Positions 1-32,714 of a stretch of 32,714 nucleotides of DNA are shown in pieces. Each line of letters starts with the position of its first letter. Position 1 is the first letter of the stretch. The stretch covers positions 1-32,714 of the forward strand of contig PLSP01000138.1 in assembly GCA_003165195.1 (NCBI GenBank), written 5' to 3'. The notes beneath the pieces were generated by a model, which saw only the letters and a program-made list of their open reading frames with translations, did no database searches and was not told the origin of the DNA. A program made the translations under genes and the position numbers. Origin of the DNA: Candidatus Bathyarchaeota archaeon (GTDB taxonomy: Archaea > Thermoproteota > Bathyarchaeia > Bathyarchaeales > Bathycorpusculaceae).

Positions 1-14
1 AATAATTAATCTAA

Positions 15-182
15 TTAGCTATAAGTTGAGGCGCAAGCTGGCTAACCATTCTGGGGACAGCTGCCAACATTAACTGATTGGTGAGTCTCGGGATCAAGTC
101 AAGGGAGATTTATTTGTGCGGTTAAGCAGTTAACGCCGACTGAACCTTGATGGAGCACAGGCTTAGCCTCAACTTACGCTAA
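15..182. other. candidate structured RNA or inverted-repeat element
   Basis: An 11-bp perfect inverted repeat closes this stretch (TAAGTTGAGGC at 22-32 with GCCTCAACTTA at 166-176). It extends outward across a small asymmetric loop by TTAGC/GCTAA (15-19 with 178-182). Inside, AGCTG at 36-40 can pair with CAGCT at 58-62, TCAAGG at 100-105 with CCTTGA at about 145-150, and GTTAA with TTAAC around 121-134. The nested helices look like a folded RNA of about 165 nt, but terminal inverted repeats of a small non-autonomous element would look similar. I see no tRNA, 5S, SRP or RNase P signature motifs. The coding strand is unknown, and the left edge of the window may cut off its promoter. Confidence 0.35.
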
Positions 183-221
183 ATTTGACAGACTATAATT
201 ACTGGACTTAGACTTTTTAGT

Positions 222-404
222 TTACAAGCTTGCCAGAACAAGCCTTGCTGAGTTAACGTCAACTTCGACGATTTTGCAGCCTTTGAACTCCTGTGCTTGG
301 CCTAAAATGTTCTTAACTACTACTACGTTATTTCCTTCTACCTTCGCGTAGATTATATCTTTGATTTGCGTTTTCCCGTTTAAGATCACGTTGAATTCAC
401 ACAT
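222..404 (-). CDS. CooT-family small nickel-binding-like protein
   Basis: This 60-residue protein begins Met-Cys-Glu-Phe and continues with a small beta-rich body (NVILNGKT, IIYAKVEGNNVVVV, CKIVEVDV). That is the pattern of the CooT/PF10133 family, once called predicted RNA-binding. In bacterial CooT the cysteine right after the start Met binds nickel, and that Cys2 is present here. The length matches the family norm of about 60-70 residues. A GAGGA ribosome-binding site lies a few bases before the ATG. The gene is alone and divergent from the ilv operon. No carbon monoxide dehydrogenase gene is in the window, so a nickel role is only by family. Confidence 0.7.
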   Translation of the reverse strand: MCEFNVILNGKTQIKDIIYAKVEGNNVVVVKNILGQAQEFKGCKIVEVDVNSARLVLASL

Positions 405-453
405 AGGTTTTCCTCGGCTTTGAAAAAAAGGGATTCTTAGTAATAAGGGCTTT

Positions 454-462
454 CATAAAAAA
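454..462 (-). promoter_or_regulatory. probable TATA box of the CooT-like gene
   Basis: On the minus strand this reads TTTTTTATG, an archaeal TATA-like element about 50 nt upstream of the ATG at 404. It would place transcription start near 430 and leave a leader of about 25 nt with the GAGGA site. Assigned by eye only. Confidence 0.3.
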
Positions 463-575
463 CTTAATTGATCAAGAAAACAATGCTTTACTCCGGTTCG
501 TTTTCTACTCCCGTAGTTCGGTTCTATTCAAATTAACCAGCCCAATGTCCTTGTTCAAACAAGATTAACACCGTA

Positions 576-587
576 AGCTTTTTATTT
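576..587 (+). promoter_or_regulatory. probable TATA box of the ilv-leu operon
   Basis: The T-rich element CTTTTTATTTG resembles an archaeal TATA box. Transcription would start about 25 nt downstream, near 605-612. That falls just before the leader ORF and its Shine-Dalgarno sequence, and inside the dyad at 589-613. No better TATA candidate lies closer to ilvB. Confidence 0.4.
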
Positions 588-588
588 G

Positions 589-613
589 CACGCTTCTTCC
601 TTAATGAAGCGTG
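589..613. promoter_or_regulatory. 8-bp perfect dyad, candidate operator of the ilv operon
   Basis: CACGCTTC (589-596) and GAAGCGTG (606-613) are perfect inverted repeats separated by 9 nt. They lie between the probable TATA box and the expected transcription start, where archaeal repressors commonly bind. Half-site centres are 17 bp apart. An RNA hairpin is possible only if transcription starts upstream of 589. Confidence 0.5.
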
Positions 614-633
614 GAATTTAAAGAGGCAAGAAA

Positions 634-684
634 ATGAGGGATCGTCACCTCAATAGTTGGGATCGTTGGGTACTTATTCTTTGA
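634..684 (+). CDS. candidate leader peptide of the ilv-leu operon
   Basis: A 16-codon ORF (MRDRHLNSWDRWVLIL, then TGA) starts at an ATG preceded by GAGG at 623-626 with 7 nt spacing. Its last four codons are Val-Leu-Ile-Leu, the products of the pathway encoded downstream. The stop is 93 nt before ilvB. Directly after the stop, TCTCC at 686-690 is complementary to the ilvB ribosome-binding site GGAGA at 762-766. A ribosome stalled on the final codons would cover TCTCC and leave the ilvB site free. This recalls bacterial amino acid leader peptides. The ORF, its site and the complementarity are seen; the regulation is inferred, and chance cannot be excluded for so short an ORF. Confidence 0.4.
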   Translation: MRDRHLNSWDRWVLIL

Positions 685-777
685 TTCTCCCAGGAAATCC
701 TCTGAAAAATTCGCGAAATTTGCAACCTATTCTTTTCTAGACGAGAGTATGTACGCTGAAAGGAGACGCGATGAAAA

Positions 778-2490
778 ATGGTAAAAATGTCTGGTGCAAA
801 AGCACTAATAGAATCCCTTGAACAACAAAATGTAGACGTTATATTCGGAATCTTAGGCGGAGCAATACTTCCAGTCTACGATGAGTTATGTGGAAACCAG
901 AAAATTCGACACATCCTCAGTAGACATGAGCAATGTGCAGCCCATGCAGCTGAAGGCTATGCTAGAGCAAGTGGACGCGTAGGAGTTTGCTTGGCAACAT
1001 CTGGACCTGGAGCTACAAACCTAGTAACGGGAATTGCGAACGCTTACTTGGATTCCTCGCCAATGATAGCCATAACGGGGCAGGTTCCATCGTCGGGAGT
1101 TAACACTTCATACATGATTGGCAAAGACGCCTTCCAAGAAGCAGACATAATCGGTATCACCACGCCAATAACAAAACATAATTATCAGCCTCGCACGGTC
1201 GGTGAAATCCAACCAATGGTCAACGCTGCATTCTACATAGCTTCCTCGGGAAGGCCAGGACCAGTTCTAATCGACATACCAAAAAACGTTCAATCAGGAA
1301 TAGATGAGGTTGAAACGGGACTTACCGCCAAAATCGAAGCTCGAGGTTACAAACCGAAAATTAACCCTGACCTGAGTAGAATTAGTGAAGCAGCTGATTT
1401 ATTGGCGGAAGCAATAGACCCGATGATACTAGCTGGTGGCGGAGTTATATCTTCTAACGCATCAGACGAATTAATGCAGTTGTCGGACTTACTGATGGCG
1501 CCTGTTGCAACAACTTTCATGGGCAAAGGCGCTTTTCCTGAAGGACATCCGTTATCAGTTGGATGCATTGGAATGCATGGAAACCCAGCAGCAAACAAAC
1601 TTATGGGCGAAGCTGAAGTGCTCTTAGCCGTCGGAACAAGATTTTCTGACCGTGCAACAGCAAACTTGGACACATTTGCTCCAAACGCCAAAAAGATCCA
1701 CATAGATATTGACGCCGCAGAAATCAACAAGAATATTGAAGTTGATGTCCCAATCGTTGGAGACGCAAAAGTATCTTTAAAGCTACTGTATGATGCCTTG
1801 ATAAAGAAACTACCAAAAATGAAAGTTAGCGCATGGTCAAAGCGTGTTAAAGAAGCCAAAGAGCAACTAAGCCCCATGATGAAGGAAAGGCCCAAAGACC
1901 TTGTGCCTAAAGCCTTGCTGATAGAACTAAGAAAACTGTTGCCAGACGACACCATTGTCACCACTGAAGTAGGTCAAAACCAGATGTGGTCAGCATTGTA
2001 CTTCCAAGCGCTCAAACCAAGAACCTTCATCAGCTCAGGTGGTCTTGGAACCATGGGTTTCGGTTTTCCAGCAGCCTTAGGCGCAAAAGTAGCCTGTCCC
2101 GATCGTGCTGTTGTGGACATAGCAGGAGACGGTAGCTTCATAATGACTGAACAAGAACTTGCATGCTCAGTAACAGAAAACATACCTGTCACAGTTATTG
2201 TGCTGAATAATTCAGTGCTAGGTATGGTTGCCCAGTGGCAAAGAACGCTCTATCAACGACGCTACATGGCGGTTAATCTGGGAAAGACACCCGACTTTGT
2301 CAAGCTGGCCGAGGCTTATGGGGCACAAGGCATACGTGCAAACTCAATGGAGGAATTCCACAAAGCAGTTAAGACAGCGCTAAAAAGTAAAGTTACAACT
2401 GTAATCGATGTGCCCATCGGCTCAGAGCATGACGTTGTTCCATTTGTGCCGCCAGGCTGTGGTCTACCACAACAGAGAGGCGACTTCTAA
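778..2490 (+). CDS. ilvB: acetolactate synthase, large (catalytic) subunit
   Basis: This enzyme condenses two pyruvates to 2-acetolactate, or pyruvate with 2-oxobutyrate to acetohydroxybutyrate, the first common step of valine, leucine and isoleucine synthesis. The 570 residues match the family length. The catalytic glutamate lies in RHEQ (Glu51). The thiamine diphosphate motif runs from GDG at 450-452 to the paired Asn at 477-478. The central FAD-binding domain includes the GTRFSDR segment. GGAGA at 762-766 supports the ATG at 778; an in-frame ATG at 787 is possible, and an out-of-frame ATG at 771 opens a 16-codon overlapping frame. It is first in the operon, followed one base later by the regulatory subunit. 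Confidence 0.95.
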   Translation: MVKMSGAKALIESLEQQNVDVIFGILGGAILPVYDELCGNQKIRHILSRHEQCAAHAAEGYARASGRVGVCLATSGPGATNLVTGIANAYLDSSPMIAITGQVPSSGVNTSYMIGKDAFQEADIIGITTPITKHNYQPRTVGEIQPMVNAAFYIASSGRPGPVLIDIPKNVQSGIDEVETGLTAKIEARGYKPKINPDLSRISEAADLLAEAIDPMILAGGGVISSNASDELMQLSDLLMAPVATTFMGKGAFPEGHPLSVGCIGMHGNPAANKLMGEAEVLLAVGTRFSDRATANLDTFAPNAKKIHIDIDAAEINKNIEVDVPIVGDAKVSLKLLYDALIKKLPKMKVSAWSKRVKEAKEQLSPMMKERPKDLVPKALLIELRKLLPDDTIVTTEVGQNQMWSALYFQALKPRTFISSGGLGTMGFGFPAALGAKVACPDRAVVDIAGDGSFIMTEQELACSVTENIPVTVIVLNNSVLGMVAQWQRTLYQRRYMAVNLGKTPDFVKLAEAYGAQGIRANSMEEFHKAVKTALKSKVTTVIDVPIGSEHDVVPFVPPGCGLPQQRGDF

Positions 2491-2491
2491 A

Positions 2492-3004
2492 ATGAAAGGC
2501 GAAAAAACAAAAATAATCTCAGTGCTCGTCGAAAACAAGCCAGGTGTTCTCCATGGAGTCGCCAACTTGTTCAGACGCAGAAACTTTAACATTGATAGCA
2601 TAACCGTCGGTCCAACTGAGAGAGCTGATACAGCTCGTATGACAATTACGGTTAAAGAGGACGAAAAAACAATAGAGCAAGTTGTAAAGCAGCTGGCTAA
2701 ACTGATAGATGTGCTCAAAGTCGAAGAACTTGAGGAGGGGACCTTTGTGATGCGTGAGTTGGCGCTCATAAAAGTTGACGCTCCAACGCCCAAAGAACGT
2801 TCAGACATCATTAACTGCGTGGAAGTCTTCAGAGGTAGAGTCATCGATGTTTCAGTCGACAGTTTAACAGTTGAAATCACTGGAACCCCCGACAAACTTG
2901 ATGCTTTTCTTAACCTTATGAAAGAAACTGGTGTCATCGAGCTTGCGCGAACAGGCATCACTGCTTTGGCTAGAGGCGCGAAATCGATACGAATCGATGA
3001 GTAA
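2492..3004 (+). CDS. ilvN: acetolactate synthase, small (regulatory) subunit
   Basis: This 170-residue subunit should bind the ilvB product and confer feedback control by branched-chain amino acids. An N-terminal ACT domain covers about residues 5-80 (ISVLVENKPGVLHGVANLF, then NIDSITVGPTE). It is followed by the ALS small-subunit C-terminal domain with the ITG and ARTG segments. The chosen start is the ATG one base after the ilvB stop; a longer in-frame reading back to 2408 would overlap ilvB and add a tail unlike the family. The tight junction points to translational coupling. A gap of 108 bp then separates it from leuC. Confidence 0.93.
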   Translation: MKGEKTKIISVLVENKPGVLHGVANLFRRRNFNIDSITVGPTERADTARMTITVKEDEKTIEQVVKQLAKLIDVLKVEELEEGTFVMRELALIKVDAPTPKERSDIINCVEVFRGRVIDVSVDSLTVEITGTPDKLDAFLNLMKETGVIELARTGITALARGAKSIRIDE

Positions 3005-3112
3005 ATCGTCGTCTCTAACGGAAAACCTTAATTCATAGTTTCTCAAAAATGGGAAACCTCCCCGCAATTTAATCAAAAATAAGTAGATTAGTCGTAAGAG
3101 AAGTGGAAAAAA

Positions 3113-4378
3113 ATGAATATAACGGAAAAAATCTTGGCGAAGGCAGCAGGTAAGAAAGTTGTGCAGCCAGGAGAAATCGTGGATGCAAACGTAGACATGA
3201 TTATGGTGCACGATTTAACTGGGCCTTTAGCTGTTGAAGCCTTCAATAAAATCGGTATACAAAAAGTTTGGGATAACCAAAAAGCAGTGGTCATACTGGA
3301 CCATCAAGTGCCAGCTGAATCTGTCAAAGCAGCTGAACTTCACAAAACCATGCGGCAATTCGCCAAAGACCAAAACTTGCGCTTCTATGATGTGGGCAGA
3401 GGTGGAGTCTGTCACCAAGTAATGCCTGAAAAAGGGCACGTGGTTCCGGGAACAGTAATAGTCGGCGCTGATTCACACACCTGCACCTATGGAGCATTTG
3501 GAGCCTTCGCCACAGGGATAGGCTCAACAGAAGCAGCCGCAGTCATGGCAACAGGAAAAATATGGATCAAAGTCCCAGAAGCAATCAAGATCACAGTGAA
3601 CGGCGAATTCCAAAAATTCGTCACACCAAAAGACTTGATCTTGGCAATAATCGGGCGATTAACTGTGGACGGCGCCACCTATAAAAGTGCAGAGTTCACG
3701 GGCCCAACTATTAAAAACATGAGTATAGCTGGAAGAATGACTATGTGCAACATGGCGGTGGAGATGGGCGCTAAAAATGGCATAGTGGAACCAGATGAGA
3801 CAACCCGCAAGTTCTTAGAAGGCAGGGTTAACGCGTTGCCCAATTTTGAAGCGTTAAAAAGCGATAAGGATGCCGTGTTTGGGCGCACCGAAGAGTTTGA
3901 TGTTTCAAAGATGGAGCCCCAAGTTGCTTGTCCATCTCAAGTAGACAACGTTAAACCAATCAGCGAAATAGGAGACATGCCTATTGAGCAGGCGTTTATC
4001 GGTTCATGTACCAATGGCAGACTCGAAGATCTGCGTCTCGCAGCCCAAGTCATAAAGGGCAAGCACGTTAAAGATGGTGTTCGAGCGTTGGTGATTCCAG
4101 CTTCTCAAGAAGTCTATACTCAGGCATTAAAAGAAGGCTTACTGGAAATCTTCACAGAAGCAGGCGCATTAGTCTGCGGCTCAGCATGTGGACCCTGCTT
4201 AGGCGGTCACATTGGACTGTTAGCTGCGGGAGAAACATGCGTTAGCAGCTCAAACCGAAACTTTATCGGAAGAATGGGCAGCCCACAGGCCAACGTGTTT
4301 TTAGCCTCCCCCGCAACAGTTGCTGCTTCAGCAATAACAGGAAAAATCACTGACCCAAGAAAGGTGCAGAAAGCATGA
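3113..4378 (+). CDS. leuC: 3-isopropylmalate dehydratase, large subunit (LeuC/HacA family)
   Basis: With LeuD this forms the [4Fe-4S] isomerase that converts 2- to 3-isopropylmalate; related archaeal enzymes also act on citramalate or homocitrate. The 421 residues match the archaeal two-subunit form. Aconitase-family motifs are present: GADSHTCTYGAFG, FIGSCTNGRLEDL with Cys299, and CGSACGPCLGGH with Cys359 and Cys362, the three cluster ligands. The ATG is preceded by a purine-rich AGAAGTGG. The 108-bp gap upstream could hold a second promoter (an AATTTAATC element near 3068). Its stop overlaps the leuD start by four bases. Confidence 0.93.
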   Translation: MNITEKILAKAAGKKVVQPGEIVDANVDMIMVHDLTGPLAVEAFNKIGIQKVWDNQKAVVILDHQVPAESVKAAELHKTMRQFAKDQNLRFYDVGRGGVCHQVMPEKGHVVPGTVIVGADSHTCTYGAFGAFATGIGSTEAAAVMATGKIWIKVPEAIKITVNGEFQKFVTPKDLILAIIGRLTVDGATYKSAEFTGPTIKNMSIAGRMTMCNMAVEMGAKNGIVEPDETTRKFLEGRVNALPNFEALKSDKDAVFGRTEEFDVSKMEPQVACPSQVDNVKPISEIGDMPIEQAFIGSCTNGRLEDLRLAAQVIKGKHVKDGVRALVIPASQEVYTQALKEGLLEIFTEAGALVCGSACGPCLGGHIGLLAAGETCVSSSNRNFIGRMGSPQANVFLASPATVAASAITGKITDPRKVQKA

Positions 4379-4878
4379 ACATGAAAATCAAAGCCCCAGC
4401 AATGAAATTCGGAAACAACATTGATACAGACGTTATTCTGCCCGGTAAATACTTGGTGCTAGTTGACCCTTGCGAGCTGGCAAAACACGCTTTAGAAGGG
4501 TTGGACCCCTCTTTTCCCCAGAAAGCAAAAGAAGGCGTCATATTGGTCGGCGGCAGGAACTTCGGGTGCGGCTCTAGCCGTGAACAGGCACCTCTGGCTC
4601 TCAAGTACGCAGGCGTAAAGTGCATCTTAGCTGAATCATTTGCACGCATTTTCTTCCGTAACGCAGTCAACATTGGCTTACCCGTAATCGAATGTAAAGG
4701 CATATTCTCCGCAGTTAACACAGGCGACCAATTAACTGTAGATTTTGAGGCTGGTACGGTAGAAAACGTTTCTAACGGCAAAAAGTTTCAAGTAGAGAAG
4801 CTGCCACAATTCATAGTGGAAATATTAGCAGACGGCGGATTAATTGAAAATTTGAGGAAAAGGTTGAATAAGAAATGA
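4375..4878 (+). CDS. leuD: 3-isopropylmalate dehydratase, small subunit
   Basis: This is the swivelling-domain partner of LeuC, 167 residues, the usual length in archaea. The family signature GRNFGCGSSREQAPLAL is present, followed by the FARIFFRNAVNIGLPV segment. The N-terminal NIDTDVILPGKYL stretch is also typical. The ATG overlaps the leuC stop in an ATGA arrangement, with a second ATG two codons later. Its stop overlaps the next start in the same way, so leuC, leuD and leuB are probably translated in a coupled manner. Substrate range (isopropylmalate versus citramalate) cannot be decided from sequence alone. Confidence 0.93.
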   Translation: MNMKIKAPAMKFGNNIDTDVILPGKYLVLVDPCELAKHALEGLDPSFPQKAKEGVILVGGRNFGCGSSREQAPLALKYAGVKCILAESFARIFFRNAVNIGLPVIECKGIFSAVNTGDQLTVDFEAGTVENVSNGKKFQVEKLPQFIVEILADGGLIENLRKRLNKK

Positions 4879-5912
4879 CTGAATACACAATTTCTTTGAT
4901 ACCCGGTGACGGGATAGGTCCAGAACTAACAGAAGCGACCCTGAAAGTAACAGAAGCAGTAGAGAAAAAGTTTGGCGTAAAGCTAAAGATGGTTGAAGCG
5001 CCAGCAGGCGACATCGCCCTCGAAAAATTCGGCAAAGCCCTGCCGGAAGACAGCGTGGAAAAGATCAAGGCATCACACGCTTGCCTAAAAGGCCCAGTCG
5101 GCGAGTCAGCAGCAGACGTCATAGTAAAACTGCGCATAATGTTTGACCTATACGCTAATTTGCGTCCATTGAAGGCTTACCCGGCAGTTGAAGTAGCTAG
5201 GCCAGACATTGACATGATGTTTGTCCGCGAGAACACTGAAGACGTATACAAAGGCTTAGAATTCACAATCGGTAACGATACCACGTTGTGCCTGCGTGTA
5301 ATAACCCGCAAAAACTGTGAGCGAATAGCCAAAAGAGCCTTCGAAGTCGCACGACTGAGAAACGGGAAAAAGAAAGTAACTGCAATCCATAAAGCCAACG
5401 TTATGCGGGTAACCGATGGGTTATTTGCCGGTATATGCCGCGAAACAGCAAAACAGTATCCAGACATCGCCTTCAACGAACTCTACGTCGACGCTGCCTC
5501 CATGAGGCTAATCAAAGCACCGCAGGATTTCGATGTTCTTTGCACCTGCAACATGTTCGGTGATATACTATCTGACGAAGCAGCTCAGTTAATTGGAGGG
5601 TTAGGCATGGCTCCTGGCGCAAACATAGGTGACACCTTTGGGCTCTTTGAACCCATCCATGGCTCCGCACCAAACCGTGCCGGTAAACACACAGCAAACC
5701 CAATTTCTATGATATTGTCAGCGAAGATGATGTACGAGTGGCTGGGCGAAAAATACGGCGACAAGAAAGCCCTCCAAGCAGGCAATGCAATTGAGAATGG
5801 AGTCATTTACGCGTTGAATAATCGTCAAACTGTTCCTGACTGCGGCGGCAACACCACGACCGTGGGAATGGCGGAAGCCATTGCTGCAGCCATAACAGCG
5901 AGAACTGGTTGA
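4875..5912 (+). CDS. leuB: 3-isopropylmalate dehydrogenase
   Basis: This NAD-dependent oxidative decarboxylase of the isocitrate/isopropylmalate dehydrogenase family has 345 residues. Visible motifs are IPGDGIGPE at the N-terminus, ANLRPLKAYP, VRENTEDVYKG and the substrate- and metal-binding region DAASMRLIKAP followed by CNMFGDILSDEAA. The nucleotide-binding loop is HGSAPNRAGKHTANP. Placement between leuD and leuA argues for isopropylmalate as substrate. The VRENTEDVY form also occurs in homoisocitrate and isocitrate members, so side activity is possible. The start overlaps leuD by four bases, and the stop is four bases before leuA. Confidence 0.9.
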   Translation: MTEYTISLIPGDGIGPELTEATLKVTEAVEKKFGVKLKMVEAPAGDIALEKFGKALPEDSVEKIKASHACLKGPVGESAADVIVKLRIMFDLYANLRPLKAYPAVEVARPDIDMMFVRENTEDVYKGLEFTIGNDTTLCLRVITRKNCERIAKRAFEVARLRNGKKKVTAIHKANVMRVTDGLFAGICRETAKQYPDIAFNELYVDAASMRLIKAPQDFDVLCTCNMFGDILSDEAAQLIGGLGMAPGANIGDTFGLFEPIHGSAPNRAGKHTANPISMILSAKMMYEWLGEKYGDKKALQAGNAIENGVIYALNNRQTVPDCGGNTTTVGMAEAIAAAITARTG

Positions 5913-5916
5913 ATAC

Positions 5917-7440
5917 ATGACCACTCAAACACCTAGGCGTATCCGCATTTTGGATACAACCTTACGAGATGGGGAACAAACCCCCGGCGTTTCTTTAACC
6001 GTCGACGACAAAATCGAAATTGCACAGCAACTAAGCAAGCTGGGCGTCGACGTTATTGAAGCAGGTTTTCCAAGCTCTTCAGATGGTGAAAAAAAAGTCG
6101 TTAGAGACATCGCCAAACTGGGTTTAAACTCTGAAATCTGCGCCCTGTCCCGAGCAACTAAAGGAGATATAGACGCGGCTTTGGATTGTGATGTTGATTT
6201 AATCCATGTGTTTATTCCCACTTCGCCTGTACAGATGAAATACGCTGTCAACTTGACGCCTGAACAGGTGCTCTCCTCAGCGGTTGAATCCATTGAGTAC
6301 GTGAAGAAACACGGGGTCAAATGCGAGTTTTCACCAATGGATGCCACACGTTCAGAAATGCCCTTCTTACTGAAAGTTTGCGAAGCGGCACAAAAAGCAG
6401 GCATGGATAGCCTAAACGTCCCTGATACGGTAGGCATAATGATTCCTAAAACAATGATCACCTTAATTGAGAAAATAAAAACCGTTATCACAGTTCCTAT
6501 TAGCATTCATTGTCACGATGATTTTGGATTAGCAGTTGCGAACTCGCTGGCTGCGGTTGAAGCTGGCGCAGCTCAAGTTCACACCGCTGTAAACGGTTTA
6601 GGTGAACGAGCAGGTAACGCTTCCCTTGAAGAAGTTGTTGCAGCTCTGCATATCCTTTACAAGTTCAAAACTGGTGTAAACACACGGTTACTATATGTCA
6701 CATCAAGAATGGTTTCGACGCTGACGGGAATACCTGTGCAGGTTAACAAGGCAATTGTGGGTGAAAACGCCTTTGCGCATGAATCAGGCATCCATACTCG
6801 TGGGGTAACAGAGAAGCCACTTACCTTTGAGCCAATAGACCCTGAGTTGGTTGGTCGCACACGAAAACTGGTTGCAGGAAAACTTGCGGGGACACGAGGC
6901 ATCAAAGCGGAACTGGAAGAGGTCGGAATCCACCCGACGGAAGCGCAGCTAGACGAGATTGTACAGCGAGTAAAGCAGCTAGGGGACAAGGGCAAAATGG
7001 TGACAGACGCCGATTTGCTGGCATTGACCTCATCAGTAATGGGTCAGGTACTTGGGGAAGAAAAAATTATTGACTTATGTGACATGCAGGTAGTGACAGG
7101 CATCAAAGTTATCCCCACCGCATCAGTGCGTCTGATACTAGATGGCAAAGAATACATTGCAGCAGAAACCGGCGTGGGTCCAGTTGACGCAGTCCTGAAA
7201 GCCATAACCAAACTAACCAACAACCTAGAGATGATACGGCTAAAGGAGTATCGGCTCGAGGCAATTACAGGTGGTTCCAACGCGGTAGCGGAAGTTGTTA
7301 TAAAGGTTGAGGACGAAAAAGGCATCGTAGTTTCGGCGCGGGCAGCCAGTGAAGATATCGTGATGGCCAGCGTAGAGGCAATGATAAACGGTATAAACAA
7401 GCTCTTGCTTAAGAATCATAAACAGGGAAACAAACCGTGA
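5917..7440 (+). CDS. leuA: 2-isopropylmalate synthase (LeuA/CimA family), operon copy
   Basis: This enzyme condenses acetyl-CoA with 2-oxoisovalerate to open the leucine branch. It has 507 residues. The TIM-barrel catalytic domain carries [13 protein letters not shown] with Arg17 and Asp18, the metal ligands His198 and His200 in HCHDDFG, and [14 protein letters not shown]. The C-terminal LeuA dimer/regulatory domain spans roughly residues 385-500 (ASVRLILDG, GVGPVDAVLKAI). The IPTSPVQMKYAV and NVPDTVGIMIP segments look more like archaeal LeuA than CimA, from memory. Citramalate activity cannot be excluded because a second paralogue is encoded at 30019-31503. It overlaps pheA by four bases. 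Confidence 0.87.
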   Translation: MTTQTPRRIRILDTTLRDGEQTPGVSLTVDDKIEIAQQLSKLGVDVIEAGFPSSSDGEKKVVRDIAKLGLNSEICALSRATKGDIDAALDCDVDLIHVFIPTSPVQMKYAVNLTPEQVLSSAVESIEYVKKHGVKCEFSPMDATRSEMPFLLKVCEAAQKAGMDSLNVPDTVGIMIPKTMITLIEKIKTVITVPISIHCHDDFGLAVANSLAAVEAGAAQVHTAVNGLGERAGNASLEEVVAALHILYKFKTGVNTRLLYVTSRMVSTLTGIPVQVNKAIVGENAFAHESGIHTRGVTEKPLTFEPIDPELVGRTRKLVAGKLAGTRGIKAELEEVGIHPTEAQLDEIVQRVKQLGDKGKMVTDADLLALTSSVMGQVLGEEKIIDLCDMQVVTGIKVIPTASVRLILDGKEYIAAETGVGPVDAVLKAITKLTNNLEMIRLKEYRLEAITGGSNAVAEVVIKVEDEKGIVVSARAASEDIVMASVEAMINGINKLLLKNHKQGNKP

Positions 7441-8249
7441 AAGTAGCATATCAGGGTGAAACTGGCGCCTATAGTGAAATGGCTGTCTACAAGTTTTTCG
7501 GCAGAAAAGTGGAGCCTGTACCCTGTACAGATTTCCGTGAAGTCTTCGAAGCCGTAAAAAACAACACAGTTCACGCGGGCGTCATACCAATTGAAAACTC
7601 AATTGAGGGCAGTGTCAATCAAAACTACGATCTGTTCCTAAGCTACGACCTGAAAGTCTGCGGTGAGGTTGCAGTAAAACTCGCCCATGTCCTCATCGCC
7701 AACCCCAAAACCAAAATCGAAGACGTAGAAACCGTTTACTCACACCCTCAAGCATTAGCGCAATGCCGCGCCTACCTCGAAAAACACAAATGGGAAATAA
7801 TCCCAGCCTACGATACTGCTGGAAGCGTAAAGATCATAAAAGAAAAAGCCCTCTTCAACGCCGCTGCCATTGCAAGCGAAAAAGCTGCCGACGAGTACGG
7901 CATGAAAATTATTGCTCGTGACATCGCCGACAATCAAACAAATTATACTCGATTTCTTGTGCTTTCGCATGAAGACGCAGCGCCAACAGGCGACGACAAA
8001 ACCTCAATCATATTCTCAGGCAAACATGAGCCCGGAGTCTTGTACCATGCGCTTGGCGAATTTGCGTCAAGAAACATAAACTTAACCAGAATAGAATCAA
8101 GACCCACAAAGAAAACAGCCTGGCAATACAACTTCTACCTTGACTTCGAGGGGCACCGAACAGAAACACGCTGCGCCGAAGCCCTGCAAGCCCTAGAAAA
8201 ATACGCAACGTTTGTCAAGATTCTTGGCTCATACCCACGCGTTATCTAA
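7437..8249 (+). CDS. pheA: prephenate dehydratase
   Basis: This converts prephenate to phenylpyruvate, the phenylalanine branch point. It has 270 residues and no fused chorismate mutase, as is usual in archaea. The catalytic domain shows YQGETGAYSEMA, the PIENSIEGSVNQN segment and NYTRFLVL, the TRF catalytic motif. A C-terminal ACT domain (about 190-270) contains the ESRPTKK phenylalanine-binding region, so feedback inhibition by phenylalanine is likely. A GTG start overlaps the leuA stop (GTGA). Its place at the end of a leucine operon, away from the other aromatic genes, is unusual and would tie phenylalanine synthesis to branched-chain control. Confidence 0.93.
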   Translation: MKVAYQGETGAYSEMAVYKFFGRKVEPVPCTDFREVFEAVKNNTVHAGVIPIENSIEGSVNQNYDLFLSYDLKVCGEVAVKLAHVLIANPKTKIEDVETVYSHPQALAQCRAYLEKHKWEIIPAYDTAGSVKIIKEKALFNAAAIASEKAADEYGMKIIARDIADNQTNYTRFLVLSHEDAAPTGDDKTSIIFSGKHEPGVLYHALGEFASRNINLTRIESRPTKKTAWQYNFYLDFEGHRTETRCAEALQALEKYATFVKILGSYPRVI

Positions 8250-8254
8250 AATCT

Positions 8255-8262
8255 TTTTTTTG
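8255..8262 (+). terminator. T8 run after the ilv-leu-pheA operon
   Basis: Eight consecutive T residues start five bases after the pheA stop, with no strong hairpin. Oligo-T tracts are sufficient terminators for archaeal RNA polymerase, so this is the likely end of the seven-gene transcript. Confidence 0.6.
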
Positions 8263-8592
8263 GTTTCCTTATTCTTTAAAGAAAATAGATCCGGAGCTAC
8301 CTTATTGCATACCTCTAATCGTATTCATCTTTGGAATCATAATCGTAATTGCCTCAGTTTCTAAAAAAGTGGATCATCTTTTTGGAACCTGAGAGACATT
8401 GTGTCATAGGCACCAACAAGGTGTCTGTTGTATTCTGTGTATACTTACTCACTTGTAGAAGCTACCCACTTCTTTTGAGAAATAGTTTAACGTATATCAT
8501 AATACCGAGTTAGTCTCTTGTTTGTAATTTTTGAAATGCACATGCTGATATCAGCAAAGATCTAGAAATTAAATGTCAAAAGGCATCATAAA
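8263..8592. other. 330-bp region without a recognised gene
   Basis: Only fragments are visible. A frame around 8270-8390 on the plus strand encodes a hydrophobic stretch (PLIVFIFGIIIVIASV) followed by KKVDHLFGT and a stop, but has no start codon; it may be the worn tail of a membrane protein gene. A perfect 14-bp palindrome lies near the right end (8543-8556). No tRNA or other known RNA is apparent. Confidence 0.4.
8543..8556. promoter_or_regulatory. perfect 14-bp palindrome upstream of the secreted protein gene
   Basis: TGCTGATATCAGCA is a perfect palindrome about 36 bp before the ATG at 8593. This position suits a transcription factor site near a promoter, but no regulator can be assigned. 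Confidence 0.35.
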
Positions 8593-9054
8593 ATGAAAGA
8601 GCCATACTTTACAATCATGATCTTAGTATCTATCACGTTGGTGTCTGTTGGTTTTGTGCTCGCTGCGCCAGCGCTAGTCGCGCCTCAAAACAACTGGGAT
8701 CCCCGTGTCTACGATCCACTTATGGGCATTCAAGACGAAAGTACAACGAAAACCAGTATATTCTACAATATTTCGTTATCTACTGACGCAATCGAATCCA
8801 CAATCATAAACAAAATACAATTCGAACCCTATCCGTCACCTTTGAGCATTCAAAACACGACCAACCTAATGGTTTACATGAACGGCAGCGTAATGCTAAA
8901 ACCTTTTAACCTGCATACCGGCGACAATGTCCACGCAAACCTTCTAGTCCCCGTCGCCGACATTCAACCAAACATGACATACCAAATTGAAATATACACA
9001 GATTCAATGTATTATTGTAGCGCTTGGAACACCACTGTTTATTCTCCCGCTTGA
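8593..9054 (+). CDS. small secreted or membrane-anchored protein, function unknown
   Basis: The protein has 153 residues. The first 30 or so form a hydrophobic segment (FTIMILVSITLVSVGFVLA) after a short charged start, consistent with a signal peptide or an N-terminal anchor. The rest is polar and beta-rich, with several Asn-X-Ser/Thr sequons (NIS, NTT, NGS, NMT, NTT) that archaeal N-glycosylation could use on the cell surface. Two cysteines are absent until the final YYCSAW segment. I recognise no family. It stands alone between non-coding stretches, so its neighbours give no clue. There is no strong ribosome-binding site; the ATG was chosen because the signal-like segment follows it directly. 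Confidence 0.55.
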   Translation: MKEPYFTIMILVSITLVSVGFVLAAPALVAPQNNWDPRVYDPLMGIQDESTTKTSIFYNISLSTDAIESTIINKIQFEPYPSPLSIQNTTNLMVYMNGSVMLKPFNLHTGDNVHANLLVPVADIQPNMTYQIEIYTDSMYYCSAWNTTVYSPA

Positions 9055-9072
9055 GTATAGAGCACTAAAAAA

Positions 9073-9178
9073 GCGTGCAAATAACACCATGTATCCATGT
9101 TGCATAACATCGTCGACAACGCACAATAAAAAATCAGTTAAACCCTTGTTGCGCAGTTTAAAGGATGTTATTGCACGC
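9073..9178. repeat. 13-bp inverted repeat enclosing 79 nt
   Basis: GCGTGCAAATAACA (9073-9086) pairs with TGTTATTGCACGC (9166-9178), with a single bulged base. Inside, ATGTT-GCAT-AACAT at about 97-110 of the same line forms a perfect small hairpin. The whole lies 18 bp after the secreted protein stop. It may be a small element, a terminator for that gene, or a structured RNA. Confidence 0.4.
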
Positions 9179-9318
9179 CTTTATTGTTAATTTTTCCATA
9201 GTTTTAGGGTTTATTGTATATTCCAGACTGAAACGAAAAAACACCTGGGAAAACAACTTCCTTTATTTGGATGACGCCGAGTCAGTCCTGCACATGTGGA
9301 GAGTCGTTATATGCTTGG

Positions 9319-9324
9319 AAAAAA
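9319..9324 (-). terminator. T-run at the end of the aromatic operon
   Basis: On the minus strand six T residues lie about 40 nt after the last stop of the aromatic operon. This is a plausible archaeal oligo-T terminator, assigned by position only. Confidence 0.35.
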
Positions 9325-9364
9325 TACCGCTTTTTCTTAGAATATAGGTTTCCTACCCCAAGGC

Positions 9365-9730
9365 TCATTGAGTTTTCTTCTTGACGACTTTTTTCGGCGG
9401 CAAAGTTGAAGTGTAAGCGATTGATTTTGCAATCATTTCCCCAAAAAGCTTGCCATCCAAATAAACGGTTTTAGAAAGCACAACATAGCCTTTCATGGGT
9501 CGACTCGGCATAGGCGCAAAATCGTCGATTCCTTTAAAACTTTTTTTAGCAGTTGCGATGTCAGCATCTGAAAGCCTTAGAAACAGATTATCTCCATGAA
9601 GGCCAGCAAACATATAGCCATTAATAAAGTAAGCAGGATATCCAAACATCTTCCGATAATCACAATTCTTATCTTTCATCTTATCATTGAGAAAGTTTAC
9701 AAGCTCTTCAGGTGCTTTTTTCCATTCCAT
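9365..9730 (-). CDS. TfoX N-terminal-domain-like protein
   Basis: This protein of about 121 residues resembles the TfoX/Sxy N-terminal domain: DYRKMFGYPAYFINGYMFAGLHGDNLFLRLSD, then PMKGYVVL. The C-terminus ends in a basic tail (PPKKVVKKKTQ). In bacteria such domains are linked with competence regulation, but stand-alone versions of unknown function are common and no such role should be assumed here. The ATG lies 10 nt after the tyrA stop; a TTG three codons earlier, directly after that stop, is an alternative start. It is last in the aromatic operon, where a metabolic role is not obvious. Confidence 0.75.
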   Translation of the reverse strand: MEWKKAPEELVNFLNDKMKDKNCDYRKMFGYPAYFINGYMFAGLHGDNLFLRLSDADIATAKKSFKGIDDFAPMPSRPMKGYVVLSKTVYLDGKLFGEMIAKSIAYTSTLPPKKVVKKKTQ

Positions 9731-9740
9731 GGAAATCAAC

Positions 9741-10640
9741 TTATTGATTACTAGATTTGATATGTTGATTATTTTCTGTGGCTTCTAACATCTTATACAT
9801 GGCTTCGTAAGATTTTGCGAACTCCGGATCAGCTTCCTTCAGTTTGTCCTTCAATCTTTCCATGCGTTTCATTATGGCGTCTGCATCCTTACTCTTAACT
9901 AAATCCAGCCACTCTTGCGCCTTAGCCATAAACAAGTCTTCGATGGCGAAATCGGACAGCTTTGTCTGCAGATTGGCATAGAGATCTGGAGTCTCAAGAG
10001 CGGTAACCTCAGCCAAAGTGAACAGCATTCGGTAAGTGGTGCCTGCAATTTCTTTTGTCTCGGAGAAATCCTTGCGCTCTACAAGCGTCTCGGCAGCAGC
10101 CAGCCCCAAGAAGTGAGGCAATCCCAAAACAACCGAAATTAACTCGTCATGTTTTTTCGGTGACATGATAAATACGTGGGCTTCTACTTTTTCCAGCCAC
10201 CCTTTGAACTTTTCTGCATACTTCTCTTCCTCTGGGTTAGTTGGAGTGAGGATGTATGCTTTGTCTTTGACGCCGCTGCTCCCGGGTCCAAAAAGTGGGT
10301 GAGTGCCTAAGGTCAAACCATGTTTAATGTTTTCATGCATCACTTTAACCGGGTACTCTTTTACTGAGCAGATATCCATGACCACTTGGGTATCGCGAGT
10401 ATACGGAGCGATTTTTTTGACGACCTCTTCAAAACTGCTGATTGAGACACAAATAATAATAAGCTCTGCCGATTTGACGGCTTCAATGAAGTCAGCAGTT
10501 GTTTCAACGCCCAACTCACTGCCCAGTTTAGACAGCTTGTCCGCTTTTCGATCGGCAAGAACTACTTTCTCGCCGTTTTCTTTGCAGAACTTTGCGAACC
10601 AGACGCCCATTTTTCCGGCGCCAAGGATCGCAGTTTTCAT
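9741..10640 (-). CDS. tyrA: prephenate dehydrogenase (TyrA family)
   Basis: This oxidises prephenate to 4-hydroxyphenylpyruvate for tyrosine. The 299 residues begin with a Rossmann motif GAGKMG (7-12) and an aspartate at the end of the second strand (Asp30), which suggests NAD. His114 in GTHPLFGPG and His164 in PKKHDE correspond to conserved TyrA histidines, and LPHFLG follows. A charged, helical C-terminal extension (about 240-299) is longer than in minimal TyrA proteins. The ATG overlaps the aminotransferase stop by four bases. Arogenate as substrate cannot be excluded. The operon context, after chorismate mutase and an aminotransferase, supports the assignment. Confidence 0.87.
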   Translation of the reverse strand: MKTAILGAGKMGVWFAKFCKENGEKVVLADRKADKLSKLGSELGVETTADFIEAVKSAELIIICVSISSFEEVVKKIAPYTRDTQVVMDICSVKEYPVKVMHENIKHGLTLGTHPLFGPGSSGVKDKAYILTPTNPEEEKYAEKFKGWLEKVEAHVFIMSPKKHDELISVVLGLPHFLGLAAAETLVERKDFSETKEIAGTTYRMLFTLAEVTALETPDLYANLQTKLSDFAIEDLFMAKAQEWLDLVKSKDADAIMKRMERLKDKLKEADPEFAKSYEAMYKMLEATENNQHIKSSNQ

Positions 10641-11719
10641 TGCTTAGCTGCCTCGCAGATTTTGTCTAGGCCTGCTTCTATTTGGTCGTCGGGTGCTGTT
10701 AGCGAGATTCGGAAGTGTTCTCGGTAGTCGCCAAATGATGTGCCTGGCGCTACAGCTACGCCTTGGTCAAGTAGGTTTAGAGTGTATTTTTCGGAGTCTA
10801 AACCGTCAAGCTTCGGGAATACGTAGAAGGGTGCGTCGGGTTTGGTGAATTTGAAGCCTGCTGCTGAGAGTTTGGTGGTTGCGAGGTCTGCGCGTTTTTG
10901 GTATTTGGCTTTGATTGCAGACGCGATTTGTTTGTGTAGTTCTAAGCCTTTTAGCGCGGCGTCTTGAATGAAGACTGGAACGTTGTTGATGGTTATCTGA
11001 TTTAGTTTTGTAACGTTGTCGATGAAAGTTTTGTCGGCAACCAGGTAGCCTATGCGCCAACCTGTCATTGTGAAGGTTTTTGAGAACCCGTTGGAGAGTA
11101 TGTGTTTGCTTTCTCTGCCATAGTCGAGTATGCTTTTTGTCTTGACAAAACTGATGGCGGCGTATACCTCATCGGAGAGGATAGTTACGCCTTTCTGGTT
11201 GGCTAACTCTACGATGCCGTCAAAGGTTTTAGTGTCCATGACTTTGCTTGTTGGGTTGTTTGGAGTATTTAGAATAATCATTTTTGTTTCTTCATCAATT
11301 AAGTCTTCCAACTTGTTTAGGTCAACTTTCCACTCATTTTCCATCTCGGTCTTTAGAAGTTTAACTTTGGCGCCAAGGCTTTTGGCAATTAAATCGTACG
11401 CTGTCCAGTACGGCGTTGGGATAATGACGTTTCCGCCGTTTTTCATCATCAGGTACATTGTAGCGAATATTCCCCATTTTGATCCAGGGGTAATAACCAC
11501 ATTTTCTTCTTTAACACAGTGAAGTTCAGCGATTTTCTGCCTTAGTTTGAGTTCGCCGTAAGAAGAAGAGTACTTTGTTTTGCCCGCTTTCATCGAAGCG
11601 TAAGCTGCCTCGACTATTTCGGGGGGAGTAGCCATATCAGGGTCGCCTAGGTTGAGTCGAATTATTTTTTTTCCTTCGCATTCAAGCTTTAGGGCTTTCT
11701 CGTTTATCTCGTAAAGCAT
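10637..11719 (-). CDS. class I/II aminotransferase, probably aromatic or aspartate type
   Basis: This PLP-dependent fold type I enzyme has 360 residues. Lys214 in SNGFSKTFTMTGWRIGY is the Schiff-base lysine. Asn155 (NTPNNPT), Asp183 (LSDEVY) and Arg222 complete the PLP pocket, and HFRISL holds the C-terminal arginine for the substrate carboxylate. The N-terminus is short compared with AspB-type enzymes; an in-frame stop ten codons upstream shows that it cannot extend far. GAGG eight bases before the ATG supports the start. Its place between chorismate mutase and prephenate dehydrogenase argues for transamination of phenylpyruvate or hydroxyphenylpyruvate, though aspartate specificity is possible. 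Confidence 0.85.
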   Translation of the reverse strand: MLYEINEKALKLECEGKKIIRLNLGDPDMATPPEIVEAAYASMKAGKTKYSSSYGELKLRQKIAELHCVKEENVVITPGSKWGIFATMYLMMKNGGNVIIPTPYWTAYDLIAKSLGAKVKLLKTEMENEWKVDLNKLEDLIDEETKMIILNTPNNPTSKVMDTKTFDGIVELANQKGVTILSDEVYAAISFVKTKSILDYGRESKHILSNGFSKTFTMTGWRIGYLVADKTFIDNVTKLNQITINNVPVFIQDAALKGLELHKQIASAIKAKYQKRADLATTKLSAAGFKFTKPDAPFYVFPKLDGLDSEKYTLNLLDQGVAVAPGTSFGDYREHFRISLTAPDDQIEAGLDKICEAAKQ

Positions 11720-11749
11720 AGCTTTTTCCTCTTCGTTGAGAGCTTTTTT

Positions 11750-12010
11750 CTACTGTTGAACCGCACTGCACATATTAACTATTTCGCGGTAAACCGCCTC
11801 AACTTGTAGCGGATTTAAATGGAAATCGATTGCCCACTTCTTCACCCGCTTGTAAACCTCGTCTTCTCTGGAAACGTCGCGGACGGGTAAACCCTTCTTT
11901 TTCTTAGCCGCACCTATGGTTTTGCATATTTTGGCTCGTTGACATAACGCTGTTAATATCTGTTCATCGATTTCGTCGACTTGTTTTCTGTATTGCTCTA
12001 TTTCATCCAT
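11750..12010 (-). CDS. aroQ: chorismate mutase, AroQ type
   Basis: This rearranges chorismate to prephenate. It is a stand-alone all-helical AroQ-class protein of 86 residues, the usual length of the monofunctional form. Conserved positions are visible: Arg8 and Asp12 in the first helix, the LCQRAK turn with Arg25, a lysine cluster at 36-39 (AAKKKKG), and VRDVSREDEV. The ATG overlaps the aroC stop by one base (TAATG). The aminotransferase follows 30 nt later in the same reading frame. Separate mutase, dehydratase and dehydrogenase genes are the normal archaeal state. Confidence 0.88.
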   Translation of the reverse strand: MDEIEQYRKQVDEIDEQILTALCQRAKICKTIGAAKKKKGLPVRDVSREDEVYKRVKKWAIDFHLNPLQVEAVYREIVNMCSAVQQ

Positions 12011-13119
12011 TACTTTTTTCTCTCCAGAACTTTCTCTATAAAGCCCGCCCTAATCATATGATCAGCCAAAGTTACCGCCACCGCTGCTTCTATGGCAGGC
12101 ACAGCCTTAGGCACAACACAAGGATCATGTCGTCCATTTACTGTTAATGACGCATCTTCCATAGTAGAGAGGTTAACTGTTTTCTGCATTTTGCTAATGG
12201 AAGGGGTAGGTTTGATGGCTATCTTCATTGTGATAGGCATTCCGTTTGATAAGCCGCCTTGGATGCCGCCCATGTTATCGGTTTGGGTGACCACATTGCC
12301 GTTGCTCATGGCGTAGGCGTCGTTGCTTTCTGAGCCTTTCATCTCCGAAATGGCAAAGCCCACACCGAACTCAACAGCCTTCACCGCAGGGACATTAAAC
12401 AGCGCCTTCGCTAAATCCGCATCTAACGAGTCAAACAAGGGCTCTCCAACACCCGCTGGAACATTAAGCGCTATGCATTCAATGACTCCGCCGATGCTTT
12501 CGCCCTCCGCTTTCGCATCAACTATAGCTTGCTCCATATCTTCTGAGCATCCAAAGTCTGGGCATCGTGTGGTTGAGGCGTAGCGGTTTTTGCGGATTTC
12601 TTCAGTGCTGAATTTTCTGTCAGCCTTTACCGGACCGACTGCTCGGGTGTAAGCTAAAACGTCAACGTTGAATTGGCTTAGCAGTTTCTTGGCTATGGCT
12701 CCTGCCATGATAAGTGCGACTGTGACTCTGCCGCTGAAACGTCCGCCACCACGGTAATCCTCGAAGCCGCCGAACCGTATATGCGCTGGGTAGTCAGCGT
12801 GCCCAGGTCTGGGCAAGTTTTTGATTGCCTCGTAGCTGCTTGAGTCGATCTGGCGGTTCTCAACCGTCACAGCAATTGGGGCTCCAGTTGTGAATCCGTT
12901 GAAGACGCCTGAGAGAATTTCGGCTTTGTCTTTTTCGATTCTTGCAGAAACAATTTTTGGGTTTGCTGGGATGCGTCTGTCCAGTTCCATTTGAATATCT
13001 TCTTCGCTGAGTGGGAGCCCTGCTGGGCAACCGTCAACAACTACGCCAACTATTTTGCCATGGCTCTCACCGAATGTCGTAATTGTGAATTCTTTACCTG
13101 TCGAATTGTCCCCCAACAA
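12010..13119 (-). CDS. aroC: chorismate synthase
   Basis: This FMN-dependent enzyme makes chorismate from 5-enolpyruvylshikimate 3-phosphate by trans-1,4 elimination of phosphate. It has 369 residues. Signatures are TTFGESHGKIVGVVVDGCPAG near the N-terminus, RPGHADYPAHIRFG, and the flavin region YRGGGRFSGRVTVALIMAGAIAK; NGRHDPCVVPKAVP lies near the C-terminus. The chosen start is a TTG preceded by TAGGAG with 6 nt spacing. This makes it overlap the end of aroA by 26 bases, the largest overlap in the operon. Confidence 0.93.
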   Translation of the reverse strand: MLGDNSTGKEFTITTFGESHGKIVGVVVDGCPAGLPLSEEDIQMELDRRIPANPKIVSARIEKDKAEILSGVFNGFTTGAPIAVTVENRQIDSSSYEAIKNLPRPGHADYPAHIRFGGFEDYRGGGRFSGRVTVALIMAGAIAKKLLSQFNVDVLAYTRAVGPVKADRKFSTEEIRKNRYASTTRCPDFGCSEDMEQAIVDAKAEGESIGGVIECIALNVPAGVGEPLFDSLDADLAKALFNVPAVKAVEFGVGFAISEMKGSESNDAYAMSNGNVVTQTDNMGGIQGGLSNGMPITMKIAIKPTPSISKMQKTVNLSTMEDASLTVNGRHDPCVVPKAVPAIEAAVAVTLADHMIRAGFIEKVLERKK

Positions 13120-14398
13120 TTTCAGCTCCTAATTGTTTTAGATGATTGAAGAACTGCGGATAAGACTTTCTAACGCAACCTGCGTTAAGAATTGTTGTTT
13201 GCCCTTCTGCGCCCAGAGCTGCGACTGCGCAAGCCATCGCGATGCGGTGATCATTGTGCGGGTCAACAACTGCCCCATGCAGACGCGACGGGCCCTCTAC
13301 AATTAGGCTGTCAGCATCTACAGTTAAGTTTGCTCCCATTTTGCCCAGTTCAGAATGAAGTGTTGCTAGTCTGTCGGATTCTTTTAGCCTAAGCCTTTTG
13401 GCGCCGCTGATTTTAGAGGTTCCATTTGCAAAACAGGCTAGAGCTGCGCAGGCGGGAATGAGGTCAGGAATGTTTTTAGCGTCTATTGTTAAAGGTTCAA
13501 GAGGGTTTCCGGTGCCGTTTAATTCGACGCTGTTCTCGCAAACTTTTCCTGCTACGCCCATCTGTTTGAGGATGCCTAATATTACTTTGTCACCTTGCAC
13601 GCCCTTGTAATCCAGATTGTTGACTATAACCGTTGAAGTGGTTATGGCGGCTGCCGCAAGCAGGAAAGCTGAGGAGGAGAAGTCGCCTGGCACCTTAAGG
13701 TTTGCGGGCTTGTAGGTTTGGTTGGCTGGAATCACGATGCGCTTAAAGTGGTCGTATATTTCAACACTGACGCCGTGTTTGAAGAGGACTTCCTCAGTCA
13801 TCGTAACATAATCAACAGATTCCAGCGGTGAGGTTAAGGTGATTTCAGTGTCCACCTTCGCCAACGGGCAAGCAAACATCAAGCCAGAAATGAACTGGGA
13901 GCTAACGTCGCCTGGGATCGAAGTTTCGCCGCCAAGGATGCCGCCGCCTTCCATAGTCACAGCGTCTTTGCCACCGAGTTTTTTGCGGTGCCCTTTGGCG
14001 CCTAAGTCACTGAGGCTCTTAAGCAAAGGTTCGATAGGTCTGCGTCCGAGCGAACCATGGAAAATTAGGGTTGATGGATCATCTGCGAGGGCAACCACAG
14101 GAATCATGAACCGTAGTGTAGCCCCTGACTCGCCGCAGTCAATCGGGACCTTTGCGTTTTCAAGCGGGCTTACGCCGGTAACTGTCCAGCAGCCCTCTTC
14201 TTTAGCTACTTTCGCCCCTATAGCGGTCACGGCTCGAAGTGTAGCCTCGGTATCGTCTGAAAGCAGGGGATTAGATATTTTTGATTCGCCTATCGAGAGC
14301 GAGCTTGCTATGAGCATTCGCTGAGTGTAAGATTTAGATGGAGGGGCACAGACCTCGCCACTTAGCTTTCCATTTTTCTTAACGATCACGTCAACCAT
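13094..14398 (-). CDS. aroA: 3-phosphoshikimate 1-carboxyvinyltransferase (EPSP synthase)
   Basis: This transfers enolpyruvate from PEP to shikimate 3-phosphate. The 434 residues match the family. Visible signatures are PPSKSYTQRMLIASSLS with the phosphate-binding lysine, DCGESGATLRFMIPV, GSLGRRPIEPL, RLRLKESDRLATLHSELGKMG and DPHNDHRIAMACAVAAL. The LGRRPI segment is part of the PEP site and contains the usual arginine. The ATG is two bases after the shikimate kinase stop. No frameshift or gap is visible. Confidence 0.95.
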   Translation of the reverse strand: MVDVIVKKNGKLSGEVCAPPSKSYTQRMLIASSLSIGESKISNPLLSDDTEATLRAVTAIGAKVAKEEGCWTVTGVSPLENAKVPIDCGESGATLRFMIPVVALADDPSTLIFHGSLGRRPIEPLLKSLSDLGAKGHRKKLGGKDAVTMEGGGILGGETSIPGDVSSQFISGLMFACPLAKVDTEITLTSPLESVDYVTMTEEVLFKHGVSVEIYDHFKRIVIPANQTYKPANLKVPGDFSSSAFLLAAAAITTSTVIVNNLDYKGVQGDKVILGILKQMGVAGKVCENSVELNGTGNPLEPLTIDAKNIPDLIPACAALACFANGTSKISGAKRLRLKESDRLATLHSELGKMGANLTVDADSLIVEGPSRLHGAVVDPHNDHRIAMACAVAALGAEGQTTILNAGCVRKSYPQFFNHLKQLGAEIVGGQFDR

Positions 14399-14400
14399 TA

Positions 14401-15270
14401 CTATATCACTTTTGCTTTTTCCCTGTTGAGTTTAGCCTCTAAGACTTCGCCGCCATGCTTTTGCAATGCAGCTTTTACAGAGTTAACCTTTTCTTTGGGC
14501 GTTATTGCCGTAACTGCTGGACCCTTGCCGCATAGCCCAGCTGCAACCGCCCCAGCCTCAAGCGCATCAAACGCAATTTTAGCGTCATATCCTAAAGCAG
14601 CGGAGTAAATTAATCCATTAAGTGACAACGCCTCCCAAACCCTGCCCTCTAACGCCTGACCGTAAACAACCTCAACAAGAGGTTTCAATGTTTGCAGTCT
14701 CGCCAAGTCAGCATTTGCCGAATATGCTTTTTTAGCCGGGACATGGAAGAGCACCTGCAGGTCCTCATTGAAAGGCAACTCCTTAACCACTTCACGGTTC
14801 AAATTATCGGTGACTACAATGCCTCCAAAATAGGAGGCGTAAGCATCGTCGAAAGCGCCTGTCAATGTGACTTTCGCGTCAAAAGCTGCTTCAACGCCGA
14901 TCTTTACGATTTCGAGGTCATCGAGCGTTTTTCCAAGAGCGGCTGTTGTTGCAAGGGCTACTGCGTTTGCAGCTGTACTGCTGCTTTTTAGCCCTCGCGC
15001 AATAGGTATGTTTGACCGCGTTTTTACTTTTGCCCCAAAACTCTTGTCAAGAGCAAAATGCTCAAGAACCCTCTTTACCGTTGATTCAATAAGCAGTGTG
15101 CTTTCCGTAGGATCTGAGGTTATTTCTGCTTGAATAATCGTGGGTTGATCAGTCAATTTAACTTCAGCCTTAGTCCATAGGTCAACACCGAAAGCCGCAC
15201 CTTTTCCTGTTGCCATGGCATTAACTATTGTTGCTGCACCGTGAGCTATTGCAGTAGCTTTCCCCGTCAA
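14401..15270 (-). CDS. aroK: shikimate kinase, archaeal GHMP type
   Basis: This phosphorylates shikimate at the 3-hydroxyl. Unlike bacterial AroK, it belongs to the GHMP kinase superfamily, the usual archaeal replacement. It has 289 residues. The ATP-binding motif is seen as ARGLKSSSTAANAVALA (about 90-107), the N-terminus shows HGAATIVNAMATGKGAAFGVDL, and GAFDDAYASYFGG and CGKGPAVTAI mark the later motifs. A TTG start is preceded by AAGGTG and lies five bases after the aroE stop. The operon position between dehydrogenase and EPSP synthase fixes shikimate as substrate rather than homoserine or mevalonate. Confidence 0.93.
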   Translation of the reverse strand: MTGKATAIAHGAATIVNAMATGKGAAFGVDLWTKAEVKLTDQPTIIQAEITSDPTESTLLIESTVKRVLEHFALDKSFGAKVKTRSNIPIARGLKSSSTAANAVALATTAALGKTLDDLEIVKIGVEAAFDAKVTLTGAFDDAYASYFGGIVVTDNLNREVVKELPFNEDLQVLFHVPAKKAYSANADLARLQTLKPLVEVVYGQALEGRVWEALSLNGLIYSAALGYDAKIAFDALEAGAVAAGLCGKGPAVTAITPKEKVNSVKAALQKHGGEVLEAKLNREKAKVI

Positions 15271-15275
15271 TTTTG

Positions 15276-16133
15276 TTACACCTTTTGCAAGTGGTTTAAC
15301 GCTGCCTTCCTCATAACCTCAACGGGCGCCTTGCTGCTTGTCCAGATTTCAAAAGACGACGCACCCTGGTAAATGAGCATTTCAACCCCGCTAATCACTT
15401 TTGCTTTAGTACTTTTGGCAGCTTTTGCGAGTTTTGTTTCGACTGGATTGTACACGATATCCATTACCGCCAAGTTTCGTTTGAGCCACTCTGGTTTTAT
15501 TGGAGTTTCGTCGACGTTTGGTTTCATTCCGATCGAAGTTGCGTTAATAAGGATATGAGCGTCTGCAAGGTTAGTTTCGATGGTTTCCGGAGAAAGTGTA
15601 CCTGAGGTAATTTTTTTGTTTGATGCCTGCTTCAAGAGGTTAGCTAGTTCCTCCGCTGGTTTTGCGCTTCGATTCAAAATCACTAGTTCACCTGCTTCCG
15701 ACGCGAGGCTATACGCTATGGCTCTTGCAGCTCCGCCCGCCCCAAGCAATAGAACCTTTTTTCCTTTGGGCTCAACAGCGTTTGCTCTGAGTGCTCTTAA
15801 TGCGCCGACCCCGTCAGTGTTAAAGCCAAGAAGTTTCCCATTTTTGTTTTGAATAGTGTTAACTGCGTTAAGGAACCGTGCGGTAGGATCAACTTCATCT
15901 AAGAATTGGATTATCGCGTTTTTGTGTGGCATAGTTACGTTTAACCCTTGAATTCCCAGTGCTCGCATACCACTCACGGCGTTGCTTACTTCGACTGGTT
16001 TAACCTTGAACGCTAAAAACGTGCAGTCCAGTTTTAACGCTTCAAATGCTGCATTTTGCATGACCGGACTTAGTGTATGGTCTATAGGATCGCCGATTAC
16101 TCCGTACACCCTGGTTTTGCCCGAGATAGTCAT
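15276..16133 (-). CDS. aroE: shikimate 5-dehydrogenase
   Basis: This reduces 3-dehydroshikimate with NADPH. It has 285 residues. The substrate-binding region GDPIDHTLSPVMQNAAF is present, with Thr in place of the more common first Ser of the SLS motif. The catalytic pair is Lys71 (NVTMPHK) and Asp107 (GFNTDGVGAL). The nucleotide-binding loop is GAGGAARAI (131-139), followed by LNRS, which is consistent with NADP. The C-terminal GVEMLIYQGASSFEIW segment is typical. The ATG is three bases after the aroD stop. Confidence 0.94.
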   Translation of the reverse strand: MTISGKTRVYGVIGDPIDHTLSPVMQNAAFEALKLDCTFLAFKVKPVEVSNAVSGMRALGIQGLNVTMPHKNAIIQFLDEVDPTARFLNAVNTIQNKNGKLLGFNTDGVGALRALRANAVEPKGKKVLLLGAGGAARAIAYSLASEAGELVILNRSAKPAEELANLLKQASNKKITSGTLSPETIETNLADAHILINATSIGMKPNVDETPIKPEWLKRNLAVMDIVYNPVETKLAKAAKSTKAKVISGVEMLIYQGASSFEIWTSSKAPVEVMRKAALNHLQKV

Positions 16134-16136
16134 CGA

Positions 16137-16820
16137 TTATTTTGCTCCTAGTAGTTTGTAGGCAACTCTCATTTCCTCAACTGTCATTTGCCCATCCGCG
16201 GTTTGACTGCTGCTTTCAAGCGAAGCAAAGGTGAAGAAGGCGCCAAACAACGGAGACATCAACCGTGAAACTTTACCGTGGTCGCCCATGCAGAAACACA
16301 CAAGATTAACCACCTTCGAATTTGACGCAATAAAATTCAAGGTAGCAAGGTTATCGTCCATTTTTTTAGCTGTGCCTATGATTTTGCATACGTTTGTGCA
16401 GCAGGACTTTTCCTTCTCAAGGACCGCTTCCATTTCGCAGCTGGTAAGGGGCCCGTCGAATTGGTGGTATGAAACGATGGTTTTAGCTCCCAGCTTTTTG
16501 AGTTTGTCGATTGTTTCTTGATGAAGCGGGCTTGAGAGATCAACGTCTACATATTGAAAACCAGCCTTAGCGGCGTTTAAGAGGGTTTGCTGCCTCTCGC
16601 TTTCGTCTCCTGCAAAGAAGCCATGTTCCTTCACAAGCTTGTTCGTGGCGATTAAGGGGATTTGTGTGCTCTTGGCCAGTTCTATGAGGTTTCTGGAAGA
16701 CTCAAAATAGTCCATTCTAACCTCGATAAGTTCTGCTTGAGTTTTCTCTGCTTGCTCGATAAGCGTTAAGGCTTCAAGGTTGTTTTTTGGGAGAATGGAA
16801 ACGCAGATTCTTGGTGTCAC
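16137..16820 (-). CDS. aroD: 3-dehydroquinate dehydratase, type I
   Basis: This dehydrates 3-dehydroquinate through a Schiff base. The 227 residues are typical of the archaeal class I enzyme. Visible residues are Glu33 and Arg35 in EVRMD, His119 in SYHQFDG, the Schiff-base Lys146 in KIIGTAKK, and MGDHGKVSR (178-186) with the substrate-binding arginine; GQMTVEE closes the site. A cysteine-rich patch (CEME, SCCTNVC, CFC) is noticeable. A GTG start overlaps the previous stop by four bases (GTGA). Confidence 0.93.
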   Translation of the reverse strand: MTPRICVSILPKNNLEALTLIEQAEKTQAELIEVRMDYFESSRNLIELAKSTQIPLIATNKLVKEHGFFAGDESERQQTLLNAAKAGFQYVDVDLSSPLHQETIDKLKKLGAKTIVSYHQFDGPLTSCEMEAVLEKEKSCCTNVCKIIGTAKKMDDNLATLNFIASNSKVVNLVCFCMGDHGKVSRLMSPLFGAFFTFASLESSSQTADGQMTVEEMRVAYKLLGAK

Positions 16821-17857
16821 TTTTCAATCACCGTTTCTTCAGGCACAGATATGCCGAAGTGTCGGCCTCCCTTAACAGCCAAATATACGATGACTTCATC
16901 GTTTGGCTTCAGCTCGGTTACTGGCTTTGAAGCTTTTGGTGTGACCACCCTTATTGTTTCGGCATTTTGTAGGATAGTTTTGATTTTGGTGTCGCCTGCT
17001 TGGGCTTCAATCAATATTAGTGGTCGGAACTCTGTTTTCGAGCGGCCTACGTTGGTCACTCGCGTCTTGCCTTCCCTGTTGATTATTAGCACTTCGTCGC
17101 CTGCTTTGAGTTCAGACAGGTAGCGGGTGCTCTGCAACGTGGTTAAGGTGTAATTGGATGCTGCTCCAGCGTTTACACGGAAAGGTCGGGAATTCACATA
17201 GGGGTTCTCGGTGACTTCTGCTTCCACAAGGAAAAATCCGGCAGATTGAACTCCAATCAGCATGCCCTCGCCTGAAGCCATCAAATCAACGGTGTCAACA
17301 CAAACACGGGCGCCGCTGTTTATGGGTTTGGTTGAGGTGATTTTTGCAGTTGTTAGTGTAATTTTGAGCGTTTGCTCTTTAATTGCCTTGGCGGTTTTTG
17401 CAAGCTCGTTGGGGTTTGAAGTTTTCAGTAGTACGCCATCGGTGCCAAGTTCAAGGGCTTGAAGAACTAACGCTGCGTCTTCGGCGGTGGTGACTTCGGC
17501 GATTAGCTTGCTTTTGCCATGACCTTTGGCAATCATGTTTTCAAGGGGGATCACTCGCCAGTCAAGGCAGTTAATGATAACGTAGTCGACGCCAAGTTCA
17601 GCGGCTTTGACCGCTTTGTTTTCGTCTTCTTTGCCCTTGATGGCGATTTTGTAGGCGGTTTTTTTGCCTTCACTCTTTAATTGGCTAATTTTTTTTTCAT
17701 TAAGCTCGGTAAGAAAGACTAAGTTCAATTTGCCTGAACGGTTACTTGCTTCTTGGTCCTGAAGGACTGTGGCTTCGTTTTCTTTGGCAAGATTTAGCAG
17801 AGTTTCTTTTTCTTGCAGCGTTATCGACTGGTCTATTTCAACCCAGAGTTCCTTCAA
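16817..17857 (-). CDS. 3-dehydroquinate synthase II (archaeal AroB')
   Basis: In archaea lacking DAHP synthase this enzyme oxidatively deaminates and cyclises the C7 amino sugar made by the preceding gene to 3-dehydroquinate, with NAD. The 346 residues match the family. Characteristic stretches are the ELWVEIDQ start, DYVIINCLDWRVIPLENMIA, GTDGVLLKT, GEGMLIGVQSAGFFLVEAEV, YVNSRPFRVNAGAASNYTL and the C-terminal GGRHFGISVPEE. A TTG start overlaps the upstream stop by four bases (TTGA), with GGTGA upstream. No bacterial-type aroB is seen. Confidence 0.93.
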   Translation of the reverse strand: MKELWVEIDQSITLQEKETLLNLAKENEATVLQDQEASNRSGKLNLVFLTELNEKKISQLKSEGKKTAYKIAIKGKEDENKAVKAAELGVDYVIINCLDWRVIPLENMIAKGHGKSKLIAEVTTAEDAALVLQALELGTDGVLLKTSNPNELAKTAKAIKEQTLKITLTTAKITSTKPINSGARVCVDTVDLMASGEGMLIGVQSAGFFLVEAEVTENPYVNSRPFRVNAGAASNYTLTTLQSTRYLSELKAGDEVLIINREGKTRVTNVGRSKTEFRPLILIEAQAGDTKIKTILQNAETIRVVTPKASKPVTELKPNDEVIVYLAVKGGRHFGISVPEETVIEK

Positions 17858-18645
17858 GCTTTTTCACCGATAATTTGAAGTGCCTTCTCAACGCTAGATC
17901 CGCCGTGAACAATAGCGGAAAGCGCTTTTACAATCAGGGCTGGGTTCTCGTGCTGGAAAACGTTTCGCCCAATCGAGAGTCCTGCTGCGCCGGCTTTTAG
18001 CGCATCATAAGTTGTTTGAAGGACCTCGGCGGATGTTTTGCATTTTGGGCCCCCAGCAATCACCACTGGAGCAGGGCAGCTTTCAACTACAACCTTGAAG
18101 GTCTCTATGCTGCCTGTGAAATTTGCCTTAATTATGTCTGCACCTAGTTCAGCGCCGATTCTTGCTGCATGGGCAACCACATCTAGTGCATGCTCATTCT
18201 GTATTTTTGGTCCTCGAGGATACATCATTGCGAGAAGCGGCAATCCATAAACCTCGCATTGATCGGCCACTTTGCCGAGATTCTGTAGCATCTTGTCTTC
18301 GTCTTGTGCTCCAACATTCACATGAACTGAAACGGCGTCGGCTCCTAAACGGATGGCTTCTTGAACTGAGCAGACTTGAACTTTGCCGTTTACGTTTGGG
18401 CTTAGGTTTGACATACCAGACAGCATTACTATTAGCCCAGCCTCGTTGATGTCAACGCGTTTAGCTATCCCTTTGTGAACCAAGACTGCATCAACTCCGC
18501 CTTCAATAAGCTGGTTTATGGTTTGCTGCATGTTTTCTATGCCCTGGATTGGCCCAACGGTTACGCCATGGTCCATGGGCACGATCACTGTGCGGCAATC
18601 CTGCTTCATGATTCTTTTTAGTCGCCGATTCTTACCTTCATTCAT
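17854..18645 (-). CDS. 2-amino-3,7-dideoxy-D-threo-hept-6-ulosonate synthase (archaeal AroA')
   Basis: This class I aldolase-like transaldolase joins aspartate semialdehyde with a deoxyketohexose phosphate, replacing the erythrose-4-phosphate route into aromatics. It has 263 residues. The active-site set is visible: Asp25 in PMDHG, Tyr142 in MMYPRG and Lys173 in DIIKANFTGS, with the phosphate-binding AGGPK and GLSIGRNVFQ loops near the C-terminus. Spacing of these residues agrees with the Methanocaldococcus enzyme as I recall it. GGAGTGA supports the ATG. It follows aspartate kinase by 18 bp, which fits its need for aspartate semialdehyde. Confidence 0.93.
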   Translation of the reverse strand: MNEGKNRRLKRIMKQDCRTVIVPMDHGVTVGPIQGIENMQQTINQLIEGGVDAVLVHKGIAKRVDINEAGLIVMLSGMSNLSPNVNGKVQVCSVQEAIRLGADAVSVHVNVGAQDEDKMLQNLGKVADQCEVYGLPLLAMMYPRGPKIQNEHALDVVAHAARIGAELGADIIKANFTGSIETFKVVVESCPAPVVIAGGPKCKTSAEVLQTTYDALKAGAAGLSIGRNVFQHENPALIVKALSAIVHGGSSVEKALQIIGEKA

Positions 18646-18663
18646 ACGCCATCACTCCAATCC

Positions 18664-19911
18664 TTACTTGGATGTCCTTAATGAGTTTTTAATAAGAGCG
18701 AGAGCTTTTTCGCGTTCGCTCCAATCTACAAACAACAGAATACTTGATGTTATGGTGAGTATGCCAGAAATGTTTATGCCTTTGACTCGGAGATCTTCGC
18801 TGATTTTTCCAATGATACCGTGGGTTTCCTCTAAGCCGACACCGCTGGTTTGAATGAAGACCAAATCTTTCTTGACAGCCATCGCAATTGTTTCTTTGTT
18901 GCTTTTGGTTATTTCATGTATCTGGTTGAAGAGGGTATCGAGGTTTTTTTCTTGGGAAACATAGAGTATAACTGAGTTTGTGTTCATTGACATACCCAGA
19001 AGGGTTGACTGCTGTTTGGTTTTCTCCACCATTTCCTGGATGATTTGCGGATTAGCGGATATGCCATTGCCGATAACAGTGATTTCAGCAACTGGGAAAG
19101 TATGAGCTATTTCAGCGTCAAGGTCACTGGCTAAGGCGCCTGTGATTACCGTGCCCTCCTTAGAGAGGTCGCCGTGGACACTGTTGATGACACGTACGTC
19201 GATGCCTTCTGGCTTGTACTTCAATGCTTTACTATGGATGAATTTGGCTCCTGAATCTGCTAAGCCCACTAAGGTTTTCACGTCGATTTCTTTCAGCCTC
19301 TGGGGGTTGCTTACCACTTTAGGGTCACCAGACATTATCCCATCTGCGTCTGTAACTATGACAATTTCGTCAGCGCCCAATGCCTCAGCTAATATAAATG
19401 CGGTTGTGTCGCTTCCGCCTCTGCCCAACGTGGTGATTTTGCCGTCTTTGGTTTTGCCCAAAAAACCCGCAACCACTGGGATGACGCCCCTATCCATGAC
19501 GGGTAAAATGCAGTCGCTAATGTTTCTCTCGCAGTCTTTGCGGATAGGATTGGCGTTTTGGAATGAGTCGTCGGTGATTATTGGCCAAGATTTGTCCGTG
19601 GGGTCGAAGTAGCAGGATTCAACGCCGTTAGCGTTCAAAGTGGCTGAGAACATTCGGATACTTGTGCGTTCGCCCATAGAGAGAATGTCATCCAGATCTT
19701 TTTTCTGCAGTTTTCCCTTTGAAGCATTTTTCGCTGTCGTCAAAAGGACATCAGTTGTTTTACCCATAGCGGAAACTACAACAGCGACTCGTGTGCCCTT
19801 CTTGGCTTCATTGACCACGGCAAGCGCCGCTTTCTGTAGCCTTTCGTGATCCGCTAGGCTTGAACCGCCGAATTTAACAACAATTTTTCTGTCAGAGGTA
19901 GTTTTGTCCAT
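18664..19911 (-). CDS. aspartate kinase
   Basis: This phosphorylates aspartate, the first step to aspartate semialdehyde. The 415 residues start with IVVKFGGSSLADHERL (10-25), and the kinase domain includes TTLGRGGSDTTAFILAEALGA and VTDADGIMSGDPKVV. Two ACT domains follow (about 270-415), pointing to allosteric control. As the first gene of the aromatic operon it feeds the amino sugar synthase. No aspartate semialdehyde dehydrogenase, homoserine dehydrogenase or threonine gene is nearby, so it may be dedicated to aromatics; its effector ligand (threonine, lysine or an aromatic amino acid) cannot be told. Confidence 0.93.
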   Translation of the reverse strand: MDKTTSDRKIVVKFGGSSLADHERLQKAALAVVNEAKKGTRVAVVVSAMGKTTDVLLTTAKNASKGKLQKKDLDDILSMGERTSIRMFSATLNANGVESCYFDPTDKSWPIITDDSFQNANPIRKDCERNISDCILPVMDRGVIPVVAGFLGKTKDGKITTLGRGGSDTTAFILAEALGADEIVIVTDADGIMSGDPKVVSNPQRLKEIDVKTLVGLADSGAKFIHSKALKYKPEGIDVRVINSVHGDLSKEGTVITGALASDLDAEIAHTFPVAEITVIGNGISANPQIIQEMVEKTKQQSTLLGMSMNTNSVILYVSQEKNLDTLFNQIHEITKSNKETIAMAVKKDLVFIQTSGVGLEETHGIIGKISEDLRVKGINISGILTITSSILLFVDWSEREKALALIKNSLRTSK

Positions 19912-19968
19912 TTTTTACACCCATGCTTTGCCCAGAACTCTGCTAAAAAATTTTTAGTCCTGGGCTTA

Positions 19969-19978
19969 AGTATAAAAT
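19969..19978 (-). promoter_or_regulatory. TATA box of the aromatic operon
   Basis: On the minus strand the sequence reads ATTTTATACT, a good archaeal TATA box about 60 nt before the aspartate kinase ATG. Transcription would start near 19945, leaving a leader of about 35 nt. No later strong promoter is visible inside the operon, where genes overlap or nearly touch. Confidence 0.55.
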
Positions 19979-19984
19979 TGATAA

Positions 19985-20425
19985 AAATAATAGCCGAAGC
20001 TCTGGAAACAGGATGCATTGACTTCTTTCTTGAATTGAGACTTAGCCATTGAAGCTTCGAACCTATGCTCATCTGTCATAGCTCAAAAAATATAAGCATT
20101 TCTGTGTTTAGACTCCGAAAATACAAGTTCGAGCGAACCAATTCTTTAGAAATAGCTTCTTCCTTCACGTTTAGAGATATCAAGCCTCTTAATCGGGCAT
20201 TTTCTTTCAAGTTGGTATTCGTTCATTGTATTAACTTGCAAACACAAAATATTCATTTTTTATTTAGTATCAAATGATTTTTATGATAACTTGAAAGCGT
20301 GAACAAAAAAAATTACAAAAAGAAAAATCAGTTATCCACTAACGGCTTTGGAAGAATATGAATGTGGTATTAAATCCACACAATTAAACAGCCTTTTTTA
20401 GGGATTGACCGATTTTTTGCCTAAC
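19985..20425. other. 440-bp AT-rich region without a recognised gene
   Basis: Between the aromatic operon promoter and the cysteine-rich small gene I see no supported coding frame. A 70-codon plus-strand frame at 20065-20277 has low-complexity composition and no ribosome-binding site. No tRNA, snoRNA-like box pair or repeat array was found. Confidence 0.4.
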
Positions 20426-20443
20426 ATTTTAGTTAGCTAAAAT
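20426..20443 (-). terminator. hairpin after the cysteine-rich small gene
   Basis: ATTTTAG and CTAAAAT form a perfect 7-bp stem with a 4-nt loop, about 20 nt after the stop of the small gene on the minus strand. It may end or protect that transcript. Confidence 0.35.
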
Positions 20444-20463
20444 TTAAAACGGTGGAGGAGTTT

Positions 20464-20586
20464 TTAAGCCCAAACCTTGGTGCGGATACTGCCACATTGG
20501 ATACAGCAATTTAGGCATTCTCCCTTATCGCTTATCTTTAGCTCGGTTTCTGCGCAACCGCAATGGCATTTATCGTTGTTCATCAT
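20464..20586 (-). CDS. 40-residue cysteine-rich protein, probable metal binder
   Basis: This short ORF encodes 40 residues with seven cysteines: KCHCGCAETELK at the N-terminal end (Cys7, 9, 11) and ECLNCCIQCGS (Cys24, 27, 28, 31). A CxCxC cluster followed by CxxCCxxC, with a His at position 8, suggests a zinc-ribbon or metallothionein-like fold that binds one or two metal ions. The ORF starts with two ATG codons, with GGAG about ten bases upstream. It is not in any operon. I recognise no named family. The cysteine density and the ribosome-binding site argue that it is real. Confidence 0.6.
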   Translation of the reverse strand: MMNNDKCHCGCAETELKISDKGECLNCCIQCGSIRTKVWA

Positions 20587-20655
20587 ATATTTTCATCTCC
20601 AATTTACTTTAAGGCAGAGTTTTACATGAACCAAAAATTTGAAGTTCAGCGTGGC

Positions 20656-20772
20656 TTATTGCTCGAAACAGTAAGGACACAAAACCAGTTTTTTGGGTAT
20701 CTTGTTTACGCTGTCGTTTATTAATAAATAATATAGGTTAAATATATCTCTTTCTAAATGTCTCTTTCTTTT
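20656..20772 (-). pseudogene. possible remnant ending in a CPYC motif
   Basis: A minus-strand frame open for 38 codons ends in KKLVLCPYCFEQ and a stop, resembling half of a zinc ribbon. It has no ATG, GTG or TTG start in a usable position after the preceding in-frame stop. It may be a worn gene fragment or chance. The surrounding 290 bp otherwise look non-coding. Confidence 0.2.
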
Positions 20773-20874
20773 TTAGGCTTAATCTCAAGCGTTTCAGGTA
20801 CTGCCATTAAAAATGGCGTAATGATTGGAATGATTACGCTAAAAATCAAGCAACAAGAGTAGTGTATGCGCAAA

Positions 20875-21216
20875 TTAAGTGTGTATATCCTCATGTTTCC
20901 ATTCTGCCACATGCTCAAGTTCATGTTCTAAAGCATCCGCTAAGGGTACTGAATCTTTAATAAGAATAATCATGTGTCCCTCGAACTCAAAAGTGCAAGC
21001 CTCAATCAACTTGTTATCAAAATCTACTCCGTACTCCTGAACTCTGGTATCGGTAACTGCCTTGTTTTTCTGCAATAGTTTCACTGTTGAAATAAAAGCT
21101 TTATCCGTTAAAGAGTAAGCGTAAATCTCCGGCAGTGGCTTATCTGAAACCTTCTTCCAAGCTGAGCACAGAACCTTGTTAGAGATTACTTTGGCGTCTT
21201 TGATTTCTGGCTTCAT
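20875..21216 (-). CDS. small protein with HExxH motif, possible metallopeptidase-like
   Basis: This protein of 113 residues (from the ATG) ends in ADALEHELEHVAEWKHEDIHT. HELEH matches the HExxH zinc-binding motif, with further His and Glu residues in the last ten positions that could act as a third ligand. The motif sits almost at the C-terminus, unlike in full zincins, where more domain follows. The N-terminal part (VISNKVLCSAW, PLPEIYAYSLTDKAF) is not recognised. A TTG four codons upstream is an alternative start. It is divergent from the inositol phosphatase gene. Activity is unproven; a degenerate or minimal protease is equally possible. Confidence 0.55.
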   Translation of the reverse strand: MKPEIKDAKVISNKVLCSAWKKVSDKPLPEIYAYSLTDKAFISTVKLLQKNKAVTDTRVQEYGVDFDNKLIEACTFEFEGHMIILIKDSVPLADALEHELEHVAEWKHEDIHT

Positions 21217-21321
21217 AACACCTTGCAATCGAACGTGTCTTAAAAGTTTAACCTACCTAAAAAAATCAAAGGAGCGGTAAAGTCTTTATCAAGATCTGTA
21301 ACATAATTAAAACAACGCGAA

Positions 21322-22152
21322 GTGCCCAAATTGAAAACGCATCACGATTGGCAAGAAATCTTTGTTGAATGTAAAATGAACGTTCAAGCCAGTATCAAAC
21401 CTTGCTTAGCTACCATCAAAGAGCCACAGCCTAACTTGGGGATCGGCGCCGGCGGCGACGTTATGAAGCCGATGGATTTGGCGGCTGAAAAAGCCATCGT
21501 TGACACGCTGGAAGCGCATGGTGTTTCTTTCACGTTAATAAGCGAGGAGTCGGGAGTGCAAAAGTTCGGCACCACCCCGGACAGTTGTTTTGTGACTGCT
21601 GATCCGATTGACGGAAGCTCAAATTTTATGCGGGGCTTACCCTTCTATTGCTGTTCAATAGCGGTCTCAGACAAACCTATGCTTGACGCTGTCTATGCTG
21701 GAATGGTGGCTGACCTCTTCCATGACGTAACCTATACCGCGCTTAAGGGCAAAGGCGCTTTTGCAGACGGCGAAAAGCTGCGCCCATCAAAAATTACCTC
21801 TCTAAACGATGCAATGATAGGCTTAGACTTGAATACCTACAAAGCTAAAGATGTCGCCCCTAAAGTGACCGCGTTGATCGGACAGACCAAGCATCTTCGC
21901 CATTTCGGCGCTAACGCCTTGGAGCTCTGCTATGTCGCAGACGGGTTAACGGATGCCTTTGTAGATTTACGGGGAAAACTGCGCGCCACCGATGTGGCGG
22001 CAAGCTTTCTTATCTTGAAAGAGGCGGGCGGAATAATCACAACCCCAGAGAATCAACCTGCAAATATAGTGTTGGATCCTAAGCAGACCCTGAGTTTCGT
22101 AGCGTCAGGAAATAGTCAAATTCATGAAAAAATCTTAAGTCTGGTCAAGTAG
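21322..22152 (+). CDS. inositol-monophosphatase-family sugar phosphatase
   Basis: This is a Mg-dependent phosphatase of the IMPase/FBPase fold; archaeal members act on inositol 1-phosphate, fructose 1,6-bisphosphate or both. It has 276 residues. Metal ligands are visible: Glu75-Glu76 in ISEESG, Asp94 and Asp97 in ADPIDGSSNF, and Asp224 in RATDVAASFLI. The start is a GTG at 21322, without a strong ribosome-binding site; a TATA-like TCTTTATCA near 21281 would leave a very short leader. The phosphoesterase gene follows two bases after its stop, so the two are probably co-transcribed. Confidence 0.88.
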   Translation: MPKLKTHHDWQEIFVECKMNVQASIKPCLATIKEPQPNLGIGAGGDVMKPMDLAAEKAIVDTLEAHGVSFTLISEESGVQKFGTTPDSCFVTADPIDGSSNFMRGLPFYCCSIAVSDKPMLDAVYAGMVADLFHDVTYTALKGKGAFADGEKLRPSKITSLNDAMIGLDLNTYKAKDVAPKVTALIGQTKHLRHFGANALELCYVADGLTDAFVDLRGKLRATDVAASFLILKEAGGIITTPENQPANIVLDPKQTLSFVASGNSQIHEKILSLVK

Positions 22153-22154
22153 CC

Positions 22155-22997
22155 ATGCTGAAGGTGCTTTGGCCCAACCCGACTGCAATGATAAAAACAG
22201 CCAAGACCAAAACGCTCCTTATCGCTGACCCGCACATAGGCTGGGAAATGGAGTTGCAGAAAAAAGGGATCCATGTGCCCTCGCAAACTCCAAAACTTCT
22301 AAACAAGTTAACCGCAATTATTGCCAAGTACAAGCCAACCCAGCTGGTTATCCTTGGCGACGTAAAATACACGGTTGTCTCAAGCGAATTGGGCGAGTGG
22401 CATGATATCCCGGTCTTCTTTGACAAACTACTCGATTTGGTCGGTGACATCTCAGTTGTACGGGGCAACCATGATGGTAATATAGAACCGCTCCTGCCAG
22501 AAAACGTGAAGCTTCTGCCAGCAACAGGCGTCGTAATTGGCGATGTTGGCGTATTTCATGGACACAAATGGCCTTCCCCAGATCTGGTTGGCTGCAAAAC
22601 CTTGGTTATGGGGCATTTGCACCCGTCGGTGGTTTTCCGTGACCCCGCCGGCTTCAAACTTAACAGGCAAATCTGGATGAGAGTAAACTGCAATTCGGAA
22701 GCTTTGGCAAAGATATTGTTGCAGAAACAGAAAGTGAAAATCGAAAGTTCCGTGACTGAAACCCTGCGCAAAAACTATGGAATCGGGCTAAAGGCGAAGG
22801 AGATTTTCATTATGCCCAGCTTTAACGATTTTTTGGGCGGCAGACCAGTCAACGATTCAAGGCCACGAAAAGAAATTGGCAATGAAGCGCTGATTGGGCC
22901 TGTTTTGCGTTCGGAAGCTGTGAACGTAGATAACTCGGAACTTTACTTACTGGATGGAACTTACTTGGGCACACTGAACCAGCTTAGACGTCTTTAG
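22155..22997 (+). CDS. metallophosphoesterase (COG1407-like, ICC/YbbF-type)
   Basis: A calcineurin-like phosphoesterase of 280 residues. All metal-site motifs are present in order: IADPHIG (Asp25, His27), LGDVK (Asp69), VRGNHDG (Asn105, His106), FHGHKW (His135, His137) and MGHLHP (His154, His156). A C-terminal section of about 90 residues (KAKEIFIMPSFNDFLGGRPVN) is typical of the archaeal COG1407 proteins, often found near DNA repair helicases. The physiological substrate is unknown. The ATG follows the phosphatase stop by two bases, and a T-run follows about 33 bp downstream. Confidence 0.87.
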   Translation: MLKVLWPNPTAMIKTAKTKTLLIADPHIGWEMELQKKGIHVPSQTPKLLNKLTAIIAKYKPTQLVILGDVKYTVVSSELGEWHDIPVFFDKLLDLVGDISVVRGNHDGNIEPLLPENVKLLPATGVVIGDVGVFHGHKWPSPDLVGCKTLVMGHLHPSVVFRDPAGFKLNRQIWMRVNCNSEALAKILLQKQKVKIESSVTETLRKNYGIGLKAKEIFIMPSFNDFLGGRPVNDSRPRKEIGNEALIGPVLRSEAVNVDNSELYLLDGTYLGTLNQLRRL

Positions 22998-23030
22998 TTT
23001 GTTAGTTTTTATCCAAACGCTCGAACTTTG

Positions 23031-23037
23031 TTTTTTT
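23031..23037 (+). terminator. T7 run after the phosphoesterase gene
   Basis: Seven T residues lie about 33 bp after the stop at 22997, with a shorter T5 run between. This is a likely oligo-T terminator for the two-gene unit. Confidence 0.5.
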
Positions 23038-23043
23038 GTTGAT

Positions 23044-23104
23044 GTTAGGTGCAATCTATGAAATTGACCTAACTGTTAGATAATTTAAATGCTTTAGACC
23101 TAAC
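23044..23104. repeat. three copies of ACCTAAC in both orientations
   Basis: GTTAGGT (23044-23050) is the inverse of ACCTAAC at 23067-23073 and 23098-23104; the two direct copies share GACCTAAC and are 31 bp apart, three helical turns. The cluster lies about 170 bp before the ribbon-helix-helix gene. It may be an operator, but no gene begins immediately after it. Confidence 0.35.
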
Positions 23105-23277
23105 AATGAGCCTTTAGTTTTGGAAATTCTCGGAGCAAACAAAAGATAGGCTCTCTTAAGGTTAAAGGATGGTTCAGAAAGACGCTCTCTCAGCTTAGTT
23201 TAGTTTGGGTTTGCTGGCTAACTCTTATATTTGCCTCATGTTATAAGCATGATATAGTTTGAGGAGGATAAAGCAAA

Positions 23278-23433
23278 GTGAAACTTGTAACCGTTCTATT
23301 ACCAGAAGCGTATCTGGAAGGCTTAGATGAGTTAGTTCATGCAAACATGTATCCTAGTAGAAGCAGCGTAATCAGGTCAGCCGTGCGGGACCTGCTAAAG
23401 AAAGAGCTTTGGGAACAAAAACGCGGAAGATAA
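23278..23433 (+). CDS. ribbon-helix-helix (CopG/Arc-type) DNA-binding protein
   Basis: This 51-residue protein is too short for most gene callers but has all the marks of a ribbon-helix-helix regulator: a short N-terminal strand (MKLVTVLLPEAYLEGL), then DELVHANMYPSRSSVIRSAVRDLLKKELW, which gives two helices with the conserved S-R-S/A-x-x-I-R turn. It would bind DNA as a dimer through the strand. The GTG start is preceded by GAGGAGG, one of the strongest ribosome-binding sites in the window. TATA-like TTATAT and TTATAA elements lie 40-55 bp upstream. It converges with pyrF, with only four bases between the stops. No toxin is adjacent, so it is probably a regulator rather than an antitoxin. Confidence 0.82.
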   Translation: MKLVTVLLPEAYLEGLDELVHANMYPSRSSVIRSAVRDLLKKELWEQKRGR

Positions 23434-23437
23434 CCGC

Positions 23438-24205
23438 CTATATCCCTCTTATTGAATCGGAAAGCTGCCTAGCGGCATATGCTGGGTCCAGAGCCATCGT
23501 TATTTCTCTTCCAACAATCAAGTAGTCTGAACCCGCTTTAACTGCAGTTTCCGCAGCGCCACCTTGAGCGCCCACACCTGGAGAGTAAATGGCAACCTCG
23601 CTGTCCAGAATCTGCTTTACTTCAGCAATTTTTTGCGGAACCGTAGCGCCCACCACAACCCCATCCGCGCCCCACTGCAACGCTTTTCTAGCAAAAGAGA
23701 GGTACTGCAGGGTTGGTTGGCCTGTGTCAGGGTCAATTATCGTTTGTCCATATCCTTCGCCTGCTCCTTTATGGCTCATGTAGCAGAGAAGAATTATTCC
23801 TCTGTTGAGTCGGTGAGACACGTCGAAGAGCGGTTTTAAACCTTCATCCCAGCCGATAAACGGGTTAGCTATCAACGCATCGAAACCCGCTGCAAAATAA
23901 TATTCCGCGATAACTTGGTTGGTTGAACCTATGTCGTTTACTTTAGCATCCATAATAGCTAGCAACCCCTGTCCGCGAATCTGCTCGACTAGCTGCGAGA
24001 CACCATCGAAAGTGCCCAAAGGTAGGGTGAGGTGATGGTTGATTTTTACGGCGCAAACGTAGGGGTAGGCAGCTTTTAGGACTGCTTGGGCTTTGACCAG
24101 CAGTTTTTCGCGGTTTTGTTGAGGTTCAAAAGGGAAATCCAGCGCTAAAACAAGTGGTGAGCCTTTGCTTTTAGCTGCTTGCTCCATTTTCATTTTAAAC
24201 GACAT
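23438..24205 (-). CDS. pyrF: orotidine 5'-phosphate decarboxylase
   Basis: This catalyses the last step of UMP synthesis. It has 255 residues with a TIM-barrel. The catalytic array is Asp23 (LALDFP), Lys54 (AVKINHH) and the DxKxxD motif Asp86-Lys88-Asp91 in MDAKVNDIGSTNQV. The phosphate-binding loops GVVVGATVP and SPGVGAQGG are seen, followed by YLIVGREIT. It is somewhat longer than methanogen PyrF (about 220) owing to an insert around HKGAGEGYGQTIIDPDTG. GAGAGG supports the ATG. No other pyrimidine genes are adjacent. Confidence 0.92.
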   Translation of the reverse strand: MSFKMKMEQAAKSKGSPLVLALDFPFEPQQNREKLLVKAQAVLKAAYPYVCAVKINHHLTLPLGTFDGVSQLVEQIRGQGLLAIMDAKVNDIGSTNQVIAEYYFAAGFDALIANPFIGWDEGLKPLFDVSHRLNRGIILLCYMSHKGAGEGYGQTIIDPDTGQPTLQYLSFARKALQWGADGVVVGATVPQKIAEVKQILDSEVAIYSPGVGAQGGAAETAVKAGSDYLIVGREITMALDPAYAARQLSDSIRGI

Positions 24206-24297
24206 CGCAATTCCTCTCGCTGCTATTCTGTGAGTGCTTAACTATTTCATTTTTTCGCATCAAAACCAGTTATGATGAAACTTGGCTTTCAGAAGCT

Positions 24298-24834
24298 TTA
24301 GACGCCATCTTCATTCTTTCTTTTTGTTATATCTAAAAACATTAGTTTCTGTTTTTGTTTCTCTTGTTTTGGTGCTAAAGTAAAGCCATACTGGTCATAA
24401 AACTCTATTGCTGAATCTATAGCATCCACCACCAAAAATCTGCAACCTAATATTTTCGATAACTTAACTGCTCTATCAAAACAAAAATCACAAATGAAAG
24501 TACCAATACCGTTACGTTTATAATCATTAGAAACCGCTAATCCACCAATCAAAAGAGATGGGTAACTTCCAATATGCTTAGGCAACCTGTCTTCAGATTT
24601 CATCTTTTCCTTATTGAGATGCCCCATGCACAACGTTGCAAACCCTATTAACTTTGACCTATAATTGAAAACGTATGTAATACCAAGACATTGTTCTTGG
24701 AACATGAAAGCTTCTTTTTGGATAAAATCATCTATGTCTTTATTACTGCAACTAAACCCTTTAACATCATCGTTTTCATCTAAAATTTTGGGCTTAGATA
24801 AATCCTCAAGCTTAAGGACTGGCTGAGCTGACAT
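24298..24834 (-). CDS. GNAT-family N-acetyltransferase, TacT-like
   Basis: About 178 residues with the GNAT core: YVFNYRSKLIGFATLCMG (strand 2-4 region), LLIGGLAVSNDYKRNGIGTFICDFC with the acetyl-CoA-binding R-x-x-G-x-G type loop, and VVDAIDSAIEFYDQYGFTL. The N-terminal GFSCSNKDIDDFIQKEAFMFQEQCLGITYV resembles the region before the core in TacT-type toxins, which acetylate aminoacyl-tRNA. The ATG at 24834 was preferred; a TTG at 24846 sits immediately after the upstream stop. It forms a two-gene unit with the 45-residue ORF, which could be its antitoxin although it is not an obvious ribbon-helix-helix protein. A housekeeping acetyltransferase is the alternative. Confidence 0.75.
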   Translation of the reverse strand: MSAQPVLKLEDLSKPKILDENDDVKGFSCSNKDIDDFIQKEAFMFQEQCLGITYVFNYRSKLIGFATLCMGHLNKEKMKSEDRLPKHIGSYPSLLIGGLAVSNDYKRNGIGTFICDFCFDRAVKLSKILGCRFLVVDAIDSAIEFYDQYGFTLAPKQEKQKQKLMFLDITKRKNEDGV

Positions 24835-24846
24835 GAAACAATTCAA

Positions 24847-24984
24847 TTATAGAGGGCAATTCTTAAAAGTTTCCGTTGCCCTTTTGTATCGTGTTTCATC
24901 TGCTTCAGTTGGCTTCCGCTTGATTTCCTTCTGAACAGCTTTCCACTGTTCTGAATCAAGTACGGGAATAGGTTTGGGCAACAT
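24847..24984 (-). CDS. 45-residue charged protein, partner of the GNAT gene
   Basis: A 45-residue ORF rich in Lys, Arg and Glu: it opens MLPKPIPVLDSEQW, continues as a helical segment (KAVQKEIKRKPTEADETRY) and ends KNCPL. AGGTGA five bases before the ATG is a good ribosome-binding site. Its stop abuts or lies 12 bases before the acetyltransferase start, so the two are probably translated together. I do not recognise a named family. Small size, charge, tight coupling and the palindromic array upstream make an antitoxin role plausible; this is inference. Confidence 0.55.
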   Translation of the reverse strand: MLPKPIPVLDSEQWKAVQKEIKRKPTEADETRYKRATETFKNCPL

Positions 24985-25037
24985 TTTGTTCACCTACGTT
25001 CCTGGAACTATCAATTTTACTAACTAACAATAATCGG

Positions 25038-25050
25038 TTAATTAAATTTT
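25038..25050 (-). promoter_or_regulatory. probable TATA box of the GNAT module
   Basis: On the minus strand an AAAATTTAATTAA element lies about 60 nt before the ATG of the 45-residue gene. The operator array touches its upstream side, so a bound repressor would compete with TBP/TFB. Confidence 0.35.
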
Positions 25051-25100
25051 GTGTACACAGTACACATAAAATGTGTAATTTACACGTATTCAGTGTGTAC
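25050..25100. promoter_or_regulatory. array of six TGTGTA/TACACA half-sites
   Basis: Half-sites fall at 25050-25055, 25054-25059, 25061-25066, 25072-25077, 25081-25086 (one mismatch) and 25094-25099, in alternating orientations. They form TGTGTACACA (perfect), ACACAT-AAA-ATGTGT (perfect 6-bp arms) and GTGTAA-T-TTACAC (perfect). Centres of the last three dyads are 10-11 bp apart, one helical turn. This is a strong operator-like array next to the promoter of the GNAT module. Confidence 0.65.
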
Positions 25101-25144
25101 AGGTAAGAGGATTAAAAGAAACTTGGATAAAAAAGCTTGATATT

Positions 25145-25165
25145 ACCGAGAAGAAAATACTCGGT
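25145..25165 (-). terminator. hairpin after the 37-residue ORF
   Basis: ACCGAG and CTCGGT form a perfect 6-bp stem with a 9-nt loop directly after the stop at 25174 on the minus strand, followed about 10 nt later by a T6 run. It is a plausible terminator between the small ORF and the GNAT module. Confidence 0.4.
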
Positions 25166-25173
25166 GAAAGAGA

Positions 25174-25287
25174 TTAAGAAAACTTTGGGTTTTTATTACC
25201 GTAGAGTTCTTCAAGCTTTTTACGGTTCTCTTTGCTTAATCCTATTTGAGAGAGTATTTCTTCATTAAGCTCTTCTCCGTTGCTCAT
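25174..25287 (-). CDS. small hypothetical protein (37 residues)
   Basis: From the ATG at 25287, preceded by AGAGG with 7 nt spacing, the ORF encodes 37 residues, acidic at the start (MSNGEELNEEILSQIGL) and basic after (KENRKKLEELYGNKN). A longer 84-residue reading from a TTG at 25428 is possible but its extra part is unlikely in composition and crosses a TTATAAG promoter-like element. No family is recognised. It may be a partner of the GNAT module downstream or an unrelated small gene. Confidence 0.35.
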   Translation of the reverse strand: MSNGEELNEEILSQIGLSKENRKKLEELYGNKNPKFS

Positions 25288-25493
25288 TTGAAAAACCTCT
25301 TTTTCTGTTGCTATAGCTCCTCGGGACGTTGAAACTTTATCGTTGAAAGCTTGCTTTGCCCGGGAATAGAGATAGGATAGAGGTCTAATATTTTCAACAG
25401 ATTTCTGTAGGCAAATCTTATAACGCAAGCGTTTATTGAAGTGCCATGAAAAACCAGATTTTTCATAGGAAAAATGACTGTGCAGATTAATTG

Positions 25494-25499
25494 TTATAT
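25494..25499 (+). promoter_or_regulatory. TATA box of the adenosine-specific kinase gene
   Basis: TTATAT lies 24 bp before the GTG start, so transcription would begin at or within a few bases of the start codon. This gives a leaderless or nearly leaderless mRNA, which explains the lack of a ribosome-binding site. Confidence 0.5.
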
Positions 25500-25517
25500 C
25501 TTTAAGCGCTCATAGTT

Positions 25518-26021
25518 GTGGCTGAGGATTTCAAGTTGGAGTTAAAAATCGTTAAAGTTGATCCGCCCTCGGACTGCAACGTCATTTTAGGTATGGCTCA
25601 CTTCATAAAAACCGCTGAAGACCTCTATGAAGCACTCGTTAACTCGGTGCCTGGCATCAAGTTCGGCGTCGGCTTCTGCGAAAGCTCGGGGCCTTGCCTT
25701 GTTCGTTGTGAAGGAAACGACGAGGAGCTTCAGCGTTTAGCGGCAGAAAAAGCCTTTGAAGTTGCCTGTGGACACAGCTTCATCATCTACCTAAAAAACG
25801 CTTATCCGCTTAACGTTCTTGGCAAAATCAAGGATGTGCCAGAAGTATGCACAATCTACGCTGCAACAGCTAACCCATTGCAAGTGATAGTTGCTGAAAC
25901 AGAGCAGGGCCGAGGAATCGTCGGCGTAGTTGATGGTTCAAAAAGCAAGGGCGTAGAAACTGACAAAGACGTTGCCGATCGCCGTGGCTTTTTGCGAAAG
26001 ATTGGATATAAACTTGGCTAA
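25518..26021 (+). CDS. adenosine-specific kinase (PF04008 family)
   Basis: This 167-residue protein matches the small archaeal/thermophile family named from a Pyrobaculum adenosine-binding protein. Recognisable segments are [71 protein letters not shown], and [32 protein letters not shown]. The family forms a small homotrimer and is annotated as adenosine-specific kinase, with limited biochemical proof. The GTG start is supported by the TATA box spacing. It converges with the threonine dehydratase gene, with three bases between stops. Confidence 0.88.
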
Positions 26022-26024
26022 CCC

Positions 26025-26993
26025 TTACTCTTCAGCTGCAATCAGGCTTTTGAGTAGCGCGTCGTCAATGTTTCCTCCTGTTATTACCACAGCCACTGTT
26101 TGCCCCGCGAAGGCTTCCTTGTTTTCCAGTAGCATCGCCACTCCAACCGCGCCTGAGCCTTCAACAATTTGCCCACCATTCTTCCAAAGCAGATATACAG
26201 CTTGTCGAATGGACTCTTCTCTGACCAGCATTACTTCATCGACATATTGCTGTGCCATTATGAAGGTGATTGAATTCTTCTCGATGCCTCCTGAAAGCCC
26301 CTCTGCGATGGTGTAGCGCTCATGCCTGTGCGCAGGAACAATTCTGCCTGCTTTGAGTGATTCGAACATGACTGGCGAAGCTTGTGACTGGACACCGATA
26401 ACTTTGATTCTTGGGTTCTTGCTTTTGACTGCTATGCTTATGCCTGCGATTAAGCCTCCGCCGCCAACAGGCACAACTATGGCGTCAACATTTGGGGCAT
26501 CTTTGAGTATTTCTAACCCGATCGTACCATGCCCAGCAACAATCAACTCATCGTTATATGGCGAAATGTAGAGGCGCCCCTCTTTAGCTGCTAATTCTTT
26601 AGCTTTATGTTCAGCTTCACTGTAGGTGTCACCGAACAATAGGAGGTCGGCGCCGAATCGTTTTATGCCTTCAGTTTTAATCAGCGGCGTGCGGGTCGGC
26701 ACAACAATTTTTGCTGAGAAACCAAGCTTTTGAGCACCGAAAGCAACTGCCTGACCATGATTGCCAGCCGAAGCCGTTATAACCCCTCTTGCTTTTTCTT
26801 GCGCAGATAGACTTAGCAGCTTGTTCATTACCCCTCGAACTTTAAACGCATGTGTCACCTGCTCGTTTTCCATTTTCAACATAACTTCTGCGTTGCAGAG
26901 TTGGCAAAGAAAACTTGACCTGTTCAGGGGGGTGAGGTTGACGTAGGGCGCTATGTTGTTTTGGGCTAGTTCTATATCTCTGAGGGTTACCAT
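26025..26993 (-). CDS. threonine/serine dehydratase (fold type II PLP enzyme)
   Basis: This deaminates threonine to 2-oxobutyrate (or serine to pyruvate). It has 322 residues, without the C-terminal ACT domains of biosynthetic IlvA, as in catabolic threonine dehydratase and serine racemase. PLP-binding Lys51 lies in THAFKVRG; most relatives have a GSFKIRG motif, so Gly-Ser is replaced by His-Ala here. SAGNHGQAVA binds the cofactor phosphate-adjacent site, GGGGLIAG is the phosphate loop, and GSGAVGVA closes the pocket. Lack of regulatory domains means feedback by isoleucine is not expected. It could supply isoleucine synthesis alongside IlvBN. Confidence 0.85.
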   Translation of the reverse strand: MVTLRDIELAQNNIAPYVNLTPLNRSSFLCQLCNAEVMLKMENEQVTHAFKVRGVMNKLLSLSAQEKARGVITASAGNHGQAVAFGAQKLGFSAKIVVPTRTPLIKTEGIKRFGADLLLFGDTYSEAEHKAKELAAKEGRLYISPYNDELIVAGHGTIGLEILKDAPNVDAIVVPVGGGGLIAGISIAVKSKNPRIKVIGVQSQASPVMFESLKAGRIVPAHRHERYTIAEGLSGGIEKNSITFIMAQQYVDEVMLVREESIRQAVYLLWKNGGQIVEGSGAVGVAMLLENKEAFAGQTVAVVITGGNIDDALLKSLIAAEE

Positions 26994-27096
26994 TCGCTTC
27001 GTTCTCCAAAAATCAAGTTAGCTTATCTCAAATACTGAACCATAAACTATTTTAGCTTACTTGAAAATCAAACCTTAACAGCATCTTAAAGTGGTG

Positions 27097-27102
27097 TTAT
27101 AT
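27097..27102 (+). promoter_or_regulatory. TATA box of the Mrp/NBP35 gene
   Basis: TTATAT is 25 bp before the ATG at 27122, the spacing expected for a leaderless transcript. This argues against the TTG at 27104, which abuts the box. Confidence 0.5.
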
Positions 27103-27121
27103 TTTGGCTTTAGAGAGAAAC

Positions 27122-27949
27122 ATGGCTCAACTTCAAGCTTACCGAGAGCAACAGTCTGAAGAGCAGCAGAAACTAAAGGAACGTATGGGCAAGATTAAAC
27201 ATAAAATCGCCATTATAAGCGGCAAAGGCGGCGTTGGTAAAAGCACTGTAACAGTCAATCTTGCGTCAGCCTTCGCTGCCAAGGGGTTTAAAGTGGGGGT
27301 TTTAGACGCAGACATTCATGGTCCGAGCGTTCCAAGGTTGCTGGGCTTAGAGGGGCAACACGTCAAGTATGGTCCTCCAGGAGCTTTTCCAGTCGACGGA
27401 CCTCTAGGTATGAAAGTTATGTCGATTGACTTTTTCCTCTCTGAAGAAATGCCCACGATTTGGCGTGGACCACTAAAGATGCGGGCAATCAGGCAATTCC
27501 TGGTGGAGATCGTTTGGGGCGAGCTTGATTTTCTATTTATTGATTTGCCGCCTGGCACAGGTGATGAGCCACTAAGTATAGCCCAGCTTTTGCCTGAGAT
27601 GGACGGAGTGGTAATTGTGACTATGCCAACGGGGTTGTCAAGCAGCATTGTCAAGAAGGCTATAACTTTCGCAGAAAGAATGAACATGCCCATAATAGGG
27701 GTGGTTGAGAACATGAGCGGTTTTATCTGCCCTCACTGTGGAGTGAAAACCGAAATTTTCCAATCTGGCGGAGGAGAAAAAATGGCAAAAGACACCCATG
27801 TTCCCTTCTTAGGAAGTATCCCCATTGACCCAAAAATAAGCGTGGAATCAGATAAGGGACATCCATTTGTAATCGCAGACAAGGATTCAGCTGCAACCAA
27901 AGCCTTTGTGGAAATTGTCGATAAAGTTGAGGTTTTCCTCAAAAAATAA
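27122..27949 (+). CDS. Mrp/NBP35-family iron-sulfur cluster carrier ATPase
   Basis: This P-loop ATPase should assemble or carry iron-sulfur clusters, needed here for LeuCD among others. From the ATG it has 275 residues. The deviant Walker A motif SGKGGVGKST is at 33-42, with VLDADIHGPSVPRLLG, FIDLPPGTGDEPL and the switch region following. Cys203 and Cys206 in FICPHCG are the conserved pair that binds a bridging cluster at the dimer interface. The N-terminal part is helical and charged, with no ferredoxin domain and no extra cysteines. The ATG was chosen over a TTG 18 bases upstream because of the TATA position. Confidence 0.92.
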   Translation: MAQLQAYREQQSEEQQKLKERMGKIKHKIAIISGKGGVGKSTVTVNLASAFAAKGFKVGVLDADIHGPSVPRLLGLEGQHVKYGPPGAFPVDGPLGMKVMSIDFFLSEEMPTIWRGPLKMRAIRQFLVEIVWGELDFLFIDLPPGTGDEPLSIAQLLPEMDGVVIVTMPTGLSSSIVKKAITFAERMNMPIIGVVENMSGFICPHCGVKTEIFQSGGGEKMAKDTHVPFLGSIPIDPKISVESDKGHPFVIADKDSAATKAFVEIVDKVEVFLKK

Positions 27950-27969
27950 AGCAAATCTGTAAAAAGAGA

Positions 27970-27990
27970 CTGGAGAGATAAAACTCCCAG
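27970..27990. terminator. hairpin between convergent mrp and alba genes
   Basis: CTGGAG and CTCCCAG pair with one bulged base around an 8-nt loop. It lies in the 62-bp gap between two convergent stops, so it could serve both transcripts. On the minus strand a short T-run follows. Confidence 0.35.
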
Positions 27991-28011
27991 ATTTAGTTGG
28001 TCAGTTTTGGT

Positions 28012-28302
28012 TTACTCTTTTGCGAGTGATATTTCTATCGTTGAAACCATTCTGGACCTGTTTTCGCCTTCTCGTGGTGGCATCTCAGCGGTTCCGATTG
28101 CGATTTTGCTAACTTTGAGGTCTTTGATGAATCGGCTTCTTGTTATTTCTGCAACGTCAACTGCTGTGGTTATTGCTTGTCCTCTTGCTTTTAGGGTTAT
28201 TTCTTTTGCTGTCCCTGAAGAGAATGCTGTTATGATAGCGAGCACATAGCTCATGGGTGGTTTGTTTCCAACGAATACTACATCATTTTGTTTTTCTGCC
28301 AT
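28012..28302 (-). CDS. albA: Alba chromatin protein
   Basis: A 96-residue Alba (Sac10b) family protein that coats DNA and RNA as a dimer. Signature segments are DVVFVGNKPPMSYVLAIITAF, EITLKARGQAITTAVDVAEIT and RFIKDLKVSKIAIGTAEM. The usual lysine acetylation region near Lys16 of Sso10b corresponds to GNKPPMSYV, with Lys at position 14. AGGAGTGA upstream of the ATG is a strong ribosome-binding site. It is monocistronic, convergent with mrp and divergent from the HTH regulator gene. Presence of Alba supports an archaeal origin. Confidence 0.95.
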   Translation of the reverse strand: MAEKQNDVVFVGNKPPMSYVLAIITAFSSGTAKEITLKARGQAITTAVDVAEITRSRFIKDLKVSKIAIGTAEMPPREGENRSRMVSTIEISLAKE

Positions 28303-28362
28303 GTTTTATTCACTCCTTTTTTCAATTAATTGCGGTAGTACCCATTACTAAGCCAAACCTCC

Positions 28363-28370
28363 TTATAAAT
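28363..28370 (-). promoter_or_regulatory. TATA box of the alba gene
   Basis: On the minus strand ATTTATAA lies about 60 bp before the alba ATG. Transcription would start near 28340, giving a leader of about 38 nt that includes the AGGAGTGA site. Confidence 0.5.
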
Positions 28371-28443
28371 CACTCCAAATAAAACGGCACACCACCATTA
28401 AGCCGTGTTTAATGAAAGTTAAATTATGCTAAAAACGGTATGG

Positions 28444-28450
28444 TTTTATA
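28444..28450 (+). promoter_or_regulatory. TATA box of the HTH regulator gene
   Basis: TTTTATA lies 49 bp before the ATG at 28493. Transcription would start near 28472, just before an AAGGTGG ribosome-binding site. Confidence 0.5.
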
Positions 28451-28492
28451 TGTCCTTCTTGAAGGAACAGTGCAAGGTGGATATTCGGTTTC

Positions 28493-29260
28493 ATGTCCGT
28501 GTCGCCCAGCCTACGAGAAGTTGTAGCAAGAAGAATTGCCGGCGAAATTATTTTATCTAACAAGCCAGGCGCCACCATGCGTAAATGGCGGGAACTCTTC
28601 GCTGTCTCGCAACTGACCCTTTCTGAAGCAATGGGGCTAGGCTCTTCAGTGGTATGTGACTATGAGAGTGGAAGACGCAAAAGTCCAGGTGCCAAGTTCA
28701 TTCGCAGGTTTGTGCTTTCGCTACTGCAGATTGATGAGTTGAAAGGTAGCCGTTTTATCCGTGAATTCGCGAAGCTGACTAGTTCGCCGAGCATGGCGGT
28801 TGTGGATTTGCGTGAGTTTCCGATTCCCGTTCGAGTGGAATACCTTTGTAGAGCTATCGGGGGCGAGGTAGTGGCTGTCAAAGAAAAACACGTTAAAGAA
28901 GTCAACGGCTACACGGTTATCGACAGCACAAAAGCGGTTGAAGCTTACTCAGGATTGGAGTACACGCAGCTTTTTGGCGCAACAACAGAGCGGGCGCTGA
29001 TTTTTACAAACATAGAGGAAGGCAGTCTGCCAATGATGATTATTCGAGTTTGCAGCCTAAAACCCCGCATTATAGTTTTCCATAAAACTCAGCCTGACGC
29101 TGAAGCAATACGCATAGCCGAGTACGAGCAGATACCACTGATTTACTCAACCGCACCCAACGTCGAAGAACTTGTCAAATCGCTAAGAAAACTGTACCGC
29201 ATAGCCCTACGCATAAAGCTCGGTAGACATATGCGACCACCACCAAAAATAAGCGCGTAA
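28493..29260 (+). CDS. HTH transcriptional regulator (COG1709-like)
   Basis: The 255 residues contain an N-terminal Xre-type helix-turn-helix (about 28-75: MRKWRELFAVSQLTLSEAMG, then SSVVCDYESGRRKSPG) and a larger C-terminal domain with alternating strands and helices (VVDLREFPIPVRV, YTQLFGATTERALIFTNI, SLKPRIIVFHKTQ, IPLIYSTAPNVEELVKSL). This layout is that of the archaeal COG1709 regulators, whose ligand is unknown; the C-terminal part may sense a small molecule. The ATG has AAGGTGG upstream. It is divergent from alba, and its target could be its own promoter or alba. Confidence 0.82.
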   Translation: MSVSPSLREVVARRIAGEIILSNKPGATMRKWRELFAVSQLTLSEAMGLGSSVVCDYESGRRKSPGAKFIRRFVLSLLQIDELKGSRFIREFAKLTSSPSMAVVDLREFPIPVRVEYLCRAIGGEVVAVKEKHVKEVNGYTVIDSTKAVEAYSGLEYTQLFGATTERALIFTNIEEGSLPMMIIRVCSLKPRIIVFHKTQPDAEAIRIAEYEQIPLIYSTAPNVEELVKSLRKLYRIALRIKLGRHMRPPPKISA

Positions 29261-29283
29261 AAAAAGCAGAGTTTAGACGCTGT

Positions 29284-29688
29284 TCAGCGAATTCTCAGAA
29301 GCTCAACGCCTAAACTGTTGAATTCTTCGTCATTGCCTACTACCCAGTTTGGTTTTGAAGCTTTTAGCAGTGGCCGCTGCAAAGGCATCTCCAAGAGAAA
29401 GTGAGTGTTTACACCTGAATTTTGCCGCTTCCTTCCACAAGCCATTATCTTTAGATTGTAGAGTCGAAGATTTTTTTGTTTCTCTTCAACGGCTTCAGGG
29501 CTTATCCTTGATAAGATATAATAGATTTTGGACAGGTTAACAATATTGAGGTAGCCTAATATTTCGCCGTTTTGAATTCTTTTAAGAGTGTTTCTTACTA
29601 TTTCGCCGCCGACTTCAGCCAAATAGAAGGCTATAATCGGTTCAGAGTCAAAGGTTACATTATCCAAATCGTTTGCTTCATTCTTCAT
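29284..29688 (-). CDS. VapC-like PIN-domain toxin with two compensating frameshifts
   Basis: The ORF is open for 134 residues from the ATG at 29688, which overlaps vapB by 11 bases. The start is PIN-like (TFDSEPIIAFYLAEVGGE, then ILGYLNIVNLSKIYYIL) and so is the end (NWVVGNDEEFNSLGVELLRI). The middle is not: in this frame about 38 codons are nonsense. The missing PIN core (WKEAAKFRCKHSLSLGDAF, then AAATAK) is encoded in another frame. A single-base loss near an A7 run (29471-29477) and a single-base gain near an A4 run (29362-29365) would explain it. As written, the acidic residue of SLGDAF is lost, so the toxin should be inactive unless these are sequencing errors or slippage sites. Confidence 0.7.
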   Translation of the reverse strand: MKNEANDLDNVTFDSEPIIAFYLAEVGGEIVRNTLKRIQNGEILGYLNIVNLSKIYYILSRISPEAVEEKQKNLRLYNLKIMACGRKRQNSGVNTHFLLEMPLQRPLLKASKPNWVVGNDEEFNSLGVELLRIR

Positions 29689-29917
29689 CTTTCGCGAATT
29701 CTTCTTTTCGAGCATCATCTACCAATTGTTTTGCAGTCTTACCTTTAGCCGCAGATTTTAGAGAACCAAAATCGTCATCTGGAGAAGGGATGGGTTTTAT
29801 TACAATGCCTTTTTTGGTTTCTTCAAAAAAAATTTTGCCTTTAATTCCGTATTTGTCGCGAAGTCTTTTGGGTATTGTTGCTTGTCCTTTTTTTGTGACT
29901 GAAACGACTTCAACCAT
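29678..29917 (-). CDS. VapB-like AbrB-type antitoxin
   Basis: This 79-residue protein begins with a SpoVT/AbrB swapped-hairpin domain: VEVVSVTKKGQATIPKRLRDKYGI, then GKIFFEETKKGIVIKPI. The C-terminal half is charged and helical (KGKTAKQLVDDARKEEFAKDEE) and would wrap the toxin. It precedes and overlaps the PIN gene, the classic VapBC order. Two TAATACT repeats lie directly upstream and may be its operator. The antitoxin reading frame looks intact even though its toxin gene does not. Confidence 0.88.
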   Translation of the reverse strand: MVEVVSVTKKGQATIPKRLRDKYGIKGKIFFEETKKGIVIKPIPSPDDDFGSLKSAAKGKTAKQLVDDARKEEFAKDEE

Positions 29918-29933
29918 GATTTGAGGACCAAAT

Positions 29934-29957
29934 TAATACTAATTTTTCAGTAATACT
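29934..29957 (-). promoter_or_regulatory. two direct TAATACT repeats upstream of vapB
   Basis: TAATACT occurs at 29934-29940 and 29951-29957, start to start 17 bp, beginning 17 bp before the vapB ATG. Position and repetition suggest an autoregulatory site for the VapB/VapBC complex or a promoter element. Confidence 0.35.
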
Positions 29958-29995
29958 TATCCTTGTTGGCATTAACTTTAATCTTGGTCTTACAT

Positions 29996-30018
29996 CAAAA
30001 AAAGTAAAATAAAAAAAG
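29996..30018 (-). terminator. double T7 run after the second LeuA/CimA gene
   Basis: On the minus strand two runs of seven T residues separated by a short AT stretch begin right after the stop at 30019. This is a strong archaeal oligo-T terminator. Confidence 0.6.
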
Positions 30019-31503
30019 TCATTGTTTGTTTTTGTTGTAGTCTGTTGTGAGCACGTTCATTGCGCTGATTACGGCTTCCATGCTTGCTTTAACGATGTCT
30101 TCGCGAACACTCATCGCTGTTGTTGTTCGGTCTCCTTTGCGCATGCGCACTACGACCTCAACCATAGCGTCTGTGCCGCCTGTGACTGCTTTGACCATGT
30201 AATGCTCCAGCGTGATAGGCACAACTTCTGCGATAGCGTCTTTCACAGCATTTATAGCTGCATCCACTGGACCGACCCCGACAGCCGCGCCCCAACAAAC
30301 CTTACCGTTTAATGAGAGCCTAACTGACGAGGTAGCTGTTATTTTGTCGCCGCCGACAAAGGTCATTTCTTCAAGTTTGATCGGTTTGTCTTGACCTAAG
30401 CCCATTATATTTTCAGCTATTGCAAGAACATCTGCGTCCATTACGGTTTTGCCTTTATCCCCTAAAGATTTGACTCTTAGGAAAATCTCTTTAAGTTGAT
30501 CTTCCTTTGGCTGCAGCCCCATTTTTTCTAATGCGGCTCGAATGCCATGTGTGCCTGAATGTTTTCCAGGCGCTATTCGACGTGTGGCGCCGACAAGTTC
30601 AGGAGCTATAGGCTCGTAACATAAGGGGTTTGCAAGCATGCCTTGCGTGTGTATGCCTGATTCATGCGTGAAGGCGTTTTCGCCCACGATTGCCTTGTTA
30701 GGTTGCACGTAGACCCCTGTCAGGCGGGAAACTAGCTGTGAGGTGCTGTAGAGCATCTCTGTTTTGATTTTTAGGTCCAGTTTGTAGAGGGATTTTAGGG
30801 TTATGACTACTTCTTCTAATGAGGCGTTGCCAGCTCGTTCACCCAGCCCATTTATAGTGACATGTGCTTCTTCTGCACCAGCTCCTAGAGCAGCAACTGT
30901 GTTGGCCACAGCCATTCCGAAATCGTTGTGGCAATGAACTCCTACTGGAAACTTTAGAGTTTCTGTTAGTCTAGAGAAGAACTCGGCTGATCGCTCTGGG
31001 GTTAAGATTCCCACGGTGTCGCAAGGAATAACTCTGTCTACGCCCGCACCGATGGCGGTTAAGAAAACCTTTGTTAAATAGTCAAAGTCTGAGCGGGTTG
31101 CGTCTTCAGCTAAAAGCTCAACAATTAGGCCATGGTCTTTGGCGTACTCAATACATTCGTCAGTGGCTTTCAGTATTTGCTCGCGGGTTTTGCGAAGTTT
31201 GCACTCGATATGTAGGTCAGAGGTTGGAATAATCATGCTTATGGTTGACGCACCGCTTTTCAGCACTGCGTCTATGTCGTTTATTGTTCCTCTTGCTGCA
31301 CTGGAAATTTGTGCTTTTAGCCCTTGTTTAGAAATCAGGCTTACTGCTTCCATTTCACCTTCCGAAACAGCGGCAAACCCAACTTCAATGATATCAACGC
31401 CTAACTCGTCTAGCCGCTGAGCAATTCTTAATTTGTTTTCAGGAACAAGAGATACTCCGGGTGTTTGTTCGCCGTCTCTTAGGGTGGTGTCTAAAAACTT
31501 CAC
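30019..31503 (-). CDS. 2-isopropylmalate/citramalate synthase family paralogue (CimA-like)
   Basis: This 494-residue paralogue of the operon LeuA has the same layout: [14 protein letters not shown] with Arg9, metal ligands His190 and His192 in [21 protein letters not shown], and a C-terminal regulatory domain (about 375-490). Segments such as [31 protein letters not shown] and [12 protein letters not shown] look closer to archaeal citramalate synthase than the operon copy does, from memory. Citramalate synthase would use pyruvate and acetyl-CoA to give 2-oxobutyrate via LeuCDB. Homocitrate/Aks-type function is another option. The GTG start has no ribosome-binding site of its own; a 10-codon ORF ends four bases before it. 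Confidence 0.85.
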
Positions 31504-31507
31504 TTGT

Positions 31508-31540
31508 TTAGGGAAGTGGTTGAATAAAGCGATACCCCAT
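31508..31540 (-). CDS. possible 10-codon upstream ORF of the CimA-like gene
   Basis: MGYRFIQPLP followed by TAA ends four bases before the GTG start of the CimA-like gene. A weak GAGAAGTGA site precedes its ATG, whereas the GTG has none. Reinitiation after this short ORF could drive translation of the main gene. Evidence is positional only. Confidence 0.25.
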   Translation of the reverse strand: MGYRFIQPLP

Positions 31541-31573
31541 TTAAAGTCACTTCTCTTTGTCCAGCGTCAACCT

Positions 31574-31583
31574 TAAATATAAA
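31574..31583 (-). promoter_or_regulatory. TATA box of the CimA-like gene
   Basis: On the minus strand TTTATATTTA is a near-consensus archaeal TATA box. Transcription would start near 31553, about 13 nt before the short upstream ORF and 50 nt before the main start. Confidence 0.55.
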
Positions 31584-31598
31584 GTTTCTTTTTTAGCA

Positions 31599-31614
31599 CT
31601 AAACTTTAGTTTAG
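31599..31614. promoter_or_regulatory. 16-bp dyad between divergent promoters
   Basis: CTAAACT-TT-AGTTTAG is a perfect palindrome with 7-bp arms. It lies 15 bp upstream of the TATA box of the CimA-like gene and 17 bp upstream of that of the integrase gene, so one bound regulator could affect both. Confidence 0.5.
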
Positions 31615-31631
31615 AGATTTTTGCTGTAGCG

Positions 31632-31643
31632 TTAAATATATAC
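31632..31643 (+). promoter_or_regulatory. TATA box of the integrase gene
   Basis: TTAAATATATAC is a good archaeal TATA element 44-55 bp before the TTG start. Transcription would start near 31663, before a GAGGTGA ribosome-binding site. Confidence 0.5.
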
Positions 31644-31686
31644 CCTGAATTCAGAAATTTTTTAAACTCTCTGAGAGGTGATTCTT

Positions 31687-32714
31687 TTGAGTAAGATGAC
31701 TGACGATGATTTAGCATGGCTTCTTAGCTTCGAAAGTGGCAGAGCGTTCTATAATGCAAAAATGAAGAATAGTGCAGTGACTCAAAAAACCTATACTCGA
31801 TGGCTTAATGTTTATTGTGAGGATTTAGGATTAACGCCAGACCAATTAATTCTTTTAAAGCCAAACATGGATGACGTAATGAGAGCCTTTCAAAAAGGCG
31901 AAGTTATTCCAGAATGCAACAAAGCAGACAAAGTTTTAGAGGATTATCTTAGCTTTACAATGAATGAGTTTAACTTAAGAAACCCAAAGCATCCTAAAGC
32001 TACAGATTCCAACAAGCTAAACGTTATGATTACCATAAGAAGTTTTTACAGTGCAAACCTAAGAGATTTAGCAAAACAAACAGGTAAGAACATTGAGAAA
32101 CTAAAAAGTAAACAGAGAACGCCAACCGTTGAGGATTGCGTTAAATTAGAAAAAGCAATGGGTAACAATGCAAGAAACGCCTTTTTGCTATGGTTCCTTG
32201 AAAGCTGTCCTGTCCGTGTCGGCACGTTGAAAAAGCTAACTTGGAAAGATTTGAAACCCCTAAACGATTCAGAGGTTCCATACTGGATAAGTATCGAATC
32301 GGCAAGGCTAAAAGGTAGCGGAAAAGGGCGATATTCAAAAGCTAAACATATTGGGTTTCTACACAAATATGCGGTTCAAAAGCTGGAAGACTACAAGAAA
32401 GAATTAAAGCAAAAAGGCATAGAATACAATCAAGATTCACCGCTATTCATGAGTTACCACATTAACCAACATGGTGCAGAAAAAGGAACAAGAATGGTCA
32501 ACTTTAATGATGCATTTTCTAACGCCGCAATTGTTGCTTTTGGCGATGATGAAACAAAATATTATTCACCACACGATTTTCGTGACCTCTTAAGTTCTGT
32601 GTTGGGTAAACCCCAAATTAATGCAGAGGACAAAAACATTGCTAAAGCATTGGTCAGTCATTCAGCTAAAGGCATTGAAAGTACATATGACCTGAACTCT
32701 GCTTTGTTACGCCA
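31687..32714 (+). CDS. tyrosine recombinase (integrase), open at the window edge
   Basis: The frame is open for at least 342 codons to the end of the window. The N-terminal part is a helical core-binding region (about 1-150). The catalytic domain contains Arg177 in CPVRVGTLKKLTW, a candidate beta-hairpin lysine in ARLKGSGKGRY, His296 and Arg299 in SPHDFRDLL, His325 in LVSHSAKG and Tyr334 nine residues later in STYDL, the normal spacing. All catalytic residues are therefore inside the window; only the C-terminal tail is missing. A TTG at 31687 with GAGGTGA seven bases before it is preferred; ATG at 31696 is the alternative. It is AT-rich and Lys/Asn-rich compared with its neighbours, a sign of mobile-element origin. 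No attachment site is visible. Confidence 0.85.
   Translation, partial: MSKMTDDDLAWLLSFESGRAFYNAKMKNSAVTQKTYTRWLNVYCEDLGLTPDQLILLKPNMDDVMRAFQKGEVIPECNKADKVLEDYLSFTMNEFNLRNPKHPKATDSNKLNVMITIRSFYSANLRDLAKQTGKNIEKLKSKQRTPTVEDCVKLEKAMGNNARNAFLLWFLESCPVRVGTLKKLTWKDLKPLNDSEVPYWISIESARLKGSGKGRYSKAKHIGFLHKYAVQKLEDYKKELKQKGIEYNQDSPLFMSYHINQHGAEKGTRMVNFNDAFSNAAIVAFGDDETKYYSPHDFRDLLSSVLGKPQINAEDKNIAKALVSHSAKGIESTYDLNSALLR

What the first reader, a model, noticed from the sequence alone, without database searches (positions are those of the whole stretch)
24298..25100. GNAT plus 45-residue protein under a helically phased palindromic operator: candidate atypical toxin-antitoxin system
A TacT-like acetyltransferase is directly preceded by a tightly coupled, charged 45-residue ORF that does not look like the usual ribbon-helix-helix partner. 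Just upstream of their promoter lie six TGTGTA/TACACA half-sites in 50 bp, with dyad centres one helical turn apart, typical of autoregulated modules. Together these suggest an undescribed archaeal GNAT toxin-antitoxin type.
Basis: partly seen in the sequence, partly recalled or inferred. Interest (0 to 1): 0.65.

Follow-up and report, generated by a model that had tools for sequence, protein, structure and literature searches.

The report
Archaeal toxin pair with mini antitoxin
This is a two-gene toxin-antitoxin-like module in an archaeon, in which an enzyme related to bacterial toxins that block protein synthesis is paired with a 45-residue partner that seems to be only the toxin-gripping tail of the usual antitoxin, without its DNA-binding half.

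Summary
In detail: a TacT-like GNAT gene (24298-24834, -) follows a 45-codon ORF (24847-24984, -), below an array of five exact and one near-exact TGTGTA half-sites. The ORF is a real gene (dN/dS about 0.06) in a family absent from Pfam, NCBIfam and PADLOC. Every full-length close GNAT relative found (18 of 18 in this order, 12 or more across the phylum) has such a small gene directly upstream. The small gene often persists where the GNAT is broken or missing; a full-length close GNAT without it was never seen. A modelled small-GNAT read-through chain matches only tRNA-acetylating GNAT toxins at the top of the PDB (38 best hits). By profile comparison the small family resembles the C-terminal toxin-binding tail of TacA (DUF1778), not its RHH domain. 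In the GNAT tree 34 of 35 mini-partner GNATs, archaeal plus some phage and Bacteroidales ones, fall on one side of a supported branch. The exact operator core occurs twice in the 3.16-Mb genome, upstream of the two intact modules, whose small proteins share only 24% identity; this suggests a common regulator. Short ORFs without DNA-binding domains before GNATs were noted in 2022 (PMC9177977) but not characterised. Toxicity, rescue and DNA binding are untested.

The parts
24298..24834 (-). GNAT acetyltransferase, TacT/AtaT/KacT-like putative toxin (178 aa from ATG 24834; catalytic-type Tyr146 in the FYxxxGF motif)
24847..24984 (-). 45-aa small protein, putative mini antitoxin (KPIPxL motif and two helices, resembles the C-terminal tail of TacA/DUF1778 without RHH)
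24990..24995 (-). Shine-Dalgarno-like GGTGA in front of the small ORF
25032..25047 (-). TATA/BRE-like AAAATTTAATTAA directly below the operator; near-identical in the second module at G000:C59
   Evidence: consensus reading, not a promoter assay
25050..25099 (.). operator array: TGTGTA/TACACA half-sites at 25050, 25054, 25061, 25072, 25094 (exact) and TACACG at 25081 (1 mismatch), ~11-bp phasing

Best explanation
The locus is a bicistronic type II-like toxin-antitoxin module. The GNAT is a TacT/AtaT-class toxin that would use acetyl-CoA and its FYxxxGF tyrosine to acetylate the amino group of aminoacyl-tRNA and stop translation (inferred). The 45-residue protein, made first from the shared mRNA, would bind and block the GNAT as the C-terminal tail of TacA does; it seems to be such a tail without the RHH DNA-binding domain (supported by profile similarity and tight linkage; binding not shown). 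Transcription is probably controlled through the 11-bp-phased operator by a separate regulator, or by the complex, and the same regulator serves a second diverged module in the genome (inferred from the shared operator).
For: Linkage: independent searches with the small-protein profile and the GNAT profile land side by side across the phylum; in the order all 18 full-length GNATs have the small ORF upstream. One-sided decay: at least 7 loci keep an intact small gene beside a broken or truncated GNAT and about 7 keep it alone; no full-length close GNAT lacks it. Small ORF under purifying selection: dN 0.059, dS 0.95 against G021. Structure: the read-through fusion folded with pLDDT 77, pTM 0.78 (small-protein helices 81-85); the 38 best PDB matches are all TacT/AtaT/KacT/GmvT toxins, TMt 0.71-0.86, then a drop to ordinary GNATs. 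Catalytic Tyr146 invariant in 17 of 17 and aligned to the position occupied by Phe in the TacT crystals 5fvj/7f36. Small family vs TacA: the best alignment with the full-length profile lies on the tail; score 23.6 against a shuffled mean of 8.9, maximum 16.7 in 400; tail 22.6 vs RHH part 15.9. The tail alone is crystallised on the toxin in 7ak8, 7ak9, 6gtq, 9ils (titles). Operator core found exactly twice in the genome, 60-85 nt upstream of the two intact modules.
Against: No toxicity, rescue, binding or tRNA data. HHalign probability for the tail match is only 34-64%, and 5% for the Nitrososphaeria-like subset taken alone. Chain contacts in the model could not be inspected (no coordinates or PAE), and the alignment behind it had 8 rows. 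Some GNAT breaks could be MAG assembly errors. One full-length GNAT (G009:C84) has a small ORF without a usual start codon.
Confidence: 0.74

Rival explanations
1. The GNAT is an ordinary protein or small-molecule acetyltransferase and the 45-aa protein a subunit or activator; there is no toxicity.
For: GNAT proteins have many functions; PMC9177977 itself left this open for GNATs outside the DUF1778 'true TA clade'.
Against: Top structural matches are exclusively tRNA-acetylating toxins; patchy distribution, low GC (33.7% vs 48% flanks) and absence at the conserved adenosine kinase-threonine dehydratase site in relatives; frequent loss of the enzyme with retention of the partner, the opposite of what an activator would show.
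Confidence: 0.16
2. The small protein is a highly diverged RHH antitoxin that both neutralises the GNAT and binds the TGTGTA operator (classical autoregulated type II TA).
For: Length and strand-helix-helix-like outline resemble a minimal RHH protein; an 11-bp-spaced half-site array is what RHH dimers bind (general knowledge of CopG/ParD-type operators).
Against: No RHH profile match; profile comparison prefers the TacA tail (22.6) to the RHH part (15.9); conserved prolines in the would-be ribbon (KPIPxL); alone it is predicted as two helices without a strand; two small proteins with only 24% identity share the same operator.
Confidence: 0.1

Closest known systems
TacAT / AtaRT / KacAT / GmvAT (GNAT-DUF1778 type II toxin-antitoxin systems)
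   Same: Antitoxin-first bicistronic order, TacT-type GNAT fold and catalytic Tyr, antitoxin partner resembling the TacA C-terminal toxin-binding tail.
   Different: Partner has no RHH/DUF1778 domain (45 vs about 90 aa); operator is not shown to be bound by the partner; GNATs form a separate side of the tree (98/90).
Short-ORF GNAT loci outside the 'true TA clade' (Bikmetov et al. 2022, PMC9177977)
   Same: Acetyltransferase preceded by a divergent short ORF without a predictable DNA-binding domain; very likely the same kind of locus.
   Different: That paper only mentions them and calls their antitoxin unidentified; its text defines no family, no tail similarity and no operator. Identity of the loci could not be checked, as supplements were not readable.
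VcaAT (GNAT with DUF4065 antitoxin)
   Same: GNAT toxin with a replaced antitoxin.
   Different: DUF4065 is a different partner family, and that group lies inside the true TA clade (PMC9177977).

Membership tests
GNAT-DUF1778 (TacAT-like) type II TA | TacT/AtaT/KacT-type GNAT fold | tested here: met
   38 best PDB structure matches are these toxins, E 9e-11 to 3e-8; phmmer hits
GNAT-DUF1778 (TacAT-like) type II TA | catalytic tyrosine in the FYxxxGF motif | tested here: met
   Tyr146 invariant in 17 GNATs, aligned with the mutated Phe of 5fvj/7f36
GNAT-DUF1778 (TacAT-like) type II TA | antitoxin with DUF1778/RHH domain | tested here: not met
   no PF08681 or RHH match for the small protein; no PF08681 hit in the genome (the search works in bacteria)
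GNAT-DUF1778 (TacAT-like) type II TA | antitoxin C-terminal tail that binds the toxin | tested here: inconclusive
   profile similarity to the tail beyond 400 shuffles, HH probability 34-64%; contact not inspectable
type II toxin-antitoxin | two genes in one operon, antitoxin first, conserved together | tested here: met
   18/18 order-level and at least 12 phylum-level full-length GNATs
type II toxin-antitoxin | toxin arrests growth and antitoxin protein neutralises it by binding | not testable with these tools
   needs expression and binding assays
type II toxin-antitoxin | transcription autoregulated by antitoxin or complex | tested here: inconclusive
   operator real but shared by two diverged modules; no DNA-binding domain found in the small protein
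GNAT toxins | acetylation of aminoacyl-tRNA | not testable with these tools
   needs in vitro acetylation / LC-MS

The most novel reading that the evidence does not exclude
A whole branch of GNAT toxins in archaea, phages and some bacteria is controlled by free-standing 'tail-only' antitoxins of about 45 residues, and in this genome transcription of two diverged modules is run in trans by one dedicated regulator through a shared 11-bp-phased operator, so that neutralisation and repression are split between different proteins.
Probability: 0.4. Interest if true: 0.7.

Novelty: new variant of a known kind. Interest (0 to 1): 0.58.

Why it matters
It gives a testable identity to the 'unidentified antitoxins' of GNATs outside the DUF1778 clade, would extend tRNA-acetylating toxin modules to Bathyarchaeia and other archaea, and shows how a two-domain antitoxin may be built from (or reduced to) a minimal neutralising peptide. 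It also separates neutralisation from repression, which are normally fused in type II antitoxins, and offers very small inhibitors of a well-studied toxin class.

Tried and rejected
Families: Pfam, NCBIfam, PADLOC, PHROGs and PDB profile searches gave nothing for the small protein; the weak hits (protein A, MPP10, DUF7623) are helical or repeat noise. Degenerate RHH: rejected as first choice. Viral origin of the archaeal modules: A1 and A6 scans of IMG/VR found no relative; the one viral contig found with the Nitrososphaeria-like query (L146) and a phage contig (L147) carry a GNAT with its own short upstream ORF, which the archaeal small-protein HMM does not detect. Small protein paired with another toxin: its orphan copies have no consistent new neighbour. 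RNA element in the region: no Rfam match. Operator conservation across the genus: only G000:C23, G000:C59 and partly G017:C42 have it; other modules have unrelated upstream sequence. Naming the organism by genome contigs: only related Bathyarchaeota/Crenarchaeota MAGs. Direction of evolution (RHH gained or lost): not decidable without an outgroup root.

Full report
What is there. The window is contig C23 of a 3.16-Mb archaeal MAG; its nearest named relatives are 'Crenarchaeota archaeon AS10tlH2TH_146' (same genus) and 'Candidatus Bathyarchaeota archaeon PFL10' (same family). On the minus strand, a 45-codon ORF (ATG 24984, TAA 24847-24849) with a GGTGA Shine-Dalgarno is followed after 12 nt by the ATG (24834) of a 178-aa GNAT. 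The GNAT matches Pfam GNAT models and its best PDB sequence relatives are toxins of TA systems. The small protein matches nothing in Pfam, NCBIfam, PADLOC or PHROGs.

The small ORF is a real gene, always with the GNAT. Against G021 it has dN 0.059 and dS 0.95. Searches of 151 relatives found the small protein and the GNAT side by side. Reading the ORFs showed that all 18 full-length GNATs of this order are directly preceded by a 45-50 aa protein with the same outline (K-P-x-I-P-x-L, helix, P/T turn, helix); one of them (G009:C84) has lost the usual start codon and one (G021:C101) is weak. An HMM-based table confirms a small gene 0-150 nt upstream of nearly every GNAT with E < 1e-20; exceptions are L088 (upstream not resolved), L093 (a lookalike ORF the HMM misses), the viral contigs L146/L147 (own short ORFs) and the disrupted G001:C50 copy; more distant GNATs (L099-L101) have none.

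Decay is one-sided. Intact small genes beside broken or truncated GNATs: G011, G015, G031, G001:C95, G001:C71, G026:C74, G009:C86. Intact small genes with no GNAT: for example G000:C78, G014:C2, G013:C15, G009:C97, G026:C20, G102/G117. In G001:C50 a transposase-like gene lies between the two. No full-length close GNAT was found without the small ORF. This is what a toxin and its antidote leave behind; assembly errors may explain some breaks.

Fold. The small ORF's TAA and the GNAT are in one frame, so the natural read-through (TAA as Gly) was folded with sequences that the tool permits: pLDDT 77, pTM 0.78, small-protein helices 11-22 and 27-39 at 81-85. Foldseek against the PDB gives 38 top hits that are all AtaT2, GmvT, TacT1-3, KacT, AtaT or, once (7byy), an entry titled only 'bacterial toxin' (TMt 0.71-0.86), then a drop to ordinary acetyltransferases. 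The small protein alone is predicted as two helices without a strand. Coordinates and PAE were not available, so the interface itself is not shown.

What the small protein resembles. 31 distinct DUF1778/TacA proteins were collected. HHalign of the small family against full-length TacA aligns it to the segment just after the RHH domain, the toxin-binding tail: score 23.6, against a mean of 8.9 and a maximum of 16.7 in 400 column-shuffled controls; against the tail alone 22.6 (shuffled maximum 15.0). The RHH part alone scores 15.9. Example: window PIPVLDSEQWKAVQKEIKRKPTEAD / TacA tail RRMVLNNESWERVMDALSHPPVPNE. HH probability is moderate (34-64%), so homology is probable, not proven. PDB titles show that the tail by itself is crystallised on TacT, AtaT and GmvT.

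Phylogeny. In a tree of 65 GNATs, 34 of the 35 mini-partner GNATs, including those of Bacteroides phage BS-TP1, Vibrio phage Ch457, a Parabacteroides plasmid and two viral contigs, fall on one side of a 98/90 branch; 30 DUF1778-linked ones fall on the other. The remaining mini-partner row, from a Latilactobacillus prophage, is a long branch that joins the DUF1778 side and cannot be placed. The root is unknown. The variant is therefore not purely archaeal.

Operator. Five exact TGTGTA/TACACA half-sites and one with a mismatch lie on an 11-bp lattice directly above an A/T-rich TATA-like box; shuffles do not give this. The palindrome TGTGTA-N5-TACACA occurs without mismatch at only two places in the genome: here and upstream of the second intact module at C59, where further half-sites are again 10-21 bp apart. 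The two promoters match at about 36 of 40 bases (my count) while the small proteins share 24% and the GNATs 31%; G017:C42 keeps part of it. Either promoter conversion or one shared regulator explains this; since the small protein has no recognised DNA-binding domain, a trans-acting regulator is the more likely reading. Other modules have different upstream sequences.

Mobility. The module is a low-GC patch (GNAT 33.7%, flanks 48%), and none of 12 relatives with the neighbouring adenosine-specific kinase carries it there.

Literature. Bikmetov et al. 2022 (PMC9177977) state that GNATs outside the DUF1778 'true TA clade' have divergent short ORFs upstream without DNA-binding domains and speculate about unidentified antitoxins. 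The present family very probably belongs there; no description of the family, its tail similarity or its operator was found in the held library.

Verdict. Shown: real gene pair, conserved linkage, one-sided loss, toxin-type fold and catalytic residue, unusual shared operator. Probable: small protein = tail-only antitoxin. Inferred and untested: toxicity, tRNA acetylation, neutralisation, who binds the operator.

Noticed in passing
window 23278-23433 (+): 51-aa RHH protein similar to CdrS/aCcr1 archaeal cell-cycle regulators (NCBIfam E 7e-9, below cut-off), next to pyrF; a candidate for binding the 11-bp-phased operator.
   Followed up: partly
L149 456-758 (G000:C59, directly downstream of the second module, convergent): 101-aa DeoR-type helix-turn-helix protein beside the second small-GNAT module.
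   Followed up: partly
L155 857-1009 and 1282-2496 (G000:C78): Orphan intact small protein followed by a 405-aa protein with an AbiEi-antitoxin C-terminal domain; no GNAT in between.
   Followed up: partly
L163 (G001:C50): A 501-aa transposase-like gene has inserted between a small gene and its GNAT; both flanking genes are damaged.
   Followed up: no
L118 204-1012 (Vibrio phage Ch457 ORF14e-ORF14d), L121 483-1300 (Latilactobacillus prophage beside integrase), L115 (Bacteroides phage BS-TP1), L114 (Parabacteroides plasmid): Phage or plasmid GNATs each preceded by a short ORF (two with an L-x-G-K-D-A-x-R-F motif), looking like cargo TA modules.
   Followed up: partly
L087, upstream of the small ORF (about -91 to -50): Three TGATATCA palindromes in front of a distant module, an unrelated operator-like array; L041, L089 and L092 have other palindromes.
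   Followed up: no
window 19901-21100: Second low-GC stretch (about 35%) between aspartokinase and a 117-aa unknown ORF (20875-21228, -).
   Followed up: no
window 5917-7440 (+) and 30019-31503 (-): Two 2-isopropylmalate/citramalate synthase-like genes in one window.
   Followed up: no
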